From Elusimicrobiota bacterium (GTDB lineage: Bacteria; Elusimicrobiota; Elusimicrobia; 2-02-FULL-39-32): a stretch of DNA of 64,000 nt. The stretch is from assembly GCA_016180425.1 (NCBI GenBank), contig JACPBF010000001.1, positions 264,744 through 328,743 on the forward strand, in the 5' to 3' direction. Below the pieces are notes generated by a model. It ran no database searches. It saw only the letters and a list, made by a program, of their open reading frames with translations, and was not told the origin of the DNA. Shown here piece after piece: positions 1-64,000 of the stretch (position 1 is the first letter of the stretch; each line of letters opens with the position of its first letter). Both the position numbers and the translations under genes were made by a program.

Positions 1-1
1 T

Positions 2-1147
2 GACGTCAATAAATGCGTATTCTGCAATGCCTGCGTGGAAGATTGTGACAAGCTTTTTGAAAAAACTAAAGTAAAAGTGCCAAATCCGGACTTTTTCCAT
101 GCCATTGTCATGAAAAAAGAAGAGGTCAAAGTGCAAATTGACACTGCCTCCTACAAAGGGGTCTGGTGTTTCGCGGAACAAAGGCACAGCCATCTTATGC
201 CAACCATTTATGAACTTCTTCATGTTGCAAAAAAACTTTCTTTAGATTTAAACGAGGACTTATCTACGGTGATCATCGGGCATAAAGTAACCTCTCACGC
301 TCAAGATCTAATTGAACATGGAGCGGATAAGGTTTATGTTTTAGATCATCCTGTTTTTGAACACTTTGTAGATGAGGTTTACACATACGCTCTAACAGAA
401 CTGATTAAAAAAGAAAAACCAAATAAACTGCTCATGCCTGCCTCCATTATTGGCAGATCTTTTTCCAGCCGAGTAGCTATTGCCGCGCAAACCGGCATTA
501 CAGCGGACTCAACTGAACTTTCGATTAATCCTAAAACTAGAATGCTCCATGCCACGCGGCCTTCTTTTGGCGGAAATTTAATGGCAACCATTCTTTGTGA
601 AAAACATAGGCCAGAGATGGCGACAGTGCGTCCCATGTCTTTTCCCAGAGCTTTAAAACAGCCTGGCAGAAAAGGGGAAATAATAAATGTGCCTGTAGAT
701 CCATCCAAATGGAATATCCGCACCAAATTTATTAAATATGTGCCGGAAAAAGATGAAACCATAGATATTACCGGCGCAGAAAAAATTGTATCAGGAGGCA
801 GAGGCTTAGGCAAACCAGAAGGCTTTAAATTGATTGAAGAATTCGCAAAGGTAGTGGGCGGAGCTGTAGGCGCATCCCGACCCACAGTGGATGCGGGCTG
901 GATCCCTTACCGTCATCAAGTAGGTCTCACTGGCCGCACTGTTCGTCCTAAACTTTATATTGCCTGCGGAATTTCAGGCCAGATACAGCATTTAGCAGGC
1001 ATGTCTTCAGCTGAAAATATTATTGCCATTAATAAGGATCCTGAGTGCCCAATGTTTAAATTGGCCACCCTCTCTGTAGAGGGGGATCTTTATGAGCTCA
1101 TTCCTTTAATTATCCAGGAAATCAAAAAAGTAAAAGATCACAAATAG
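2..1147 (+). CDS. etfA: Electron transfer flavoprotein alpha subunit with N-terminal ferredoxin module (5' partial)
   Basis: EtfA binds FAD and, with EtfB, passes electrons between acyl-CoA-type dehydrogenases, NADH and ferredoxin or quinone carriers. The open frame runs from base 2, so the gene begins before the window. The first visible codons give C-VF-C-NA-C-VED-C (cysteines at bases 14, 23, 32 and 44), a [4Fe-4S] ferredoxin signature fused ahead of the ETF domain. The N-terminal ETF domain follows, then the C-terminal FAD domain with the GGRGLG segment (about base 795), the SRPTVDAGW segment and the CGISGQIQH segment, all typical of EtfA. Ferredoxin-fused EtfA occurs in several anaerobes, including bifurcating ETFs such as caffeyl-CoA reductase CarE; that this one bifurcates is inference. 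The GTG at base 35 would cut through the cluster and is not a credible start. The gene converges on the next gene, with only one base between them. Confidence 0.93.
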   Translation, partial: DVNKCVFCNACVEDCDKLFEKTKVKVPNPDFFHAIVMKKEEVKVQIDTASYKGVWCFAEQRHSHLMPTIYELLHVAKKLSLDLNEDLSTVIIGHKVTSHAQDLIEHGADKVYVLDHPVFEHFVDEVYTYALTELIKKEKPNKLLMPASIIGRSFSSRVAIAAQTGITADSTELSINPKTRMLHATRPSFGGNLMATILCEKHRPEMATVRPMSFPRALKQPGRKGEIINVPVDPSKWNIRTKFIKYVPEKDETIDITGAEKIVSGGRGLGKPEGFKLIEEFAKVVGGAVGASRPTVDAGWIPYRHQVGLTGRTVRPKLYIACGISGQIQHLAGMSSAENIIAINKDPECPMFKLATLSVEGDLYELIPLIIQEIKKVKDHK

Positions 1148-1148
1148 T

Positions 1149-2783
1149 TTAAAGATATTTCAAAATATCTTTGGCTTTATAGAGACGATTTTTTGTTAAG
1201 TTGAAATTCCTTTTTTTTATAACTAGGTCATAAATCGCTTCGTTTGAAAAAATCTGAAAATCAATATTTTCCACCCCATCTACTTCCTGATAGGGCTCCC
1301 TTGAATTAAAAATCTTTTTAACTGGCACAACATCATCTGGTTTAATGATACCTAACTTATTTTCTTCTTCTAAAAAATCCTGCCAAAGCCAGGTTGAAAA
1401 ATAACTTAAAAAAACTAATTCCTCTCCAGTTTTAATCTCTCCTTTAAGCCCAGAGCGAAGATAAGGAATGAATTTTTCTTCTCCTCCTAAATAAGAATAA
1501 GGATAATGAACCCCAACCACTATCAAGTCCGATGGAGAAATCCCATTTTGGGTTAAAAACGGCCTTATAAATTTTCCAGCAAAAAAGGCATTTTTTGTCT
1601 CTTTTTGTCTTATAAACCCAAAAATAGTTGTGCTCACTAACAAAAAAGAGACAATGCAAATTTTCAATTTCAACGAACCTATTTTATGGATCAATTCGCC
1701 TATTCCAATGGCAGAAGTTGCAAAGAAAAATGGCAGAGCTGGCAAATAAATTCTGCCTAATTTCAAAGCTCCTGAAAACTCCATAAAAAGCAGAAAAACT
1801 AAAAAAATAGATGCAAATGCAATTTCCAAAAATTTAACCTTAACCTCTTTTACTCTCTTTAAAATAGAAGCGCACCAAAACAAAAATCCTATGGAACAAA
1901 TTAATAAAAAATAGCTGGATTCTCCCTTGGTCAAAAAATTAAAAAAATAATAAGGATCGCTAAAAAAACTCTTTGCGCTTGATGAGGAATTATTTATTTG
2001 ATACATCAAAATCTGAAGATATGATTTTTGCGCGATAGAGCGCGTTAAAGCCGCTAAAATAAAGGGAAGGGTTAATAGCCCCAGAAAAAGAAAAATAAGG
2101 GGGCTGTAAAAGGTTCTAGTTGAAACACTATTTTTTCCATTGAAACTTTTCCACTGATAAAAAATAGAACAAATTAAAAACCAAAGAGCAAAAGGCAAGA
2201 GGTGAATGCTGGCCATAAGAGACATGGAAATAAAAAAACCAATAAAAAAAGTTCTGAACCATTTCCAGCCGCCTGTAAAAGGAACGAATAGGAATGAGAC
2301 CCAAAGAAAAAATTGACCTGCCCAGTTATGTCCTGCATCTAAACTATATTCAAGGATCAAATTAGAGCTCAGTAAAAAAACAGAATAAAATAAGGCAGCT
2401 GCGGCTCCAAAATGACGCTTAAGAACCATTGTGGAAATTAAAAAAAATAATATGATTAAACAGCTCATGCCAAGATAATAGGTGCTTAATCCTCCTTTAA
2501 ATAAGAAAAAAAATAAAGAGATCAATGCGTTTGTTATTGGTTTTGCCGCATTGTCCTGCATAAAACTGCCCATCCACTGGTTCCAAGAACCGCTTAAAAG
2601 AAACTGCGCTGACTGCGCCGCATTTTGCGCATAAACAAGATTATCCGCTCTGTTCAGCGCTCGATCCGTAAGATGAAAGATTAAAATCCATGACCAGTAG
2701 AAAACAAAAAAAAGCAGCCCAATGAGAGCGCTAAAGAAAGCGGGTTTTGAAAAAGTCTGATTTTTTTGATTCAGCTGACTCAT
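1149..2783 (-). CDS. Polytopic membrane protein, possible GT-C type glycosyltransferase
   Basis: This 544-residue protein has about ten or more hydrophobic segments and a soluble C-terminal stretch of about 120 residues. Its N-terminus is a positively flanked membrane segment followed by an extracytoplasmic loop with the Asp-containing RADNLVYAQ segment. That layout is seen in the GT-C fold (PMT/ArnT/GT39-like enzymes that use polyprenyl-phosphate sugars), but I see no diagnostic motif, so the activity is a guess. Its start overlaps the stop of the upstream membrane-protein gene by four bases (ATGA), so the two are probably translationally coupled. It is the last gene of a minus-strand run that starts near queC. 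Confidence 0.6.
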   Translation of the reverse strand: MSQLNQKNQTFSKPAFFSALIGLLFFVFYWSWILIFHLTDRALNRADNLVYAQNAAQSAQFLLSGSWNQWMGSFMQDNAAKPITNALISLFFFLFKGGLSTYYLGMSCLIILFFLISTMVLKRHFGAAAALFYSVFLLSSNLILEYSLDAGHNWAGQFFLWVSFLFVPFTGGWKWFRTFFIGFFISMSLMASIHLLPFALWFLICSIFYQWKSFNGKNSVSTRTFYSPLIFLFLGLLTLPFILAALTRSIAQKSYLQILMYQINNSSSSAKSFFSDPYYFFNFLTKGESSYFLLICSIGFLFWCASILKRVKEVKVKFLEIAFASIFLVFLLFMEFSGALKLGRIYLPALPFFFATSAIGIGELIHKIGSLKLKICIVSFLLVSTTIFGFIRQKETKNAFFAGKFIRPFLTQNGISPSDLIVVGVHYPYSYLGGEEKFIPYLRSGLKGEIKTGEELVFLSYFSTWLWQDFLEEENKLGIIKPDDVVPVKKIFNSREPYQEVDGVENIDFQIFSNEAIYDLVIKKRNFNLTKNRLYKAKDILKYL

Positions 2784-4870
2784 GTTATTTTAAATAACTT
2801 GAGCTTATTTTGAGAGTTGAGCAAAGTTAAATGTTCCTTAAAAAAAACTTTTAAAACATCAATTTTTTCCCGTGTCATTTTAGAATGAGTGGAGTTAATA
2901 TAAGCGCTCCATAAATCACTGTAAAGGATATAATGAAATCCAGAATCTTTAAGGAATTGTTTTAACTCTAAAGGAGAACCACAGCGATCTAAAGCTTCAT
3001 CTATATACTGCACATCTAAAGGAGAACTGTAAAGAAATGGTTTCTCAAAAGGGTAAGGCATTGCGATCCCCATCATCAAAACTCTCTTTTGGTCTGCGCT
3101 ATTTTTCTTCATCCAATGATTGATCATCACAAGATCAGAGGTGGGGAGTTCAAAACGTTCCGGTGTTGCTCCTAAAGTTAAAAGAGTAAAACTATGCATG
3201 TTCTTGACTAAAAAAATTTCTATAAAACCATGAAAAAAAACATTGGAAAAAATAACAAGAAAAATTAATCCTCTTAAGATAGGTGAGCTTGAAAAATTTA
3301 TAAGATTAGTCGCCATGCACATTGTAATTAACAAATAAGAAACCAAAAGATACCTTGGAGTAAGAACTTGAGAAGATAGAATCACAAAACTAGCTAATGA
3401 GATCAGAAAGGTCATCTGAACTATAAACCTATCTTTATAAAAAAATGAAATGAATGTCACTAAAAACATGCCGAAAATCCATCCGATCTGATAGGTGGGA
3501 GTTCCTTGCACCATTCCAATAGTCTCCCGCAAAAACTGCTTTAAATCTAAAAGGACACCAGTTCCTTTGGATTTTTCTCCTGTTCCTATGGTATTGTCTG
3601 AACTATGCCATGGTTTTACATAGGATTTGTTAAAAACTTTCTGAACAAAAGGATAAACTGGGTTGCCTGTATAAAAAAAACTTCTTAGCATCCAAGGCGC
3701 GCTAAAAATTGAAAAACCAATTAAACAAGGTAAAAACCATTTAACTAATTTACGAAATCTAAAATTCCTAAAGACCAAAATAAAAAATCCCACAAAACAA
3801 CAGAAAACTGTAACTAAAGCATTATATTTTGTGCCAAAGCTAGCTCCATAGGAACATCCGCTTAAAAACAGCACCCTAAATAATTCTTTAGGATGATCCT
3901 CACCATCCCTAAATTTTAAAAATAAAAAAGGTACAAGCGATAATATCCAGCCTGTGAGTAGTTGAAGAGCCATCTGTAAATCATTGCCAGCCACCTGAGC
4001 TTGAAACGTAACTATGGGCATCATTAATACGAATAAAACTGCCGCTAACCCGCAATAGGTATCTGAAAATACCTTAACAAAAGTATAGACTGCAACTAAG
4101 GTCATAACTAAAAAGGTCCAATTTAAGAGCTTTAAAGCAACTTCTGACTTCATCAATAAAGACCAAAGAAAAAGCATTTCACTATTTTGATTCAGGTATG
4201 AAAAAATATTATAGGGGCTGGGAACAAATTCCTTATTCGCAATATAGTAGGAAGGCAATCCTAAATGATAAACTAAAGCATCAAACCAGGATTCAGGAAC
4301 AAAAGCAGGGAATAGATAAATAAAAAGCATGCCCAATATAATAAAAAACATTGCCCTTTCAAGAGTAGAATATTGGGCAATCCATGAAAAATTCAATTTT
4401 AATTTTTTAAAAAATTTAAAAATAGCTGCGCAGCCAAAGATCAAACCGCAAATAAATAAAAAATGAGCGCATTTCGATGAGAACGCCCCAAATAAACAAA
4501 GGAAAAACCAGATTAAACTCATCGTAGCAGTTCCCAAAGTCCATTGAACCAAGAGAGATAAGGAACTTGTCCATCCCTGAATCCTTAAATCTAATTTACC
4601 AAGCCAAACCTTGCCTATTCTTAAAATAAGAGCAGCCATTGAAAAATAAACAAGGACACCCCATAAATATTGCAGGTAGGCTCCTTTAAAAAAAAGAAAA
4701 TCATTGAACGAAGCTGCTATCAATGACCAATAATTTCCGCTACTCCAAACAGCAAATAATTCCTTTAGGGGCGGCCAAGGAACTTTCAAAACCTGAAAAA
4801 ATAAGATTAGGGTTATGCCGAGGGCTAAACTTAAGATTAGATTAGAAAAAATTTTACCAGAATAATTCAT
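2780..4870 (-). CDS. Polytopic membrane protein, GT39/ArnT-like glycosyltransferase candidate
   Basis: This 696-residue integral membrane protein has about fourteen hydrophobic segments. After the fifth or so comes the sequence PESWFDALVYHLGLPS (around residue 190), which resembles the acidic first-loop motif of GT-C glycosyltransferases (D/E near H in a loop after an early transmembrane helix). Such enzymes transfer sugars from lipid-phosphate donors on the outer face of the inner membrane. The C-terminal 120 residues are soluble. The gene is 20 bases downstream of queD and overlaps the next membrane protein by four bases. A paired envelope-glycosylation role is inference from the two similar neighbours. 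Confidence 0.62.
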   Translation of the reverse strand: MNYSGKIFSNLILSLALGITLILFFQVLKVPWPPLKELFAVWSSGNYWSLIAASFNDFLFFKGAYLQYLWGVLVYFSMAALILRIGKVWLGKLDLRIQGWTSSLSLLVQWTLGTATMSLIWFFLCLFGAFSSKCAHFLFICGLIFGCAAIFKFFKKLKLNFSWIAQYSTLERAMFFIILGMLFIYLFPAFVPESWFDALVYHLGLPSYYIANKEFVPSPYNIFSYLNQNSEMLFLWSLLMKSEVALKLLNWTFLVMTLVAVYTFVKVFSDTYCGLAAVLFVLMMPIVTFQAQVAGNDLQMALQLLTGWILSLVPFLFLKFRDGEDHPKELFRVLFLSGCSYGASFGTKYNALVTVFCCFVGFFILVFRNFRFRKLVKWFLPCLIGFSIFSAPWMLRSFFYTGNPVYPFVQKVFNKSYVKPWHSSDNTIGTGEKSKGTGVLLDLKQFLRETIGMVQGTPTYQIGWIFGMFLVTFISFFYKDRFIVQMTFLISLASFVILSSQVLTPRYLLVSYLLITMCMATNLINFSSSPILRGLIFLVIFSNVFFHGFIEIFLVKNMHSFTLLTLGATPERFELPTSDLVMINHWMKKNSADQKRVLMMGIAMPYPFEKPFLYSSPLDVQYIDEALDRCGSPLELKQFLKDSGFHYILYSDLWSAYINSTHSKMTREKIDVLKVFFKEHLTLLNSQNKLKLFKIT

Positions 4871-4890
4871 AAACGAATGCTTCTGATAAA

Positions 4891-5295
4891 TTAATCCTCT
4901 CTGTAAACCGCAAAAGAAGTTTCAGTTTCCCAGAGCTTTACTGAAAACACAGGCAGATTTTTAGATCTGGCAAAATTAAAAATGAGTTTTGCGATGTTTT
5001 CCGCTGTGGGATTTTCATCCATTAAAAAAAATGGCTCGTTCAGTTTTTCTAAAAATGGGATCAAAAGATCATCCTTAGAAAGCAGCACTTTGTGATCTAG
5101 CTTCTGCTCAATAAAAGAACCAATTAGTTCTTTAATGTCAGAAAAATCAATGACCATGCCTCTTGGGTCCAATTTTTCGCTTTGCAAAAAAATTTCCGCC
5201 TTGCCATTGTGCCCATGAAGATATTTACATTTGCCTGAATAATTTAATAGCCGATGCCCATAACAAAAAGAAATAATTTTTGTCACTGAATACAT
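4891..5295 (-). CDS. queD: 6-carboxy-5,6,7,8-tetrahydropterin synthase
   Basis: QueD converts dihydroneopterin triphosphate to 6-carboxytetrahydropterin in synthesis of the queuosine precursor preQ0. At 134 residues the length is normal for the family. The CxxxHGH motif (CKYLHGH, about residues 23-29) supplies the catalytic Cys and two zinc histidines; the first zinc His is in CYGHRL. The downstream segments IDFSDIK, LDHKVL and PTAENIAK match the family. The Cys-type motif argues for the QueD class and not the PTPS-III class that replaces FolB. An excellent Shine-Dalgarno (AGGAGG, 8 bases before ATG) fixes the start. It shares a minus-strand run with queC and a pteridine reductase. No queE is visible in the window. 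Confidence 0.93.
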   Translation of the reverse strand: MYSVTKIISFCYGHRLLNYSGKCKYLHGHNGKAEIFLQSEKLDPRGMVIDFSDIKELIGSFIEQKLDHKVLLSKDDLLIPFLEKLNEPFFLMDENPTAENIAKLIFNFARSKNLPVFSVKLWETETSFAVYRED

Positions 5296-5340
5296 GCTCT
5301 CTTCCTCCTATCATTCAAAAAGACTTCTCCTAAAAATTTT

Positions 5341-6195
5341 TTACGCAGTCTCTGATAAAACGTCAGAAGATAAAGCTTTTCTTAAAACCATCACTAAATT
5401 TTTATCTCCCTTTTTGTAAAGAAAGTTAAGCGAATAACCGCTTAACTCATGCAGGATCTCAAATTGGTCTTTAAAAGAACTGATCTTTAAAAGAACATCG
5501 TCTCTCTCTACAATCGCTAGAGCTTCATTCACGGAAAAAAATTGTTCGCTCTTGCCATCTCCTTTATTAATCTTCCATTGATACTCAAAATCCATGGTCC
5601 TTCTAACCTTATTTTCCTTGGACCTTATTTGTAAAGTTCCTCTCATTCCATCTTGAGTTTCATAAATTAATGGTTGGCTAGAACTCGGGTTAAAACCTTT
5701 ATTTAAAGTAATGTCAAAAACAAAAAAACCATTTTCTTTTAAGACAAAGCGCGCCAGCTCTAAAATTTTAGTGAATCTTTCATATAAAGACTGAATGGAA
5801 AGGGTCCAGCCTAATAAAAGCGCGCAATCAAAATGATGATGAAAACTGGAATCATCTTGCAAGCTAAAAATATCGCGTTGTTTAAATAAAGGAAAAACTT
5901 TTTCTTTTTCTTTTTTTAATCTGGCTTGCCGAATCATCTCAAAAGAAGAATCTACTCCTAAAACCTCAAATCCTGCTTGGCTCAAGAAAAATGTGTGAGT
6001 TCCAGAACCACAGCAGAGTTCTAAAATTTTTATCTTTTGCTTAAGCCCTTGGCTTACAAATAAAGATTTAATCAGATATGTTTGTTTCTTATAATCTCTC
6101 CACTGGTGGTCTAAATCATAAAAATGCGCCAGAAGTCCGTCATATTTTGAAATCTTTTCTTCTGCAAAAACCTTATTCAATATGCTGGCCTCCAT
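5341..6195 (-). CDS. Class I SAM-dependent methyltransferase
   Basis: A 284-residue protein with a Rossmann-fold methyltransferase core. Motif I is ILELCCGSGTHT (about residues 57-68) and the acidic end of strand 2 is VLGVDSS. A later FDCALLLGW segment corresponds to motif II, and VLKENGFFVFDI to post-II. The 50 residues before motif I resemble the YDxLAxxYD lead-in of ubiquinone/SAM methyltransferase families. The substrate cannot be read from sequence. Its start lies 23 bases inside the 3' end of the upstream pteridine reductase gene, so co-translation is likely. A tailoring role on a pterin or deazapurine is possible from context but unsupported by any motif. Confidence 0.8.
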   Translation of the reverse strand: MEASILNKVFAEEKISKYDGLLAHFYDLDHQWRDYKKQTYLIKSLFVSQGLKQKIKILELCCGSGTHTFFLSQAGFEVLGVDSSFEMIRQARLKKEKEKVFPLFKQRDIFSLQDDSSFHHHFDCALLLGWTLSIQSLYERFTKILELARFVLKENGFFVFDITLNKGFNPSSSQPLIYETQDGMRGTLQIRSKENKVRRTMDFEYQWKINKGDGKSEQFFSVNEALAIVERDDVLLKISSFKDQFEILHELSGYSLNFLYKKGDKNLVMVLRKALSSDVLSETA

Positions 6196-6907
6196 CTATT
6201 GGAAGTATGGCTCCTGTCATAAAATCCGTGCCTTCAATACAGAATAAAACCGCATTGGCAATATCTTCTGGAGAGCCAATTCTTTTTAAGGGGGTCGCTT
6301 TTAAAATAGCTGCTTTTATTTTTGGACCCCAATCCTTTTGTAAAAGCACAGGTCCAGGAGAGATTCCATTCACTTGCACATAAGGCGCAAGTTCTTTGGC
6401 CAGGCAATAGGTTAAACCCACCATGCCGGATTTAGAAACTAAATAAGGCAGATAATGTTTGTAAGGTTTATGAGTATCTGAATCAATAATATTAATAATT
6501 TTACCAGATCTATTTTTTAACATCCCTTTGGCAACTGCTTGCGAAAGAAAAAAAGGAGCTTTTAAATTTGTATTTAAATGCTGGTCCCAAAGATCTTCTC
6601 TGATCTCTCCAAATCTAGCTTCTTCATAAACTGAGGCTGAGTTCACCAAAATATCAATGCGTCCAAAAATTGTCAAAGCCTCTTTTACCATTTGCAAGCA
6701 GTCTTGGCTGGATGCCAGGTCTGCTTTAAGCGCGCAGGCTTTCCTTCCAATTTTTTTAATTTCAAGAACAGTTTTTTCAGCCTCTTTTTTAGAATCTTTA
6801 TAATGAATAATGAGGTTTGCGCCTCTTTTGGCAAGAGCAAGGGCAATTGTTTTGCCAACTCGTTTTGCGCTGCCAGTGACCATGGCAACTCTATTTTTTA
6901 ATTGCAT
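6173..6907 (-). CDS. SDR-family pteridine reductase (PTR1/FolM-like)
   Basis: This 244-residue short-chain dehydrogenase carries TGSAKRVG near the N-terminus, i.e. the TGxxxRxG nucleotide motif diagnostic of pteridine reductases in place of the usual TGxxxGxG. The active-site stretch has Asp at the position where other SDRs have the catalytic Ser (IDSDTHKP) and then YLVSK, giving the Asp-Tyr-Lys arrangement of PTR1. The NSASVYE segment and the ISPGPV segment are standard SDR features. PTR1 and FolM reduce dihydrobiopterin/dihydromonapterin to the tetrahydro forms with NADPH. Its place between queC (17-base overlap) and the methyltransferase and queD suggests a pterin-handling operon. A general FabG-like activity is the alternative. 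Confidence 0.82.
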   Translation of the reverse strand: MQLKNRVAMVTGSAKRVGKTIALALAKRGANLIIHYKDSKKEAEKTVLEIKKIGRKACALKADLASSQDCLQMVKEALTIFGRIDILVNSASVYEEARFGEIREDLWDQHLNTNLKAPFFLSQAVAKGMLKNRSGKIINIIDSDTHKPYKHYLPYLVSKSGMVGLTYCLAKELAPYVQVNGISPGPVLLQKDWGPKIKAAILKATPLKRIGSPEDIANAVLFCIEGTDFMTGAILPIDGGQHIE

Positions 6908-7508
6908 AAAGCGGATCCTTTACTCCCGCAAGTGTAAACCCATCTTCGCGCTCCTTACAAGACTTACAGTTCCAACAATGTACTGACCCATCCAACGAAC
7001 AGCTCCAAGTAACCTGAAATGGCACTTTTAGTTTTTCTCCTAACTTAATAATCTCATCTTTGCTGGAACGAATCAAGGGAAAAAGCAAGGAAGGTCCTAT
7101 CTTATTTTTTGATCCGGATTGAATTAAATGATTCAAGGATTCAAAATACTTTTCTCTTGCATCAAAAAAAACCTTGCCATCATGTTTGCAATGGCCTCCT
7201 AAGATGCTGTTTGCCTGAATTTTTTCTGCAAGAGAGGCTGCGATCCCATAATACATTAAATTTCTTTTAGGAATATAGCAGGACTCTTCACTTTTTGGGG
7301 AATCTAAAAACGATAAATTTAAATCAAAATTTTCTTTACAGCCAACAAGCTTACGCAGTTTTTGAGCGGCTTCTATCTCTTTTTTTCTTCTGCCTTTAAA
7401 ATAAAAAGAAAGGGTTGCCAAATTCCAACCTTTAGATCTTGCCCACCACAAAACTACAGATGAATCTATGCCGCCTGAAAGCACCACCAGCGCTTTTTTT
7501 TTCAACAT
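6891..7508 (-). CDS. queC: 7-cyano-7-deazaguanine (preQ0) synthase
   Basis: QueC uses ATP and ammonia to turn 7-carboxy-7-deazaguanine into preQ0. The N-terminal PP-loop LSGGIDSSV and the C-terminal zinc site (Cys in TWSCSLDG, then CWNCKSC) are both present; the protein is 205 residues, slightly short but complete. I chose the ATG at 7508, not the one 15 bases upstream at 7523. A GGAAGGG sequence sits 7 bases before 7508, whereas nothing comparable precedes 7523. It lies 44 bases from the long inverted repeat that separates it from comEC, and overlaps the pteridine reductase gene by 17 bases. Confidence 0.92.
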   Translation of the reverse strand: MLKKKALVVLSGGIDSSVVLWWARSKGWNLATLSFYFKGRRKKEIEAAQKLRKLVGCKENFDLNLSFLDSPKSEESCYIPKRNLMYYGIAASLAEKIQANSILGGHCKHDGKVFFDAREKYFESLNHLIQSGSKNKIGPSLLFPLIRSSKDEIIKLGEKLKVPFQVTWSCSLDGSVHCWNCKSCKEREDGFTLAGVKDPLYAIKK

Positions 7509-7551
7509 GCTTTTCCCTTCCATTTAACGAAAATTTTACCATTGGTTCTAA

Positions 7552-7776
7552 ACAAGATCAACTAAAAACTAATGCAAAGGGATTTGTTGGTTTCTTCGCT
7601 TGGGCGACTAAACCGGAGATTTAATTTTGTTCACCGGCCAGCAAACTCCTCGTCACGACTTCGTCGTGACTCGTCAAACAAGCTGGCCGAAGGCGTTCAC
7701 AAAATTAAATCTCCAAGTCGCCAAAGCGCTTTAGAAACCAACAAATCCCTTTGCATTAGTTTTTAGTTGATCTTGT
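7552..7776. repeat. 225-bp long-stem inverted repeat between comEC and queC
   Basis: Bases 7552-7595 are the exact reverse complement of 7733-7776 (44 bp). Inside, a second matched block (GGAGATTTAATTTTGT, 7615-7630, against its complement at about 7699-7714) and a third (GGCCAGC/GCTGGCC) follow. The centre holds GTCACGAC-TTC-GTCGTGAC. The mismatched parts between the blocks are related but differ by small indels. The last codons and stop of comEC lie in the right arm. No transposase is present. It could be a non-autonomous element of MITE or large REP type, or a transcribed insulating hairpin; the sequence alone does not decide. Confidence 0.9.
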
Positions 7777-10128
7777 CTTGATTTCAAATGATTTTCCGTC
7801 AGTAATACATTCAATAGCCCCGCAAAACCCTGTTTGATAAAGGGCGCATCCAAAATTCTTTAAAAAATTCAAAGTTAGAGGCGAGGGAAGATGATAAGTG
7901 TTATTCTCTGATTCACTGATAATAACTGCTTCCGGCTGCGCATGAGTTACAAATTCTTCTTCAGACTTATTTTCATAACTTCCATGATGAGGAATTTTTA
8001 AAATTTTACTTTTTAATTTCTCTTTTAAACATTTTAATTGGCTCAAAGCCTTTTCTTCTATATCCCCTGTCATGAGCAGAGAAAACTGGCCAACTTCAAG
8101 TTTAAAAACAATGGATTGGTCATTAGGACCTTTAGTTGGATCTTCTAACACTCTTTTGTAAGGATAGAGGATGTCTAACCTCGCTTCGCCAAATCCAAGG
8201 ATTTGATCTCCTGATTTTAAAATCTGACGTTCCAGCGATCTATTTTTGAAAATAGTTTCATAGTCATAGGAGGTTCTATCTCCATTATCGAATAACCGCT
8301 TTACTTTAAATTCATTTAAAAGATACCTTACCCCTCCATAATGATCCAGATGGGGATGAGTAATCAAAATTGCGTCTAGTGTGTTAATCCCTTTTGATCT
8401 TAAAAATGGAGCGATTGTGATCCGTCCCTGGTCTAAAATCCCGCCAGAGCCGCAATCTACAAGAAGATTTCCTTTGTTGGGGAATTCAAAAAAAATTGAA
8501 TCTCCATGACCCACATCTAAGAATGTTATTTTAAGTTTTTGGGTCTCAGAATTTAGCAACTCTTTCCAAAATAAAAAATTGGCTATGCAGAGAATTAGAA
8601 TTAAGAATTTTAAAACGGAACTTTTTAAAAAATTTCTAAAAATATAAATAAAAATCAGTCCATAAAATAACAAAATGGCTAAAATAGGAGGAGGCTTCAC
8701 ATGGATATAGGCATAAGGAAAACTGGCAAAAACTTTACATAACCAAATTAAAATTCTAGTTAAAAAATCCAAGGAAAGAGCTAAAGTATCCGCAAAAAAA
8801 TTATTTAAAGAGCCAAAAATAAGCCAGAAAAACCCTCCTGTAATCACAAAAGAAAAATAGGGCACTGTAAAAATGTTGGACAAAATAGCGACTGGGTTCC
8901 ATAGATAAAAATAATAGGCGATCAATGGCATGACTCCAATCCAGGCTACAAAAGAGGTTAAAAATATCTGTTTTAAAGAAAAGAATGTTTTCCCTAAAAT
9001 GGTTCTTGAAAATTTATCAGAAATATTTTTTTCTTGGGGAGGAATAAGAGTCAATAATGCGAAAACCGTAATATAAGAAAATTGAAAACCAGGATCAAAA
9101 AGCTGAAAAGGATCAAAAATTAAAATAAAAATAGCTGACCAGGAAAAAGAGACCATTGCTTCTCCATCCTGTTTTAAAATAAGACCCAAAAAATAGGCGC
9201 ATGCCATGAACGTTGCTCGCAAAATACTTGAGCTCCATCCAGTTAAAAGACAATAAAAAATCAAAGCAACAAGTGTAACAAAATAGGAAAACCTTTTAGG
9301 AAATGAAAACCATTTTAGAAACAAAAGTAAAAGCCCGGAAAGCAGCGCGATATTGCCTCCGGAAATGGCCAATAAATGAGCGCTTCCGCTTTTCACAAAA
9401 TCATCTTTAATTTCAAAAGGGATATTTTTCTGGTCGCCTAAAAGCAAAGCGCTGACCACTGAATTTTGAGGGGGAGGAATATTTTTATTAATCATCTTGA
9501 TCAAATGCCAGCGCAATTTTCCAATAAAAGCTAAGATAAAATTTCCTTTTCCTCTGGCAAGAAGCAGCGTGTCTCTTTTTTCCTTAAGATGAACCCATGC
9601 AAAAATCCCTTCTCTTTCAAAATAAGCTTCTGTATTAAAACTCCCCGGATTCCTTGATTCTTGAGGTTTTTTAAGCTCTCCTTTTATAAGCAGCTCATCC
9701 CCATATTGCAAATCAAAATCTGGTTTAGGCAGAGAAACTAAAAGGGTTTGATCGAACCTAAACCAGAACTGTCTCCCTATTTTTCTATCGCATTTAAATT
9801 TAAAACGGACTTTTGTTCCATGGGGAGAGAGAATTTCTGAAGGAAAAGAAGAAATTCTTCCAATAAAATAAGTGGAGCCTAAATTTAAATCTTCCTTTAA
9901 TCTTTTTGCTTTTTCAAAAGTGCAGTTCATTCCCAATACTATTAAAGACAATCCAATAAACAAATAATAAAGTTTTAAATATTTTGAGAATAAAAAGGCT
10001 AAAAGAAAAAGGATAAAATTAAGAAATATTAAAAATGCAAATCCAACTTTTAAGACATGAGCCAAAACAATGCCGGAAGATATAAGAAGAACAAAAATAA
10101 AAGGAGGGTATTTCAAAGTCCTATCCAT
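7756..10128 (-). CDS. comEC: ComEC/Rec2 DNA-uptake channel with metallo-beta-lactamase-type domain
   Basis: ComEC forms the inner-membrane channel that takes up single-stranded DNA in transformation. The 790-residue protein shows the three-part layout: N-terminal membrane segments with a soluble DUF4131-like loop, a central competence domain (LLLGDQKNIP and the AISGGNIALLSGLLL segment, then many helices), and a C-terminal MBL-fold domain starting near FLDVGHGDS with the metal motif HPHLDH. A late GDIEEK and PHHGSY complete the MBL signature. The last codons and the TAA stop lie in the right arm of the inverted repeat, so the original C-terminus may have been altered by insertion of that element. 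comEA lies upstream on the same strand, 125 bases away. Confidence 0.93.
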   Translation of the reverse strand: MDRTLKYPPFIFVLLISSGIVLAHVLKVGFAFLIFLNFILFLLAFLFSKYLKLYYLFIGLSLIVLGMNCTFEKAKRLKEDLNLGSTYFIGRISSFPSEILSPHGTKVRFKFKCDRKIGRQFWFRFDQTLLVSLPKPDFDLQYGDELLIKGELKKPQESRNPGSFNTEAYFEREGIFAWVHLKEKRDTLLLARGKGNFILAFIGKLRWHLIKMINKNIPPPQNSVVSALLLGDQKNIPFEIKDDFVKSGSAHLLAISGGNIALLSGLLLLFLKWFSFPKRFSYFVTLVALIFYCLLTGWSSSILRATFMACAYFLGLILKQDGEAMVSFSWSAIFILIFDPFQLFDPGFQFSYITVFALLTLIPPQEKNISDKFSRTILGKTFFSLKQIFLTSFVAWIGVMPLIAYYFYLWNPVAILSNIFTVPYFSFVITGGFFWLIFGSLNNFFADTLALSLDFLTRILIWLCKVFASFPYAYIHVKPPPILAILLFYGLIFIYIFRNFLKSSVLKFLILILCIANFLFWKELLNSETQKLKITFLDVGHGDSIFFEFPNKGNLLVDCGSGGILDQGRITIAPFLRSKGINTLDAILITHPHLDHYGGVRYLLNEFKVKRLFDNGDRTSYDYETIFKNRSLERQILKSGDQILGFGEARLDILYPYKRVLEDPTKGPNDQSIVFKLEVGQFSLLMTGDIEEKALSQLKCLKEKLKSKILKIPHHGSYENKSEEEFVTHAQPEAVIISESENNTYHLPSPLTLNFLKNFGCALYQTGFCGAIECITDGKSFEIKTRSTKN

Positions 10129-10253
10129 GGACGCGCAAAAATATTTTTAACCCGTATTTTACAATCTTGCGCAACATTTTCATAAGTGCAAAATCCGGGT
10201 TTATCATAGATGCCGCTGGGAATGACCTTTTAGACGCCTTGCCTGATATGCGG

Positions 10254-10673
10254 TTATGGTTTTTTATGCTTGCCTGATTTTTTAAATTTTTCCAAGGGCT
10301 TGCCTTTTCTTCCATTGACTTTAAAATAAGACCTAAGCGCTTCATAACGAATAGGTCCCATGCCTTTAACTTTAAGCAGCTCCTCTGGTTTTATGAATTT
10401 CCCATTCTTAAAACGATATTGAATGATCTCTTTAGCTAAACTTGGACCAATTCCAGGAAGGGCTTCAAAATCTTTTTGAGCGGCTAAATTTAAATCCAGC
10501 TCAACCGCTTGTTCTCTCTTATCTTCAAACCCTTTAATTAAATCTTCAAATTCTTTATTATGAAGAACCTTAAGTTTTGGCTCTTCTAAATGGCTTCTAT
10601 AAACCTTAAGACCAATTCCTAAACATAAGAAAAAAAAAAGGAAAAGAAAAATTTTTCTTTCAGTGATTGACAT
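10254..10673 (-). CDS. comEA: ComEA-like membrane-anchored helix-hairpin-helix DNA-binding protein
   Basis: A 139-residue protein with one N-terminal membrane anchor (about residues 9-25) and a C-terminal pair of helix-hairpin-helix motifs: LPGIGPSLAKEII and KGMGPIRYEAL, preceded by the LNLNAA-like LDLNLAAQ segment. ComEA binds incoming double-stranded DNA in the periplasm and hands it to ComEC, its neighbour here. The open frame extends upstream to 10760, but the ATG at 10673 has a GGGGGA Shine-Dalgarno and places the membrane segment at the N-terminus, so I prefer it. The gene is divergent from smc. A short C-terminal tail is rich in Lys and Gly. Confidence 0.88.
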   Translation of the reverse strand: MSITERKIFLFLFFFLCLGIGLKVYRSHLEEPKLKVLHNKEFEDLIKGFEDKREQAVELDLNLAAQKDFEALPGIGPSLAKEIIQYRFKNGKFIKPEELLKVKGMGPIRYEALRSYFKVNGRKGKPLEKFKKSGKHKKP

Positions 10674-10789
10674 AAGTCCCCCAAAACCTATTCTATGACA
10701 ATAAAAGAGCATAGGAAGCGTCTTATTTGGTCCATTTATGCGGGAAAAAACTCTTAACAAAAGCTTTAAAAAAATTCTCTCTCACCCCC

Positions 10790-10818
10790 TTGACAAAAGC
10801 GCACTTTTTCGGTATGTT
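10790..10818 (+). promoter_or_regulatory. Sigma-70-type promoter for smc
   Basis: TTGACA at 10790-10795, 17-base spacer, TATGTT at 10813-10818. Predicted start of transcription is near 10825, about 40 bases before the smc ATG, whose ribosome site is AAGGAAGG at 10853-10860. Confidence 0.75.
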
Positions 10819-10866
10819 TTACTCAATGGTAAAAGAACACACCTATTCATAAAAGGAAGGTAAAAG

Positions 10867-13800
10867 ATGCAATTAAAAACAATAGAGATGGTCGGCTTTA
10901 AATCGTTCGCAAATAAGACTGCGATCGACTTTAAAGAAGGGATCACAGCTGTTGTAGGGCCAAATGGTTGCGGCAAATCCAATATTGTGGATGCTTTCCG
11001 CTGGTGTTTAGGAGAAATGTCCGCTAAATCCCTGCGTTCTAAACAGATGCTGGATGTAGTCTTTGCCGGATCTACTGGAAAAGCCCCTATGAATTTAGCG
11101 GAAGTAACCCTGACCTTTGACAATACCCACCATCTTTTGCCCATTGACTTTACAGAAGTAGAAGTAACCCGCAGGCTCTTTCGCAGCGGAGAATCTGAAT
11201 ATTTCCTGAATCAAACCCAATGCCGCTTAAAAGACATCCGAGACCTTTTCTTAGATACAGGCATTGGGGAAGGCTACTCCATCTTAGCTCAAGGCGAAGT
11301 AGATTTTGTGATTAACGCCAAGGCAGAAGAAAGACGGGAACTTTTTGAAGAGGCTGCTGGAATTTCCAAATACAAAGTTCGCAGGGAAGAAGCTTTAAGA
11401 AAATTGGAAAAAGTAGAGCTGGATTTAAGCCGTTTAAATGACATTCTTTCTTTGATTAAAGAGCAAATGGATTCTTTGGAAGCTGCGGCTAAAAAAGCGC
11501 AAAATTTTCAAAAAATTAAAGAGGAGCTTAAAAACAAAGAAGTCTCTTTTATTCTTAACCAATGTCAAATCTTAAAACAAGAAATTTTGAGCAAACAAAA
11601 TAAAAGCGATGAATTCAGAAAAGAAATTGAGCAAACCACTACAAACTCTGATCTAGCAGAAGCAGAGTGGACTCAAAATCGCTTAAAACAGGATGAGATT
11701 GAAAAAGAGCTGTACGATAACAATTCTACAACCCTGAAATTAGATAAAGAAATGTACAGCGCGGATCAACAATTAAAAAATTCGCTGGAGAAGGAACAGG
11801 AGCTCCTGCAAAAAGAAAAAAAATTAGAAGAACAAATCCAACAGAATCAAAATGAGCTCTCCCACGTTCAAGAAAAATTAAAAACATCTGAAACTGAATT
11901 GAATGAATTTGAAAGCAAAGAATCTTTATTAAAAGAGAGCTTTCTGATTGAAAAAAATCAATGGCAGTCTAAAGAAGATGAGAGGAAAAAACTGGAAAGT
12001 TCAAAAAAAGAGATATTAGAGATGCTGTTCCAACTGAATATGGAAACCACAGAAATAAAGAATGAACTCAACAAATTAAGTTCTTTAAACAGCCACAAAG
12101 AACTTGAAGTTCTTTCCAATCAAAAAGAATTGGACAAAACCTCTGCGGAAGAAACCAAACTTTCTTCAGAGCTAAAAGAGGCGGAGAATGCGGTAAAAAT
12201 TTTAAGCTCTAAAGAAGAAGAACTTTCCCAAGAACAAGCTGCCTTAGAAAAAAATTTCAACCTGCTTCAAACTGAACAGGAAAAAGAACAGGAGCTCTAC
12301 CAAACTCTGGAGAAAAAAATTATTCAACTAGAAGCTCAGTCTAAAATCCTTACTGAAACTTTTTTAAACCACCCTTATAAAAAAGGCACGGAAGCGATTT
12401 TAAAAAAAGGATTTCCGGGCTTAAAAGGGATTGTCGGGCTTCTTTTGAAAGTTTCAAAAAATTCAGCTCAATGGATTGAAGCGCTCTTAGGAAATAAGCT
12501 AAATTTTTTGGTGTTTGAAAGATTAGAAGATGCGGAGGCTGCCCTCAACTGGCTAAAAGAAAATCGCATGGGGAGAGCCTGCTGCTTTATCTTAGAAAAA
12601 ATCCCAACCATTAACCTTCCGCATCTGCAGTCCCTGCCAAACGCAAACTCTCTGCTGCAATTTGTGCAGTGCGAGCCTGAATTAAATCCGTTAAAAAATT
12701 ATCTTTTAGGCTCTGCTTTCCTTAGAGGCAATACCCTTTACGACCGCGCTCTAATTGACGGGGGAAGCGAATCCTTATCCATAGAAACCGAGGACCAAGA
12801 ATCCATGCCCTCTCATTCCTCGTCTCTTTCACAAAATCAGTTTAAGTTAAAAGAAGACTTAAACCAGGAAAGTGCGCGGTTAAAATTGGAGATAGAAACA
12901 TCAGGAAAAAGATGCCAGGAATTAGAGCGCGCGTTAAAGAAAAGCAGAGAAGATTTAAATCAAAAAGGCCTGGCTTTAGAAAAAAGCAAATTAGAAAAAA
13001 AACATTTTCAGGAAAATTTTGATTCTAAAAATGAACAGTGGAACCTTCTCTCGCGAGAGCTGGAATGGCTAAAAGAACAAATCCAATCTAACCAAAACTC
13101 TGCGCATGAAACCAAAGAAAATATTAAAACCATTGAGGAAAAAATTAATACAGCAGATCTTGTTTTAAAAAATCATGAAGAAAAAAGAATGGAACTAGAT
13201 CGTTCCATTGAAACCAAAAAGGAAGAGGAACATGCTTTCCAGCTTAAAAGCAAAGAAGCAGAAATCAGGCTGGAAAATTTTCTTGAAAACTTAACCAAGA
13301 AAAAAGAGGTCTTTCAAGGATGGCGAGCGCATTTTGAGGAATATCAAAAAAATATTGAAACAGCAAAACTTGAAATTAAAGAGGGCCTGTCCCAGCTAAA
13401 AAATTGCCAGCTCAGGCAAAAAGAATCCAGCCAAAAAGTTTTAGAGCTGCAAGCTGAAAAAGAAAAAATTTCTTCCGGCGCAGAAAACCTGCTAAATAAA
13501 AAAAAGGAGATGGAGGAATCTAATCTTAAAATTCAAGAATCCCTGCATGCTTTAAGAGAAACCCATAAAACCTTAAGCGAGCTCCTGCATCAGGTGGAAC
13601 TGAATTTAAGAACTCTGGAAGCGGAAAAAAATAACCATTTAAACCGTTTGCAAGAAACCTACGCCTTAAACTTTGAACAGGCAGAAGAAAATTTTTCATT
13701 GCAAGAAACCATTGGCATTGAAGAAATGAATCGTTTAAAGAAAAAAGTGGAGTCTCTTTCCAATTCAGTGAATTTGGAAGCTCCGGAGCAATATAAAAAT

Positions 13801-14391
13801 CTTCAAGACCGTTTTTCATTCTTAAATACCCAAATTCAGGATCTCTTAAAAGCCAAAGAAGATCTTAGGGGAGCGATTTTTGAGATTAACCGAACCACCA
13901 AAGATCAGTTTAAACAGACCTATTTAAAAGTTCGTGAAAACTTTCAACAGGTTTATTCTCAACTTTTTGTGGGCGGAGTTGCGGATCTTATTTTAACAGA
14001 TGAAACCAACATTTTAGAATCCGGGGTGGAGATTGTGGCCCAGCCCGCAGGAAAAAAATTGCAAAATATCGCTCTTTTGTCTGGAGGAGAAAAAACCCTG
14101 ACCGCTATCGCCTTGCTTTTTGCTTTCTTCATGGTTAAACCTTCTCCCATCTGCATTTTAGATGAAGTGGACGCGCCCTTAGACCCGGCAAATGTAACCC
14201 GTTATCTTAATTTAGTTCATCATTTTTCAGACAAAACCCAATTTCTGGCAGTGACACACAACCCCAAAACCATGGAAGCTGCGGACATCCTATATGGCGT
14301 GACCATGGAGGAATCCGGCGTGTCCAAAATCCTTTCTGTAAAATTACAAAAACAACCCAGCCAAACAAAAGCAGAATTAACTCCCGCGTAA
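10867..14391 (+). CDS. smc: Chromosome segregation ATPase SMC
   Basis: SMC dimers with ScpA/ScpB condense and segregate the chromosome. The 1,174-residue protein has the complete architecture. Walker A is GPNGCGKSN (about residues 32-40). Long coiled coils surround a hinge (about 515-640; GLKGIVGLLL to the GSAFLRG region). The C-terminal head carries the signature LLSGGEKTLTAIA and Walker B CILDEVDAPLD. The length is normal. A strong promoter and Shine-Dalgarno precede it. No scpA or scpB is nearby. The C-terminal 15 residues are a polar tail. Confidence 0.97.
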   Translation: MQLKTIEMVGFKSFANKTAIDFKEGITAVVGPNGCGKSNIVDAFRWCLGEMSAKSLRSKQMLDVVFAGSTGKAPMNLAEVTLTFDNTHHLLPIDFTEVEVTRRLFRSGESEYFLNQTQCRLKDIRDLFLDTGIGEGYSILAQGEVDFVINAKAEERRELFEEAAGISKYKVRREEALRKLEKVELDLSRLNDILSLIKEQMDSLEAAAKKAQNFQKIKEELKNKEVSFILNQCQILKQEILSKQNKSDEFRKEIEQTTTNSDLAEAEWTQNRLKQDEIEKELYDNNSTTLKLDKEMYSADQQLKNSLEKEQELLQKEKKLEEQIQQNQNELSHVQEKLKTSETELNEFESKESLLKESFLIEKNQWQSKEDERKKLESSKKEILEMLFQLNMETTEIKNELNKLSSLNSHKELEVLSNQKELDKTSAEETKLSSELKEAENAVKILSSKEEELSQEQAALEKNFNLLQTEQEKEQELYQTLEKKIIQLEAQSKILTETFLNHPYKKGTEAILKKGFPGLKGIVGLLLKVSKNSAQWIEALLGNKLNFLVFERLEDAEAALNWLKENRMGRACCFILEKIPTINLPHLQSLPNANSLLQFVQCEPELNPLKNYLLGSAFLRGNTLYDRALIDGGSESLSIETEDQESMPSHSSSLSQNQFKLKEDLNQESARLKLEIETSGKRCQELERALKKSREDLNQKGLALEKSKLEKKHFQENFDSKNEQWNLLSRELEWLKEQIQSNQNSAHETKENIKTIEEKINTADLVLKNHEEKRMELDRSIETKKEEEHAFQLKSKEAEIRLENFLENLTKKKEVFQGWRAHFEEYQKNIETAKLEIKEGLSQLKNCQLRQKESSQKVLELQAEKEKISSGAENLLNKKKEMEESNLKIQESLHALRETHKTLSELLHQVELNLRTLEAEKNNHLNRLQETYALNFEQAEENFSLQETIGIEEMNRLKKKVESLSNSVNLEAPEQYKNLQDRFSFLNTQIQDLLKAKEDLRGAIFEINRTTKDQFKQTYLKVRENFQQVYSQLFVGGVADLILTDETNILESGVEIVAQPAGKKLQNIALLSGGEKTLTAIALLFAFFMVKPSPICILDEVDAPLDPANVTRYLNLVHHFSDKTQFLAVTHNPKTMEAADILYGVTMEESGVSKILSVKLQKQPSQTKAELTPA

Positions 14392-14495
14392 TTTGTAATT
14401 CCCGAATAACATCAGAACATTTTTAAAAAACCCTGCTGCCCCTGGAAGTATGAATCAAATTTGAAAAGTCCGAAGATATTTCATAAAATCGTCAT

Positions 14496-15233
14496 ATGCG
14501 TTATGGCATTTTTTCAGATGTTCATTCAAATCTGGAGGCTCTGGAAGCGGTTCTTGCCTGTTTTAAAAAAGAAAGAATTCAATCCTTTGTTTGTCTGGGA
14601 GATATTGTTGGTTATGGGCCAAACCCAAATGAAGTTGTTCAAAGAATCATAGGCCTTAAAAAAATCCAAATTACAGCTGGAAATCATGATTATGCGGTGG
14701 CTGGTTTAAAAGAACTGACCTGGTTTAATGATTTTGCGGCTCGCTCCATTATTTGGACAAAAAGACATTTAAAGGAAGAAAATAAAAATTTTTTAATGCG
14801 GCTGCCCCGCTTAATTGACGGCTCTCAATTTACCCTAACCCATGGAAGCCCTAGAGACCCGATTGATGAGTATCTTCTCACCCCCAGACAATACTTAGAT
14901 AACCTTGAATATTTTAGGACCCCCGTCTGTTTTATAGGGCATACCCATGTTCCTTCAATCTTTTATTCAGACTCTTTAGGAATGATACAGCATAAACCTT
15001 TAGGCGATGGGGAAATTTTCAAGTGCGACTCGCAAGCTAAAACCATTGTAAATGCGGGCTCTGTTGGCCAGCCAAGGGACGGGGATCCGCGCGCAGCCTG
15101 CATCATTTATGACTCTGAAAAATTTGAAATTAAATGCTTCCGCTTAAGTTATGACATCCATGCTGTGCAAGATAAAATGAAACAGGCGAGCTTGCCTCTT
15201 TTTCTAATTGAACGATTAAGCTATGGAAGGTAA
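14496..15233 (+). CDS. Calcineurin-like metallophosphoesterase
   Basis: A 245-residue protein with all five metal-binding blocks of the family in order: SDVHSN (residues 7-12), GDIVGYGPNP, GNHDYAV, THGSPRD and GHTHVPSI. The GDIVGYGPNP form is typical of the YfcE/MJ0936-like phosphodiesterases. Substrates in this family are usually unknown; 2',3'-cyclic nucleotides or bis-p-nitrophenyl phosphate are used in vitro by relatives. No clear ribosome site precedes the ATG. The 104 bases between smc and this gene show nothing recognisable. Confidence 0.85.
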   Translation: MRYGIFSDVHSNLEALEAVLACFKKERIQSFVCLGDIVGYGPNPNEVVQRIIGLKKIQITAGNHDYAVAGLKELTWFNDFAARSIIWTKRHLKEENKNFLMRLPRLIDGSQFTLTHGSPRDPIDEYLLTPRQYLDNLEYFRTPVCFIGHTHVPSIFYSDSLGMIQHKPLGDGEIFKCDSQAKTIVNAGSVGQPRDGDPRAACIIYDSEKFEIKCFRLSYDIHAVQDKMKQASLPLFLIERLSYGR

Positions 15234-15279
15234 AATAGAAGTTGAAGGGAAATGCAGTTATATTTTAAGGAGGAAAAAC

Positions 15280-16134
15280 ATGAAGCAAAGTCTAATTTTA
15301 ATGGTATCTATCTCAATGCTTGGGATTTCGTCTCTATCCTATGCCATGGGAAGGATCCCAAAAAAAGAATATGAAAAAAAAGTAAGTGAACTGGAACAAA
15401 CAAAAAAAACAAGTGAGGAATGCGATCAAAATCTAGCATCCTTACAAAAAAAATCGGATGAAACAAAAACAGAACTCCAAGCCAAAGTTACTGCGCTGGA
15501 AACAACGAATGGACAGCTTCTAAAAGATCTTGAATCCAGCAAGGGAGAATTGCAAAAAAGAGTAGCAGACCTTGTAAAGGAAAAACAGGATGTGGAAAAA
15601 GAAAAAGCCATGGAAGTAGAAAAATTAAAAGGAACCTATGACAGCCTGGTTACAGACATGAAAAAAGAGATACAGCAGGGTTCCATTCAAATTACCCAGT
15701 TACAAAACAAGCTTTCTGTTTCTTTAGTGGACAAAATTGTTTTTGATTCCGGCGAAGCGGAAATAAATGAAGGGGGGAAACAGGTATTAAAAAAGGTGGC
15801 TAATATTTTGAAAAAAGTTAAAGACAAACAGATTCGGATTGAAGGACATACAGACAATATTCCCATTGGCGGTTCTTTAAAAGAAAAATTTCCTTCTAAC
15901 TGGGAGCTTTCCACAGCCAGAGCCACTACTGTTGCCCGCTATCTTCAAGATGCAGGCGGAGTTAGCCCAGAATACCTCTATGCCGCTGGTTACGGTCCAT
16001 ATCATCCTGTAGCGGATAATGCAACTGCTGAAGGGCGCAGTAAAAATCGGCGCATAGAAATTGCCTTGGTTCCAAAAGAAATAGCTTCTTCAATAACTCA
16101 AAAAGCAGCTCCTAACCTGCCTAGAAAAAACTAA
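15280..16134 (+). CDS. OmpA-family peptidoglycan-binding outer-membrane protein
   Basis: A 284-residue exported protein with a signal peptide (hydrophobic LILMVSISMLGISSL, cut near YAMG), a coiled-coil stretch (about residues 27-130) and a C-terminal OmpA domain. The OmpA domain shows VFDSGEAEI, the peptidoglycan-contact segment IEGHTDNIPIG, WELSTARA and the closing GRSKNRRIEI. The open frame starts at 15223, but ATG 15280 is preceded by TAAGGAGGA at optimal spacing and begins the signal peptide, so it is the start. It probably tethers the outer membrane to the wall. The ribD ATG directly follows its stop codon. Confidence 0.9.
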   Translation: MKQSLILMVSISMLGISSLSYAMGRIPKKEYEKKVSELEQTKKTSEECDQNLASLQKKSDETKTELQAKVTALETTNGQLLKDLESSKGELQKRVADLVKEKQDVEKEKAMEVEKLKGTYDSLVTDMKKEIQQGSIQITQLQNKLSVSLVDKIVFDSGEAEINEGGKQVLKKVANILKKVKDKQIRIEGHTDNIPIGGSLKEKFPSNWELSTARATTVARYLQDAGGVSPEYLYAAGYGPYHPVADNATAEGRSKNRRIEIALVPKEIASSITQKAAPNLPRKN

Positions 16135-17259
16135 ATGAATGAAGATGAAAAATGGATTCAACTTACCTTTGACTTAGCAAAAAAAGGGATTAGCGGAGCA
16201 AGCCCAAACCCGTTAGTAGGTTGTGTAATTGTAAAAAATAATAAAGTTGTTGGCCAGGGAACTCATGCGAACTTTGGCGGACCTCATGCAGAAGTAGTTG
16301 CTCTTAAAAAATCAGGAAAAAACGCTAAAGGCGGCACCCTTTACACCAATCTAGAACCCTGCTGCCATTGGGGAAAAACCCCGCCCTGCACCAGAGCCAT
16401 TATTCAAGCAGGCATTCGCAAGGTAATATCCAGCCTACCTGATCCTAACCCCTTGGTTAGAAATAAAGGATTTAAGGAATTGAAACTTGCTGGTATTCAA
16501 GTTAAAACCGGTCTTTGCCAGACCCAAGCTAAAGACTTAAATAGGTATTTCATAAAATATATGACGCAAAAAAAACCTTATGTGATCTTAAAATCCGCAA
16601 TGTCTCTGGATGGAAAAATCGCTACCTCTCTTAAAAACTCCCAGTGGATTAGTTCAAAGGCTTCAAGAAATTTTAGCCATGGGTTGCGCGCACAAATGGA
16701 TGGAATTCTTGCAGGAGCAAACACGGTTCGTCAAGATAACCCCTCTCTCACATCTCACGGCAAAGGCAGAAATCCTGTGCGCATGGTCTTGACTAAAAAA
16801 GGAGTTCTGCCAAAGCATCTTAAAATTTTTAATTCCAGCGCTCCCACTTGGATATTTCACTCATCTCCATCCTTGGCTAAAAGAAAAAAAATTGTAGAAA
16901 AAAACATTGAATGGATTTACCTAAAATCAGAGAACGGTAAAATTCCATTCCATAAATTTTTAAAAGAATGCGCTAAAAGGGAAATTTCCAAGCTCTTGAT
17001 TGAAGGCGGAGGAATTACCTCTAGCTTTGCTTTAGAAGAAAACCAGGTGGATGAGATTCTTTTTTTTATCGCTCCCATTCTCATTGGGGGAAAAGACGCG
17101 ATCACTGTTTTTGAAGGCAAAGGATTTCAAAGAATAAAAGAATCGTTGCGGCTTGAAAAAATGGAAACTAAAAAAATTGACTGTGATTTAATGGTAAATG
17201 CCAGAATTCAGCCGAAACATTCCGCTAATTATAAGAATCAAGACTATAAATCAGGTTAA
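16135..17259 (+). CDS. ribD: Bifunctional pyrimidine deaminase / 5-amino-6-ribosylamino-uracil reductase
   Basis: RibD performs the second and third steps of riboflavin synthesis from GTP. The N-terminal deaminase domain has the zinc motif HAEVVAL and PCCHWGKTPPC. The C-terminal reductase domain starts near KPYVILKSAMSLDG and includes SLTSHGKGRNPVRMVL and LLIEGGGITSSF. The 374-residue length is normal. Its start codon abuts the OmpA-family gene's stop, and ribE follows after 10 bases, so it begins the rib run ribD-ribE-ribBA-ribH. No FMN riboswitch element is visible upstream. Confidence 0.96.
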   Translation: MNEDEKWIQLTFDLAKKGISGASPNPLVGCVIVKNNKVVGQGTHANFGGPHAEVVALKKSGKNAKGGTLYTNLEPCCHWGKTPPCTRAIIQAGIRKVISSLPDPNPLVRNKGFKELKLAGIQVKTGLCQTQAKDLNRYFIKYMTQKKPYVILKSAMSLDGKIATSLKNSQWISSKASRNFSHGLRAQMDGILAGANTVRQDNPSLTSHGKGRNPVRMVLTKKGVLPKHLKIFNSSAPTWIFHSSPSLAKRKKIVEKNIEWIYLKSENGKIPFHKFLKECAKREISKLLIEGGGITSSFALEENQVDEILFFIAPILIGGKDAITVFEGKGFQRIKESLRLEKMETKKIDCDLMVNARIQPKHSANYKNQDYKSG

Positions 17260-17269
17260 GAAATAAACT

Positions 17270-17896
17270 ATGTTTTCAGGTATTATTGAAGGTCTGGGAA
17301 AAATAAAGGAGATTAAGAAAAAAGATAAAGGACTTTGTTTCTTTATTCAATCTCAATTTAAATCTTTGATAGTTGGAGAAAGCATCTCCATAGATGGAGT
17401 TTGCTTGACTGTAATTGAGAAAAAGAAAGTTCCATTAGGAACTCTATTTAAAGTAGATGCGTCGGAAGAAACATTAAAAAAAACAACGCTAAAAGATATA
17501 AAAACAGGATCTCTGGTAAACTTGGAACGTTCCCTTCAGATTGGCTCAAGACTCGGAGGCCATTTTGTGCAGGGCCACGTTGATTCTACGGGTGAGTTAA
17601 CCCAAATAGAAAAACAGGGAAACTCAAAAATCTATAATTTTAGTTACCCTAAATTTCTTGATCCTTGCATTGTCCCTAAAGGTTCAATTGCGGTGAATGG
17701 AGTTTCTTTAACAATTGTGGATGCAAAAAATAAAAATTTTTCAGTTTCGATTATCCCTTATACAGAAAAAAACACAAATCTGGGAGAAAAAAAAATTAGT
17801 GATAAGGTCAATTTGGAAGCGGATATTTTATCAAAAATAATTTTAAAACAGACGCAAGACATTTTAAAATTTAAGTATGTTAGAAAAAAATTATAG
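17270..17896 (+). CDS. ribE: Riboflavin synthase alpha chain
   Basis: This enzyme dismutates two 6,7-dimethyl-8-ribityllumazines to riboflavin. The 208-residue protein consists of two homologous barrels. The first begins MFSGIIEGLG and has SIDGVCLTV; the second begins after GGHFVQGHVD and contains the parallel VNGVSLTIV. Both lumazine-binding repeats are intact. It is the second gene of the rib run. A long hairpin (17930-17979) lies between it and ribBA. Confidence 0.95.
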   Translation: MFSGIIEGLGKIKEIKKKDKGLCFFIQSQFKSLIVGESISIDGVCLTVIEKKKVPLGTLFKVDASEETLKKTTLKDIKTGSLVNLERSLQIGSRLGGHFVQGHVDSTGELTQIEKQGNSKIYNFSYPKFLDPCIVPKGSIAVNGVSLTIVDAKNKNFSVSIIPYTEKNTNLGEKKISDKVNLEADILSKIILKQTQDILKFKYVRKKL

Positions 17897-17929
17897 AAAT
17901 ATATTTTGTGCAAGCCCAATCTTAAAAGT

Positions 17930-17979
17930 TATATAGTTCATGCTGATAAAGTCATTTCTGCATCAGCATGAACTATATA
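17930..17979. repeat. 18-bp-stem hairpin between ribE and ribBA
   Basis: The arm at 17930-17947 (TATATAGTTCATGCTGAT) pairs perfectly with 17962-17979 around a 14-base loop. No T-run follows, so it is not a classical terminator. It may be a processing or stability hairpin in the rib transcript, or an operator. Confidence 0.7.
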
Positions 17980-18078
17980 TAAAATTAAAGATTCAAGTCT
18001 TGAATACGGCTAGCTTTCGTATATTTAAGATGGACAAATAATACAAATATTTATAAATCTTATAGGAAAGGAAAAAAT

Positions 18079-19281
18079 ATGATTTTAACTCCAATCCCAA
18101 AAGCAATTGAAGAAATCCAAAATGGAAAAATGGTGATCATCGTAGATGATCCGGGCAGAGAAAATGAGGGAGATCTATATATCCCCGCTCAAAAAGTAAC
18201 GCCTCAAAATATCAATTTTATGGCTACCCATGGACGCGGCCTTATTTGTGTCGCGATTGTGGGAGAAAGACTGGATGCTTTAAACATTCATCCCATGGTT
18301 GAGAGACCAGACAAAACCAAAGAAGCTGCCTTTACAGTTTCTGTGGATGCCAAAAAAGATGTGACTACCGGCATCTCAGCGCATGACCGGGCAACGACCA
18401 TTAAAACCCTGATCGCCCCAAAATCTAGGGGTGAGGATCTTGCAAGGCCTGGCCATGTTTTTCCATTGCGTTATCAAGAAGGCGGGGTTTTAGTGCGCGC
18501 AGGCCACACGGAAGCGGCTGTGGACTGCGCAAAACTGGCTGGACTTTACCCTGCTGGAGTTATTTGTGAAATTATGAATGACAATGGCTCCATGGCTAGA
18601 ATGCCGGAACTGATTCATTTTTCTAAAAAACATAAACTAAAAATTATTTCCATTCAAGATTTAATTGAATACCGGAGAAAAACAGAAAAACTTGTGCGCC
18701 GGGTTGTTTCTACTGAGCTGCCAACTAAATCTGGAAAATTCCTCCTGCATCTTTATGAAGACGCTGTGCTGCATGAATACCATGTGGCTTTAGTGAAAGG
18801 GGAGCCTAGAGGCAAAAAAAATGTTTTGGTTCGGGTTCACTCCTCCTGTTTTACCGGGGATGTTTTAAATTCTCTGCGCTGCGATTGCGGAGAACAACTA
18901 GAGGCAGCTTTAAAAAAAATAGAACAAATCGGACAGGGAGTTGTTTTATATATGCACCAGGAAGGAAGGGGAATAGGTTTAAAAAATAAACTTCATTCCT
19001 ATGCTTTGCAGGATCAAGGGCTGGACACAGTTGAGGCTAATAAAGAACTTGGCTTTGCTCCGGACTTAAGAGAATATGGGATTGGCGCTCAAATTTTAGT
19101 TGACTTAGGACTCTCAACCATTCGTTTAATGACCAATAACCCCAGAAAAATTGTGGGTTTGGAAGGTTATCACCTAAAAGTAACTGCACGAGTCCCGTTA
19201 GAAATTAAATCCAATCCGGCAAATATCCATTACTTAAGAACCAAAAAAGAAAAATTAGGACATTACCTTAAAGTTTTATGA
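18079..19281 (+). CDS. ribBA: Bifunctional 3,4-dihydroxy-2-butanone-4-phosphate synthase / GTP cyclohydrolase II
   Basis: This fusion makes both riboflavin precursors. The N-terminal RibB domain (about residues 1-200) shows VDDPGRENEGDLY, ATHGRGLICVA and the GHTEAAVDCAKLAG segment. The C-terminal RibA domain shows the zinc motif (CFTGDVLNSLRCDCG), YMHQEGRGIGL and the late MTNNPRKI. Both halves keep their catalytic residues, and 400 residues is normal. AGGAAAGG precedes the ATG. The stop overlaps the ribH start by four bases (ATGA). Confidence 0.97.
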   Translation: MILTPIPKAIEEIQNGKMVIIVDDPGRENEGDLYIPAQKVTPQNINFMATHGRGLICVAIVGERLDALNIHPMVERPDKTKEAAFTVSVDAKKDVTTGISAHDRATTIKTLIAPKSRGEDLARPGHVFPLRYQEGGVLVRAGHTEAAVDCAKLAGLYPAGVICEIMNDNGSMARMPELIHFSKKHKLKIISIQDLIEYRRKTEKLVRRVVSTELPTKSGKFLLHLYEDAVLHEYHVALVKGEPRGKKNVLVRVHSSCFTGDVLNSLRCDCGEQLEAALKKIEQIGQGVVLYMHQEGRGIGLKNKLHSYALQDQGLDTVEANKELGFAPDLREYGIGAQILVDLGLSTIRLMTNNPRKIVGLEGYHLKVTARVPLEIKSNPANIHYLRTKKEKLGHYLKVL

Positions 19282-19700
19282 AATTTGCAATCATTGTCTC
19301 CAGATTTAATCAAAGTATTACGCAAAAATTATTGGAAGGAGCCCTCTCCGCCTTTAAAAAACATAAAATTCAACAAAAAGAGATCTCAGTCTATTGGGTT
19401 CCCGGAGCGTTTGAAATTCCTTATTTAGCCTCCCGCCTTGCAGAGAAAAAAAAATTTAATGCCATAATCTGTTTAGGCTGCATCTTAAAAGGGGAAACTG
19501 CTCATAATGAATACATTTCTCAAGCAGTGGCCAATGGAATCATGCAAATCTCTATTTCTTCTAAAATTCCTATAACCTTTGGAATCCTAACCCCAGATAA
19601 TCTTAAGCAAGCCCAAGAGCGATCAGGAAAAGGTTCCAGCAATAAAGGTGTGGAGGCTGCGGAAGCCGCAATTTTAATGACTGAAATTCAATGGGACTAA
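19278..19700 (+). CDS. ribH: 6,7-dimethyl-8-ribityllumazine synthase
   Basis: Lumazine synthase condenses the RibD/phosphatase product with dihydroxybutanone phosphate. The 140-residue protein shows the early IVSRFN, VPGAFEIP, ICLGCILKGETAHNEYI and PITFGILTPDN segments of the family, followed by a KGVEAAEAAI helix. Its ATG overlaps ribBA's stop and its 3' end overlaps the nusB start by 10 bases, so the three genes are coupled. Confidence 0.96.
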   Translation: MKFAIIVSRFNQSITQKLLEGALSAFKKHKIQQKEISVYWVPGAFEIPYLASRLAEKKKFNAIICLGCILKGETAHNEYISQAVANGIMQISISSKIPITFGILTPDNLKQAQERSGKGSSNKGVEAAEAAILMTEIQWD

Positions 19701-20095
19701 GAAGGCAGGCAAGGGAATTAGCCTTACAGGCTTTGTACCTGCATGACATGTGCGGATTTAGCAAAGAGGCAGCTCTCAACGCAATAGGCTTTGAACTTCT
19801 ACCAGGGCCCTTATCCATTTTTTCTAAACATTTGCTTTCCGGAGTTTTGGATCGTCAGGAAGAAATAGACACTCTGATCAGGCGCTATACGGAAAATTGG
19901 GACATTCGCAGAATGGCGGCGATTGATAGGAATATCCTGCGCATCTCCACTTTTGAAATTCTTACTGATTTAGAAACCCCGATTTCAGTGATCATTGATG
20001 AAGCGATTGAAATCTCAAAAAATTATTCTACTGAAGACTCAAGTAAATTCGTAAATGGAATCTTAGACAAGATTAAAAAAGAAAGAAAAATCTAG
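19691..20095 (+). CDS. nusB: Transcription antitermination factor NusB
   Basis: NusB binds boxA RNA with NusE (S10) in rRNA antitermination. The 134-residue all-helical protein shows the family start RRQARELALQALY, the central ENWDIRRMAAIDRNILRIS stretch and the end SSKFVNGILDKI. The link ribH-nusB is common in bacteria. The next 227 bases before ligA show no gene or clear signal. Confidence 0.95.
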   Translation: MGLRRQARELALQALYLHDMCGFSKEAALNAIGFELLPGPLSIFSKHLLSGVLDRQEEIDTLIRRYTENWDIRRMAAIDRNILRISTFEILTDLETPISVIIDEAIEISKNYSTEDSSKFVNGILDKIKKERKI

Positions 20096-20322
20096 ATTTT
20101 CTATTAACCTTAAACCCGAATATCGCGCTTATGAAAATGAATTTCGTTTCTACTCACAGTATCTGCTAAATGATGTAGCCTAACATGAATAATATTACTT
20201 TTCGTAAGCTAATGAGAAATCCAGACATTTTGTCCCATCTCGTCTCGCCTGTCCCGAAAGCGAAGTCCAGGGAGTTCTCACACCTAAATGAGTGATTCAT
20301 ATTGATTAGTTCTTGAAAGACT

Positions 20323-22344
20323 ATGGATATTCAGAATAAAATTAAAGAACTTAAAAATAAAATCGAAGATTATAATTATGCTTATTATGTCTTAAATGAA
20401 CCTAAGATCACAGATAAAGAATTTGATGATCTCCTCAACTCTCTAAAAGAACTCGAATCTCAGCATCCTGAACTCATTACTCCAGACTCGCCTACCCAAA
20501 GAGTAGGAGGAATGGCAGAGTCTAGTTTTAAACCAGTCGCTCATTCTATCCCCATGCTCTCATTAGAAAATGTCTATTCCAAAGAAGAATTTGAGGAATG
20601 GTGGAATAGGTTAGAAAAAAATTTAGGCAAGGATGAAAAAATAGAAGTTGCGGTTGAACCCAAAATGGACGGGGTCAGCCTTAGTCTTACTTACGAAAAT
20701 GGAATTTTAGTTAGAGCTGCCACTCGCGGAGATGGCATGGTGGGTGAAGATGTAACAGCCAATGCCAGAACCATCCGCAGCATCCCTTTAAAACTCTATA
20801 GAGAAACTTCCTTTTTCCCAAAACAGTTTGAAGCAAGAGGCGAGGTTTATTTTTTAAAAAAAGATTTTGAGCTGACCAATCACAAATTGATTCAAAAAAA
20901 TTTAAAACCATTTGCTAACCCTAGAAACGCGGCTTCTGGCTCGTTAAGACAAAAAGATGTTTCAATGACCTTGAAGAGAAATCTCCAATTTTGTGTTCAT
21001 TCCCTTGGGGCTTTAAGTTTAGAATTAAAAATCTCTACTCATAGTCAATTTATAGCAACCTGCAAAGCCTATCACCTGCCAACCCTTAGCAATGGTTTAA
21101 AAATTGCTAAAAACGCGCAAGAAGTATGGAAAATCTATGAGGAATGGTTTAATTTAAGAACTTCCCTTCCCTATGAAATTGATGGTTTAGTGATTAAATT
21201 CAACTCCCTTCATGGCCAAAAGCTGCTGGGAGAAACCGCTAAAAGCCCTCGCTGGGCTGTTGCTTTTAAATTCCAAGCTCATCAGGCTAAAACTAAAATT
21301 TTGTCTGTGGAATTTTCCGTTGGCCGCACAGGAACCGTGACGCCTGTTGCCAAAGTAGAACCTGTTGAATGCGGAGGGGTGACCATCTCCTCTATCTCCC
21401 TGCACAATTTCGATGAGATAGAAAGGCTGGAAGTTCAGATAGGAGACTCTGCGCTGATTGAAAGAGCCGGCGACGTTATTCCAAAAGTCATCCGAGTTTT
21501 AGAACATGACAAAAGCAGTAAAAAAATCACTGCGCCTAAAAAATGCCCCTCCTGTTCTGAAACTATTTTTAATGAAGAAGGCGAAGTGGCTCTACGCTGT
21601 TTAAACCCTTCTTGTCCAGAACAATTAGAAAGAAGCCTGCTTCATTATGCTTCCAGAGACGCTATGAATATAGAAGGACTGGGTGAGGCGATTGTCCATG
21701 AACTGCTTCAAAAAAAACTTGTTCAAGACTTTTCTGAACTCTATAAATTAAAAAAAGAAGACTTGTTAAAGTGCAATCTATTTAAAGAAAAAAAATCTGA
21801 AAATCTCTTAAAACAAATTGAAGAGAGTAAATCCCGCGCCTTTTCCAAATTATTATTTGGCTTAAGTATTCGGCATGTGGGGGAAAAACTTAGCAAAATT
21901 TTAGCTGAACATTTTACTCACTTAAAAAATTTAATGAAAGCGTCTGAAGAACAACTGCTGCAAATAGAGGAGTGCGGCCCTATTATTGCGCGTTCGATCT
22001 TAAATTTCTTTAAATCCAGCCAAACAAAAAAACTGATTGAAAAACTTGAGATTTATGGGGTTAATTTTACAGAGCCAAAAATCTCTTATCAAAAATCTCA
22101 GCTAACAAAAAAAATAGTGGTTTTCACAGGGGAACTCTCCTCTCTTTCACGCTCCCAAGCAGAGGAACTTCTCATTCAATTTGGAGGAAGTCCAAGTTCT
22201 TTAGTCACTAAAAATACAGATTTAATTGTTTGTGGAGAAAACCCAGGTTCAAAGCTAAAAAAAGCAAAAGAACTAGGAATCCCAGTGATAGAAGAAGAAG
22301 AATTTCTTAAACTAGTCAACAAAAATGTTAATATTGTAAATTAA
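20323..22344 (+). CDS. ligA: NAD-dependent DNA ligase
   Basis: LigA seals nicks in replication and repair. The 673-residue protein has all family domains: Ia (YYVLNEPKITDKEFD), adenylation domain with the nucleophile motif EPKMDG (about residue 114), OB fold, four-Cys zinc finger (CPSCSE and CLNPSCPEQ), helix-hairpin-helix region (IEGLGEAIV to IEECGPIIA) and a C-terminal BRCT domain starting near KIVVFTGELS. Length and order are normal. No strong ribosome site precedes the ATG. Its last four bases overlap the convergent ferredoxin gene. Confidence 0.97.
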   Translation: MDIQNKIKELKNKIEDYNYAYYVLNEPKITDKEFDDLLNSLKELESQHPELITPDSPTQRVGGMAESSFKPVAHSIPMLSLENVYSKEEFEEWWNRLEKNLGKDEKIEVAVEPKMDGVSLSLTYENGILVRAATRGDGMVGEDVTANARTIRSIPLKLYRETSFFPKQFEARGEVYFLKKDFELTNHKLIQKNLKPFANPRNAASGSLRQKDVSMTLKRNLQFCVHSLGALSLELKISTHSQFIATCKAYHLPTLSNGLKIAKNAQEVWKIYEEWFNLRTSLPYEIDGLVIKFNSLHGQKLLGETAKSPRWAVAFKFQAHQAKTKILSVEFSVGRTGTVTPVAKVEPVECGGVTISSISLHNFDEIERLEVQIGDSALIERAGDVIPKVIRVLEHDKSSKKITAPKKCPSCSETIFNEEGEVALRCLNPSCPEQLERSLLHYASRDAMNIEGLGEAIVHELLQKKLVQDFSELYKLKKEDLLKCNLFKEKKSENLLKQIEESKSRAFSKLLFGLSIRHVGEKLSKILAEHFTHLKNLMKASEEQLLQIEECGPIIARSILNFFKSSQTKKLIEKLEIYGVNFTEPKISYQKSQLTKKIVVFTGELSSLSRSQAEELLIQFGGSPSSLVTKNTDLIVCGENPGSKLKKAKELGIPVIEEEEFLKLVNKNVNIVN

Positions 22345-22601
22345 GCAGGGCGGGGCGCCATGGAAATCGCTTCCCATGGGCAGATCCTCATGCAAAGGGT
22401 GCAGCCAGTGCATTTTTCATTTTGCACATCCACAACTACCATGGCAAAAGGGATCGTAGAAGGGGAGTCAACTTTAACAATACAGTCCGGATGAGGCATC
22501 ACAGAAAGACAAGCTTCGCACCCAGAACAAAGATCCGGGCTGATTTTTGCAATGAGTTTAGATTTAGGTTTTTGAACCGCTGATTTTATTTGAGTTTCCA
22601 T
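22341..22601 (-). CDS. Two-cluster 4Fe-4S ferredoxin-like protein
   Basis: An 86-residue protein with two [4Fe-4S] motifs. The first, CSGCEACLSVMPHPDC, is a variant with a longer gap to the fourth Cys (CxxCxxCx8C). The second, CTGCTLCMRICP, is canonical. The order suits a small electron carrier or a subunit of a larger oxidoreductase, but no partner gene adjoins it. Residues 1-18 are a basic lead. It overlaps the ligA stop by four bases and is divergent from nfo. Confidence 0.85.
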   Translation of the reverse strand: METQIKSAVQKPKSKLIAKISPDLCSGCEACLSVMPHPDCIVKVDSPSTIPFAMVVVDVQNEKCTGCTLCMRICPWEAISMAPRPA

Positions 22602-22769
22602 AACAATTTCATCTAAATACTGAATTTATGATGCCACTCAAGCTTAATTTCTTTTAAAATTTTACCTTAAGAATTAACTACTTTTTGGATGCATAATATT
22701 TTTATAGTATGATTGTCAAAAGCTAAGCTAATTTCATTTTCTGATCAAATATTTATTTTATTATCACAT

Positions 22770-23651
22770 ATGACTAAAAAGTTGTCAAACCTCTCAAAAC
22801 CGCTTTTAGGAGCGCACATGTCAATTGCCGGAGGGGTAGATAAAGCGATCCTTGCAGGCGATTCTATTCACTGCGAAGCGATTCAAATCTTTACAAAAAG
22901 TTCCCGTCAATGGAAGGCCAGCCCCTACAGCAAAGAAGAAATTTCCAATTTTAAATCTTATAAAAGCAAAAGTTCTATAAAAATAGTGATAGCCCATGAT
23001 TCCTATCTTTTAAATTTAGGCTCTCCTAATGATTTTTTAAGATCACGATCTGTTCAAGCTATGATAGATGAAATGGAACGTTGTGAAACTTTAGAAATAC
23101 CTTATTTGATAGCTCACCCTGGTTCCCATACAGGAGCTGGGGAAAAGGAAGGGATTAAACTAATTGCCAAGTCTCTAAATGAAGTCCTTGACGCAGCCAA
23201 AGGATTTAATGCGCAAATCACGTTAGAAATTACTGCGGGTCAGGGAACGAATCTTGGATACTCTTTTGATCAGATTGGGGCTATCATCCAAGAAACTAAA
23301 CTCTCAGATAGAATTCAAGTCTGTTTTGACACGGAACATGCGTTTGCAGCAGGCTATGACATACGTACTCCAGATGGCTATGAAAGGACATTTAAGGAGT
23401 TCGATGAAAAAATTGGCTTAAAAAAACTAGCGGCTTTTCATTTGAATGATTCTAAAAAAGAGCTGGGTTCTAAAGTAGATCGGCATGAACATATCGGAAA
23501 AGGATTTTTAGGGAAAGAACCGTTTAATCTTCTTTTAAATGATCCAAGATTCTCAGGGAAACCCATGTGTTTAGAAACCCCAAAAGGTCCGGACCTAAAA
23601 GAAGATGTGGAAAATTTAAAAATTTTAAAAGATCTATTTCCTAACCCTTAA
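22770..23651 (+). CDS. nfo: Endonuclease IV (AP endonuclease)
   Basis: Nfo cleaves 5' of abasic sites in base-excision repair using three zinc ions. The family opening LLGAHMSIAGGVDKAI, the AHPGSHTGAGE segment, the CFDTEHAFAAGYD segment and the closing HLNDSKKELGSKVDRHEHIGKG are all present, covering the zinc ligands. The open frame begins with TTG at 22713, but the ATG at 22770 (293 residues) gives the usual length. A TATAGT box lies at about 22703, within an AT-rich divergent region shared with the ferredoxin gene. Confidence 0.95.
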   Translation: MTKKLSNLSKPLLGAHMSIAGGVDKAILAGDSIHCEAIQIFTKSSRQWKASPYSKEEISNFKSYKSKSSIKIVIAHDSYLLNLGSPNDFLRSRSVQAMIDEMERCETLEIPYLIAHPGSHTGAGEKEGIKLIAKSLNEVLDAAKGFNAQITLEITAGQGTNLGYSFDQIGAIIQETKLSDRIQVCFDTEHAFAAGYDIRTPDGYERTFKEFDEKIGLKKLAAFHLNDSKKELGSKVDRHEHIGKGFLGKEPFNLLLNDPRFSGKPMCLETPKGPDLKEDVENLKILKDLFPNP

Positions 23652-23714
23652 GTATAGAGATATACTTTCAAAGCAAGAGGCACAATGTTTCTAACTATGG
23701 ATAATAAATAGCTA

Positions 23715-24761
23715 TTAAATCTTTAACACTACCTTGCCAAATTGTTCTCTTTTCTCCAAAAATTCATGAGCCAAATGCCCTTCTCTTAAAGGAAATATTT
23801 TACTTATCACTGGTTTTAATTTCTTCTCTTCCATAAGCTGCAAAATTTTATTAAACTCCTGTAAAGTCCCTAATTTAGATCCTAGAATACTAATATCTTT
23901 AGAAAAAAGAGCTCTTAAATCTAGCGGTACTATAGGTCCTGTAGTGCTGCCGCAAGTCACAATTCTTCCGCAACGGGCTAAAGATTTAAAAGATTGTTCC
24001 CAGGTAGCTGGCCCAACATGTTCAAATACAATGTTAACACCCTGATGATCGCTTATTTCTCTAACCTTTTTAAAAACATCTTCCTTTTCTATATGGATCG
24101 TAAAATCCGCTCCTAATTCCTTAGCTAACTCTAGTTTTTCTAAAGAAGAGGATGCGGCAATCACAATCCCGTGAAAAATTTTTACAATTTGAATAGCTGC
24201 GCTCCCTACCCCAGAGCCTGCGCCAACTACTAAAACCTTTTCGCCCTGTTTTAGTTGAGCGCGCGTTACCAACATATGCCATGCTGTTAAAAATGTTAAA
24301 GGAAAAGAGGCTGCTTCCTCAAATGATAGATGAGACGGTTTAGGAAATACATTTTTGGCTGGCACAACGCAAAATTCAGCATAACCTCCTTTTGCGGCTG
24401 CGCCTATAATTTTGGCAGAATCACATTGATTATCATGCCCTCTAGCGCATTCAATGCAACTCCCGCAAGATAAGCCGGGCGCAATCACAACCTGAGAACC
24501 TATCTTTAAATTAAGCGATTCTAACTGTTTCTTGGCTTCAAGGTTAATTTCTTTAATTTCACCGCTAATATCTGAACCTAAGATGTGTGGAAACTTTACT
24601 GGATAAGCAGGAATGCCATTTCTAACCAAAATATCTAAATGGTTCAAGGCACAGGCCCTAACCTGAACTAAAACCTGACCCTTTTCTATATTTGGGGATT
24701 CCAAATCCCCAAACTTTAATTGTTCTGGACCGCCGTGGTTTGCCAGATAAAGAGCTTTCAT
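23715..24761 (-). CDS. Zinc-binding medium-chain dehydrogenase/reductase
   Basis: A 348-residue MDR enzyme. The structural-zinc lobe has the four-Cys set CGSCIECARGHDNQC. The N-terminal catalytic region reads CALNHLD and GSDISG, so some catalytic-zinc ligands differ from classic alcohol dehydrogenases. The Rossmann motif is GAGSGVGSAAIQ, then LGADFTIH and EHVGPATW. It oxidises an alcohol or reduces an activated double bond with NAD(P)H; the substrate is unknown. Its start overlaps the bcp stop by four bases (ATGA), so it is co-translated with a peroxiredoxin, which suggests a reactive-carbonyl or oxidative-stress role. Confidence 0.87.
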   Translation of the reverse strand: MKALYLANHGGPEQLKFGDLESPNIEKGQVLVQVRACALNHLDILVRNGIPAYPVKFPHILGSDISGEIKEINLEAKKQLESLNLKIGSQVVIAPGLSCGSCIECARGHDNQCDSAKIIGAAAKGGYAEFCVVPAKNVFPKPSHLSFEEAASFPLTFLTAWHMLVTRAQLKQGEKVLVVGAGSGVGSAAIQIVKIFHGIVIAASSSLEKLELAKELGADFTIHIEKEDVFKKVREISDHQGVNIVFEHVGPATWEQSFKSLARCGRIVTCGSTTGPIVPLDLRALFSKDISILGSKLGTLQEFNKILQLMEEKKLKPVISKIFPLREGHLAHEFLEKREQFGKVVLKI

Positions 24762-25243
24762 CCTTTTAAAGCCGCTAAAACTTCTTCAGTATGCCCATCC
24801 ACTTTAACTTTGCGAAAAACTTTTTTTAGTTTTCCCTGTTCATCAATCACAAAGCTAGAACGTTCAATGCCCCAAAAAAGACGGGCATAGAGATTTTTCT
24901 TCTTATAAACCCCAAAAAGTTTGGAAACTTTTGCCTCTTCATCGCAAAGCAAAGGAAAGTTAAGCTGAAATTTACTTATAAACTTTTTATGAGAATCCGC
25001 CTTATCTAAACTAACCCCTAAGATCACCGCATCTTGGTCATTAAACGTACCAATATGATCTTTAAAACTACAAGCCTCCTTAGTGCAACCCGGAGTATCA
25101 TCTTTGGGATAAAAATAAAGAACAACTTTTTTTCCCTTAAAATCAGAGAGTCTCACTAATTTTCCATCCTGATCTTTTAACTCAAAATCTGGAGCAGCAT
25201 CCCCTTCCTGCGGTTCTTTTGAATCTAGTTCTTTTGTTTGCAT
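24758..25243 (-). CDS. bcp: Thioredoxin-dependent peroxiredoxin, BCP/PrxQ type
   Basis: BCP reduces hydrogen peroxide and organic peroxides. At 161 residues it shows the PrxQ active site YPKDDTPGCTKEAC with peroxidatic Cys53 and a resolving Cys58 five residues later, the atypical two-Cys layout. APDFELKDQDG and the C-terminal FVIDEQGKLK segment fit the family. AGGAGGA precedes the ATG at a good distance. It is the first gene of a two-gene minus-strand operon with the zinc dehydrogenase and is divergent from recX. Confidence 0.94.
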   Translation of the reverse strand: MQTKELDSKEPQEGDAAPDFELKDQDGKLVRLSDFKGKKVVLYFYPKDDTPGCTKEACSFKDHIGTFNDQDAVILGVSLDKADSHKKFISKFQLNFPLLCDEEAKVSKLFGVYKKKNLYARLFWGIERSSFVIDEQGKLKKVFRKVKVDGHTEEVLAALKG

Positions 25244-25314
25244 AAAAATATCCTCCTATTAAACTTTTTAAAATTTTAGCTCTTTTCTCGTATTTATTCC
25301 AATGATATTTTTTA

Positions 25315-25320
25315 TATAAT
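25315..25320 (+). promoter_or_regulatory. TATAAT box directly before recX
   Basis: A perfect TATAAT ends seven bases before the ATG at 25327, placing the predicted transcription start at or next to the start codon. No good -35 hexamer is visible. Confidence 0.4.
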
Positions 25321-25326
25321 TTATGA

Positions 25327-25977
25327 ATGAAGATAGTCAAAATGGTTCAACAAAAGTACAAAAAAAATTATTTCCATATTTTATTTGAAGACAATAGTTC
25401 TTTAAAATTGCACAATGAATTAATTCTTACCTACTCCATAAAAGAAGGAATGGAAATTAATCAGGATAAACTAAACGAATTAAGGGCAATTGAAGAAAAA
25501 AAAGAAGCTTATGAATACGCCTATCTTTTACTTGCCTCAAGATCTCATAGTGAAATAGAATTGCAGGAAAGGCTAAAAAGAAAAAAATTCTCCTCAGAAA
25601 CCCTGCATTCTGTGATCAAAGAACTAAAAGAAAAAAAAATAATCAATGACCTTCAGTTTGGCAAAGAATTTGCGGAATCAAGAATCAAAAACTGTCTCCT
25701 TGGACAAGAAAAAATTATAACTGAACTTATGGAAAAAGGGATTGAAGAAAAAGAGGCGCATAAAATTATTCAGGAAGTTTTAAGAGACGATGAAAACCTC
25801 TTAAGTGAAGAAGAACGGGCGTATCAAGCGCTTCTTAAGCGGGCAAAACAAATAAAAAGATCTGACTCAAGGACCCTTTATCGGCGATTGTATGAACATC
25901 TGGTAAGGAAAGGATTTTCATTCGAGACAGTGGAAAAAGTTTTAAACAGACATCAAAAAGAAGGAGGAGCACGATGA
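25327..25977 (+). CDS. recX: RecX-family regulatory protein
   Basis: RecX binds RecA filaments and limits recombinase activity. The 216-residue protein has about 50 N-terminal residues of beta character and then the RecX repeats: YAYLLLASRSHSEIELQERL, LKEKKIINDLQFGKEFAESRI and the C-terminal YRRLYEHLVRKGFSFETVEKVL. The order and spacing fit the family. No recA is present here. It overlaps purH by four bases (ATGA). Confidence 0.88.
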   Translation: MKIVKMVQQKYKKNYFHILFEDNSSLKLHNELILTYSIKEGMEINQDKLNELRAIEEKKEAYEYAYLLLASRSHSEIELQERLKRKKFSSETLHSVIKELKEKKIINDLQFGKEFAESRIKNCLLGQEKIITELMEKGIEEKEAHKIIQEVLRDDENLLSEEERAYQALLKRAKQIKRSDSRTLYRRLYEHLVRKGFSFETVEKVLNRHQKEGGAR

Positions 25978-27680
25978 TTGAACCACAACCAAGGCAACTA
26001 GCCCTGATTTCAGTATCGGATAAATCTGGGATAGTAGAATTTGCCCATGAACTTTCCAATATAGGTTTTGAAATTATTTCTACAGGCGGCACGTCAAAAA
26101 CTCTGCGTCAAGCAGAAATCTCCACAAAAGAAGTAAGGGATTTTACAGGTTTCCCGGAAATTTTGGAAGGCCGCGTAAAAACCCTTCACCCTAAAATTTT
26201 TGGAGGCATTCTTTATACTAGAGGGGATCCGCGCCACCAAACTGATATGGATAAACAAGGGTTACAACCCATTGATTGCGTGGTAGTTAACCTCTATCCC
26301 TTTGAAAAAATCCATTTAGAAAATAAAATCCCAAAATCAGAAATGCTTGAATTCATAGACATAGGCGGTGTTTCGCTTTTAAGAGCAGCAGCTAAAAATT
26401 TTCAGAATGTAATAGTGCTCTCTGATAGCAAAGATTATCCAAAAGTGATTCAAGAGCTAAAGGAAAAAGGAAATGTTTCTGTAACAACTAGAAAAATCCT
26501 GGCAGAAAAAGCTTTTTCCCATACCGCTCATTATGACAGCATGATTACAAAATATTTTAGAGAAATCTCTATTTCTGAATTTAAAGTCACTCAACCCTCA
26601 GTTCCAGCCAAAGAAGAAGAGGAATCCTTATTTAAAGAAGAGCTCACCATTGGCCTTAGAAAAGTAAAGGATTTAAGATATGGAGAAAACCCTCAACAAA
26701 AAGCAGCTCTCTACAAAGAATCTGGAGGCAGGGATTGGGGAGTGGTTAACGCGGAAGTTTTACAAGGCAAAGAGCTCTCTTTTAATAACTATTTAGACCT
26801 TGAAAACGCATGGCAAATTGTAAATTCCTTAATGTTTGGCAGTGAGGGAACTAACGTAACCTATAGCAAATCTAATGCTTCCTGCGTGATTATTAAACAT
26901 ACCAATCCTTGCGGGGTTGCCATTGCTCAGGGTCTCTTAGAGGCTTTTAAACAGGCTTTTGCAGCAGACCCTTTAAGCGCTTTTGGAGGAGTGATTGGTT
27001 TTTCTTCTACCGTAGAGGAAGATACTGCAAATGAAATAGTAAAAACTTTTTTTGAATGCATCATTGCTCCAGACTATAGCCCCGGCGCCCTTGAAATATT
27101 CAAGAAAAAAACAAATTTAAGAATTTTAAGACAAAAGATTATTCTAACGCTTCCTTACGAATATGACATTAAAAAAATTTCAGGCGGTTATCTCATGCAG
27201 GAAATTGACCCTATTTCTGATTTTATCTCTGCCAAAGATCAGGAGAGGCGTAAAATTGTTACTAAACGCCAACCCACCCCAGAAGAACTCTACTCCTTAG
27301 AATTTGCCTGGAAGGTGTGCCAGCATGTTAAATCTAATGCCATCCTTCTTGCCCGCGGAGCTCTAACCCTTGGGATTGGCATAGGTCAAACCTCAAGAAT
27401 AGACTCTCTTAAAATTGCCATTCAAAAAGCAGGACTTTTAGCTGAAAAAACTTTTGCTCTGCGCGATTCAAAACTTAACCCTGCCAACTTAACGCTGCCT
27501 CTAGTGATGGCTTCAGACGGCTTTTTTCCATTTAAAGATTGCATAGAAGAAGCTGCTAAAGTCGGGGTAAGCGCTATTATTCAACCAGGAGGAAGCATCC
27601 GGGATCAGGAATCTATTGACGCAGCCAATGAAAATAACATCTCCATGATTTTTACCGGCATCAGACACTTTAAACATTAA
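25974..27680 (+). CDS. purH: Bifunctional AICAR transformylase / IMP cyclohydrolase
   Basis: PurH catalyses the last two steps of IMP synthesis. The N-terminal MGS-like cyclohydrolase domain (about residues 1-200) has LISVSDKSGIVEFA, ISTGGTSKTL and EGRVKTLHPKIFGGIL. The C-terminal transformylase has LRYGENPQQKAALY, IIKHTNPCGVA (with the conserved KH), DPLSAFGGVI and MASDGFFPF. The final IFTGIRHFKH matches the family end. At 568 residues it is slightly longer than usual. GGAGGAG precedes the ATG inside recX. Confidence 0.97.
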   Translation: MIEPQPRQLALISVSDKSGIVEFAHELSNIGFEIISTGGTSKTLRQAEISTKEVRDFTGFPEILEGRVKTLHPKIFGGILYTRGDPRHQTDMDKQGLQPIDCVVVNLYPFEKIHLENKIPKSEMLEFIDIGGVSLLRAAAKNFQNVIVLSDSKDYPKVIQELKEKGNVSVTTRKILAEKAFSHTAHYDSMITKYFREISISEFKVTQPSVPAKEEEESLFKEELTIGLRKVKDLRYGENPQQKAALYKESGGRDWGVVNAEVLQGKELSFNNYLDLENAWQIVNSLMFGSEGTNVTYSKSNASCVIIKHTNPCGVAIAQGLLEAFKQAFAADPLSAFGGVIGFSSTVEEDTANEIVKTFFECIIAPDYSPGALEIFKKKTNLRILRQKIILTLPYEYDIKKISGGYLMQEIDPISDFISAKDQERRKIVTKRQPTPEELYSLEFAWKVCQHVKSNAILLARGALTLGIGIGQTSRIDSLKIAIQKAGLLAEKTFALRDSKLNPANLTLPLVMASDGFFPFKDCIEEAAKVGVSAIIQPGGSIRDQESIDAANENNISMIFTGIRHFKH

Positions 27681-27691
27681 AAAATTTTTTA

Positions 27692-27697
27692 TATAAT
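27692..27697 (+). promoter_or_regulatory. TATAAT box before the exported unknown gene
   Basis: TATAAT at 27692-27697 lies 10 bases before the ATG at 27708, predicting a leader of only a few bases. It is the same arrangement as at recX. Confidence 0.35.
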
Positions 27698-27707
27698 AAA
27701 GTTTCTT

Positions 27708-28544
27708 ATGAAAATTTATTTTCTAAATTTTAAGTACAGAACGCTAAAAAGAAGGTCTCAAGACCTGTCAGTTCTAATATCTAAGAATCTACTTATCATT
27801 TTCTTTTTTACAACTTTTTACTTTATTCCTTCAACCCATTCTGCAATAGACACTCAAATAAAAGAGAGAAAACAATTTGGAAAATCTATTCGCACAAGAA
27901 TGCCTCCCCAAATTATCATAGATACCGTGCAAAAAGCATTCCATGCAAGAAGCGCTGAATGGAAAACCATGTGGCAAACCTTTGTGGTAGAAGATGATGA
28001 AGACAAAAATGAATATGTGATTGTCGCAAGAAGCATAGAAAAACCATGGGCTTTTAGCTTAAATAAAGGGAACTGCGATAAGCCAGAAAACTATGAACAA
28101 TTAATGAATCAAATCGCCTCTGGCGGCACTCCATTAAGGATAGATGCTTTAATTGGGGTTAAAAAAGATCGTTCATGGTTTAGATATACTATAAATATTT
28201 ACGAGCCAATGTATTCAAATTGGAAAAATCCATGCTATCTATGGAACCTTCCTCCGGGCAAAGGATCTGACCCATTTTATAATCAAAATTATAATATGCA
28301 GGTCTATTCACAAAATTTAAAGAAAAATATAGTTGAGCTTGTGAAAAGTTTTGAAACATGGAAACCGCCTAAACAAGTAAAAAAAATTCCAGTAATGAAA
28401 GGTAAGGGAGAGGAACTCATTGGCGGTGAAACAGAGCTTCTTACTGAGGAAGAACTAAAACTGCCATTAGAAGAACAAGAAAAAATCATAAAAAAGAGAG
28501 CTAAACAACAGAAGAAAAAACACTGGTGGTTCAGTAAAGATTAA
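27708..28544 (+). CDS. Exported protein of unknown function
   Basis: I do not recognise this 278-residue protein. It has a basic N-region (FKYRTLKRRS), a hydrophobic segment (about residues 26-44) and a likely signal-peptidase site after THSA. The mature part is mixed alpha/beta with a Trp-rich middle and repeated acidic patches (DDEDKNE), and ends in a highly charged KK-rich tail. Transcription may start just before its ATG. It is the last plus-strand gene before a 480-base intergenic region. Confidence 0.65.
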   Translation: MKIYFLNFKYRTLKRRSQDLSVLISKNLLIIFFFTTFYFIPSTHSAIDTQIKERKQFGKSIRTRMPPQIIIDTVQKAFHARSAEWKTMWQTFVVEDDEDKNEYVIVARSIEKPWAFSLNKGNCDKPENYEQLMNQIASGGTPLRIDALIGVKKDRSWFRYTINIYEPMYSNWKNPCYLWNLPPGKGSDPFYNQNYNMQVYSQNLKKNIVELVKSFETWKPPKQVKKIPVMKGKGEELIGGETELLTEEELKLPLEEQEKIIKKRAKQQKKKHWWFSKD

Positions 28545-28964
28545 TTTATAAATCTTTAAAGACTTAAGATCATAAAACCAATCCAGACATTTCCTAAAAA
28601 TTCATCCCCCTCGCATATAGCTAGAGACAATCTAATATAGGCATTAGGCTTTCTTGAGCCTGTGTCTAAAAATATAAAATTCTTATCTACTTCGTTTCCC
28701 TTAACCTAAAAACTTTTCATACAACTTATAGATACCTACTTGGTCTTACGCAGGGCACTCTGCTTATTAAGCTCTCATCCAAGAATATTACCTGAGAATA
28801 AATCCCACTTGCTGTTTTAAGCTAACAGTAATTTGGGGTAAATAGAGAGTAATCCCACTAAATAATTTACTTATTTATGAGAACGAAATAAACAATACAC
28901 CTATTTGTTGAATTCCTTAAATCCAGTTGAATGGAGGTAACCCTTATATAAGGGACACACAAAA
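28545..28964. other. Intergenic region with a perfect 14-bp palindrome
   Basis: No gene is visible. A weak hairpin (AGGCT, six-base loop, AGCCT, 28646-28661) lies about 100 bases after the preceding gene's stop. CCCTTATATAAGGG at 28941-28954 is a perfect palindrome and may be an operator. No tRNA or riboswitch fold is recognisable. Confidence 0.5.
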
Positions 28965-29001
28965 GAAAACGCCCTATCTTGAAAAAAGATAGGGCGTTTT
29001 C
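28965..29001 (-). terminator. Rho-independent terminator (both strands possible)
   Basis: A 16-bp perfect stem (GAAAACGCCCTATCTT and its complement) closes a five-base loop. On the minus strand, the end of the PorV-like gene (29026), it is followed by the T-rich TTTTCTTTTG, so it most likely ends that transcript. Confidence 0.85.
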
Positions 29002-29025
29002 TTAAAACTTTCGTTTAACTTAGAC

Positions 29026-30030
29026 TTAGAATTTTACGCCAACAGAGATTCTGTGAGTAGATCCAAGATCTCCTAAAGGCATCCAGGCATAGTCTAATGT
29101 GGCCATTTGGAATCCAAAACCTACGCCAATGGTTACTCCATTAAAACCATCTACCTTTCTACCTCTAGAATTGTATCCTAGTCTTCCAGAAAGATTCATC
29201 CCTTCTTGTATTTGGTATTTATAGTCTGTTCCTAAAGCAAGAGTTGGGGAATTGTCTTCTGGGAAAACAATATCCGCTGCAGCTACCCAGCTGTCAGAAA
29301 CCTTGTATCCGCTGCCAAGTTTAATCAAGATTGGCAGCTTAGAACTCTCAGACTCAAACTTAAGGCTTCCTCCCAGATTTTGCGCGGTAAAACCAAGAAG
29401 CAATTTACCATCCATTAGTTTATTGTATTGCGCGCCTAAATCCACTGCTACAGTAGTAGCGGATTCTTTAATCTTAGAGTTAATAATTTTTAGGTTTAAT
29501 CCTAAAGGAATTTCCATTAATACTTTTGCATAGGAAAGATTCACAGCAAGATCGCTGGGGGTAAATGTACCCACCTTAGATGCTTTTATATCTGTTTCAT
29601 CTATGCTGCCTGCTGTAAAATATTGGAAACCAATACCAGCAGAACCAATAGTTTCAGATATAGGCATTGCAAACGCTACCCAATGGTAGCTAGTTTCTTC
29701 CACATATTTAGAGAACATATACTCTGCTCCTTTTTTCTCTAAACGAGCAAGTCCAGCTACGTTATAAAAGATAGAATTTGCATCATCAGCCACAGCAGTG
29801 TATGCTTCACCCATGCCTATAGCTCTTGCGCCCACAGGAAGTTTTAAGAACTGTCCAGTGCGCGTGCCAGCATCTTTATCGCTAAAGGCTGCGAACATAA
29901 GCGGGGTGCAAAGCACAACAGCCAGAAGTGCAGCAACGAATCTTACCATTATTTTTCCAATCATGTTGGTTTTTTTAGTTAGATTATCCATTTTCATTAT
30001 CCTTATGTTTAATTTAAATGTATTATTCAT
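29026..30030 (-). CDS. PorV/PorQ-family outer-membrane protein
   Basis: A 334-residue outer-membrane beta-barrel-type protein. After a long N-region and hydrophobic signal (about residues 27-46), the mature part starts with the family signature GQFLKLPVGARAIGMGEAY, then AVADDANSIFYNVAGLA. It ends in alternating hydrophobic strands and a final aromatic (GVKF). PorV-like proteins work with type IX-like secretion, shuttling proteins that carry C-terminal sorting domains; the next gene upstream encodes such a protein. I chose ATG 30030: an AAGGGGGGTGAT ribosome site precedes it, while the GTG at 30039 overlaps that site. A long terminator follows. Confidence 0.85.
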   Translation of the reverse strand: MNNTFKLNIRIMKMDNLTKKTNMIGKIMVRFVAALLAVVLCTPLMFAAFSDKDAGTRTGQFLKLPVGARAIGMGEAYTAVADDANSIFYNVAGLARLEKKGAEYMFSKYVEETSYHWVAFAMPISETIGSAGIGFQYFTAGSIDETDIKASKVGTFTPSDLAVNLSYAKVLMEIPLGLNLKIINSKIKESATTVAVDLGAQYNKLMDGKLLLGFTAQNLGGSLKFESESSKLPILIKLGSGYKVSDSWVAAADIVFPEDNSPTLALGTDYKYQIQEGMNLSGRLGYNSRGRKVDGFNGVTIGVGFGFQMATLDYAWMPLGDLGSTHRISVGVKF

Positions 30031-30044
30031 CGCTATCACCCCCC

Positions 30045-33000
30045 TTACCTTTGAACCGCAATCTTGAGGGTCTTTTTGTCTCCTCCGCCCTTAATTAAGG
30101 CGAAATAGACCCCGCTTGCTACATCTTTTCCATCTTCATTCTTTGCATTCCAGTTCACTATGCCAGTGGCATCAGCCTTTAATTGTTTTACTAAATCTCC
30201 AGCAAGTGTATATATCTGGATGGTTGAATTTACAGGCATTAAATCAAACGTAATACCTTGAGCTAGTTGAGATGCAACCGTTGGTCTGAATGGATTTGGA
30301 TATACAATTGTATTAGCTAGATTAGCAGCAGGAGCTGCAATCACAATTCTGAATTGAGTAAGGTGAGTTACTTTACCACTCACATTTCCACCTGCTTTAA
30401 GGGATGATTCCTTAATCTTAATGTATTTACTATCAGGATTAAGGAACGCAAGTTTTACTAATTCAATTGATTTTCCAGATAGTTTAGTTATTATTTGACC
30501 TTCATTAGTCTTCAGAATGATAGTAATTAGCTTCTTGAATTCTGTCTTACCACTCTCTAACTTAATATCCAAGGCAACACCTACACCTTCCACTCCGGGC
30601 GTATCAGCTGCGGGATTGGTAACTACAGTAGGAGTTAAGAACTTATCAGCGCCATCTAAAGCGCCTTTAGGTGTTTCAATAGTAATTTCACTTACTACTA
30701 CACCACCCAGAGAAACTTCTGTAATTGTATAAGTTACAGTGTTATCCTTGTTAGGATCAATTGTGGGATCTCCGGATTTTAAAGTAACGCTTACAGAAGC
30801 TTTGATAGTTGCAGTAGCAGTAGAGTAAACAGCTGTATTATCAGAAATATTTCCAGATTCATCAAAGGCTCTAACTATAAACCAGAAGTCACCATCACTT
30901 GAGAATGATCCAGATTCAGGTATTGTAAGAGTTTTCTGAACAGTAGCTCCTGGAGCTATTGATCCAGTGCCAGCAGTTCCATTCACAATTAATGAGTCTG
31001 TCCCAATAGTTAAAGTTTGAGTTGAAACAACCAATCCTCTTGTACTGCTAGTTGAGAAGTTAAATGGCGCTGAATTTTTTACAGTATCTGTTGAAATCGC
31101 GCTATTTCTATGACCATATGGTAAGAATTGTGCCCAGGTATTTGCAAAATTATAATTTGTTGCAAATCCAGTTAAAGCTGCGCCACTTAATCCCTGTAGA
31201 GCTTGAACTGGATAACAAGGAGCACACCCCTGACCTCTCTCACTAGATCCAGAAGAGTAATACACAATAAATCCTGCGCCAGCTGTTAAACTGCCAGTTG
31301 TTCCATCATCTCCTGGAGCTATCCATTGTAACGTAACCTCTTTTGTTCCAGCTGATAGAACCGTTAGCCCTGTTGGCACGTTAGGCGCTGAAGATTCGCT
31401 TACAGTAAATTGCGCTAAAGTATTTGTTGAGAATAATGTACGGCCAAGCACAGATTTACTAGCTCCAGGATAGGTTCCAGGATCAATTGTAGTGGAAACA
31501 CTAATGACCCACGCACCTGGCATCTTCCCAGTTGGGAAACTAAATGTTGCAGTTGTACCTGTGCTATCTACTAATGTTAAAGCTGCAGAAAAAGTAGCTG
31601 AACTCGCTGCAGTAGCTGCAACATATTCAGTTGATGCAGAGGCTGGAGAAAATTTAGCTTGTACAGTAGTTCCAACAGTTAGCCCTCTACCATAAAGAGT
31701 TACGGTTGTAGCCCCACTATTACCTCCAGTAATTGGAGTTATAGAATTAACAGCCGGTACGCTTGCAATAGAAATACCTGTTGCAACTGATCTTACCCTT
31801 GCATTACTATAGGCAACAGTAGGATGAACCCTATCAATAACCATGCTATAGGAAGCAACTGCGCTGCCTGTTCCAGTAGCAGATCTTAAATCAAAGCTAA
31901 CGGTTGCGCTGGTTCTAGCCACACCAAGAACAGTTAAGGAAGCACTCCCGATCTTTGCAGCATCAGAACCATCAAGATAAAGTTCTGCTGTAGTTCCATT
32001 CATCAGGCCCGTCCCAATAATAGTAAATGTAGCAAATTCCATAGTAGCGTAATTTGTATTATCTACATTAGAAACACTTGTAACTGTAGAAGCAAGAAGT
32101 GTTAAAGAACCAACAGCTGTTCTAGCATTTGTAACCACACCAACCACATCTGCAACTGAAGTAGTTAGAGTTACAGTGAATACCCCTGTAGAAACTGATC
32201 CAAATAAACCAGAACTTACACCTGCTACAGTTGCAGTGCCTGGGATAGTAACTAACATTGTTTGTCCATGATTTAAAATAACGCCAGTTTCACTGCCAGT
32301 AGTATGCGTAAAAGTAGTAAAATTTATATTCCCATTAGCATGAGTTATTGAGAATGTAACAGAAGATCCAAGAACAAAACCTCTACCCTGAAGCGCTACA
32401 ACAACATTATGAGTAGAGTTATATAAAGTGCCATTAGGAATATCAGTTATAACTGGGGTTGTTATAGTAGTGATGGCAATGGATGAAACCCAGAGCGCAT
32501 TTGGACTATATATAACACTCCCACCAGATAAACTCGCAAGACCTTGAATATTTACAGTAGATTCTGCTATAAATTCAGAAGTTGCACGGTTACCTAAAGC
32601 TGTTGATGCAGTTACATTATAAAATTTGCCGGGAGACATCCCTCTAAAATTAACACCTGAGAGCGTTCCTGTTCGGCTTGAAGAATCTACATTTAGTAAT
32701 GCAACAGCAGTTGTAAATGAAGATCCATCTACCGCAACAAATGATATTGTAGAACCTACCATTAGTCCCCAACCGTTTACTGTAAAATCATAGCTTCTGG
32801 TATTTGCAACTGCGCTAGATGTTCGCACATCAGTTCCACTTGACAGTAGAATTGAAGATATAGACATACTTGCAATATTTACACTAATATTTGGCGATTG
32901 AGCAATTACAGTAGAAACAGAAATGGCTGTATCTGAATTAGAAAAACCACCGCCCGTAACACAACCTGACCCTATATAAAAGTAATATCCCTCAGTTGCA

Positions 33001-35753
33001 TTTGTTTTAGGTGTAAATGTTGCAGTTGCCCAACTACTGCTATTTACAGTAAAAGAGTTAACAATAGCATTCTTTGCAAAAACTTGAGGGATACCGGATG
33101 CAAGTATTGAACCTTGTGGAGCAGTAGAAATCCAAAGAGTTGTACCGCTTATTAATCCAGTGCCATTGATATTAACAGATGTAGCCGCAGCGCTAGCAAT
33201 TAATAAGGTTGAATCTCCTGTTTGTGCATAAACTGCTGTAATTGTTGGAGTGGAGAATGTTATAGTAGATGGGGAAATTGCAGAATGCCAGACTCCATTG
33301 ACATTTGTCGAAATACGCACATACCATGGATTAAAACCACTTGTATTTTCAGGAGTTTTCAAGCCAAAAATATTTCCATTGGCTCGAATAATTGTGGAAT
33401 TAGTAGATGCTGTTACAGTTAAGCTAACTTTGCCCCCAATTTGATCTGGTCCAATTTCTAGATTTGAAGTTGTGGTAAGAAAAACTGTACCTACTGTTGA
33501 ATCCCCACCACCTGTTATATTTCTTGAAAACATTGGCCCATTAGATGAATAAGAAATTAATACGAATTGTGCTTGAGTAGAGGTAATCACAGGACCACTT
33601 GAGGAAGTTAACCCATCATCAGGTTGACTGATAAGATTGTATTGAAATTTAGTTAATATAAGAGCATTTTCCTTTTTACCCTGCATTGTAATACCACTAT
33701 CTACCCCTGTCTTAGTAGTATATACAACTGTATAAGTTAATGGAAAAGTTGCGCTAGCAGTAGAAGCAGCAATGCTTCTAAATTGAGCTAACCCATTATG
33801 CACATTTACACCACTATCTGCAGAAGGATTAAAACTAGTTACATTAATATGACGGCTTGCTACAGCAGTATTGGCACTAAACTCTGTTACTGTCCCTGTA
33901 GAGAGAAAGCTACTATCTTCACTGATTGAGTCTGCAGCAGAAGGAGCAAATCTGAAATTGCCTCCTCTTGCAAATCTATCGGATACCTGTTCATTTAGTG
34001 AAGTTATAGTAAAAGAGGAAGTTAAAACATCTCCAAGTCCCCAAGCCACTGAAGTTGTAGTAATGCTTACACCAATAAACGGAGCGCCTGCTGAAATATC
34101 CCCGGAAACTGCTGTAGCGCTAGTTGGACGGCTTGCAAATGTTGGAGTAGATACACCTATAAAATTTACATTAATTGCTTGAGAAAAAATATTTCCTGTT
34201 GAAGCAGTACTTACACTTACAATTGTATGACTCGTGGCTTGCACAAAAGCCCAAACAGAACCAGTACCAGAAGAGGCAGACACGCTCATTGTAGCTCCAG
34301 AAGCTACATAAATTGCATACGTACCAGCAGTGGATGATAATCCACCTTCTGTCTCAGTTGGAGAATCAGCTGGATTTAAATCATTTAGAATCGCTCCAGC
34401 TCCACCATCTGTAATATTAGAGCGCACACGAACAGCACTAAGAGCTGTGCCATAAGAATCTTGCACAGTTCCACTTAAAGTTAAAAAATTTAAAGATGCT
34501 AAACCATTAGCATGTTTGAAAATTCCAAGAGGAATTCGACCATCAGTGGGGTTATTTAAAATACCACCTTTAGTTGCTGTTAAACCAGAAACAAGATTAG
34601 CTTTACCTAACTGAACCCCTGTAATATTTTCACTAAAATCATCAAAGAAACTTCCTGTTGACCCAAAAACAGCCCAGAGATTACTGCTCTTTACATAAGA
34701 AACAATCAATCCTCGAGCACTGGCTGTATTATCAATTGTCTGAGCATCCCCATCATCAATCTTTTGGATATACCAGCAAGAAGAGATATTTCTTCTTTGA
34801 ACAGCATATTTTACTCCTACAGAACTATTGGTATAAACAATTCGGGTTACATTGCCTGCATCTATAACATAAATATTACTCATTGAACCGCTATCAATTG
34901 TATCTCTTGCCTCTACAATTGCACCTGCACTAATATTTACTAGCTTAAGAGCATTTGCAAGCGCATCATAATAAACAACACCTCTTTGTTGATTTGTGCT
35001 ATTAAGGAAGGAAGAAAAATATCCAGTACTTCCAATATTACCTGAACCACTAGAAAGCACCGTAATAAATGAACCAAGAGTATCTGCTGAAGCTCCAAAA
35101 GTAATAGAGCTAGCCTCTAAACTATAGCGAGCGCCATCTGCTGATAGCGAAGAATAAACAAGTAAAAATCCATTGCCAGAAGCATTCGCGCTTAATCCTG
35201 ATGCAGTTACTAAACCACTTCCAAGAATAAATTGAGGACTTTGATTTTGCGTTGTTCCAACTAAATAATTAATTGTTTTAGAAGAGGTATCATAAAAATA
35301 AACATGAGGAACACCAGCATCTGTATAAGCAACATTAAGATATGCAGGCGCACTTCTAGTAGCATTAATAGCGCCTGTACTTAATGTACTTATAGTATAA
35401 CTGCCATTTGCAGTGTTAGATGCAAGCATAATAGAAAAAGTTGTAGCGCTTTTTGTGGTGTAAAATACATGAATATAATTATTTGCTACATCCTTTGCTT
35501 GCACCATTTCATCAACGGTCGTATTATTTATAACAGTAGGCGTGCCTACTGAAATGGTCAATGCTTGTGCCCGGGTAGAGATGGATAAAAACATTATTGC
35601 GGCTAACCCGAAACTGGCAAGCATTGTACCAACACTGGCTATGGCTGACGATACAAATGATCGCTTCATTCTTTGCCCTCCCAATTTAGTTTTCGCGATT
35701 GATCGCGAATTATTTTCTATATTGCTTGATTTTTTAAAATAAGATAAATGCAT
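30045..35753 (-). CDS. Large secreted surface protein with IPT/TIG-like repeats, Fn3 and sorting-type C-terminus
   Basis: About 1,900 residues. A signal segment lies near LASFGLAAIMFLSIS. An N-terminal beta-rich part (roughly the first 400 residues) may form a propeller. Five repeats about 110-130 residues apart each contain a G-x-GL/GF-x2-GTT/GST core (GTGLISGTT, GWGLMVGST, GRGFVLGSS, GTGLMNGTT, GRGLTVGTT), as in IPT/TIG folds. An Fn3-like domain follows (PTGLTVLSAGTKEVTLQW). The last 90 residues are a FlgD-like/T9SS-type sorting domain (VYPNPFRP, IYTLAGDLV, WNAKNEDGKDVASGVYFALI). Two starts have good ribosome sites: ATG 35753 (GGAGGA) and ATG 35669 (GGGAGG). The shorter one gives a more normal signal peptide. 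The PorV-like gene lies 14 bases downstream. Confidence 0.85.
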   Translation of the reverse strand: MHLSYFKKSSNIENNSRSIAKTKLGGQRMKRSFVSSAIASVGTMLASFGLAAIMFLSISTRAQALTISVGTPTVINNTTVDEMVQAKDVANNYIHVFYTTKSATTFSIMLASNTANGSYTISTLSTGAINATRSAPAYLNVAYTDAGVPHVYFYDTSSKTINYLVGTTQNQSPQFILGSGLVTASGLSANASGNGFLLVYSSLSADGARYSLEASSITFGASADTLGSFITVLSSGSGNIGSTGYFSSFLNSTNQQRGVVYYDALANALKLVNISAGAIVEARDTIDSGSMSNIYVIDAGNVTRIVYTNSSVGVKYAVQRRNISSCWYIQKIDDGDAQTIDNTASARGLIVSYVKSSNLWAVFGSTGSFFDDFSENITGVQLGKANLVSGLTATKGGILNNPTDGRIPLGIFKHANGLASLNFLTLSGTVQDSYGTALSAVRVRSNITDGGAGAILNDLNPADSPTETEGGLSSTAGTYAIYVASGATMSVSASSGTGSVWAFVQATSHTIVSVSTASTGNIFSQAINVNFIGVSTPTFASRPTSATAVSGDISAGAPFIGVSITTTSVAWGLGDVLTSSFTITSLNEQVSDRFARGGNFRFAPSAADSISEDSSFLSTGTVTEFSANTAVASRHINVTSFNPSADSGVNVHNGLAQFRSIAASTASATFPLTYTVVYTTKTGVDSGITMQGKKENALILTKFQYNLISQPDDGLTSSSGPVITSTQAQFVLISYSSNGPMFSRNITGGGDSTVGTVFLTTTSNLEIGPDQIGGKVSLTVTASTNSTIIRANGNIFGLKTPENTSGFNPWYVRISTNVNGVWHSAISPSTITFSTPTITAVYAQTGDSTLLIASAAATSVNINGTGLISGTTLWISTAPQGSILASGIPQVFAKNAIVNSFTVNSSSWATATFTPKTNATEGYYFYIGSGCVTGGGFSNSDTAISVSTVIAQSPNISVNIASMSISSILLSSGTDVRTSSAVANTRSYDFTVNGWGLMVGSTISFVAVDGSSFTTAVALLNVDSSSRTGTLSGVNFRGMSPGKFYNVTASTALGNRATSEFIAESTVNIQGLASLSGGSVIYSPNALWVSSIAITTITTPVITDIPNGTLYNSTHNVVVALQGRGFVLGSSVTFSITHANGNINFTTFTHTTGSETGVILNHGQTMLVTIPGTATVAGVSSGLFGSVSTGVFTVTLTTSVADVVGVVTNARTAVGSLTLLASTVTSVSNVDNTNYATMEFATFTIIGTGLMNGTTAELYLDGSDAAKIGSASLTVLGVARTSATVSFDLRSATGTGSAVASYSMVIDRVHPTVAYSNARVRSVATGISIASVPAVNSITPITGGNSGATTVTLYGRGLTVGTTVQAKFSPASASTEYVAATAASSATFSAALTLVDSTGTTATFSFPTGKMPGAWVISVSTTIDPGTYPGASKSVLGRTLFSTNTLAQFTVSESSAPNVPTGLTVLSAGTKEVTLQWIAPGDDGTTGSLTAGAGFIVYYSSGSSERGQGCAPCYPVQALQGLSGAALTGFATNYNFANTWAQFLPYGHRNSAISTDTVKNSAPFNFSTSSTRGLVVSTQTLTIGTDSLIVNGTAGTGSIAPGATVQKTLTIPESGSFSSDGDFWFIVRAFDESGNISDNTAVYSTATATIKASVSVTLKSGDPTIDPNKDNTVTYTITEVSLGGVVVSEITIETPKGALDGADKFLTPTVVTNPAADTPGVEGVGVALDIKLESGKTEFKKLITIILKTNEGQIITKLSGKSIELVKLAFLNPDSKYIKIKESSLKAGGNVSGKVTHLTQFRIVIAAPAANLANTIVYPNPFRPTVASQLAQGITFDLMPVNSTIQIYTLAGDLVKQLKADATGIVNWNAKNEDGKDVASGVYFALIKGGGDKKTLKIAVQR
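35692..35709. repeat. Small hairpin between the two candidate starts
   Basis: TTCGCGA-TTGA-TCGCGAA forms a 7-bp stem with a four-base loop, about 12 bases upstream of the second Shine-Dalgarno (on the minus strand). It may tune choice of start or simply be coding. Confidence 0.4.
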
Positions 35754-36049
35754 GGATTCTTCCTCCATTTTATTTGGTTTTAAATAAAATTTTGATTTTT
35801 GGCGCAAAAATAAATTTGCGCCAGTGGACTGGGACTGCTCTTTTAGATTTAAGCTTTCGCTGTTAATTTTTATTTACCAATTTTTTTTTAAGGAAGGCCT
35901 GAAAAGAAAAGATACGGAGCAAGTTCGAGTGAATCTAGAAAAAAATAATAAGACAATTTATGTTTTCGAATTTTGCTTGAATCTCTTTTCTCCATGCATC
36001 CTCGACGACAATTTCTTAAAAAATTCTAACTACAATCCAACATGCAAAG

Positions 36050-36078
36050 AGTTTAACAAATCACAAAAATCTTGTCAA
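36050..36078 (-). promoter_or_regulatory. Second minus-strand promoter candidate for the large surface-protein gene
   Basis: On the minus strand TTGACA (36078-36073), 17-base spacer, TAAACT (36055-36050). Transcription would start near 36043, leaving about a 290-base leader to ATG 35753. Confidence 0.5.
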
Positions 36079-36147
36079 TAGCCTTTTAAATTTTTTTTAA
36101 ACTTTTTTTAAACAATTTTTAAACGAAATTTTTCCAAATGTAAAGAG

Positions 36148-36176
36148 ATTCTAGCAGACAACTTAAAACTTGTCAA
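36148..36176 (-). promoter_or_regulatory. Minus-strand promoter, back-to-back with the DUF4912 promoter
   Basis: On the minus strand TTGACA (36176-36171), 17-base spacer, TAGAAT (36153-36148). Its -35 lies three bases from the plus-strand -35, and together they form TTGTCAA-GGT-TTGACAA. The bases 35808-36240 otherwise show only AT-rich tracts and no gene. Confidence 0.65.
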
Positions 36177-36179
36177 GGT

Positions 36180-36208
36180 TTGACAAATTTTTTCTTATAT
36201 TGTAAAGT
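36180..36208 (+). promoter_or_regulatory. Promoter of the DUF4912-GH57 operon
   Basis: TTGACA (36180-36185), 17-base spacer, TAAAGT (36203-36208). Transcription should start near 36215, and AAGGGGG before ATG 36241 is the ribosome site. Confidence 0.7.
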
Positions 36209-36240
36209 TGGGGTTATAAAAAAGAAGGGGGTACAGTAGC

Positions 36241-37131
36241 ATGAGCGACCAAACATTAACTTTAAATAATATTACTTCTGGGGGCCGGTCCCAAGGCGCG
36301 GAAGAACCATCCAATTTTATGGACCATGGGGCTCCTTTACCGCAGCATTATGGGGAAACAAGAACTGTCCTGCTTCCCAGGGATCCGCGTTGGATGTATA
36401 TCTATTGGGAGATTACAGAAAAAACTTATGAAGAACTAAAATCAAAACATGGGGAAGATATTTTTATTACAGCTCAATCTGTTGTAAGAATGGTAGAAGT
36501 AAATCCTAGTTTACAGCCCCTGCGCAGTTTAGATGTTCCTGTTAGTCTGGATGCAAAAAATTGGTATTTACACGCGGATAAAGAGGGGGGAAGCTGGTAC
36601 GCGGAATTAGGCTTAAAAACCCCTGACGGACGATTTATTTTAATTGCAAAATCTAACCTTATTACCCTTCCTAATGCTAAAGTTTCTGACATGATTGATG
36701 AAAAATGGGTTACTATTAAGGAAGAACTAGAAAAAGTCTTAGAAGCCTCTGGCGGAGGAAAGGTTGGCATGGGTTCTTTAGAATTAGCCAGAATGCTTGC
36801 CCAAAGATGGGAAACTCTAGCCCAAATTTCTTCTTGGAGAGGAATAAGCAGTATCTCTTCTATGAATATGCCAATGGGAGAAGAAAAGCGAAAGGAACGA
36901 TCTTTTTGGCTTGTAGCAGATTGTGAGCTTGTGCTTTACGGAGCAACTGAAAAAACCGCCGCAGTAACAGTTGCTGAAAAACCCATAGAACTCTACCCTG
37001 ACGGCACTTTTTCTTTAAGGCTTGCTCTACCTGACGGCAATTTAGAAATTCCAATAGAAGCTGTTTCTGGAGATCAGAAAGATACAAGAACCATTCATAT
37101 CTCTGTTACCAGAAAAACAGAGAACAATTAA
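36241..37131 (+). CDS. DUF4912-domain protein
   Basis: A 296-residue protein with the DUF4912 core: LLPRDPRWMYIYWEIT (about residues 43-58), the GSWYAELGLKTPDGRFILIAKS-type strand pair and a C-terminal beta-rich half (DCELVLYGATEK to the LPDGNLEIPIEA region). DUF4912 proteins commonly precede GH57 branching enzymes and have an Ig/CBM-like fold, so a role in binding or organising glycogen-type glucan is likely but unproven. A consensus promoter drives it, and the branching-enzyme gene follows after 25 bases. Confidence 0.82.
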   Translation: MSDQTLTLNNITSGGRSQGAEEPSNFMDHGAPLPQHYGETRTVLLPRDPRWMYIYWEITEKTYEELKSKHGEDIFITAQSVVRMVEVNPSLQPLRSLDVPVSLDAKNWYLHADKEGGSWYAELGLKTPDGRFILIAKSNLITLPNAKVSDMIDEKWVTIKEELEKVLEASGGGKVGMGSLELARMLAQRWETLAQISSWRGISSISSMNMPMGEEKRKERSFWLVADCELVLYGATEKTAAVTVAEKPIELYPDGTFSLRLALPDGNLEIPIEAVSGDQKDTRTIHISVTRKTENN

Positions 37132-37156
37132 GTTCTTCTAAACCTTTATATCTCCT

Positions 37157-38764
37157 ATGGACAAAGTTAAAGGGTATTGGTGTTTAGTGCTCCATGCCCA
37201 TCTTCCTTATATAAGGCATCCTGAATACGATACTTTTCTGGAAGAAGACTGGTTTTATGAAGCTCTTACAGAAACTTATATTCCCATCTTAGAGTTCTCA
37301 GAACGGCTGGCAGAAGAAAAAATACATTTCCGCTATACCATAAACCTCTCCCCAACCCTTTGTTCCATGATGAAAGACCAGTTGCTTCAATCACGTTATT
37401 TACGACACCTAAACAAACTAATTGAGCTTATTGAAAAAGAGGTTCACCGCACCAGAGCAATTCCTCAGTTTTTTGCAGCTGCCCAAATGTATGAAAAAAA
37501 ACTTAAAAAATGCAGGGAGATCTTTGAAAAATATCATGGCAATATTCTCATAGGATTTAAAAATCTACAAGATGCAGGATTTATAGAAATTATTACCTGT
37601 TGCGCAACCCATGGTTTCTTACCGCTTATGATACAGAAAGAGGCCCAAGCAGCTCAAATTAAGATAGGGGTTCATTCTTATGAGGAATCTTTTGGCAGAA
37701 AGCCCAAGGGCATCTGGCTGGCTGAATGCGCATACACCAAAGGGGTGGATGAACTTTTACGCAATGAAGGGCTTCGCTATTTCTTTTTAGATGCGCATGG
37801 CATATTGTTTGGAAATCCCAGACCTAGGTACGGAGTGTTTGCCCCAATTATTACGCCTAATGGAGTTGCTGCTTTTGGAAGAGACATGGAAACAGCGCAT
37901 CAAGTATGGAGCGCGGAACAAGGCTACCCCGGGGATTATCGCTACAGAGAATTCTATAGAGATCTGGGCTATGATCTGGAATATGAGTATGTGCGTCCCT
38001 ACCTTCATCCAGATGGGGTCAGAAGAAATATTGGTTTAAAGTATCATAGAATTACTGGCAAAACCTCTCTGCACCATAAAGAACCCTACAATCCAGATTG
38101 GGCTACCCAAGCTGCTGGAGAAAATGCCGGCAACTTTGTTTTTAATAGAGAACACCAAATTTCCCATTTAAATGGCATTCTGCAAAGGGAGCCAATAGTA
38201 GTTTCCATGTATGATGCGGAACTTTTTGGCCATTGGTGGTATGAAGGGCCTCAATTCCTGGAATTTATTTTTAAAAAAATACACTATGATCAAAAAACAT
38301 TTAGCTGCATTACTCCTTCAGAATATTTAGAAAAATTTACACACAATCAAATGGTGGAACCTTGCGACTCTTCTTGGGGAGACAAAGGTTATTATGAGGT
38401 CTGGTTGAATGGCTCTAATGACTGGATTTATCGCCATTTGCATAAAATAACGGAAAAGATGATTCATCTGGCAGAAAAACATCCAAACAAAGGCAATGGG
38501 ATTGAACGCCGTTCCTTAAACCAAATGGCTAGAGAGGTCCTACTGGCTCAGTCTTCAGATTGGGGGTTTTTAATGACAGCAGGCACAGCCACCCAATATT
38601 CTAAAAAAAGGACCCAAGACCATATCCATCGTTTTTTAACCCTGGAACATGAATTTCTTTCAAAAACAATCAATGAAAATTTTTTGCAGGAATGTGAAGC
38701 TAAAGATAACATATTTCCAAACTTAGATTATAGAGTCTTTGGAAATCATAAAGGAGGGAGATAA
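37157..38764 (+). CDS. GH57 (DUF1957) 1,4-alpha-glucan branching enzyme
   Basis: This enzyme makes alpha-1,6 branches in glycogen. The 535-residue protein opens with the GH57 motif VLHAHLPYIRHPE. The nucleophile region GIWLAECAY holds Glu190, and MYDAELFGHWWYEG holds the acid/base Asp353; both lie where family members of this length have them. A C-terminal DUF1957 helical domain follows (SSWGDKGYYEVW onward). It sits between DUF4912 and a small beta-rich gene whose ATG begins one base after its stop region. Bases 38748-38760 supply the next gene's ribosome site. Confidence 0.93.
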   Translation: MDKVKGYWCLVLHAHLPYIRHPEYDTFLEEDWFYEALTETYIPILEFSERLAEEKIHFRYTINLSPTLCSMMKDQLLQSRYLRHLNKLIELIEKEVHRTRAIPQFFAAAQMYEKKLKKCREIFEKYHGNILIGFKNLQDAGFIEIITCCATHGFLPLMIQKEAQAAQIKIGVHSYEESFGRKPKGIWLAECAYTKGVDELLRNEGLRYFFLDAHGILFGNPRPRYGVFAPIITPNGVAAFGRDMETAHQVWSAEQGYPGDYRYREFYRDLGYDLEYEYVRPYLHPDGVRRNIGLKYHRITGKTSLHHKEPYNPDWATQAAGENAGNFVFNREHQISHLNGILQREPIVVSMYDAELFGHWWYEGPQFLEFIFKKIHYDQKTFSCITPSEYLEKFTHNQMVEPCDSSWGDKGYYEVWLNGSNDWIYRHLHKITEKMIHLAEKHPNKGNGIERRSLNQMAREVLLAQSSDWGFLMTAGTATQYSKKRTQDHIHRFLTLEHEFLSKTINENFLQECEAKDNIFPNLDYRVFGNHKGGR

Positions 38765-38765
38765 A

Positions 38766-39200
38766 ATGGAACTAACAGACTTAGAAAAACTAAAACGGAA
38801 AAGCGCGGTTAAAAAAATAAACTCTATACTATCACCGGAGAAATTAACACAAACTGCGCAGCCTATAGGTGCCGCTAAACCTAGCCAAAATATAGAAACA
38901 AAAAAGGTTAAGGATCAGATTACGATTGATTATCCCAAAGATGGAGAAATACTGAACCCAAAACATTACGCGATCCGCATAGGTGCAAGCAATGGCGAGG
39001 TAGAAATTTCCATTGATGGAAGCGATTGGATCTCTTGCAGACAATGCGTGGGATTTTACTGGTTTGATTGGTACTATATTCTTCCAGGAAAACATAAGTG
39101 CATGGCTAGAATCAAGCTGGCTGACGGCTCTTATAAAAAAACAAAAACAATTAGCTGTCTTTGCATTGATTACAATAATTTAAAGAAAACTTCCAAATAA
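38766..39200 (+). CDS. Small beta-rich, possibly carbohydrate-binding protein
   Basis: I do not recognise a named family. The 144-residue protein has a charged helical N-terminus (about 60 residues) and then an Ig-like stretch ITIDYPKDGEIL, VEISIDGSDWISC, the aromatic segment GFYWFDWYYILPGKH and ARIKLADGSYK. Such a Trp/Tyr-rich face suits glucan binding. GGAGGGAG at 38753-38760 fixes the ATG at 38766, against the longer frame from 38739 that would overlap GH57. Operon position makes a glycogen-related role plausible. Confidence 0.65.
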   Translation: MELTDLEKLKRKSAVKKINSILSPEKLTQTAQPIGAAKPSQNIETKKVKDQITIDYPKDGEILNPKHYAIRIGASNGEVEISIDGSDWISCRQCVGFYWFDWYYILPGKHKCMARIKLADGSYKKTKTISCLCIDYNNLKKTSK

Positions 39201-39266
39201 TAGTTTTTTTGTTTTACTAAAATTTCGTTTAAAAAAGATGAGGGGAAAGAATTACCTAAATTTAGG

Positions 39267-41933
39267 ATGTCTAGCGCCAAAATTAGAGCGAGTTTCTTAA
39301 GTTTCTTCAAAGAACAGCGCCATACCATTGTCCCTTCTGATTCCCTCATCCCAACAGGAGACCCCAGCCTTTTATTTACCTCAGCAGGCATGGTGCAGTT
39401 TAAGAAAGATTTTTTGGGACAAAGCTCAAGGAATCTGGAAAGAGCTGTTTCCTGCCAAAGATGTTTAAGAACCTCAGATATTGAACGAGTAGGTTTAACC
39501 AGCCGCCACCTCACATTTTTTGAAATGCTGGGTAATTTTTCCTTTGGGGACTATTTTAAAAAAGAAGCGATTGAGTGGGGCTGGGAGTTCATTACCAAAA
39601 TCTGCCAGATTGATTCTGCCAGCCTGTATGCCTCCATATATAAGGAAGATGAAGAAGCATACCTTCTTTGGAAAAAATTCCTGCCAGATTCAAAAATCGT
39701 GAGGATGGGAGAAGAAACTAACTTCTGGACTATGGGACCCACAGGCCCATGCGGTCCCTGCTCTGAAATCCTTTTTGACCAAGGTGAAAGTTTTAGCCAA
39801 GGGCATGACTGCAAAGGAACCAGCTGTGATTGCGACCGTTATTTAGAAATTTGGAATTTAGTCTTTACTCAGTTTAACCGAACTGAGGATGGAAAACTCC
39901 TTCCTTTGCCTAGAAAAAATATTGACACTGGCATGGGGTTAGAAAGACTGAACATGGTTATGAATCATCTTAAGTCAACCTTTGAAATAGATTTATTTCA
40001 AAAACTTAAAAATGAAATTTTCAGTATCATAAATAACAAACTGCTAAGTGAAAAAAGTTATAGGATCATTGCGGATCATATTCGCGCATCTACGTTTTTA
40101 ATTAGCGACGGCATCCTGCCTTCTAATGAAGGAAGAGGCTATATTTTACGCCGCCTTTTAAGAAGAGCCTTAAGACAAGGTTGGATCTGGGGTAAAAAAG
40201 AGCCATTTCTCCATGCCCTTATCCCTGTGATGATAAAGGACATGGGGTCTGCTTACCCGGAACTTAAGACTAAAGGCGAGACAATCCAAACTATTATTAA
40301 AACCGAAGAAGAAAACTCTATTTCCACCATTGAAACTGGAACCAAGGTTTTAGAAGAAGAGATTAAAAAAATTAAAAAGGTTCAAAAAATGCCAACTCCA
40401 TTGGGAAATATCACCCTTTCCGGTGAAAAAGTCTTTACTATTTATGACACTTATGGTTTAGATCAAGAAATCCAAAAAGAGATTGTAAAAGATTGGCAAG
40501 GAGAACTGAACTACTCATCTAATGAATATGAAAAAGCTAAGGAGCAAGCTGTTGCCATTGCCCGCAAAGGCTGGAAAGGCTCTGGTGAAAAAGACATCTC
40601 TCTCTATTCCAGCCTTGAAAAAAAATTAGGAAAAACTATTTTTAAAGGTTATGAAACATTAGAGCTGGAAACTAAAATCCTTGGTATCCTAGTAGAAAAT
40701 AAAGAAGCTCTTGAACTTCATGAAATGGAAATAGGTGAACTCATATTAAAAGAAACTCCTTTTTACGCGGAAAGCGGAGGACAGGTGGGAGATAGGGGTG
40801 AGTTAAGGTCAAAAGATTCTTCCGCGCTGGTTGAAATTTTAGACACGCAAAAACCTTTTGAAGGTTTGATTACGCATCAAGTTAAAGTTATTAAGGGAAC
40901 CATAAAAAAAGATCAGGTGATTTTTGCTAAAGTTAATGAAACCTTGCGCCAGAGCACCATGCGCCACCATACTGCAACTCACCTTTTACATGCTGCTTTA
41001 AGAAAAATTTTAGGGGACAAAGTTACGCAAGCAGGATCCCTTGTTTCCTGGGAAAAGTTGCGGTTTGATTTTACCCACTCCAAAGCGCTCACTAAAGAAG
41101 AGCTCATCGCAATTGAACTAGAAGTAAACAAAAATATTCTAACTAACATTGTGAGAAAAAGAACTGAGGGTTCCTTAGAAGATGCAAGAAAAGAAGGAGC
41201 TTTAGCGTTCTTTGGGGAAAAATATGGAGAGAAGGTCTTTGTTGTAAAATATGAAGCTGCCAGCGCAGAAGTTTGCGGGGGAACCCATTGCCTGGCTACT
41301 GGAGAAATTGGATTTTTTAAGATCATCTCTGAAAACTCTGTGGGCTCTAATATAAGGAGAATTGAAGCTCTAGCAGGGGAGAAAGCATTAAAGTTTGTTC
41401 AATCCCAGGAAACAATGCTTCAATCTGTAACTCAAAAATTAAAATGTTCTTTAAATGAAATTCCTGAAAAACTAGAAAAAATAATTCAAAAACAGACTGA
41501 ATTGGAGCAAGGATTTGAGAGCCTAAAAAGAAAGGGGCAAACTAAAGAATGGCTGGAACTGCTTAAAAAATCTAAAAGCCTTAGCCACCCTCTTTTTCAA
41601 AATAATTCTTTAAAAGTTGTAGCGGAACTAGTCAGCGCTGAAAATCCAAAAGCTTTAAGGGAAATAGCTGACCTCTTAAAGGAAAAATTAGGCACCAGCA
41701 TTGTTTTAATTGCCAACTCAAACAATGATAAGATATCTTTTGTGGTGACTGTAAGCGAGGATTGCGCAAAAAAAGGTTTGGTTGCAAAAACAATCGCAAA
41801 AGAATTTGCCAAACAAATTAATGGCAATGCCGGAGGCAAGGAAACATTTGCCGAAGGAGGAGGAAAAGCCTCCCTTCAGTTCGCTAAAATTTTAGAAGAG
41901 CTCCCTGAAATAATTAAGAAACTGGAAATTTAA
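39267..41933 (+). CDS. alaS: Alanyl-tRNA synthetase
   Basis: AlaS charges tRNA-Ala and edits mischarged Ser and Gly. The 888-residue protein has the class II catalytic domain (FLSFFKEQRHTIVPS, TSAGMVQFKKDFLG, CLRTSDIERVG, TGPCGPCSEI), the tRNA-recognition domain, the editing domain with its zinc ligands HHTATHLLHAAL and CGGTHC, and the C-terminal C-Ala domain ending in the glycine-rich GNAGGKETFAEGGGK. All are intact. A tRNA-Arg gene begins on the base after its stop codon. Confidence 0.97.
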   Translation: MSSAKIRASFLSFFKEQRHTIVPSDSLIPTGDPSLLFTSAGMVQFKKDFLGQSSRNLERAVSCQRCLRTSDIERVGLTSRHLTFFEMLGNFSFGDYFKKEAIEWGWEFITKICQIDSASLYASIYKEDEEAYLLWKKFLPDSKIVRMGEETNFWTMGPTGPCGPCSEILFDQGESFSQGHDCKGTSCDCDRYLEIWNLVFTQFNRTEDGKLLPLPRKNIDTGMGLERLNMVMNHLKSTFEIDLFQKLKNEIFSIINNKLLSEKSYRIIADHIRASTFLISDGILPSNEGRGYILRRLLRRALRQGWIWGKKEPFLHALIPVMIKDMGSAYPELKTKGETIQTIIKTEEENSISTIETGTKVLEEEIKKIKKVQKMPTPLGNITLSGEKVFTIYDTYGLDQEIQKEIVKDWQGELNYSSNEYEKAKEQAVAIARKGWKGSGEKDISLYSSLEKKLGKTIFKGYETLELETKILGILVENKEALELHEMEIGELILKETPFYAESGGQVGDRGELRSKDSSALVEILDTQKPFEGLITHQVKVIKGTIKKDQVIFAKVNETLRQSTMRHHTATHLLHAALRKILGDKVTQAGSLVSWEKLRFDFTHSKALTKEELIAIELEVNKNILTNIVRKRTEGSLEDARKEGALAFFGEKYGEKVFVVKYEAASAEVCGGTHCLATGEIGFFKIISENSVGSNIRRIEALAGEKALKFVQSQETMLQSVTQKLKCSLNEIPEKLEKIIQKQTELEQGFESLKRKGQTKEWLELLKKSKSLSHPLFQNNSLKVVAELVSAENPKALREIADLLKEKLGTSIVLIANSNNDKISFVVTVSEDCAKKGLVAKTIAKEFAKQINGNAGGKETFAEGGGKASLQFAKILEELPEIIKKLEI

Positions 41934-42005
41934 GCGCCTGTAGTGAAATGGATATCACAAGAGCCTCCGAAGCTCTTAATCCGGGTTCAAATCCCGGCGG
42001 GCGCA
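41934..42005 (+). tRNA. tRNA-Arg (anticodon CCG)
   Basis: The 72-nt sequence folds as a full cloverleaf: acceptor GCGCCTG/CGGGCGC (one G-U), D stem GTGA/TCAC, anticodon stem AGAGC/GCTCT with loop CTCCGAA (anticodon CCG at 41967-41969), four-base variable loop, T stem CCGGG/CCCGG with TTCAAAT, and discriminator A. CCA is not encoded. The 5' end follows alaS's TAA with no gap, so it is probably cut by RNase P from an alaS read-through transcript, or has its own promoter inside alaS. Confidence 0.93.
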
Positions 42006-42099
42006 TTTTATTATAAATCTTAAAATTTAATATAAATCATGCGTTATTCAGGTTGGTTGCCTTAAATTCTTATAACATTGTATAAATTGAAATAAAAAA

Positions 42100-42777
42100 A
42101 TGGATCCATTTGAACATTTAAGAAATATTTTAGAAAAAACAGAAATTCTAAAAAGCCCAAAGCACCGTTTATCCACTTTTGGAGAGACTAAAATTCTCTA
42201 TTTTTATCTTTCCGAGGTTAAAGGTTTTAAGGACCGAAGCCGTTTAAGGCGCGGGCTGGTGATAGCGGAAAAACCTAAAATTATTACCCCGGACTTCTTT
42301 AAAAATAAGTTTGAAGGTTTTGACAGAGAAGCGCAAGATTTAGGCAACTGGCTTTCAGAAAAATATAGCGGTTCTACCAGAGGCTTGGAATATCATTTTA
42401 AAAATGAGAGTAAATCTGTGCAGATTGAGCACTCTTCCATAAAAAATTTAATTAAAGAAATTGAAAAAAGAATTATGGATCAGGAACTAAATCAAAGCGC
42501 TATTATCCATGGCCCAGATGAAACCTGGCAAATTGCCCTGATGAAATTTATTATGGATGAATGCGTGGCTTCTTTTGGGGTAAATATTAAAGAGTTAGAT
42601 GAACACGGATTTTTTGAAAGCGCGGAAGAAAGCTTAAAAAATAAAAGAAAAATGATTGAACAACTCTTTGGAAAAGCAAAGAAAAACCATCTTTATATCT
42701 CTATGCTGGGAAAAAAACTGCAGGATTTTGGTCTTTTTAAAGAATATGAGGATGAATTCTTTAATCTTTTAAAATAA
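42100..42777 (+). CDS. Conserved-looking protein of unknown function
   Basis: A 225-residue soluble, charged protein. No motif I recognise: there is an N-terminal mixed part (LSTFGETKILYFYLSE, then the basic DRSRLRRGLVIAEKPKI), a middle helical part and a C-terminal helical part. No signal peptide or membrane segment. The RLRRG segment and compact length suggest a nucleic-acid or regulatory role, but this is only impression. It is followed by a hairpin and convergent to the inositol cluster. Confidence 0.55.
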   Translation: MDPFEHLRNILEKTEILKSPKHRLSTFGETKILYFYLSEVKGFKDRSRLRRGLVIAEKPKIITPDFFKNKFEGFDREAQDLGNWLSEKYSGSTRGLEYHFKNESKSVQIEHSSIKNLIKEIEKRIMDQELNQSAIIHGPDETWQIALMKFIMDECVASFGVNIKELDEHGFFESAEESLKNKRKMIEQLFGKAKKNHLYISMLGKKLQDFGLFKEYEDEFFNLLK

Positions 42778-42837
42778 GTCCTCTACATCTATCTCTTCAA
42801 TTTAACCCGCTTCTAAAAAATAACTAAATTGTTTAAA

Positions 42838-42869
42838 CCAAATATTGCATTAGAAAATGGAATATTTGG
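42838..42869. terminator. Possible bidirectional terminator hairpin
   Basis: CCAAATATT (42838-42846) pairs with AATATTTGG (42861-42869), extended by AAAC/GTTT across a bulge. AT-rich, weak, between two convergent genes. On the minus strand it lies just after the inositol-phosphate synthase stop. Confidence 0.45.
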
Positions 42870-42876
42870 GTTTAAG

Positions 42877-44247
42877 TTACTTCCCTGTTGCTTTTATGGC
42901 AGCCTCTTTAGACTCATAGTAGTCTAACCCGGAATGATCCAGAACCTCTTCTCCCATTAAAATTCTTAAAGTATTTTGTAATTTCAAATGCTGGATAAAT
43001 AGATCGTGTTCTGGTTTTAGGTCCGGCCTAGACATGGGGGATTTAAAATAAAAAGAAAGCCATTCCTGAATGCCGGAAAGTCCAGCTCTTTGCGCTAAAT
43101 CCAAAAATAGCGCTAAATCCAAAACCACAGGAGCGGCTAAAATAGAATCCCGGCAAAGAAAATTTATTTTAATCTGCATAGGCAACCCGCACCAGCCAAA
43201 AATATCAATGTTGTCCCATCCTTCCTTAGCATCCCCGCGCGGCGGATAATATTCAATTCTGATTTTGTGATAAATTTCCTGATAAAGTTCAGGATAAAGT
43301 TCCGGCTCTAAAATTGCGTCTAATACAGAGGCTTTGCTAACCTCCTTACTTTTAAAAGAGCCCGGGTCATCTAATACTTCTCCGTCCCTATTGCCTAAAA
43401 TATTAGTGGAAAACCAGCCGTCTAAACCCAGCATCCTTGCCTTTAGTCCCGGAGCCACAATAGTTTTCATTAAGGTCTGTCCGGTTTTAAAATCTTTGCC
43501 TGCAATTGGAACTTTTTGTTTTCTGCTAAGTTCAGTCAGCGCTGGGATATCCAAACATAAATTGGGAGCTCCATTAGCATAAGGGGTTTGGGTCATGAGG
43601 GAAGCATAAGCATAAATCATAGAGGGAGCGATTTCAGGGTTATTTTTTTTCAAGCCCTGCTCAAAAGATTCTAAAGTTTGATGCACCTTGGTAGGGGTCA
43701 TATAAACTTCTGTAGAGCCGCACCAGACCATCACAGCTCTTTTTAAATTATTTTTCTTTTTAAAATTTTCAATATCTTTTATCAGCTCTTGGGCAGCATG
43801 CATTTTTGTCTTAAATTTTTTTATGTTTGAGCCATCCAAATTACGCACATATTTTTTGTCAAAAACCGCTGAAAGGGGATGGATCCTTGCCAACTCCTTG
43901 CTAATTTTGGCAATTTGATTTTGCGGCAGCACCCCGCTTTTAAGCGCGGTTTCATAACAGTTGTCCTTATAAATATCCCAGCCTGCAAAAATAAAATCTT
44001 TTAATTTAGCCAAAGGAACAAAATCTTTAATCAAAGGAAATTTTGGATTGGTTCTTTTCCCTAAACGTATCCTTTGCATCTGGGTTAAAGAACCATAAGG
44101 TTTAGCCAAACCTTTTTTTAACAATAAGGAACCTGCAATAAAAGTGGTAGCCACAGCTCCCAAACCAGGCAAAAGAACTCCTAGCGGTCCTTCCGGAGCT
44201 TCAATCTCTTTTGCTAGTTCCGGATAATACGAAGATTGCTGACTCAT
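42877..44247 (-). CDS. ino1: myo-Inositol-3-phosphate (inositol-1-phosphate) synthase
   Basis: Ino1 cyclises glucose-6-phosphate to L-myo-inositol-1(3)-phosphate with NAD. At 456 residues it is the full eukaryote-like form and not the short bacterial one. LLPGLGAVATTFIAG (about residues 23-37) is the NAD-binding loop; CGSTEVY, GKDFKTGQT (catalytic Lys region), NILGNRDG and the CRDSILAAPVVLDLALFLDL segment complete the core. AAGGAGGA before the ATG confirms the start. It is the last gene of the minus-strand inositol cluster, with an 84-base gap to the CDP-alcohol transferase. Confidence 0.93.
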   Translation of the reverse strand: MSQQSSYYPELAKEIEAPEGPLGVLLPGLGAVATTFIAGSLLLKKGLAKPYGSLTQMQRIRLGKRTNPKFPLIKDFVPLAKLKDFIFAGWDIYKDNCYETALKSGVLPQNQIAKISKELARIHPLSAVFDKKYVRNLDGSNIKKFKTKMHAAQELIKDIENFKKKNNLKRAVMVWCGSTEVYMTPTKVHQTLESFEQGLKKNNPEIAPSMIYAYASLMTQTPYANGAPNLCLDIPALTELSRKQKVPIAGKDFKTGQTLMKTIVAPGLKARMLGLDGWFSTNILGNRDGEVLDDPGSFKSKEVSKASVLDAILEPELYPELYQEIYHKIRIEYYPPRGDAKEGWDNIDIFGWCGLPMQIKINFLCRDSILAAPVVLDLALFLDLAQRAGLSGIQEWLSFYFKSPMSRPDLKPEHDLFIQHLKLQNTLRILMGEEVLDHSGLDYYESKEAAIKATGK

Positions 44248-44331
44248 TTTCTTTCCTCCTTAAAAACTTTTTTCTAATAAATACTTTCCCTGGTTAACCA
44301 CAGCTAAACCTACTTTTAGAACTCTGCCCTT

Positions 44332-45540
44332 CTAGGCTCTCATTAGATCCTGTTTTCGGGCTAATATCAATAAAAGAAAAAAATAAATGGGTGAGCCTAA
44401 AGCGCCCATCCATAAAAACCACTCTATTTTTCCTATAAAAGAAAAAAGAATAACTAAATAGATAAAATCTCTTCTTGCCAAAAAATCCGCAAACTTAACT
44501 ATTGAATTTTTATTTTGATCCGGATTTTCTTTGACCACTGAAGTAAAAAAAGGACCGTTTTCTTTCTTTTCCCGCATGGTTCTTAAAAAAACAAATCCAG
44601 CTGAAAAAAAAGTTCCTAAAACAGCTAAAAGCCCTAATCCTAAAAATAAAAGCTGGCCATGGCTTCTATAAGCGCCATAAGCAATGCCTGAAAAAATAGC
44701 CGCATGCACCAGATTGTCGCTCCAAAAATCTAAAATCCCTCCAAATTTGGATTCTAAAAATTTCAAGCGAGCAAGCTCTCCATCGCAGCCATCCAAAACA
44801 GAATGAAGCCAAAAAAATAGAGCGCCAAAAACATTATACCACTTCTCTGAAAACATAAAAAAATAAGCGCCACCTATCCCAATGAAAGCACTAATCACAG
44901 TCATGCTATTAGGGGTTATCTTTGTCCTGGAAAGACGCCTGCTAAAAAAAAGAGAAATCTTTCTTTCAAAATGCTTAGACATAAAACCCTCTGTATCCTT
45001 AATCAGACCTTGAAGCAGCCAATTCTCTACTTGAGGAACATCCTCCTTACTTTTATAATAAATGCTTTCTTTTTTTGTCATAGATAAAGTTTTAAAGATT
45101 AATTTTTCTTTTAATTTCTGCAAGGATGAACTAAAACTCAACTTTTCCTTAAAAATTTCCTCTAAAAAAACTTTATTGCTGCTGCGGATTAAAAAACAAC
45201 TTTCACAATCTTCAAAAACATAAAAAGTTTCTGGCTCACATTGCTGCTTGCTTAAAATTTCCCAAGCAGGTTCTGAAAAAAGAATATTTGGATAAAGTAT
45301 GATGATGCCTCCATTCTCCAGCTGCTCTATAAAATCTACTCTACTAATACTTTGATGATTTGCCTGCTCTCTAAAAGAATGTCTGGATTCCATAATGGAA
45401 CCATTCTGCCAAACAATATTTGTTATTCCATGCTTTCTTGCCGATCTTTCGATCCTATTCGAAAAGGAAAGTCCCAAAATTTTTAAGTTCTCTGGTTCTT
45501 GATTTTGCTCCTGCTCTAAAACTATCAAAGTTTTTGGCAT
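44332..45540 (-). CDS. CDP-alcohol phosphatidyltransferase with degenerate nucleotidyltransferase-like N-terminus (DIPPS-like)
   Basis: The C-terminal half (from about residue 190) is a CDP-alcohol phosphotransferase. The motif DGCDGELARLKFLESKFGG begins it, and the remaining Asp residues follow in LDFWSDN (the DxxDGxxARx8GxxxDxxxD signature), with about six membrane segments. The lead-in SKHFERKISLFFSRRL-SRTKITPNSMTVIS resembles the DIPPS part of archaeal and Thermotoga IPCT/DIPPS. The N-terminal half has the alpha/beta look of a sugar nucleotidyltransferase but no LxAGxGxR motif, so it is probably inactive; the separate gene at 48839 would supply that activity. ATG 45540 starts at MPKTLIV, four bases after the Gfo/Idh stop. 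The longer frame overlaps that gene. Confidence 0.82.
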   Translation of the reverse strand: MPKTLIVLEQEQNQEPENLKILGLSFSNRIERSARKHGITNIVWQNGSIMESRHSFREQANHQSISRVDFIEQLENGGIIILYPNILFSEPAWEILSKQQCEPETFYVFEDCESCFLIRSSNKVFLEEIFKEKLSFSSSLQKLKEKLIFKTLSMTKKESIYYKSKEDVPQVENWLLQGLIKDTEGFMSKHFERKISLFFSRRLSRTKITPNSMTVISAFIGIGGAYFFMFSEKWYNVFGALFFWLHSVLDGCDGELARLKFLESKFGGILDFWSDNLVHAAIFSGIAYGAYRSHGQLLFLGLGLLAVLGTFFSAGFVFLRTMREKKENGPFFTSVVKENPDQNKNSIVKFADFLARRDFIYLVILFSFIGKIEWFLWMGALGSPIYFFLLLILARKQDLMRA

Positions 45541-45544
45541 GAAA

Positions 45545-46561
45545 TTATAAAAGAATAAAGGATTTTTTTTGGTTCGATTCTTTGGCGCATTCAAGCAAAT
45601 GAAGACAACTCTTTGCCATTTTTAAATTTTCACCCCTCTGTTCCTTATTTTGAAGTTCAAAATAAAATTCCGTTATTACATCTTTAAACCAATCAGGATG
45701 AAAAGAACCCAAAGAAAGAGGGGACTGAAAATCATAAGACTCTTGAGTCCCTTTTTTTACCAAACGTAAATATTGGTCTTCAATATAAAGGGTGCCTTCA
45801 CTGCCTTCAATCACACCCTGGTTTTTGCGCAGTCTGGATGCCCAGGTAAGAAAAATTTCAGCTTTAGGCCCAACACCTTTATCGCCATTCTCAAATTCAA
45901 TTAAAACTTTAGCGGTATCTTCCACAGGCAAATTTTCATACTGACGATTTTCTAAAACCGCTTCCAACTTTTTAGGTTTTTTATTTAACCAACCTAAGAT
46001 AAGATACAATGCATGCCAACCATGATCTAGCAATATCCCGCCTCCAGACTTCTTAGGATCTAAACGCCAATTGTTTAGATCCGCAGTTACCGAAGGTCCG
46101 TTTCTTAAAACAACCCAAGCGCAGTAACGTATCTCTCCCAGGACTTTTTGATTAAGCAATTCTGATATTTTTTTGCAAAGCAAAGAAAATTTCCAGTTAT
46201 GCACAGTAAAAAGAACTTTTGATTTTAAAGCTGCTTTTTCCTCTAAACATTTAAATTCGCTTTCACTTAAACACAAAGGTTTTTCACAGAGCACATTTAG
46301 CCCTTGGTCTAAGGCTTTTTGTATAAAAGGATAGTGCAAGTATGGGGGAACTGAAATATCCACAAAGTCTAGATCTAATTTTTTGCAAGCTTCAAAGGTG
46401 GGATAAATTTCTGCTTGAGGAAACTTTTTTTTAAATTCTTCCAGTTGTTTAAAGGACGAATCTATGCCAGCAACAATTTGAAAATCTTTGTTTTCTTGCC
46501 AGGCAGGCAAATGGCCATGGAGCGCGACTTGTCCTAACCCTACCATGACTCCGCGATACAT
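45545..46561 (-). CDS. Gfo/Idh/MocA-family oxidoreductase
   Basis: A 338-residue NAD(P)-dependent sugar or cyclitol dehydrogenase. The N-terminal Rossmann motif VGLGQVALHGHLPAW is followed by DISVPPYLH and the family active-site motif CEKPLCLSE. The C-terminal part has GGGILLDHGWHALYL, with a catalytic-type His. Relatives include inositol 2-dehydrogenase and sugar-nucleotide oxidoreductases; which one cannot be decided. GGAG before ATG 46561. Immediately upstream of the CDP-alcohol transferase (four-base gap), so a cyclitol substrate is an attractive inference. Confidence 0.85.
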   Translation of the reverse strand: MYRGVMVGLGQVALHGHLPAWQENKDFQIVAGIDSSFKQLEEFKKKFPQAEIYPTFEACKKLDLDFVDISVPPYLHYPFIQKALDQGLNVLCEKPLCLSESEFKCLEEKAALKSKVLFTVHNWKFSLLCKKISELLNQKVLGEIRYCAWVVLRNGPSVTADLNNWRLDPKKSGGGILLDHGWHALYLILGWLNKKPKKLEAVLENRQYENLPVEDTAKVLIEFENGDKGVGPKAEIFLTWASRLRKNQGVIEGSEGTLYIEDQYLRLVKKGTQESYDFQSPLSLGSFHPDWFKDVITEFYFELQNKEQRGENLKMAKSCLHLLECAKESNQKKSFILL

Positions 46562-46632
46562 GCAATACTCCTATTTTAGATTCCTAAAAAAAGTTACTTC
46601 TACTTGGCAAGGCAAGGCTTTTGCAGCATAAA

Positions 46633-47958
46633 CTATTTATAATTTCCTTTTTTAGAAAGCGCGGTAAAAGTCTCTTCTAAAATATCAAAAGCCTCTAAAG
46701 CCTCTTTTTTAAGAATGGTCAAGGGGGGAATCAGACGAAAAGTATAGGTATAAGACATGGAAAGGAGCCCTCTTTTTAAACACTCCTGAAATATTTTAAG
46801 ACAGACCTCTTTACTTAAAGGTTCTTTAGTTTTTTTATTCTTAACAAACTCTATGCCCATCATGAGCCCCCGTCCTCTTACATCTCCAACAAATTCAAAT
46901 TTTTCCTGAAAATTTTTAAGACGACGAAGTAGGAGCTCTCCTAATTCTTGTGAGTTTTGCGCACAATTCTCTTTAAGAATAATCTCTAAAGAGGCAAGCC
47001 CAGCGCTTGAGGCCAAGGGATTCCCTCCATAACTGGAAGAACTTCCAGAAGGGTTTGAAAAAGGTTTTGAAGAACAGTTCTTAAAAGAAGAAGCCACAGC
47101 GCTTAAAGGAAAACCACCGCCAATCCCTTTGCCAAGAGTTAAAATATCCGGAGAAAGATGATCTGCTTCAAAACCCCACATGCTTCCTGTTCTGCCAAAA
47201 CCAGTCTGCATTTCATCTGAAATAAAAAGAGCGTTAAATTCTTTTGCTACTGCCTGAACTGCCGGCAAAAATTCAAGGGGCGGAACAACGTTCCCTGCAG
47301 TGCCCTGAACTGGCTCAGCAATAATCGCCGCAATTTGCTGCTGGCTTTGGAGTTTAATCACTTTTCTTAAAACCTCTACACAAGCTATGCCGCACTCTGG
47401 ATATTTTAATTTTAAAGGACAGCGATAGCAGTAAGCGTATGGCGCCTGATAAAGACCCGGCATAAAAGGGCCTAAATCTTTTTTAAATTCATCTCCCAAA
47501 AGCCCCAGCACCCCTCCTGTTTTTCCATGAAAACCTCCCCAAAAGCTGACAAACTCAAATTTTTTAGTTACAGATTTTGCCAGCCTAAAGGCTGCCTCCA
47601 CTGCTTCTGCTCCTCCTGAAAAAAGCTGAATTCGATTTAAACTTTCCGGCAAAAGTGAAGAGAGTAATTTTAAAAAATTTTTTCTGACTTTAGTGGTAAA
47701 AGAAGAATAGGTAATTTTTTGGATCTGGGCTTTTAAAGACTTCACGTAGTGCGGATGACAATGCCCCACACTGCCAACCCCAATGCCAGAAACAAAATCA
47801 ATATAGCGATTGCCGTCTTCATCTTTTAAAATCGCATTCTTGCCTTTAGCTAAAGCGATTTTGGAATAAAGAGCTATGCCCTGAATTCCCGGGGAAATAT
47901 ATTTTTGCTCTTCTTCAAATATTTTTTTTGATCTCTTTCCAGGCAAGTTCTTAATCAT
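46633..47958 (-). CDS. Class III PLP-dependent aminotransferase
   Basis: A 441-residue fold-type I aminotransferase related to 4-aminobutyrate and ornithine aminotransferases. Typical segments: FVSGIGVGSVGHCHP, LFSGGAEAVEAAFRLA, FWGGFHGKTGG, IIAEPVQGTAGN, FISDEMQTGFGRTG and the PLP-lysine region LGKGIGGGFPLSAV. It carries a Cys cluster (YCYRCPLKLKYPECGIAC) not usual in GABA aminotransferase. The gene overlaps the ATP-grasp gene by four bases. In this cluster it could aminate a ketone made by the Gfo/Idh enzyme; the substrate is unproven. Confidence 0.88.
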   Translation of the reverse strand: MIKNLPGKRSKKIFEEEQKYISPGIQGIALYSKIALAKGKNAILKDEDGNRYIDFVSGIGVGSVGHCHPHYVKSLKAQIQKITYSSFTTKVRKNFLKLLSSLLPESLNRIQLFSGGAEAVEAAFRLAKSVTKKFEFVSFWGGFHGKTGGVLGLLGDEFKKDLGPFMPGLYQAPYAYCYRCPLKLKYPECGIACVEVLRKVIKLQSQQQIAAIIAEPVQGTAGNVVPPLEFLPAVQAVAKEFNALFISDEMQTGFGRTGSMWGFEADHLSPDILTLGKGIGGGFPLSAVASSFKNCSSKPFSNPSGSSSSYGGNPLASSAGLASLEIILKENCAQNSQELGELLLRRLKNFQEKFEFVGDVRGRGLMMGIEFVKNKKTKEPLSKEVCLKIFQECLKRGLLSMSYTYTFRLIPPLTILKKEALEAFDILEETFTALSKKGNYK

Positions 47959-48842
47959 GAAACTTTTAGTGTGGTAAAAAGACGAGCTTTTTTCTCGCTG
48001 CGCAAAAGAAGATAAGAAGCTATAGCAGAAGCTGCCTCAGCTCTAAATAAAGCAAAACTGGGCCAGGCATTGATGTCAATTACAAATATCTTTCCATCTG
48101 GCAGCACTACAGCATCCCCTCCATAAATCTCAAGACCTAAAGCTTGGGCAGTGGATTGCGTAAGTTTCTTTAAAAGATCCTCAGAAAATGTAGTTTTCTT
48201 TAAATCCTGATCCTTATGATAAAACCACTTAAACCAAGCTGAGAATCTGCTGTTCGTGATCGCAGGTGAACCTATTCCATAAAATTTAACCAAATCTCCA
48301 TTTAAATGCTCTTGCAAAACTGCTTGCGATATTCCCCGAGCTTTAAAGTTGGAAAGGACATTTTCCAGTTCTACTGCCGTTCTCACTAAACTCACATCTC
48401 CAGCCTGAGTATTATGCACATCTCCCCTTTTTACCCAAAATGGATATGGATAACTGTTAAAATTCTTTGAAATAGATGCATGGGTAGAAACCAATTCGCT
48501 CTGAGGAAAAGAAACTTTAGCCAGCTTAAAGATTGAAACCATCCGATAACGATATGTGTTACAAATCGCTTGAATGGGATTAAGCACAGGAATAAAAGAA
48601 GATTCAAAACTTTCTAAAATTTTTAAAATCTCTTTGCGTTCGCACATGGCAAAGATTAAAGAGAGATTTGAACTCTCCCATTTTTTCCTATCTTTTAAGA
48701 ACTCTTCTGGTTTTAATAAAGTAACTTTAATCCCTTTTTTCTTTAATTCCTCAGCAGTAGATCTTAAAATCTCAAGATCATCCAATTCTCTTTGAGGAGA
48801 ATGAAGCGTTTCCCGATAAAGTCCTAAAAATTCTAAAGTCAT
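47955..48842 (-). CDS. ATP-grasp-fold ligase or kinase
   Basis: A 295-residue protein with an ATP-grasp core: the N-terminal PreATP part, then PYPFWVKRGDVHNTQAGD (nucleotide lysine region), AVLQEHLNGDLVKFYGIG (hinge and ATP-contact Glu) and VLPDGKIFVIDINAWPSF (metal-binding Asp and Asn). It resembles RimK-like and inositol-phosphate 5/6-kinase-like enzymes only at fold level. It would couple ATP hydrolysis to ligation of a carboxylate to an amine or to a phosphorylation. Overlaps the neighbouring genes by four bases on each side. Confidence 0.78.
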   Translation of the reverse strand: MTLEFLGLYRETLHSPQRELDDLEILRSTAEELKKKGIKVTLLKPEEFLKDRKKWESSNLSLIFAMCERKEILKILESFESSFIPVLNPIQAICNTYRYRMVSIFKLAKVSFPQSELVSTHASISKNFNSYPYPFWVKRGDVHNTQAGDVSLVRTAVELENVLSNFKARGISQAVLQEHLNGDLVKFYGIGSPAITNSRFSAWFKWFYHKDQDLKKTTFSEDLLKKLTQSTAQALGLEIYGGDAVVLPDGKIFVIDINAWPSFALFRAEAASAIASYLLLRSEKKARLFTTLKVS

Positions 48843-49537
48843 GATTCTCCTTTTTTGAACATTGCCTCAGCGCTTTTAAGATCTTCAAGGTCATCAATAT
48901 CAATCACCTGTCCTAAAGAAACGCCAACCATTGGAATCTGCCGCTCTAAAAGCCACTTTAAATAAAACCTTAAAGATGCCATTTCTTTTTCAGGCTTTAA
49001 GTTAAAAATATGATCTGAAATATTATAAAAACCACAAGTCACAGCATCTCCTTGGGCAAGACCTAATTGAGTAATGCGATTGCTTTTTTGATTCATGCTC
49101 ACCCAAAGAGGTTTTTCATCTTGCACAAAATTAGTAACTCCAAGATAAAGGGATGAATCCTCTGCTTCAAAATCATCCGCTATTTTTTCAAATTCTTTTA
49201 ATTCACAAAAAGAGTCAACTGTGGTTATCAAATGTCTTCCAATTCCTAAAGCCTTCCCTACTAAGAGAAAGCTTTCATAAGAAGAATTTGTAGATTTTAC
49301 AATAAATCTCACCTCAAGTCTTGGAAAGTTTTCTTTTACCCACTGAACACATTCAGATTCTGTTTCATTAAAAATAATAACTATTTTTTTTATACCGCAA
49401 GATTCAAAATTTTTCAGGGTGTGCCCGATTAAAGGAAAACCATTCACGCAAATCAACGGCTTGTGGATTGTAATACCGGATCTCTTAAATCTGGAGCCAT
49501 CGCCCGCGGCAAGTATGCCGCCTGAACTGATGCTCAT
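48839..49537 (-). CDS. Nucleotidyltransferase (sugar-/inositol-phosphate cytidylyltransferase type)
   Basis: A 232-residue GT-A-like nucleotidyltransferase. The N-terminal signature ILAAGDGSRFKRSG, followed by HKPLICVNGFPLIGHTL, defines the NTP-binding loop and is seen in inositol-1-phosphate and other sugar-phosphate nucleotidyltransferases. The DSFCEL and the late VIDIDDLEDLKSAEAMF segments fit. In this cluster CTP + inositol-1-phosphate to CDP-inositol is the natural reaction, since the CDP-alcohol transferase gene has a degenerate N-terminal domain; this is inference. Overlaps by four bases on both sides. Confidence 0.84.
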   Translation of the reverse strand: MSISSGGILAAGDGSRFKRSGITIHKPLICVNGFPLIGHTLKNFESCGIKKIVIIFNETESECVQWVKENFPRLEVRFIVKSTNSSYESFLLVGKALGIGRHLITTVDSFCELKEFEKIADDFEAEDSSLYLGVTNFVQDEKPLWVSMNQKSNRITQLGLAQGDAVTCGFYNISDHIFNLKPEKEMASLRFYLKWLLERQIPMVGVSLGQVIDIDDLEDLKSAEAMFKKGES

Positions 49538-50226
49538 AAAATTTGGCCAAGCTCCTGTAAAGAATGAATTATTTTTTCTTTGTTACAACAGGGTTTAATC
49601 CCTCTTAAGCTCTCAGCTTTTAGCCAAACATGCGGCATTCCAATATTTTTAGCGCCCTGCATGTCTCTGGAAACAGAATCTCCCACAAAAAGAGTTTGTT
49701 CAGCCCCTGTTTTCACCTTTTTTAAAGCGCTTTCAAAAATCCGGGGATCAGGTTTTCTAAACCCTACCTGTTCAGAATCAATAATCGCGTCAAAATAAGG
49801 AGAGAGTCCCAAACCCATGCAAATAAAAGGCAAATTTCCATAAAAATTAGAAACAATACCCAGCTTATAATGTTTTTTTAATTTTTTAAGAAGTTTTACA
49901 TTTCTTTTAATAATTTTTAAAGAATCCTGAATAAAAATATCAGAAATTTTTTCAACTAATCCATTTTTCTTCAAAAGCCCAGCGTTTTTTAAAACCAATG
50001 AAACTTGACAATGAATGGTTTTTGAAAAAGAGAGATTTTTAAGTCTCTGTTCTACTAAAGCATCATCAGAAGCAAAAAAATATTTTTCAAACTCTTTAAA
50101 ATCCCAACTGAAGCCGCAGGAACGATAAATAGGATAGAACCGCTCTTTCCAAGCAATGCCGTCAGAATCCAAAGTGCCTCCAAAATCAAATAAAATTGTT
50201 TTAAAACTATTTGTCAAAAGTTCCAT
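49534..50226 (-). CDS. HAD-superfamily phosphatase/hydrolase
   Basis: A 230-residue HAD protein with motif I FDFGGTLDS (nucleophile Asp; the +2 position is Gly instead of Asp, as in many HAD subfamily members, which may affect phosphatase activity), motif II IVSNFYG, the ligand-binding GFRKPDPRIFESALKK and motif IV LFVGDSVSRDMQGAKNIG. In this operon it may dephosphorylate an inositol or sugar phosphate intermediate. It overlaps the nucleotidyltransferase gene by four bases. No obvious ribosome site upstream. Confidence 0.82.
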   Translation of the reverse strand: MELLTNSFKTILFDFGGTLDSDGIAWKERFYPIYRSCGFSWDFKEFEKYFFASDDALVEQRLKNLSFSKTIHCQVSLVLKNAGLLKKNGLVEKISDIFIQDSLKIIKRNVKLLKKLKKHYKLGIVSNFYGNLPFICMGLGLSPYFDAIIDSEQVGFRKPDPRIFESALKKVKTGAEQTLFVGDSVSRDMQGAKNIGMPHVWLKAESLRGIKPCCNKEKIIHSLQELGQIL

Positions 50227-50264
50227 CTGTATAGAATACCTATTTCGTATGAAACATTTGAGCC

Positions 50265-51380
50265 CTATTTTGAAAAAGTTTCATACAAAGCGCGATAAGA
50301 ATCAATCATCTTATCTAAACTAAATTTCTGCTGAACCTTCTGGTATGCTGATTGAGAAAAATTTTCTGTTAAGGAACTCTCTTGTAGAAAACGAAAAATC
50401 GCTTGAGCGCAAGGCTCTGGATCATTGCTTTTAACTAGTAACCCCTCTTTTTCATGCTCAATTAAATCTAAGGTGCCTCCAACTTTTGTGGCCACAATCG
50501 CTTTTTTTAATGCCATGGCCTCTAAAATCACATTCGGCATTCCCTCCCAACGACTGGTTAAGACGAAAATTTGTAAAAGCGATAAAAAAGAAGCGTTCTC
50601 TTTTACCCAGCCGCAGAACTGAACTTTAGACTCAATGCCCAACGCATGACTAAGCTGCATTAAGGACTCTTTTTCCGGGCCATCTCCTGCGATTAAAAAT
50701 TTTACATTAGGTATTTTTTCTGCCACAATTTTTGCCGCTTTTAAAAAAATATCTATCCCTTTTTGAAAGTGCAGACGTCCCATGGTGCCAATCACTACTT
50801 CATTCTCTTTTATCCATTCTTTTTTAAAAAAGGAAACCTTGCTCTGATCAATTTCCTGAGCCCTGCAATCAATTCCATTCGGAATATAAATCACTTTCCC
50901 TTTTGGTATGCCAATTTTCTCCAAAGCAAACTTTTCTAAAGAAGGGGAATTAACTGTAACCAGGTCGCACCATTTTTCAGTAAACCGTTCAGCCCAGAGA
51001 TGATAAGACTTTTCTTCTTCCATAACCCTTAAGCTGGAAATAAGATGAGGAACCTTGCATTGTTTTGCTGTAAACCTGCCAAGGATATTAGCGCGGCTAA
51101 GCCATGTATGGACGATCTCTGGTGAAACTTCAGCGATGATTTCTTTAAGATCAGAATAAAGTCTGGGAAAATCTAAGATGCCTGACCAAAAAGAGTTAGA
51201 AGAATTAAGAACCCTTACTGGAATAGGAATTCTTTTTAAAGATTCCTCAGTTGCTCCTCCAACCTTTAAAGCTACCACTGCATGCCGCAGAGATTTAGAT
51301 TCAAGAGCTCTGCAAACCTGCAAAAGAACTTTTTCAGTGCCGCCAATCCCAAGGCTAGGGATAACATGCAAAATTTTCAT
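50265..51380 (-). CDS. GT4-family glycosyltransferase
   Basis: A 371-residue GT-B-fold glycosyltransferase: the N-terminal VIPSLGIGGTEKVLLQ, then IPNGIDC, GTMGRLHFQKGIDIFLKAA, LIAGDGPEKESLM and the donor-binding EGMPNVILEAMALKKAIVATKVGG (EX7E motif). It transfers a sugar from a nucleotide donor, on the cytoplasmic side. It is probably the first gene of the inositol cluster, which suggests that the product carries a sugar. No ribosome site is seen before its ATG. Confidence 0.88.
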   Translation of the reverse strand: MKILHVIPSLGIGGTEKVLLQVCRALESKSLRHAVVALKVGGATEESLKRIPIPVRVLNSSNSFWSGILDFPRLYSDLKEIIAEVSPEIVHTWLSRANILGRFTAKQCKVPHLISSLRVMEEEKSYHLWAERFTEKWCDLVTVNSPSLEKFALEKIGIPKGKVIYIPNGIDCRAQEIDQSKVSFFKKEWIKENEVVIGTMGRLHFQKGIDIFLKAAKIVAEKIPNVKFLIAGDGPEKESLMQLSHALGIESKVQFCGWVKENASFLSLLQIFVLTSRWEGMPNVILEAMALKKAIVATKVGGTLDLIEHEKEGLLVKSNDPEPCAQAIFRFLQESSLTENFSQSAYQKVQQKFSLDKMIDSYRALYETFSK

Positions 51381-51402
51381 TCAATGATTTTATCATTTTG
51401 TC

Positions 51403-51426
51403 CTATCCTGTTGCTTGATCTTGCAT
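51403..51426 (-). CDS. Possible seven-residue leader peptide before the GT4 gene
   Basis: AAGGAG, five bases, then ATG and seven codons (MQDQATG) and TAG, ending 22 bases before the GT4 start, which itself lacks a Shine-Dalgarno. It could couple ribosomes into the operon. Very short, so chance cannot be excluded. Confidence 0.25.
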   Translation of the reverse strand: MQDQATG

Positions 51427-51506
51427 ATTTTCTCCTTTATCTTAAAGAACTTTAACATCCCCTAACCATCAATAAGACTATAAAGCAGCAAGAGTTGCAT
51501 GAAATC

Positions 51507-52079
51507 TTATTGAAGCGCGACTGCGTTTACGCTAATTTGGGAAGTGGCGCTTCCACTGCCGCCTTGAGGCGCGTCAAACCTTATGTAAAGATTCCTCTCT
51601 TCATTAGGAGCAACATTAGATCCTTTTACACTGTCTATTGCATGCGATTCAGTGTCGTTGAAGAAAAGAGTGTCTGAACTAGTTTGATCGCTGACTGTTA
51701 AAATATCATTAGCTTGGAACTCATTCACAGCTGGTTTTTGATCCCACTGATGCCAAAGCGCGTATAAACGATACTGATTTGCTTGAGGAACTGTGCTCAC
51801 AAGGCTCCATGTTCCCACAGTATTTGCGACTTTAATCGCATAATTTACTGCGCCGTTACCATCATTCTTAAAGATGGTTCTATCCGTAACTTGGGCAACA
51901 CCCGGAGCTGCCATCACTGCTATGGAGTTCTCGCTTAAGCGCTGTATGGATAGATTTTGTATGGTCATCACAATATCCACTAACGCGCTCTGACCGCAAA
52001 ATGCGATGCCTTGCAAAGACATTGCAATTGCGATTCCTAATACACCTATTACTAACTTCTTTGCTGGTTTACTATTCAT
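51507..52079 (-). CDS. Small exported protein of unknown function
   Basis: A 190-residue protein with a clear signal peptide (KKLVIGVLGIAIAMSLQGIAFCG). I do not recognise the mature domain: it is Asn/Thr/Ser-rich with alternating hydrophobic residues and ends in SQISVNAVALQ, suggesting a beta-sandwich. AGGAGG nine bases before the ATG fixes the start. The gene lies 31 bases downstream of the giant ORF on the same strand, so it is probably co-transcribed with it. Its start region shares a 27-base motif with two sites at the giant ORF's 5' end. Confidence 0.75.
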   Translation of the reverse strand: MNSKPAKKLVIGVLGIAIAMSLQGIAFCGQSALVDIVMTIQNLSIQRLSENSIAVMAAPGVAQVTDRTIFKNDGNGAVNYAIKVANTVGTWSLVSTVPQANQYRLYALWHQWDQKPAVNEFQANDILTVSDQTSSDTLFFNDTESHAIDSVKGSNVAPNEERNLYIRFDAPQGGSGSATSQISVNAVALQ

Positions 52080-52088
52080 TGTCGTTTA
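52062..52088 (-). repeat. Start-region motif, copy C (190-residue gene)
   Basis: On the minus strand, TAAACGACAATGA followed by ACCAGCA, close to copies A (60420-60447) and B (60195-60222). The ATG is that of the exported 190-residue protein. Confidence 0.6.
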
Positions 52089-52110
52089 CCTCCTGTTTTT
52101 TTAGTCACAC

Positions 52111-55100
52111 TCACTGCTGAATTGCAAGAGTTTCTCTTGCATGGAGAGATGCTTCCATCTCTTTAAAAACTTCAATCACTCTCGTAGCGGAACCAATGAT
52201 GAACAACTGGAGCTGTCTTGTTTTCCAACTCTCCTTAAATCTGTGAGGATTATCCGTAAATATCTGTAGGTTAAACTCCAAGCCCCTATAGATTGGAGAT
52301 TTTTTAAACCTTTCTCTTAGAATCTCATAAACCATGTCAGGATCCATCTCAATTAAGGGATCGGCCTTCTGCCTGGATAAAAGGTCTTGGCGGGTGATAA
52401 CGAATTCTCCAAATGAAACCTTCCTTAATATCTCTTCTGTAATATCCGGGAATTCCTTCTTTAACTGAGATTTTAAACTTTCAATATCAATCGAATCTTT
52501 GTTAGTAATAATAGGAAGGATCATTTTCTTTCCACTATTTTTCTCCCTATTAACTGCCAGAGTGATTCTTTTAGCTAAAACGCTGAGTTTATCTGAAGAG
52601 TCTAGACCATCAGAAAAATCAAAAAGATTTGCAAGCAGGCTTTCAGCATCTTGCGGAACAAGTTCTTCCTCAGCGTCATTTAATTTTGAATAGGATAACT
52701 CTTCAGCTTTTCTTGCTCCGTTTTTCCATACCTCTGCCAACGCTCTTTTTTGTTCTTGAGTTAATCTGGCTTGAGATAGTAGCAGGGAGATGAATATCTC
52801 AACATTTCTTAAAGTCTCTTCAAAACTTATAGCATTGGATGGATCTAGATATTCAGCTTCTCCTCCTTGCCTAAAAAGTTTCTCTAAAAACAGGCCAAAG
52901 GATTCTTTTGCCAAAATAGGATTTTTGAGATAGAATTCTCTAAATGAACTCAATGCTTCTAATGAGTCCTCTTGGGACATATAGCGCACAGTCCGCATAA
53001 AATCTTCTGGCTGGATTATCTTATTTTGATGGGCAAATGTTTTTTTAAAAGGAGCATTAAAAATAGAGGAAAACTGTAAAATCTTAAAGGTATGATGAGC
53101 TTGCGCGAAACCATCAGAAACAGCTAAATGGTTTAATCTAATTTTTCCTATTTCTGAAAGTAAAGATTTTAAAGTAAATGGAATAATTCCTTTTTTGGAT
53201 CTTAATTGTAATTTTTGAATTGTTCTACTTTTAAGTCCCTGCGCAGTTCCTTTTTTCCTTTCATATAAAGATGCCATCCTCGCTCTAACCAGAGGAAAAA
53301 AAGTTCCCAGAAGAACGATTGCCCCCAGAGGCCAACCAAAAATTCCCGCCAAAGAAGGGAGAAGAACGATTCCTAAAGCGATAAAACCCAAAATAAGAGA
53401 TAACTCCACACTCGCTTGGCCAGATTCTCCTTTATCATTTTTAACAATTCCGCCAGCTTTTTTAAACCCCGACTCTTCAGCAGTTAGAAAAGAGGGTCGC
53501 TCAAAAGAAATTTCAGAAATCTCTATTTCTTTTTCCACGTCAGAAATAGCTATAATTTCAGACATACTATTTGAGATTCCTGGAACAAAATAATCCTTTA
53601 AATTAATTCTAAACCTTTGAAATTTTCCATGTGTGTTTGGAAATTTAATGAATAATTTGTGAAAATCTTCCATCACCGCGTTCCCAACCAAACGCTGATG
53701 GAATCTATTCTTTAATTCCAATTTAAACGATGATTCTGAATTTGTCTTTACAGTCAAATGCAGTAATTGACGATCTTCTACATCTACTCCCGGCATCCCG
53801 CTCTCTATCCAGCCGCGTCCAGTATAAAGTTTAAGCGGATTGTTAGCAGGTCCTGTTTCAAATTTAAAAGATTGTGCTCCAGACTTAAAATCCAAATTTG
53901 GAAGAATGGAAAAATCTCTAAAAGCAGAAGCAAGTTCTCCATTTTCGTTCAAATAATACCTTGCGAGTTTCATTGATGTTCTACTAAAAGGCGAATTGTA
54001 AAGACGTGGAAAAATATTAAAGGAATCATAAGGAGTTCCGTTTTTAATAGAGAGCCTGCTAAACCCGGTATAATGCCCGTTCCATTCAAAAGGAAACTCT
54101 AAATCATTTTTTGTGTAAACCTTATTTTTAAATCCAAACTCTCCAATTAAAAGCCGAGAGCCTCCATAAAGCGCAATAAGATATTTTCCATTGGAACTAA
54201 GCCCAAACAGTTCGATCCCAGGATATTCATTTCTTCCATACACATATTCTAACTCTCCTGTATTCGCGTTTATAACCAAAATCGTATCTTGACTTCCAAC
54301 CAGGACTCTTTTGCCCGATAGATCAAATTGGATTTGTCTTATAGAATTCCCATACCCACTGTATGTCTTGGTTTTTTCTTCTCCTGTTTTTAAATTAGTA
54401 AATTTAATTTGAATGTTACCTGATTCATAGCTCTGGTTAATAGGCTTAAAATCTATCCTTAGGTAATTGTCTGAAGTGATCAAATGATCAATTGGAAATG
54501 GCGGAAGAATTGGACGAATTGTCGGAAGTTCCTGGTCCAGATCTGTATCAGGAGTTGGAAAAGGAACTGGTTTAGGAAGAATTGGCTGAGGATCGTAAGA
54601 AGGAATTGGGGTTTGAATAGGTGTTGGCATTGGAGTTGGTGTTAAAATCGGAGTTGGAGTTTGAATGGGTTGAGGTGTTGGGAGAGGTGTGGGTTGTGGA
54701 GTTGGCTGCGGCGTCGGACGATAAGTTGGTAAAGGTTGTGGCGTAGGAATAATTGGTACAGGAGCAACTGTTGGACTTGGAGTGGGGGTGGGCGCTGGAG
54801 TTTGTGTTGGTCGCGGATTCGGAGTTGGTTGAGGAACTGGAGTAGGTGTTGGTCCCAGTGGTGGTGGAGTAGTAACAGGATGCGGCGTTTGTACTGGCGT
54901 AGGTGTAATAATCGGTTTGGTTGTTGGTTCTGGATATGGTTTTACAGTTGGTTTTGGAGTTGGATTCGATATAGGTATAGGATCTATAATCACAACTGCT
55001 ATTAGATTGGGAATAGGAGTTGGTGTAGGCTCTGGCATTGCAGAGATAGTTGGTTCAGATGTTGCCAATGGGCTTACAGAGTCTGTTGGTAATGGAGATT

Positions 55101-58100
55101 GGACAAAATCAGAAACTGATGAAATCCGCGTAAATGGTATTCCAACATTGATCTGACCATTGTTGTCAGCTGTAGCAGTTTGAGGGATTAGACTATCAGG
55201 ATTAATATTTTCTGAAGCAATTGGTGACCCATTAGAATGAGCAGTTGATAAAGGGAATATTGCTGGTATTGGAAGTTTAACTTCAGAGGCAACACGTTTT
55301 TGAAGCGGAGCTGTATTTACCGGCATTCTGCCGCACGCGGCTAGTATAACAGCTGCGATACTAGTTGAGATCGTTTTTTTCAAATTTAATATCCCAATGA
55401 TTCTTAATTTTAGTTCTTTGTTCGCAGTTAATTGTTTTTGGAGGGACACTAAAGGTTTAGTGAGGTAGATACGAATGGTATCGTAGCCAAGTATCCTTTC
55501 TTTCTCATGAGCCAATACAATCGAAAGCATGATTTTTCTTAAATAGTCAAACTTCTTCCATTCAGTTACCAGCCACCACAATATTTCTACTTTTCCAGTC
55601 TCTTGATAAGTTTCCGCTAAAGTAGTCTTACCGGCTTCAATGAGTTTTTTTTCTAAAGATAGGGACTCTATAGGTATTCCATATTTTTCCAATTCCTCTT
55701 TTACTCCTTTAGCTAGGCTTAAATCTTTGCCATAGCTTTGAGCAAAATATCTGGCAGATACCAGCGCAAGAAATCCTAAAAATCCATGGCGTGCATAGAA
55801 CAATCCTCCTGCTAATCCATAAACGCCAATGATTCCTGAACTTATCTTTAAAATATAATCTACGAGAGGTAAACCGCTGTTTGGCAATATTCCAGCTAAA
55901 ATAATTCCAAATCCTCCAACCAGTGTCCAGAGAACCATTGCGATTAATGTCTCCACTAAATTAAATGGCTGAGGTTTGGCAAAAGAGATTTCAGAAATTA
56001 CCATTTTATCGTCTGGGTCAGAAATCGCAATAACTTCAGCTATTCTATTGGTTGTTCCTGAAAGAAATCTGCTCTTTAAATCAATCTTTATTGGCCGATA
56101 TAGGCCATGGGTATTGGGAAATTCAACAGGTATTTTATGAACCCCGTCTAACACTTCGCCAACAAGTCTTTCAAAATATTTATTTTTTAACTCCAATTTA
56201 AACTTAGTTTTCCCAAATGTTTTTGCAATAATATAAATAGAAGAATATTCTTCCAAATTTACCGGCGCCATTCTGCTTTCAATCCAGCCCCTCCAAAATC
56301 CCAGAGTAACTTTACCTTCTGAAGAAAAAGTTAATTTAGGAAGAACATTAATGGTTGTGCCTGGCAAAGGAAGGGAAGGATAAACAGGAGAATTTTCTTC
56401 CAGTAAAGGAGGCCCAAATGCAATGCTCTGAATTTCTACCCATCCTTTATCCCATCCTGATTTTGATTGAGGATCGGAAAAATAAAGCATGTCTATCATA
56501 TTAGGATTTAGATCCAATTCTCTTAAATCAATAAACCTTGTATTTGGTTTTTCCGCGGTATAACGAAATGGAACCAATATTTTTCTAACGTTATCCATGA
56601 TTGTTCCCGCTGAATTAGCCTCATAGCTATTTCTTATTTCCATTTCAAATTCCATATCTGTATTTGTTCTTCCTGTTATGTAAAGACCTGGTCTTAAATA
56701 AAGATCAATAGGAACAATTTTCATTCCAAAATAGCCAAAAGAATGAGACATTCTAAAAAGAGTTGGACTAAGATAATCAAAAAGTCCCTCAACTCGTTCT
56801 AATAATTTTTTAAATGGCAATACTTCTATAGGAGATAAAGGCGCAGGATATACTTTTAAAGGAGAGGTTGCGGAAGGATCAACTGGAGCAAAAGCAATAT
56901 GGGAAATTTCGATATTGTCGTTTGGGTCTGAAATAAACAGCGTGTTGGCTACTTTACTGGTTGTGTGGGAAAGTTTTAAATCTTCACGCAAATCAATCAC
57001 ACTTGTGTATGGCTGCCCATTATAAGCTGGAACCTGGATCATCACTTTAGGCACATCATCTATAATCCCTCCTAAAATGCTCTGCCCATAGGGGTTTTTA
57101 AGCTCCAACTCAAAATGCGTATCTTTAGAAACTTTTGTAGTGATATAAAATAAAGGCCTTTCTTCTAAATTAATGGCGGGCATAACCGTTTGTAACCACC
57201 CTTGAGAAGCATAAAGTTTTAAAATTACATTGCCGAAATTTTGGAAAGCAATTTCTTTATTAGGCCAAAAATTTAAATAAGGCATTATCTCCATGGCATA
57301 AGAAGGTATCTCCGGGGAAGAGGTTGGTGAAAAAGAACTATTCACTAATAACAGGGACCTCCTCCACAGGATCTTTACTGGTTTTTTTTCTTTCTCCAAA
57401 GAATTTTCACCAGCTTTCTCAAATTGAGTTTTCTGGCCAGTTAAAGGGACTGGTGATAAAAAATTATTTTGCATTTTACAGCTTACAGCCACTAATGCAA
57501 TTAAAAGAGGTTTCAAAGCTCGCTTTAAGAAACGCATTACAACTAAAGTTTGAACTTTTAATATCTTAAGCTCCTCAACTATTTTTTTGTTCAACTCTTG
57601 CGTCATCTGATAAAAAGATTCTTTTATCAGTTTCATTGAATCTAAACTTTTTTCAAAAAATTTAGGTTCAGGTTGGCTCAATATAAAAACAGTATCTTTA
57701 ATTTGAACAGAGATATTTTTTGGAGATTGAAGATCGCTCTTATTTTTAGTTGAGCTGTTTAAGATCGTCAAAAAAACTTCCACTTTCTTTTTCTCTTTAT
57801 CAGAAGTTTTTCCATAAAATTCAAAATGCAAACGGCCTTTTTTGAAAACGCCTTTTGTATCTCTTTCTATCTCAACTAAATCTTTTATTTTTAAATTCTT
57901 AATGGTTTGAAAGCTGTTCTCCTCTTTTAACCTGCTAAACCATTCAACCATTTCCCTTTCAATCTGTTTCTTAACGCTTTTATCTAAATTGGTTATCTGG
58001 GAAAGAGCCTTCTTTATAAATAACCCCATGGCAAATGAGAGAAATGCTCCCTCCAAAGCAGGAACAATCTGATTTAAAATTTTTCCCACAGGCGCAAAAG

Positions 58101-60438
58101 GAGAACTGGATTTAAGAGTAATGCGCTCTCCGCTAAACAGTTTTTCTAAAGGCATCTTTTCTCTATTAAAAATCTCAAGATATGCTGTTCCTTTCTTTTG
58201 GCTAATATCCATTCTTGGACTGACTACTGCATAGGCGATCTTTTGATTTTGAAGGTTTTGAGTGATCCCAGAGGTATGAAATCCACCGGCAATAAGCACT
58301 ACGACTCTACCCACATCTCGCGATTCCGTGGCTCGTGGTTTTGAGCGTTGATGCAAGCCTGGTTCAACAGAAAAGTCAATCGCAAGATTTGGAACTCTAG
58401 ATTGAAAAGAAGCCTCTTGAGCTAAGAGATTTTCCACTAAGGCATTGTTCCTCTGAATCGCAAACTGATTAAATTTTTCAAATGTACTCAAAAATCTTAA
58501 ATAAGGTTGAGCTGGAAGCGCCATTCTCTTAGGCCGGCTCGCTTCAATTGAGTTCTTTGAAAAATCCTCTAAAGAACCTTTGAATGAAATCTTAAACTCA
58601 TTCATCCTTTTTCCAATTCTTTGAATCTCATCCCTTCTTTTCTTATACTCCTCCCACTCCTCAGGACTCAAACTAAAACTTATAAGTTTTTCTAACAATC
58701 TTATGTCTTGGGAGAGTCTTATCACATTTTTTTCTTTCTGATTTACAACAAGCCGTTGAACAGTTTTTTCTTCCAACTGCGTGATTTCCTTAAATAATGG
58801 TTCTGCCTGAATAGTCTGAGTCAACAAAACATACCGAATATAGCGATCCATCTCTGGAACTTTGGCTAAACTCACACCATAAGCCTGACACAAATCTTTT
58901 AAATATTGATAAAAAGCCCCATAACTGATGTTCCCTAACCTATAAGAAAGACTAGAAGAAACTAAATTCTTTAACTCTGTTTTCGGCAAACTCTCCAATA
59001 AACTATTGGTTAAAGCTCTTCTTTCTTTCTCTACCTGCTCATAGTTTAAGGTTTCTTCCAAATTTAAAGCGCTCATGAATTTACGGATCATCTCTGAAGC
59101 AGATGGGATTCCATCCTGAGTAAGGACTTTAAGGTATTGGCTCAGTTTGATCTGACCCTTATGGTGCAAAGTCATATTTCTATCTAACTCTTTTAAATCT
59201 GAATTTAATATTTTGGTTTTAAGCAGGTTTAAAGAATTCTGCAATTCTAAAACAATTTTCTTTGCCTCTTTTTCTTCAGGAACAGAATCTTTAAAAGCTC
59301 TGACATGATTGGAGTAAAGCTTTTCATCTTCTATACCTGAAAATAAAAAAGAGTTTTTGCCTTGATCTGTAAGATTCAAGGTAAGACCCGCGTATTCCGC
59401 TCCTGAAATCATGGAATTTTTTAAAAAATAATCCGCCACATCTTTAATAATCTCTTTATCTGGAAAAGAGCGATAGGGCGCAAAATTTAACTCTCCTTTT
59501 GCTCCCTCTAAACCCACGATGATTTTGCCTTGAGCTTTAGAGTTTTGTTTTGAAATATAGGACGTATTCCTTATAAGAGACTCTAATATTTTTGCGATAT
59601 TAGCTTGAGCCTGAAAATTCTCATGCGCATCCTGAATATGCAAAACTATGCGATCCCCTGGTTTCCATTCCACAGGAAAATAAATTTCCTTAATGTCCGC
59701 GCATTCACCAGACAAAGATTCTATCCAGGAATGAAACTCTCCATCTCCCTGCTTTAAAATAGGAGCAACCCCTGATGAAAATGATTTTAAATTCAACCTG
59801 CTAAACCCTAACTCATTCTTAGGAAGGGGGTTGGGGCAGAACTGATCTTGTAAGGAAGGAATCTGCGTAAGATGAGTTATTTTTTGACTGGCCGCCTGAG
59901 GCGTCAGAGGAAGTTGCGTTAAGCTTCCTTGTGGGATTGAATTAGGGTTTAGAGGTGAATCTACAAAAAAATCGGATGTTTCAAGAATTGGTTCTTTCTT
60001 TTCTATTTTTAAAAGAGCGGCTCTGCGTTCTTTCCAAAGCTTTTGAGCTGGTTCTATTGCGCCAAAAGCTATATGAACGTAAAAGAAAATTGCGGCTAGA
60101 GCTAAAGAAACGCATTGTTTCCATTTATATATAGTTTTAAATTTAGGGGCTTGACAAATCATGCCTCCTCTGCTATATATTAATAGAACTCTACTGCTGG
60201 TGGAGTTCCTCATTGTCGTAAAAGCGGGAACTGTTGCAAGGTTCCCGCTTTCTATTTGTGGGGGACTCTTTTTAGAGCCTCCAAAAAGAAGAAGTAGAAC
60301 CCATTGATAGGTTCTGTAATATAACTTTAGAGCTGTTAATTTTTTCTGGATGGTTTCTAGATTAAACCAATCTAGAAAGATGGGCAGGGGAAATCTGTTT
60401 CCTACAAATTGCTGGTATTTGCTGGTGAAAGTTCTCAT
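52111..60438 (-). CDS. Giant multidomain protein: ChaN/EreA-like domain, four beta repeats, internal lipoboxes, Pro/Thr linker
   Basis: An unbroken 2,775-codon frame. Residues about 110-130 are a signal-like segment. Residues about 250-745 resemble the ChaN/TIKI/EreA superfamily, with LHIQDAHENF, VGLEGAKGE and LIAGGFHTSG supplying His, Glu and His. A repeat of about 110 residues (GW-x-E-x-MP/AP-V-x-EE, LELKN, IDLR/L, ISDP) occurs at about 1076, 1233, 1383 and 2208. Segments near 970-990 (PLLIALVAVSC) and 1690-1705 (IAAVILAAC) look like lipoprotein signals but are internal. A Pro/Thr linker (about 1806-1966), a propeller-like stretch (2000-2100), a membrane hairpin (about 2346-2386) and a soluble C-terminal domain follow. 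The start is uncertain: 60438, 60213 and 60162 are possible. Confidence 0.8.
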   Translation of the reverse strand: MRTFTSKYQQFVGNRFPLPIFLDWFNLETIQKKLTALKLYYRTYQWVLLLLFGGSKKSPPQIESGNLATVPAFTTMRNSTSSRVLLIYSRGGMICQAPKFKTIYKWKQCVSLALAAIFFYVHIAFGAIEPAQKLWKERRAALLKIEKKEPILETSDFFVDSPLNPNSIPQGSLTQLPLTPQAASQKITHLTQIPSLQDQFCPNPLPKNELGFSRLNLKSFSSGVAPILKQGDGEFHSWIESLSGECADIKEIYFPVEWKPGDRIVLHIQDAHENFQAQANIAKILESLIRNTSYISKQNSKAQGKIIVGLEGAKGELNFAPYRSFPDKEIIKDVADYFLKNSMISGAEYAGLTLNLTDQGKNSFLFSGIEDEKLYSNHVRAFKDSVPEEKEAKKIVLELQNSLNLLKTKILNSDLKELDRNMTLHHKGQIKLSQYLKVLTQDGIPSASEMIRKFMSALNLEETLNYEQVEKERRALTNSLLESLPKTELKNLVSSSLSYRLGNISYGAFYQYLKDLCQAYGVSLAKVPEMDRYIRYVLLTQTIQAEPLFKEITQLEEKTVQRLVVNQKEKNVIRLSQDIRLLEKLISFSLSPEEWEEYKKRRDEIQRIGKRMNEFKISFKGSLEDFSKNSIEASRPKRMALPAQPYLRFLSTFEKFNQFAIQRNNALVENLLAQEASFQSRVPNLAIDFSVEPGLHQRSKPRATESRDVGRVVVLIAGGFHTSGITQNLQNQKIAYAVVSPRMDISQKKGTAYLEIFNREKMPLEKLFSGERITLKSSSPFAPVGKILNQIVPALEGAFLSFAMGLFIKKALSQITNLDKSVKKQIEREMVEWFSRLKEENSFQTIKNLKIKDLVEIERDTKGVFKKGRLHFEFYGKTSDKEKKKVEVFLTILNSSTKNKSDLQSPKNISVQIKDTVFILSQPEPKFFEKSLDSMKLIKESFYQMTQELNKKIVEELKILKVQTLVVMRFLKRALKPLLIALVAVSCKMQNNFLSPVPLTGQKTQFEKAGENSLEKEKKPVKILWRRSLLLVNSSFSPTSSPEIPSYAMEIMPYLNFWPNKEIAFQNFGNVILKLYASQGWLQTVMPAINLEERPLFYITTKVSKDTHFELELKNPYGQSILGGIIDDVPKVMIQVPAYNGQPYTSVIDLREDLKLSHTTSKVANTLFISDPNDNIEISHIAFAPVDPSATSPLKVYPAPLSPIEVLPFKKLLERVEGLFDYLSPTLFRMSHSFGYFGMKIVPIDLYLRPGLYITGRTNTDMEFEMEIRNSYEANSAGTIMDNVRKILVPFRYTAEKPNTRFIDLRELDLNPNMIDMLYFSDPQSKSGWDKGWVEIQSIAFGPPLLEENSPVYPSLPLPGTTINVLPKLTFSSEGKVTLGFWRGWIESRMAPVNLEEYSSIYIIAKTFGKTKFKLELKNKYFERLVGEVLDGVHKIPVEFPNTHGLYRPIKIDLKSRFLSGTTNRIAEVIAISDPDDKMVISEISFAKPQPFNLVETLIAMVLWTLVGGFGIILAGILPNSGLPLVDYILKISSGIIGVYGLAGGLFYARHGFLGFLALVSARYFAQSYGKDLSLAKGVKEELEKYGIPIESLSLEKKLIEAGKTTLAETYQETGKVEILWWLVTEWKKFDYLRKIMLSIVLAHEKERILGYDTIRIYLTKPLVSLQKQLTANKELKLRIIGILNLKKTISTSIAAVILAACGRMPVNTAPLQKRVASEVKLPIPAIFPLSTAHSNGSPIASENINPDSLIPQTATADNNGQINVGIPFTRISSVSDFVQSPLPTDSVSPLATSEPTISAMPEPTPTPIPNLIAVVIIDPIPISNPTPKPTVKPYPEPTTKPIITPTPVQTPHPVTTPPPLGPTPTPVPQPTPNPRPTQTPAPTPTPSPTVAPVPIIPTPQPLPTYRPTPQPTPQPTPLPTPQPIQTPTPILTPTPMPTPIQTPIPSYDPQPILPKPVPFPTPDTDLDQELPTIRPILPPFPIDHLITSDNYLRIDFKPINQSYESGNIQIKFTNLKTGEEKTKTYSGYGNSIRQIQFDLSGKRVLVGSQDTILVINANTGELEYVYGRNEYPGIELFGLSSNGKYLIALYGGSRLLIGEFGFKNKVYTKNDLEFPFEWNGHYTGFSRLSIKNGTPYDSFNIFPRLYNSPFSRTSMKLARYYLNENGELASAFRDFSILPNLDFKSGAQSFKFETGPANNPLKLYTGRGWIESGMPGVDVEDRQLLHLTVKTNSESSFKLELKNRFHQRLVGNAVMEDFHKLFIKFPNTHGKFQRFRINLKDYFVPGISNSMSEIIAISDVEKEIEISEISFERPSFLTAEESGFKKAGGIVKNDKGESGQASVELSLILGFIALGIVLLPSLAGIFGWPLGAIVLLGTFFPLVRARMASLYERKKGTAQGLKSRTIQKLQLRSKKGIIPFTLKSLLSEIGKIRLNHLAVSDGFAQAHHTFKILQFSSIFNAPFKKTFAHQNKIIQPEDFMRTVRYMSQEDSLEALSSFREFYLKNPILAKESFGLFLEKLFRQGGEAEYLDPSNAISFEETLRNVEIFISLLLSQARLTQEQKRALAEVWKNGARKAEELSYSKLNDAEEELVPQDAESLLANLFDFSDGLDSSDKLSVLAKRITLAVNREKNSGKKMILPIITNKDSIDIESLKSQLKKEFPDITEEILRKVSFGEFVITRQDLLSRQKADPLIEMDPDMVYEILRERFKKSPIYRGLEFNLQIFTDNPHRFKESWKTRQLQLFIIGSATRVIEVFKEMEASLHARETLAIQQ
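60151..60179 (+). promoter_or_regulatory. Consensus plus-strand promoter inside the giant ORF 5' end
   Basis: TTGACA (60151-60156), 17-base spacer, TATATA (60174-60179): a near-perfect sigma-70 site, antisense to the giant ORF. It predicts a start near 60186. Confidence 0.7.
60195..60222 (-). repeat. Start-region motif, copy B
   Basis: On the minus strand TTTACGACAATGAGGAACTC followed by CACCAGCA; the ATG (60213) is in frame with the giant ORF (residue 76). Confidence 0.6.
60221..60251. terminator. GC-rich 11-bp hairpin, terminator-like on both strands
   Basis: AAAGCGGGAAC/GTTCCCGCTTT around nine bases. The plus strand continues TTTCTATTT; the minus strand continues CTTTTACG. It lies inside the annotated giant ORF (about residues 63-72), which argues that translation really begins downstream of it. 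Confidence 0.65.
60296..60378. other. Two further hairpins upstream in the giant ORF's first codons
   Basis: AGAACC/GGTTCT (60296-60315) and TTTCTAGATT-AAACC-AATCTAGAAA (60354-60378, 10-bp perfect stem). With the downstream hairpins this makes a structured block of about 190 bases, more like an untranslated leader than coding sequence. Confidence 0.5.
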
Positions 60439-60447
60439 TGTCGTAAA
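60420..60447 (-). repeat. Start-region motif, copy A
   Basis: On the minus strand TTTACGACAATGAGAACTTT followed by CACCAGCA; the ATG is the first codon (60438) of the longest giant ORF. Confidence 0.6.
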
Positions 60448-60532
60448 CCTATAAGGTTAGCTCAATCACATTTTGGGGTAACCTCTCCTTTTTTAAATTT
60501 TTTCACTTTCATTCTCCTTTCTTGCTGCGTTT

Positions 60533-60611
60533 AACTCCACTCTGCTGCAACTAAATTTCAAGCTACTTTATAACTCCACTTGCTTTACAACTAAACTTCA
60601 AGCTAGCTTAT
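60533..60611. repeat. Tandem duplication of about 40 bp upstream of the giant gene
   Basis: Copy 1 (60533-60571) and copy 2 (60572-60611) both read AACTCCACT, CAACTAAAYTTCAAGCTA and TTAT with a few changes. They adjoin exactly. On the minus strand each contains AGCTTGAARTTTAGTTG. They may be binding sites in the giant gene's promoter. Confidence 0.75.
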
Positions 60612-60667
60612 AAATGAAGTGTCCGAAACTTTTCTCTAACTTTTTGTAAACTTTTTGTGACAAATTT

Positions 60668-60679
60668 TGTAACGTTACA
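60668..60679. promoter_or_regulatory. Perfect 12-bp palindrome TGTAACGTTACA, operator candidate
   Basis: The sequence has the TGTAACG-type core used by LacI-family and related repressors. It sits between the giant gene and pcm, so it could control either. Confidence 0.45.
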
Positions 60680-60786
60680 TTTACTCTCTTAAAAACTTCC
60701 ATTCCAAAGAAAAAATATTTCGTATTTTTTCGTATTTTTACATTTTAAGGATCATTCTAAAATGATTCTGCCCTAATTTTTTATGA

Positions 60787-60792
60787 TATACT
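60787..60792 (+). promoter_or_regulatory. TATACT box for pcm
   Basis: TATACT would place the transcription start near 60799. The ATG at 60783 would then be upstream of the transcript, supporting ATG 60813. Confidence 0.4.
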
Positions 60793-60812
60793 TTAAAATA
60801 AATTCCTTAAAA

Positions 60813-61553
60813 ATGAGGGTTGAAAAAACTTTACTATATGCTGGGCTTCTTTTCTTTGTGTCCTGTCAAGACAAAAAAATTAGTTCTAGCGAATCTCTTG
60901 TGAACCAGCCTGATTTCTCTCAACAAAGAAAAAAGATGGTCCTAGAGCAGGTGATCCAGAGAAAAATTAAGGACACTAAAGTGATAAAAGCTCTGGAAAA
61001 AGTCCCCAGGCATCTATTTATCCCTAAGGAATCTGGGAGCCAGGCCTATGAAGATAAACCAGTTTCCATAGGTTTTCAACAGACCATCTCCCAACCCTAC
61101 ATCGTGGCTTTAATGACAGAGGTCTTAAACTTAAAACCTGGGGAAAAGGTCTTAGAAATTGGCACTGGTTCGGGTTATCAAGCCGCGCTCTTAGCAGAAC
61201 TGGGCGCAGAAACTTATTCCATAGAAATTATTCCAGAGTTAGCTAAGTTTGCTCTGGAAAATTTAAAACAAACTGGTTATGAAAAGGTTCAGGTCAAAAC
61301 AGGGGATGGCTATTTAGGATGGAAGGAATTCTCCCCATTTGACGCGATTATTGTTACTTGCGCTCCAGAAGATGTTCCTCCGGCTTTATTAGAACAACTT
61401 AAAGAAGAAGGAAGAATGGTTATTCCAATAGGTCCTTCAGGCGAGGTTCAAGAACTTTTGCTGCTTAAAAAATCAAAAGGCAGACTTCATAAAGAATCTC
61501 TTGCTCCTGTGCGGTTTGTGCCCATGGTGGGAGAGAATCCTAGAAAAAAATGA
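60813..61553 (+). CDS. pcm: Protein-L-isoaspartate O-methyltransferase with lipoprotein signal
   Basis: Pcm methylates L-isoaspartyl residues to start repair of damaged proteins. The core is intact: EKVPRHLFIP, the QTISQPYIVA segment, SAM motif VLEIGTGSGYQAALLAELG and the C-terminal DAIIVTCAPEDVP and VPMVGE. Unusually, the start MRVEKTLLYAGLLFFVSC forms a signal peptide with a lipobox-like FVSC, so the enzyme may be a lipoprotein facing the periplasm. Start 60813 is preferred to 60783 because a TATACT box overlaps the latter. It is probably the first gene of a run into the MEMO1-family gene at the window end. Confidence 0.9.
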   Translation: MRVEKTLLYAGLLFFVSCQDKKISSSESLVNQPDFSQQRKKMVLEQVIQRKIKDTKVIKALEKVPRHLFIPKESGSQAYEDKPVSIGFQQTISQPYIVALMTEVLNLKPGEKVLEIGTGSGYQAALLAELGAETYSIEIIPELAKFALENLKQTGYEKVQVKTGDGYLGWKEFSPFDAIIVTCAPEDVPPALLEQLKEEGRMVIPIGPSGEVQELLLLKKSKGRLHKESLAPVRFVPMVGENPRKK

Positions 61554-61620
61554 AAAATGAGAAAAAATTTAAATATTGCATTTATGCCTCCCTTTAAACA
61601 CGCGCCCATCTAATCTTAGA

Positions 61621-62160
61621 ATGAATAAAACGATTTTATTCTTTTATTTTCTCTTTATAGCCCTGCTGCTTTCAAATTTTAAAATGAAAGCGATTGCGCA
61701 AGAAGATCTTTACTCATTCCCTAAAATTGAAGAAGAAAACACAAAAAAAATAGTTGAAAAAAAAAGCTTGGATCCTTTTATAGAGACCCTGGTCCAAAAA
61801 TTCTCATCGGATGAAAAACTTTTAAGCGAATCTGTTTCCAAAGGGTTTGGCAGAAGAGAGCTAATCCGCTTAATTCTAATGGCAAAAAAATCTGGAAAAT
61901 CTTTGGAAGAATTAATCAAAGAAAGAGAAAAAGGAACAGGCCTTAAAAAAATCGCTGAATCTTTAAAATTGGACCATTCTCTGATTCGCAAGGAAGCTCT
62001 TGCAACTTATAAAGAAATTGAGATAAATTTAGAAAAAAGAATAAAGGAAAAGCCTCCTTCTCCTCCAACAGCTGGAATCGCTGAGCAGTTGGATAAAAAA
62101 GGCGCTTCTTATTCTTTATTAAACTCCACAGATTCAACAGAATCTGGGAAAAAAAGATGA
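61621..62160 (+). CDS. Exported protein of unknown function
   Basis: A 179-residue protein beginning MNKTILFFYFLFIALLL, a signal peptide or anchor ending near AIAQ. The remaining sequence is charged and helical, with repeated Lys/Glu stretches (SGKSLEELIKEREKGTGLKKI), and has no motif I know. The longer frame from 61576 would add 15 residues before the signal, so I start at 61621. Its stop overlaps the sppA start by four bases (ATGA), tying it to the envelope protease. Confidence 0.65.
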   Translation: MNKTILFFYFLFIALLLSNFKMKAIAQEDLYSFPKIEEENTKKIVEKKSLDPFIETLVQKFSSDEKLLSESVSKGFGRRELIRLILMAKKSGKSLEELIKEREKGTGLKKIAESLKLDHSLIRKEALATYKEIEINLEKRIKEKPPSPPTAGIAEQLDKKGASYSLLNSTDSTESGKKR

Positions 62161-63107
62161 GAGAAAATAAAAAAAGTTTGCTCTTGATCCTAACCCTTTA
62201 TGGCTTGGCTGTATTGATTGGTCTTGGGCAGCTATTTTGTAAACCAAAAAATGGAGCAAGGGATTTTCAGTTTCTTTCATTTTTCTCAAAAATTAAAGAA
62301 CCGCAGCCTGTCATTGCCATAGTGCCTCTTTATGGAGTCATCTCCATCTCCAATGATTCCTGGCATTCTAAAAATTCAGCAGATCAAGTAGTTAAAAAAT
62401 TAAAAAAAATCTCTGAAGATAGAGATATAAAAGCCGTGGTTCTAAGGATTAACTCGCCCGGCGGCAGCGTGGGAGCGGTGCAAGAAATTTATGATGAGGT
62501 CTGGAGATTAAAAAGATCAGGCAAAAAAGTGATCGCTTCCATGGGGGAAGTAGCTGCCTCTGGCGGTTACTATATCGCCTCTGCGGCAGACAAAATTATC
62601 GCAGACCCGGGAACCATTACTGGATCCATAGGCGTGATTTTTAAAATTGGAAATTTACAGGAACTATTTAAAAAAATAGGAGTAAGGGTGGAAACCATAC
62701 AATCAAAAGAGCACAAAGACATTGGCTCCCCTTTTAGGCAAATGACAGAAAAAGAAAGAGAGATTATCCGCTCCATTATTAATGACGCGTATAACCAATT
62801 TATTGAGGCGATCTTAAAAGGGAGAAAAATGGAAAAAGCAAAGCTGCTGGAGTTGGCTGACGGCAGGATTTTTTCTGGAGCCCAGGCCAAAGAAGCTGGT
62901 TTAATTGATGAACTTGGCAATTTAGAAGCAGCAATCCTTAAAGCTGGGGAAATCTCTGGATTGAAAGAAAAACCAAAAATTTTGAGAGAGGAAGACCCTT
63001 TTGAAAAATTCTTTTCTATTCTAAAAAGTGAAAATAAAGGAAAACTCTGGGAAGAACCTCTAAATAAATTTGGAGTGAGGTTTGCCTATTTATGGGATTA
63101 CAACTAA
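62157..63107 (+). CDS. sppA: Signal peptide peptidase SppA (S49 family)
   Basis: SppA degrades cleaved signal peptides in the membrane. One N-terminal membrane segment is followed by the S49 core: AVVLRINSPGGSVGAVQEI and VIASMGEVAASGGYYIAS with the nucleophile Ser135. The general-base lysine is expected in the IQSKEHKDIGSPF segment. The TGSIGVIFKIGNL segment and the LADGRIFSGAQAKEAGLIDELG segment complete the family. The 316-residue length is the short (single-domain) form. Overlaps the following membrane-protein gene by 16 bases. Confidence 0.94.
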   Translation: MRENKKSLLLILTLYGLAVLIGLGQLFCKPKNGARDFQFLSFFSKIKEPQPVIAIVPLYGVISISNDSWHSKNSADQVVKKLKKISEDRDIKAVVLRINSPGGSVGAVQEIYDEVWRLKRSGKKVIASMGEVAASGGYYIASAADKIIADPGTITGSIGVIFKIGNLQELFKKIGVRVETIQSKEHKDIGSPFRQMTEKEREIIRSIINDAYNQFIEAILKGRKMEKAKLLELADGRIFSGAQAKEAGLIDELGNLEAAILKAGEISGLKEKPKILREEDPFEKFFSILKSENKGKLWEEPLNKFGVRFAYLWDYN

Positions 63108-63655
63108 TAGAAAATATTTTAGATCTTATTTTTAACCCGAATGAAACCCTGCTTAAAATTAAACAAGGTTCAAACCTTAGAGAATCGTTTTTAATATTTA
63201 TAACTTCATTCTTTTCTTTATTTTTAAGCGTTTTTTTATCCTGCCCTGTTTCTTTTACAATTTTCAAGTTTTCTATCCTATTCCTAATTGGAACGGTTCT
63301 ACTCTTCTTTGTTTTGTCTTTAAAAGTCATGTGGATCCATTTCGGGGCGCAAATCTTAAAAAGAGATTTTGAAGAAAAAATTATGGACTTCCTTATTCTA
63401 TCCCCCTATAGTTTCATTCCCTTTTACCTGTTTTTTCCTTTTACATTAATTTTACAAGGAACCAACGCCTTTTTTCTTATCTTGATTTGCCTATTTTTTA
63501 TATTTTGGACCTTTCTTCTTTCTGTAAAAGCTATTCAAATTGTTTATTCTGTATCATTCTTTAAAGCAACCCTCTTAGAATTTTCACCTCTTTTTCTTTT
63601 TCCCTGCTTCTTTCTTTTTACCGCATTTTTTCTGTTTTTAGTTAAAAACCTCTGA
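63092..63655 (+). CDS. YIP1-family-like membrane protein
   Basis: A 187-residue integral membrane protein with about five hydrophobic segments. The N-terminus (ILDLIFNPNETLLKIKQGSNLRESFLI) resembles the YIP1-domain start seen in bacterial proteins of this size. No enzymatic motif. It overlaps sppA by 16 bases, suggesting a role near the envelope protease, but the function is unknown. The next gene starts five bases after its stop. Confidence 0.65.
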   Translation: MGLQLIENILDLIFNPNETLLKIKQGSNLRESFLIFITSFFSLFLSVFLSCPVSFTIFKFSILFLIGTVLLFFVLSLKVMWIHFGAQILKRDFEEKIMDFLILSPYSFIPFYLFFPFTLILQGTNAFFLILICLFFIFWTFLLSVKAIQIVYSVSFFKATLLEFSPLFLFPCFFLFTAFFLFLVKNL

Positions 63656-63659
63656 CTTT

Positions 63660-64000
63660 ATGCCTCTGCGTAAAGCTTACTGTCCCCTTTGGTATCCAAA
63701 AACTTTAGATGAAATTAAAAAATATTTAACAACCCCTTCTTTAAAATCTAAAAAGCAATTCTTTTTTGCTTTAGCGCCTCATGCCGGGTGGATCTATTCA
63801 GGAAAAATAGCCGGCAAGGTTTATTCTCAAATCTCGCAAACGGATACGGTCATCATTTTAGGCACCAATCATACTGGCTTAGGAAGTCCTACAAGCCTAT
63901 TTCCTGAGGGAGAATGGGAAATGCCTTTAGGCCCAATAAAGATAGCATCTGAATTTTCTTTGGAACTCCTTCAAAACTCTAAACAGATTAAAGCGGATAT
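63660..64000 (+). CDS. AmmeMemoRadiSam system protein B / MEMO1 family (3' partial)
   Basis: Not a complete ORF here: the frame opens at ATG 63660 (MPLRKAYCPLWYPK) and runs to the window end. It shows the MEMO1 core APHAGWIYSGKIAGKVYSQ, VIILGTNHTGLG and SLFPEGEWEMPLG. These proteins are related to dioxygenase-like folds and are usually encoded with a radical-SAM protein and an AMMECR1 protein, the AmmeMemoRadiSam set; the partners would be downstream, out of view. Confidence 0.88.
   Translation, partial: MPLRKAYCPLWYPKTLDEIKKYLTTPSLKSKKQFFFALAPHAGWIYSGKIAGKVYSQISQTDTVIILGTNHTGLGSPTSLFPEGEWEMPLGPIKIASEFSLELLQNSKQIKAD

Follow-up and report, generated by a model that had tools for sequence, protein, structure and literature searches.

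How do the two arms of a long palindrome stay exactly complementary when one of them reaches into a protein-coding gene, and what might such a structure do between two genes? The question is raised by a 225-bp inverted repeat in a 64,000-nucleotide stretch of DNA from an uncultured Elusimicrobiota bacterium (the whole stretch analysed is called the window), where the 232-bp spacer between comEC and queC consists almost entirely of the palindrome. The answer we favour, with a probability of roughly 0.55, is that this is a palindromic element at a gene 3′ end whose arms have been homogenised and whose core has been flipped by replication template switching, and that it serves as a hairpin in the RNA, or as an insulator, separating comEC from queC.

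The palindrome and its surroundings

An earlier note, made from the sequence alone, had described a long-stem inverted repeat at 7552–7776 with the stop and last six codons of comEC inside its right arm. Both points are confirmed, the latter by the ORF end at 7756–7776 (Table 1). Over 44/44 bases the outer arms pair exactly as reverse complements, and they remain 96% complementary when extended to 49; the inner blocks pair at 16/16, and the core is imperfect. With spacers of up to 400 allowed, no other exact inverted repeat in the window is as long as the 44-base one; the runner-up measures 18, and the maximum in shuffled windows was 15 (n=20). The predicted RNA fold reaches −136.3 kcal/mol on the + strand (z −18.2) and −146.0 kcal/mol on the comEC strand (z −19.8), with none of 200 shuffles equalling the value in either case. 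Scanning with Rfam 15 returned nothing at the element above the gathering score, the best being FasX at 26.9 bits against a required 100, and the sole match above gathering score in the whole window was a tRNA at 41934. We also considered the apical loop as hammerhead-like and set this idea aside, Rfam giving it no support.

Table 1. Positions of the palindrome, its parts and the two neighbouring genes in the window
Feature	Position	Strand	Remarks
queC	6891..7523	-	PF06508 QueC (Pfam)
Promoter-like site upstream of queC	7533..7561	-	TTGATC-17-TAAAAT, TG before second hexamer
Outer arm, left (queC side)	7552..7595		44 bp, exact complement of right arm
Core, left edge (TCGCTTGGGCGACTAAACC)	7596..7614		18/19 bases follow the comEC arm in the sister genome
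Inner arm, left	7615..7630		16 bp, exact
Apical stem-loops	7635..7689		predicted fold
Apical stem CGGCCAGC/GCTGGCCG	7635-7642/7682-7689		predicted fold
Apical stem GTCACGAC/GTCGTGAC	7652-7659/7663-7670		predicted fold
Inner arm, right	7699..7714		16 bp, exact
Core, right edge	7715..7732		imperfect pairing with 7596-7614 (predicted fold)
Outer arm, right (comEC side)	7733..7776		44 bp; holds comEC stop 7756-7758 and last 6 codons 7759-7776
comEC	7756..10128	-	DUF4131 - Competence (PF03772) - metallo-beta-lactamase domains (Pfam)

The foot of the queC-side arm contains the first hexamer of the promoter-like site that precedes queC; by chance, 0.8 such sites are expected in the region. The complete site reads identically in a second genome of the same genus (the sister genome, G001), and the bases 7532–7560, which cover nearly all of it, are identical there at 29/29. 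A terminator scan, which takes loops of 3–8 and cannot score a long hairpin, found no terminator adjoining the palindrome and no canonical U-tract terminator at it, its only match lying inside queC. Outside the genus, comEC and queC are separated by 5 bp in one genome (G006) and overlap in another (G003). In a third genus (G005) the spacer measures about 115–160 bp, depending on the start of queC, and holds a nested palindrome (L032:380-509) in which exact 13-bp outer arms surround a 29-bp CGTC-like repeat pair; this palindrome is unrelated to the window element. Different hairpins thus occupy one and the same spacer in the window's genome, the sister genome and G005, which points either to a role for a hairpin at this position or to a spot where insertions are tolerated. 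Since the spacer is absent from G003 and G006, other hairpins stand in it in G001 and G005, and the distal arm has the promoter-like site at its foot, it is plausible that the hairpin uncouples comEC from queC.

Copy number, the sister locus and the end of ComEC

The earlier note had also proposed a non-autonomous mobile element present in many copies, and this we reject for the window element. Within its own genome (2.6 Mb in 43 contigs) the 225-bp sequence has no match other than itself, and searches of that genome with the core alone and with the single-arm sequence of the sister genome gave only short matches (E > 0.1). Profile models of the two palindrome families described below (A and B) recovered their own members and produced no match to the window element, nor did searches of plasmid and phage sequences. 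Among 60 relatives the element is matched in two, namely its own genome and the sister genome, and among 294 genomes of the phylum in four (these two, G070 twice, and G069).

The match in G070, a distant member of the Elusimicrobiota outside the window's class, concerns the hairpin tip. There, AAACTCCTCGTC-stem-GACTCGTCAAACA recurs with a different stem in a two-copy palindromic repeat (L188, L189). In 340 genomes of the phylum the exact core-motif pattern, which was drawn from these same places, occurs at only three, the window and the two in G070, and we regard the recurrence as a lead. The core motif was also sought in viral contigs and dropped as a candidate there, its 12 matches comparing with about 10 expected by chance (a hand estimate) and none having the apical hairpin of the window. 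Descent of the window element from a mobile palindrome is possible, since the genome holds a multi-copy palindromic family and the apical motif recurs in G070.

The sister genome has no empty site: one arm is retained. Its comEC end is followed by an arm with the same sequence, then by the core edge TCGCTTAGGCGACTAAACC and a smaller hairpin that is the sister's own; beyond these lie an insert of about 850 bp and the queC-side flank. On the opposite strand, the insert carries ORFs of DUF2442 and DUF4160 (L029:4468-4945), which appear to have been inserted in or beside the palindrome, and the sequence following the insert is the flank of the window's queC-side arm, identical at 29/29 bases. The rest of the core has been lost or replaced at this locus in the sister. 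The relation between the two loci is arm-swapped, in that the sister's comEC-side arm together with its core edge is 98% identical over 48 bases to the queC-side arm of the window and 89% identical to its comEC-side arm. Aligning the comEC locus with the core flipped gives 55.4, against 43.7 unflipped, on about 19 informative bases, and the agreement of the left core edge with the sequence after the sister's comEC arm (Table 1) suggests an inversion of the core. On the simplest reading, the core was inverted between the two genomes and the copy in the sister was later broken by the insert. Alternatively, only the comEC-side edge diverged in the window's genome, and local divergence at one arm edge could mimic a flip; this alternative stays, since just 19 bases carry the flip signal.

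The arm within comEC differs between the two genomes in what it encodes. ComEC ends in KTRSTKN here and in KTMIVSN in the sister, and in an ungapped alignment 11 consecutive bases differ between exactly identical flanks. Base for base, the end in the window's genome complements the queC-side arm, and its outer half (ACAAGATCAA) is common to the queC side of the sister. The earlier note had suggested that an element inserted at this place reset the C-terminus. A reset is supported by this comparison in a changed form, as arm copying that probably rewrote the last residues of ComEC. A single copying event is favoured; a gapped alignment, however, lowers the change to about four substitutions and two indels. 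The direction of copying is read from one outgroup residue, at which G006, whose ComEC ends in RTMLK, sides with the sister.

Other palindromes in the genome

Long palindromes are not confined to the comEC locus. In 400 kb of contig C18 together with the window, 17 inverted repeats score at least 16, and a first-order Markov control yields none. Two families were recognised. Family A is a palindromic element of about 168 bp that is multi-copy in both the window's genome and the sister, found at C18:195424 (L077:15424-15591) and about 20 further places; its mean arm identity is 0.91 within 14 copies and 0.75 between them, a mean that keeps two of the 14 rows (L115, L124) with decayed or wrongly found arms. 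Family B comprises C18:10020-10148, 157284 and 238824-238957, each about 130 bp with a common core of about 65 bases. Within its three copies the arms match perfectly (32/32, 32/32 and 33/33) but between copies they do not, with 21–25 of 34 aligned positions alike (about 62–74%).

Collinear matches around the palindromes are 90–97% identical between the two genomes (about 3–10% different). The arms are more alike within a locus than neutral divergence predicts, since those at comEC agree at 44/44 in surroundings of 90–97% and those of family B are identical within copies and only about 62–74% alike between them. Homogenisation is not constant, since the sister's ortholog of 10020 has its own arms matched at only 25/32. 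The idea that arms are fixed-length inverted copies of the flanking DNA was tried and dropped, as 238824 reveals that the arms of family B are homologous and have diverged; it is also contradicted at 157284, where the sister is without both arms.

The ortholog of C18:10020-10148 (129 bp) in the sister has homologous arms and a clearly inverted core, the flipped alignment giving 125.0 against 68.5. A wider flip test began with the first 380 kb of C18, where 34 inverted repeats were found; 21 of them were mappable and had a core of at least 15 bases. Fifteen of these are present in the sister, four absent, one odd (235469, absent by position) and one too far. Flipped alignment was better for two of the 15 (10020 and comEC) and worse for 13, the low-scoring repeats serving as a natural control; where the score is at least 20, two of the three present repeats flip and 183147 does not. 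At this unflipped locus (C18:183147-183222) both arms carry matched changes relative to the sister (CATTCTAATAAAG vs CATGCTGATAAAG), which turn the end of the adjacent gene from ...SSF-TAA to ...SSC-TGA. Palindromes at 2229, 157284, 195424, 235469, 238824 and 450547 are missing at the orthologous position in the sister, with a short remnant seemingly left at 238824.

The long palindromes of C18 lie preferentially at gene 3′ ends. Of 17, 12 are within 30 bp of an ORF 3′ end, where random placement in gaps gives a mean of 5.3 and never reaches 12 in 300 trials, although this null is approximate, with crude ORFs and palindromes pooled from several scans. Six overlap the ORF end by 1–21 bases, and none of the 17 lies between two divergent ORFs. 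Such placement agrees with the account given of REP elements (PMC3733652).

At C18:195424 it is the family A copy that provides the upstream ORF with its stop codon. Both genomes contain another ComEC-type C-terminal domain, about 40% identical (C1:66853-67746 in the window's genome, C13:62706-63824 in the sister), the match in the sister having five stop codons and a family A copy near its end. Small hairpins with TTCATGCTGATAAAG-like sequence occur in the window at 17930-17979 and at C18:183147, 515649 and 523210, and probably constitute another small palindromic family.

Mechanism, rival explanations and known systems

We suggest the following course of events. The seed would have been, probably, a mobile REP/RPE-like palindrome, now single-copy, present in or before the ancestor of the genus. 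During replication the nascent strand would anneal to the opposite arm, and such a template switch would copy one arm onto the other, keeping the arms perfect despite their reach into comEC, and could also invert the core. It was probably by one such copy that the last residues of ComEC were replaced. In the RNA, a hairpin of about 90 bp would form the end of the comEC transcript, protecting or processing its 3′ end and separating comEC from queC, for which the arm foot may supply a promoter of its own. What we infer, from comparison of two close genomes (the window's own and the sister), is that template switching is the agent, which way the copying went and what the RNA does. As a variant, the whole palindrome may have arisen de novo from a single hairpin like that of the sister, which would also be a template switch.

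Selection on the RNA by itself, with a functional 3′-end hairpin maintained through ordinary compensatory substitutions and no template switching, would accord with the placement of palindromes at gene 3′ ends and with the differing hairpins in the same spacer of three genomes. It leaves unexplained the inverted core at 10020 and the arm-swapped similarity at comEC, and perfect matching over 32–44 bp exceeds what a hairpin needs, G-U pairs being tolerable in one; we consider it unlikely. Rather improbable, in our view, is a recent non-autonomous transposable element of the MITE or REP type with long terminal inverted repeats, the other copies of which were lost or diverged. Families A and B, with their element-free sites in the sister, and the apical motif in the two-copy repeat of G070 speak for such an element, yet the window element is single-copy, is matched by neither family model and by no plasmid or phage sequence, and has no target-site duplication recognisable by eye at 7547–7551/7777–7781. 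A recent insertion specific to the window's genome is furthermore contradicted by the sister, which shares one arm and both flanks.

A site-specific switch of the inverton type, in which recombinase-driven flipping of the core between the arms would control queC or comEC, would fit the inverted core at one other locus and the probable inversion at comEC. The arms of the two flipped loci are wholly different, so that they offer no common recombination site, and the sole promoter-like site lies at the arm foot, outside the core, where flipping would not move it; we hold this to be very improbable. Nor do we give much more than passing credence to an artefact, in which the assembler of this metagenome-derived genome made the orientation or an arm. 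The assembly comprises 43 contigs, and assemblers can get the orientation across repeats wrong, but a fold-back would be perfect throughout and the core is imperfect. Moreover, the separately assembled sister has one arm, both flanks and a portion of the core edge, and the palindrome is therefore not simply an assembly fold-back. The 129 bp of the palindrome at 10020 are short enough for single reads of usual length.

If template switching is the right reading, the comparison of two sister genomes reveals both of its hallmark outcomes, the homogenisation of arms and the inversion of spacers, in a natural bacterial setting, and its arms and cores greatly exceed in length those of the yeast cases cited below. 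The locus would also show, concretely, how noncoding sequence can decide the way a protein ends. Long RNA-like hairpins could then stay perfect without selection on each base pair, a warning that covariation of arms should not on its own be taken for evidence of RNA function. More tentatively, the genus may carry a population of long, self-homogenising and invertible 3′-end hairpins that insulate neighbouring genes and whose arms, where they reach into genes, repeatedly rewrite the last codons and stop; if true, this would be a mutational route for C-terminal diversification.

The mechanism itself is already known elsewhere, and our addition to it is a genus of bacteria in which the arms and cores, located at the ends of genes, are unusually long. 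Template switching between the arms of inverted repeats is described in E. coli as quasipalindrome correction (PMC7202029), and has been described as creating and maintaining RNA stems (PMC8794818). In the literature consulted we recognised no bacterial or Elusimicrobia case of this kind, which is a weak negative. The closest likeness is to the yeast genes described in PMC8604942, where template switching between inverted-repeat arms homogenises the arms and inverts the spacers, with clustered amino-acid changes. Homogenised arms are found here too, together with a clear core inversion at 10020, a probable and partial one at comEC, and, where an arm is coding, a cluster of changes at the ComEC end that fits copying of the other arm but can also be aligned with gaps. 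The yeast spacer inversions reported there have arms of 10–16 bp and spacers of 2–5 bp and lie inside genes (PMC8604942), whereas the Elusimicrobiota palindromes have arms of 32–44 bp and cores of 65–137 bp and lie at gene 3′ ends in an uncultured bacterium.

The small inversions of plastids described in PMC6824564 are alike in being intergenic stem-loops, thought to stabilise mRNA, whose loop flips between relatives while the stem stays; the example given has a 9-bp stem and a 5-bp loop (PMC6824564), and the stems and cores here are far longer and lie on a bacterial chromosome. Family A, the MITE-like family of this genus, shares with the window element the long palindrome, the perfect outer stem and the position at gene ends, but is multi-copy with shared ends and has no detectable similarity to it. 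GTAG/CGTC-tagged REPs, dRS3 and RPE, as presented in PMC3733652, are likewise palindromic, lie mostly between co-directional or convergent genes and often overlap gene ends, and the CGTC-like dimer in the comEC-queC spacer of G005 is akin to REPs so described (PMC3733652). Those repeats are 20–40 bp long and high-copy (PMC3733652), whereas the window element, at 225 bp and one copy, falls outside REPs and CGTC-tagged repeats as defined by that size, high copy number and an unpaired CGTC or GTAG tag; the CGTC at its apical stem is at most a putative tag.

Follow-up and report, generated by a model that had tools for sequence, protein, structure and literature searches.

We propose, on grounds that are about evenly balanced, that the protein P0001 is one of a family of giant exported envelope proteins, specific to the lineage and composed of a head, cargo modules, and a tail, and that the cysteines of its two internal lipoboxes are lipidated while the chain is cut by the ordinary lipoprotein pathway into separate envelope lipoproteins. 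In other words, several lipoproteins may be synthesised here as one continuous chain. P0001 is the product of an open reading frame of 2,775 codons in the window (the whole stretch of 64,000 nucleotides analysed here), and its residues are numbered from the first ATG. What is known of giant proteins in these uncultured lineages is chiefly their length. If the proposal holds, a defined family of head, cargo, and tail whose members carry internal export signals would account for the way in which the cell deals with proteins of 2,000-13,000 residues, as they would not necessarily be kept whole, and it would represent a bacterial polyprotein strategy built on common export peptidases.

The frame occupies positions 52,111-60,438 on the minus strand as a single frame without an internal stop, which bears out the length claimed in a preliminary description that gave no strand. 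The source genome, from an uncultured Elusimicrobiota bacterium, is a draft of 2.6 Mb in 43 contigs with a completeness of 98.5%. In the comparison of two species, P0001 against its sister-species ortholog (L054; 2,033 amino acids), dN/dS was 0.1-0.5 over most of the length, indicating that purifying selection is acting on most of the frame. That sequencing error joined separate genes, which the preliminary description had named as a possible objection, is excluded by the continuous frame in two species, by these dN/dS values, and by the presence of 20 or more further giants in the genome. The wider reading as an artefact, by which a sequencing or assembly error joined genes or the signals described below resemble export signals by chance, has next to no probability. 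No evidence in its favour was found; the genome is a draft in 43 contigs. The reading is opposed by the same selected frame in the second species, by the giants of this genome and the many in its relatives, and by the mirror and residue controls.

The first 92 codons as called are doubtful as coding sequence because they show few substitutions against L054, with a dN/dS of 0.62 and a dS of 0.07 (dS is ~0.25-1.0 over most of the remainder). M93 has AGGAGG just upstream; however, it is not conserved in L054 and is therefore a start candidate beside M1 and M76 rather than the settled start. In the leader (60,150-60,460, minus strand) the segment TTTACGACAATGAG is duplicated, with a hairpin-like sequence ahead of each copy. 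The leader repeat ACGACAATGAG was rejected as a genome-wide element since it has two local copies only, and an Rfam search of the leader gave no match. The features of the gene are listed in Table 1.

Table 1. Features of the P0001 gene and its upstream region, in the order of transcription (positions in the window).
Feature	Residues	Position	Strand	Basis or remark
Shared upstream motif, tandem TTACAAAAA-type repeats (GTTACAAAAATGTTACAAAAAGTTTAAGAAAAG)		60629..60672	-	5' of most giants in the genome
First 92 codons as called; possibly a conserved leader	1-92	60163..60438	-	dN/dS and dS; start candidates M1, M76, M93
N-terminal Sec signal peptide (KWKQCVSLALAAIFFYVHIAFGA)	93-126	60061..60162	-	alignable with paralog N-termini
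ChaN/EreA (Tiki superfamily)-like head	127-790	58069..60060	-	paralogs, PF04187, fold
Hydrophobic segment, predicted return to cytoplasm	791-807	58018..58068	-	identical in L054
Internal lipoprotein-type signal 1, lipobox AVSC, C987	965-990	57469..57546	-	lipobox scan; Cys and lipobox kept in L054
Beta-sandwich (CBM6-like jelly-roll) repeat 1	1075-1184	56887..57216	-	one of four related repeats
Beta-sandwich repeat 2	1231-1341	56416..56748	-	one of four related repeats
Beta-sandwich repeat 3	1379-1487	55978..56304	-	one of four related repeats; fold
Strong hydrophobic segment	1498-1514	55897..55947	-	
Module absent from L054: lipobox, P/T linker, propeller-like part, sandwich 4, prepilin-like segment	~1676-2402	53233..55413	-	clean in-frame indel
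Internal lipoprotein-type signal 2, lipobox LAAC, C1702	1679-1705	55324..55404	-	lipobox scan; L164 counterpart AITGC
Pro/Thr-rich linker	1703-1970	54529..55332	-	29% P, 15% T
Propeller-like part	1975-2130	54049..54516	-	weak WD40-type matches; homolog in L164
Beta-sandwich repeat 4	2204-2313	53500..53829	-	one of four related repeats
Prepilin/Flp-type class III motif GESG/QASVE and hydrophobic segment	G2340, E2345	53281..53445	-	pattern scan, paralogs
C-terminal domain, ending in the family tail (AIQQ-stop)	2411-2775	52114..53208	-	homology to other frames

A search of its own genome with P0001 returned 44 matches, mostly to the N-terminal residues 100-930 and inside other giant frames, most of which span 1,339 to 10,906 codons. 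With a family profile (A1) built from 18 heads, the family was found in 20 of 41 genomes, at 10-36 copies per positive genome, and was absent from the other 21; its longest open frame reaches 13,472 amino acids. Thirteen relatives were present in the named genome collection, all of them Elusimicrobiota, including Candidatus Obscuribacterium magneticum. In members of the family, one export signal and a ChaN/EreA-like head are followed by variable cargo, and the chain ends in a conserved C-terminal tail. The head stands at the N-terminus in 64 of the 64 frames collected, one per frame, and no second head was found within any of them.

The ChaN/EreA-like domain named in the preliminary description is upheld through the paralogs and only weakly by fold. 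Two of the 18 heads match Pfam PF04187 (ChaN/Tiki; best E 7.7e-7), and the head of P0001 itself has no match to this family. An AlphaFold model of the head (pLDDT 65.8) gave non-significant fold matches (E ~1), with ChaN (2g5g) having the highest probability among the matches listed (0.28) and EreC (6xcs) also present, and a PDB sequence search with the head profile returned spurious matches only. The assignment is probably correct but remote. The heads share the conserved QDAH, LEGA, and GGFH motifs with the ChaN/EreA/Tiki superfamily; however, they are much longer, carry a large helical insertion, and stand at the front of a giant protein.

The C-terminal domain, also claimed earlier, is homologous to that of nine other frames (~23-28% identity to the paralogs compared) and forms the exact C-terminus in all ten. 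Its final 70 residues are recognisable in ~19 frames, and 38 of 43 complete family frames end in [QNSA][QA] (IQQ, IQA, INA etc.) against 2.8% expected at a random position. This ending was found in all six genomes sampled, including those without internal lipoboxes. Head, variable cargo, and tail therefore form one unit, which speaks against accidental fusion. The cargo of other giants (frames L036, L027, L026, and L028) includes diverged versions of a SecA motor, whose KTGEGKS looks intact, of DnaJ, ABC1 kinase, M48 peptidase, and an APH-like kinase, of a portion of triosephosphate isomerase, and of the C-terminal part of GAPDH; separate, normal SecA and TpiA genes are also present in the genome.

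Two internal lipoprotein-like signals had been noticed in P0001, and both are confirmed, at C987 and C1702, each opening a module of its own and above chance in controls. The first reads MRFLKRALKPLLIALVAVS (in longer form ILKVQTLVVMRFLKRALKPLLIALVAVS) directly before C987, and the second LKLRIIGILNLKKTISTSIAAVILAA (longer form NKELKLRIIGILNLKKTISTSIAAVILAA) directly before C1702. P0001 has seven cysteines, and these two form its only [AGS]C pairs. Both sites have the basic n-region, hydrophobic core, and lipobox with cysteine of a lipoprotein signal; such a signal lies at the N-terminus of the primary product, whereas these two are internal to a single frame, with their cysteines at residues 987 and 1702. 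A low-complexity stretch was said to follow each site. This holds after C1702, where residues 1704-1970 are Pro/Thr-rich (29% P, 15% T), but the sequence after C987 is just mildly Ser/Pro-rich. The genome has one copy of the LspA gene. Internal translation restart at site 1, from an ATG before the signal, was rejected since the methionine is absent from L054.

The frequency of such sites was examined in 64 giants (258,000 amino acids, 510 cysteines) with simple pattern scans of our own rather than trained signal predictors. A first, stricter scan found five internal lipobox segments against none in mirrored sequences and missed both sites of P0001; the thresholds were then relaxed once under the same mirror control, giving nine against none in the sequences read backward. 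Cysteine is rare in the giants (0.2%), and when normalised to it the rate was 176 per 10^4, compared with 8-28 for S, T, A, V, G, L, I, F, and M at the same place, an approximately tenfold enrichment. For the genome of P0001 alone, a lipobox was found at 5 of 127 cysteines (394 per 10^4 against 13-45 for other residues). Since the sites are spread over several different giants (L034/L080, L035/L083 with two sites, L088, and P0001 with two sites), they do not reflect a single inheritance. No internal lipobox was found at the 239 cysteines of the more distant giants of genomes G003, G013, G020, and G022; therefore, it is not a family-wide requirement. Internal signals of class II and class III seem to characterise this genus; those of class II occur in one neighbouring genus as well, represented by L164.

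Two relatives, L054 and L164, were compared with P0001. In L054, site 1 and its cysteine are kept at 50% local identity, and the site-2 module is missing by an in-frame indel with the short repeat AATTAAGA at both ends. Loss in L054 is the simpler reading of this indel, because four paralogs share with P0001 a prepilin-like segment directly before the C-terminal domain. In close ortholog pairs the lipobox cysteine is kept in four of four cases, against 54 of 63 (86%) for cysteines at high identity. With this background, conservation between close species alone is no proof of function, and it was dropped as such.

L164, which comes from a different genus within the same family, is a frame of 1,614 amino acids that is cut at the contig start, so that its head is out of view. 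It runs first from a lipobox (AITG/C) through an S/T/P linker, a propeller-like part, and a sandwich to a hydrophobic region, and then from another lipobox (AIAG/C) through sandwiches 1 and 2, a P/T linker, and a sandwich to the C-terminal domain. Its two modules show 37% and 32% identity to the P0001 modules and stand in the reverse order, each headed by a full lipobox signal. L164 has two more cysteines, neither of which is matched in P0001. For the view that each signal goes with its module and that both are kept, we regard L164 as the best evidence. The swapped modules with their own lipoboxes speak against a chance resemblance and also against mere relics of fusion. The preliminary description had read the gene as several lipoproteins fused in frame. 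In support of this, the site-2 module is a discrete in-frame unit and both modules occur in swapped order in L164, each with a lipobox of its own; on the other hand, the comparison with separate genes in related genomes that had been suggested found no separate lipoprotein genes carrying these modules in 20 relatives. No relative was found that carries the whole length without signals at both sites.

It is improbable that the signals are functionless leftovers of former lipoprotein and pilin genes that were captured in frame. Capture is suggested by the diverged ordinary proteins (SecA, DnaJ, TIM, GAPDH, ABC1, M48) in the cargo of other giants, and between the two close species the retention of cysteine does not exceed the background. 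However, two complete lipoboxes were kept across genera despite the swapping of their modules while other cysteines were not, and the class III motif G-x4-E was kept in five paralogs at ~25% identity. The main alternative, which we regard as quite possible though not probable, is the topology proposed below with no cutting. P0001 would then be an uncleaved multi-pass giant surface protein, in which the internal signals act as signal-anchors, perhaps with lipidation, and keep a continuous chain in the membrane while large loops lie outside, as proposed for giant ORFs of Omnitrophota. Published reports describe giant ORFs with many transmembrane helices and adhesion domains in Omnitrophota (PMC10066038) and frequent giants in Elusimicrobiota (PMC11573180). 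The distant family members with the same architecture and no internal lipoboxes fit this reading, and the conserved head and tail on one chain suggest one unit. A plain anchor, however, needs no lipobox cysteine, yet the rare cysteines are strongly enriched exactly there, and at ~35% identity the two lipoboxes are still found with their modules.

The four related beta-sandwich repeats described earlier are confirmed at the residues given in Table 1. An AlphaFold model of the sandwich (pLDDT 87.7) is a jelly-roll whose closest PDB folds are CBM6, CBM61, and CBM11; the matches have a probability of 1.00 and a TMq of ~0.4-0.6, but none has an E below 0.001. From this model the four sandwiches are likely to be sugar-binding. 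Pfam gave no match on P0001 below E 0.05. The propeller-like part named in the preliminary description is, at ~155 residues, too short for a full propeller, and its WD40-type matches are weak (E ~0.07). Hydrophobic segments separate successive signals in both P0001 and L164.

Prepilin-type signals are found within the same giants. The motif of P0001 reads GESG/QASVELSLILGF, and other giants carry EEG/TSTVEYGLILS and RRG/FTIVEVVVSGL. In pattern scans of the same simple kind as for the lipoboxes, G-x4-E directly before a hydrophobic core occurs 38 times in the giants with E at +5, against 5-14 at other spacings, 4 in mirrored sequences, and 4-8 with other residues at the same spacing; for the genome of P0001 alone the count is 19 against 0-4 in the controls. 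No enrichment of class III signals was seen in the giants of G003, G013, G020, and G022. The segment of P0001 has the G at -1, the E at +5, and the hydrophobic core of a prepilin, but it is internal (residue 2340) and has no short N-terminal leader. The giants resemble Flp/type IV prepilins (PF04964) in G-x4-E followed by a hydrophobic core, but in the giants the motif is internal, with hundreds to thousands of residues ahead of it. The sole Pfam Flp_Fap (PF04964) match of the genome is within a giant of 5,918 amino acids, and the genome carries a gene for a prepilin peptidase. For internal signals of class I (AxA) the enrichment is only modest (24 against 12 mirrored). Between sister-species giants (L030/L090, L037/L086, L034/L080) the prepilin-like segments, such as GFTxxE, vary in number and place, as if modules were gained and lost.

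For the topology, lipidation, cleavage, and sugar binding that we infer, the following scheme may be considered. The ChaN/EreA-like head would be exported through Sec by the N-terminal signal, and the chain would return to the cytoplasm through the hydrophobic segment 791-807. Export would restart at site 1, placing the sandwiches outside, and after a second return through segment 1498-1514 it would restart at site 2, placing the linker, propeller-like part, and sandwich outside. The conserved C-terminal domain and tail would come last, the topology of the final prepilin-like segment being ambiguous in P0001. Lipidation and a cut by LspA at C987 and C1702 would release separate lipoproteins, one a CBM-like module that would bind sugar and the other a module of linker, propeller-like part, and CBM-like sandwich. 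A broader version, tentative and rather doubtful, is that the giants are true bacterial polyproteins, in which a membrane-threading chain would be cut at internal signals by signal peptidase I, LspA, and prepilin peptidase into a set of envelope lipoproteins and pilin-like parts that are made together, the modules having been shuffled from giant to giant during evolution.

A precedent for an internal signal is FbcH of Bradyrhizobium (cytochrome b/c1), which is made as one chain whose internal signal exports the downstream part and which is then cut. The signal of FbcH is of class I and lies between two respiratory subunits, whereas the giants have class II and class III signals in a modular protein. 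Giant ORFs are known in Omnitrophota and Elusimicrobiota and, in the available parts of the reports, are described as a length class with few annotated domains (PMC10066038, PMC11573180, PMC12057145). As far as these parts go, the present family is like them in its very long frames, its same or neighbouring phylum, its many hydrophobic segments, and its carbohydrate-binding or adhesion-type modules, and differs by the ChaN/EreA-like head, the conserved C-terminal tail, the shared upstream motif, and the internal class II and III signals. A literature search that was not exhaustive and did not extend to preprints turned up no account of this family, nor of lipoprotein or prepilin signals in the interior of giants. 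The internal prepilin-type signals in the same giants are new here. The preliminary description is thus supported in part; it had missed the family-wide head and tail, the internal prepilin-type signals, and the shared upstream motif.

The TTACAAAAA-type upstream motif has 25 sites in the genome (L117-L141) against none for the reversed pattern. Most of these sites precede long proteins with signal peptides, and one precedes a response-regulator frame (L132). The genes behind the GTTACAAAAATGTTACAAAAAGTTTAAGAAAAG tandem repeats form a candidate regulon.

Two other frames on the same strand may be mentioned. Downstream of the giant, after a gap of 31 bases, comes a gene of 190 codons (51,507-52,079, minus strand); it has AGGAGG, its N-terminus resembles a signal sequence, and a Pfam search of it gave no match. 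An ORF of 1,920 codons (30,045-35,807, minus strand) has a C-terminus with weak CHU_C and Por_Secre_tail (type IX secretion) matches.
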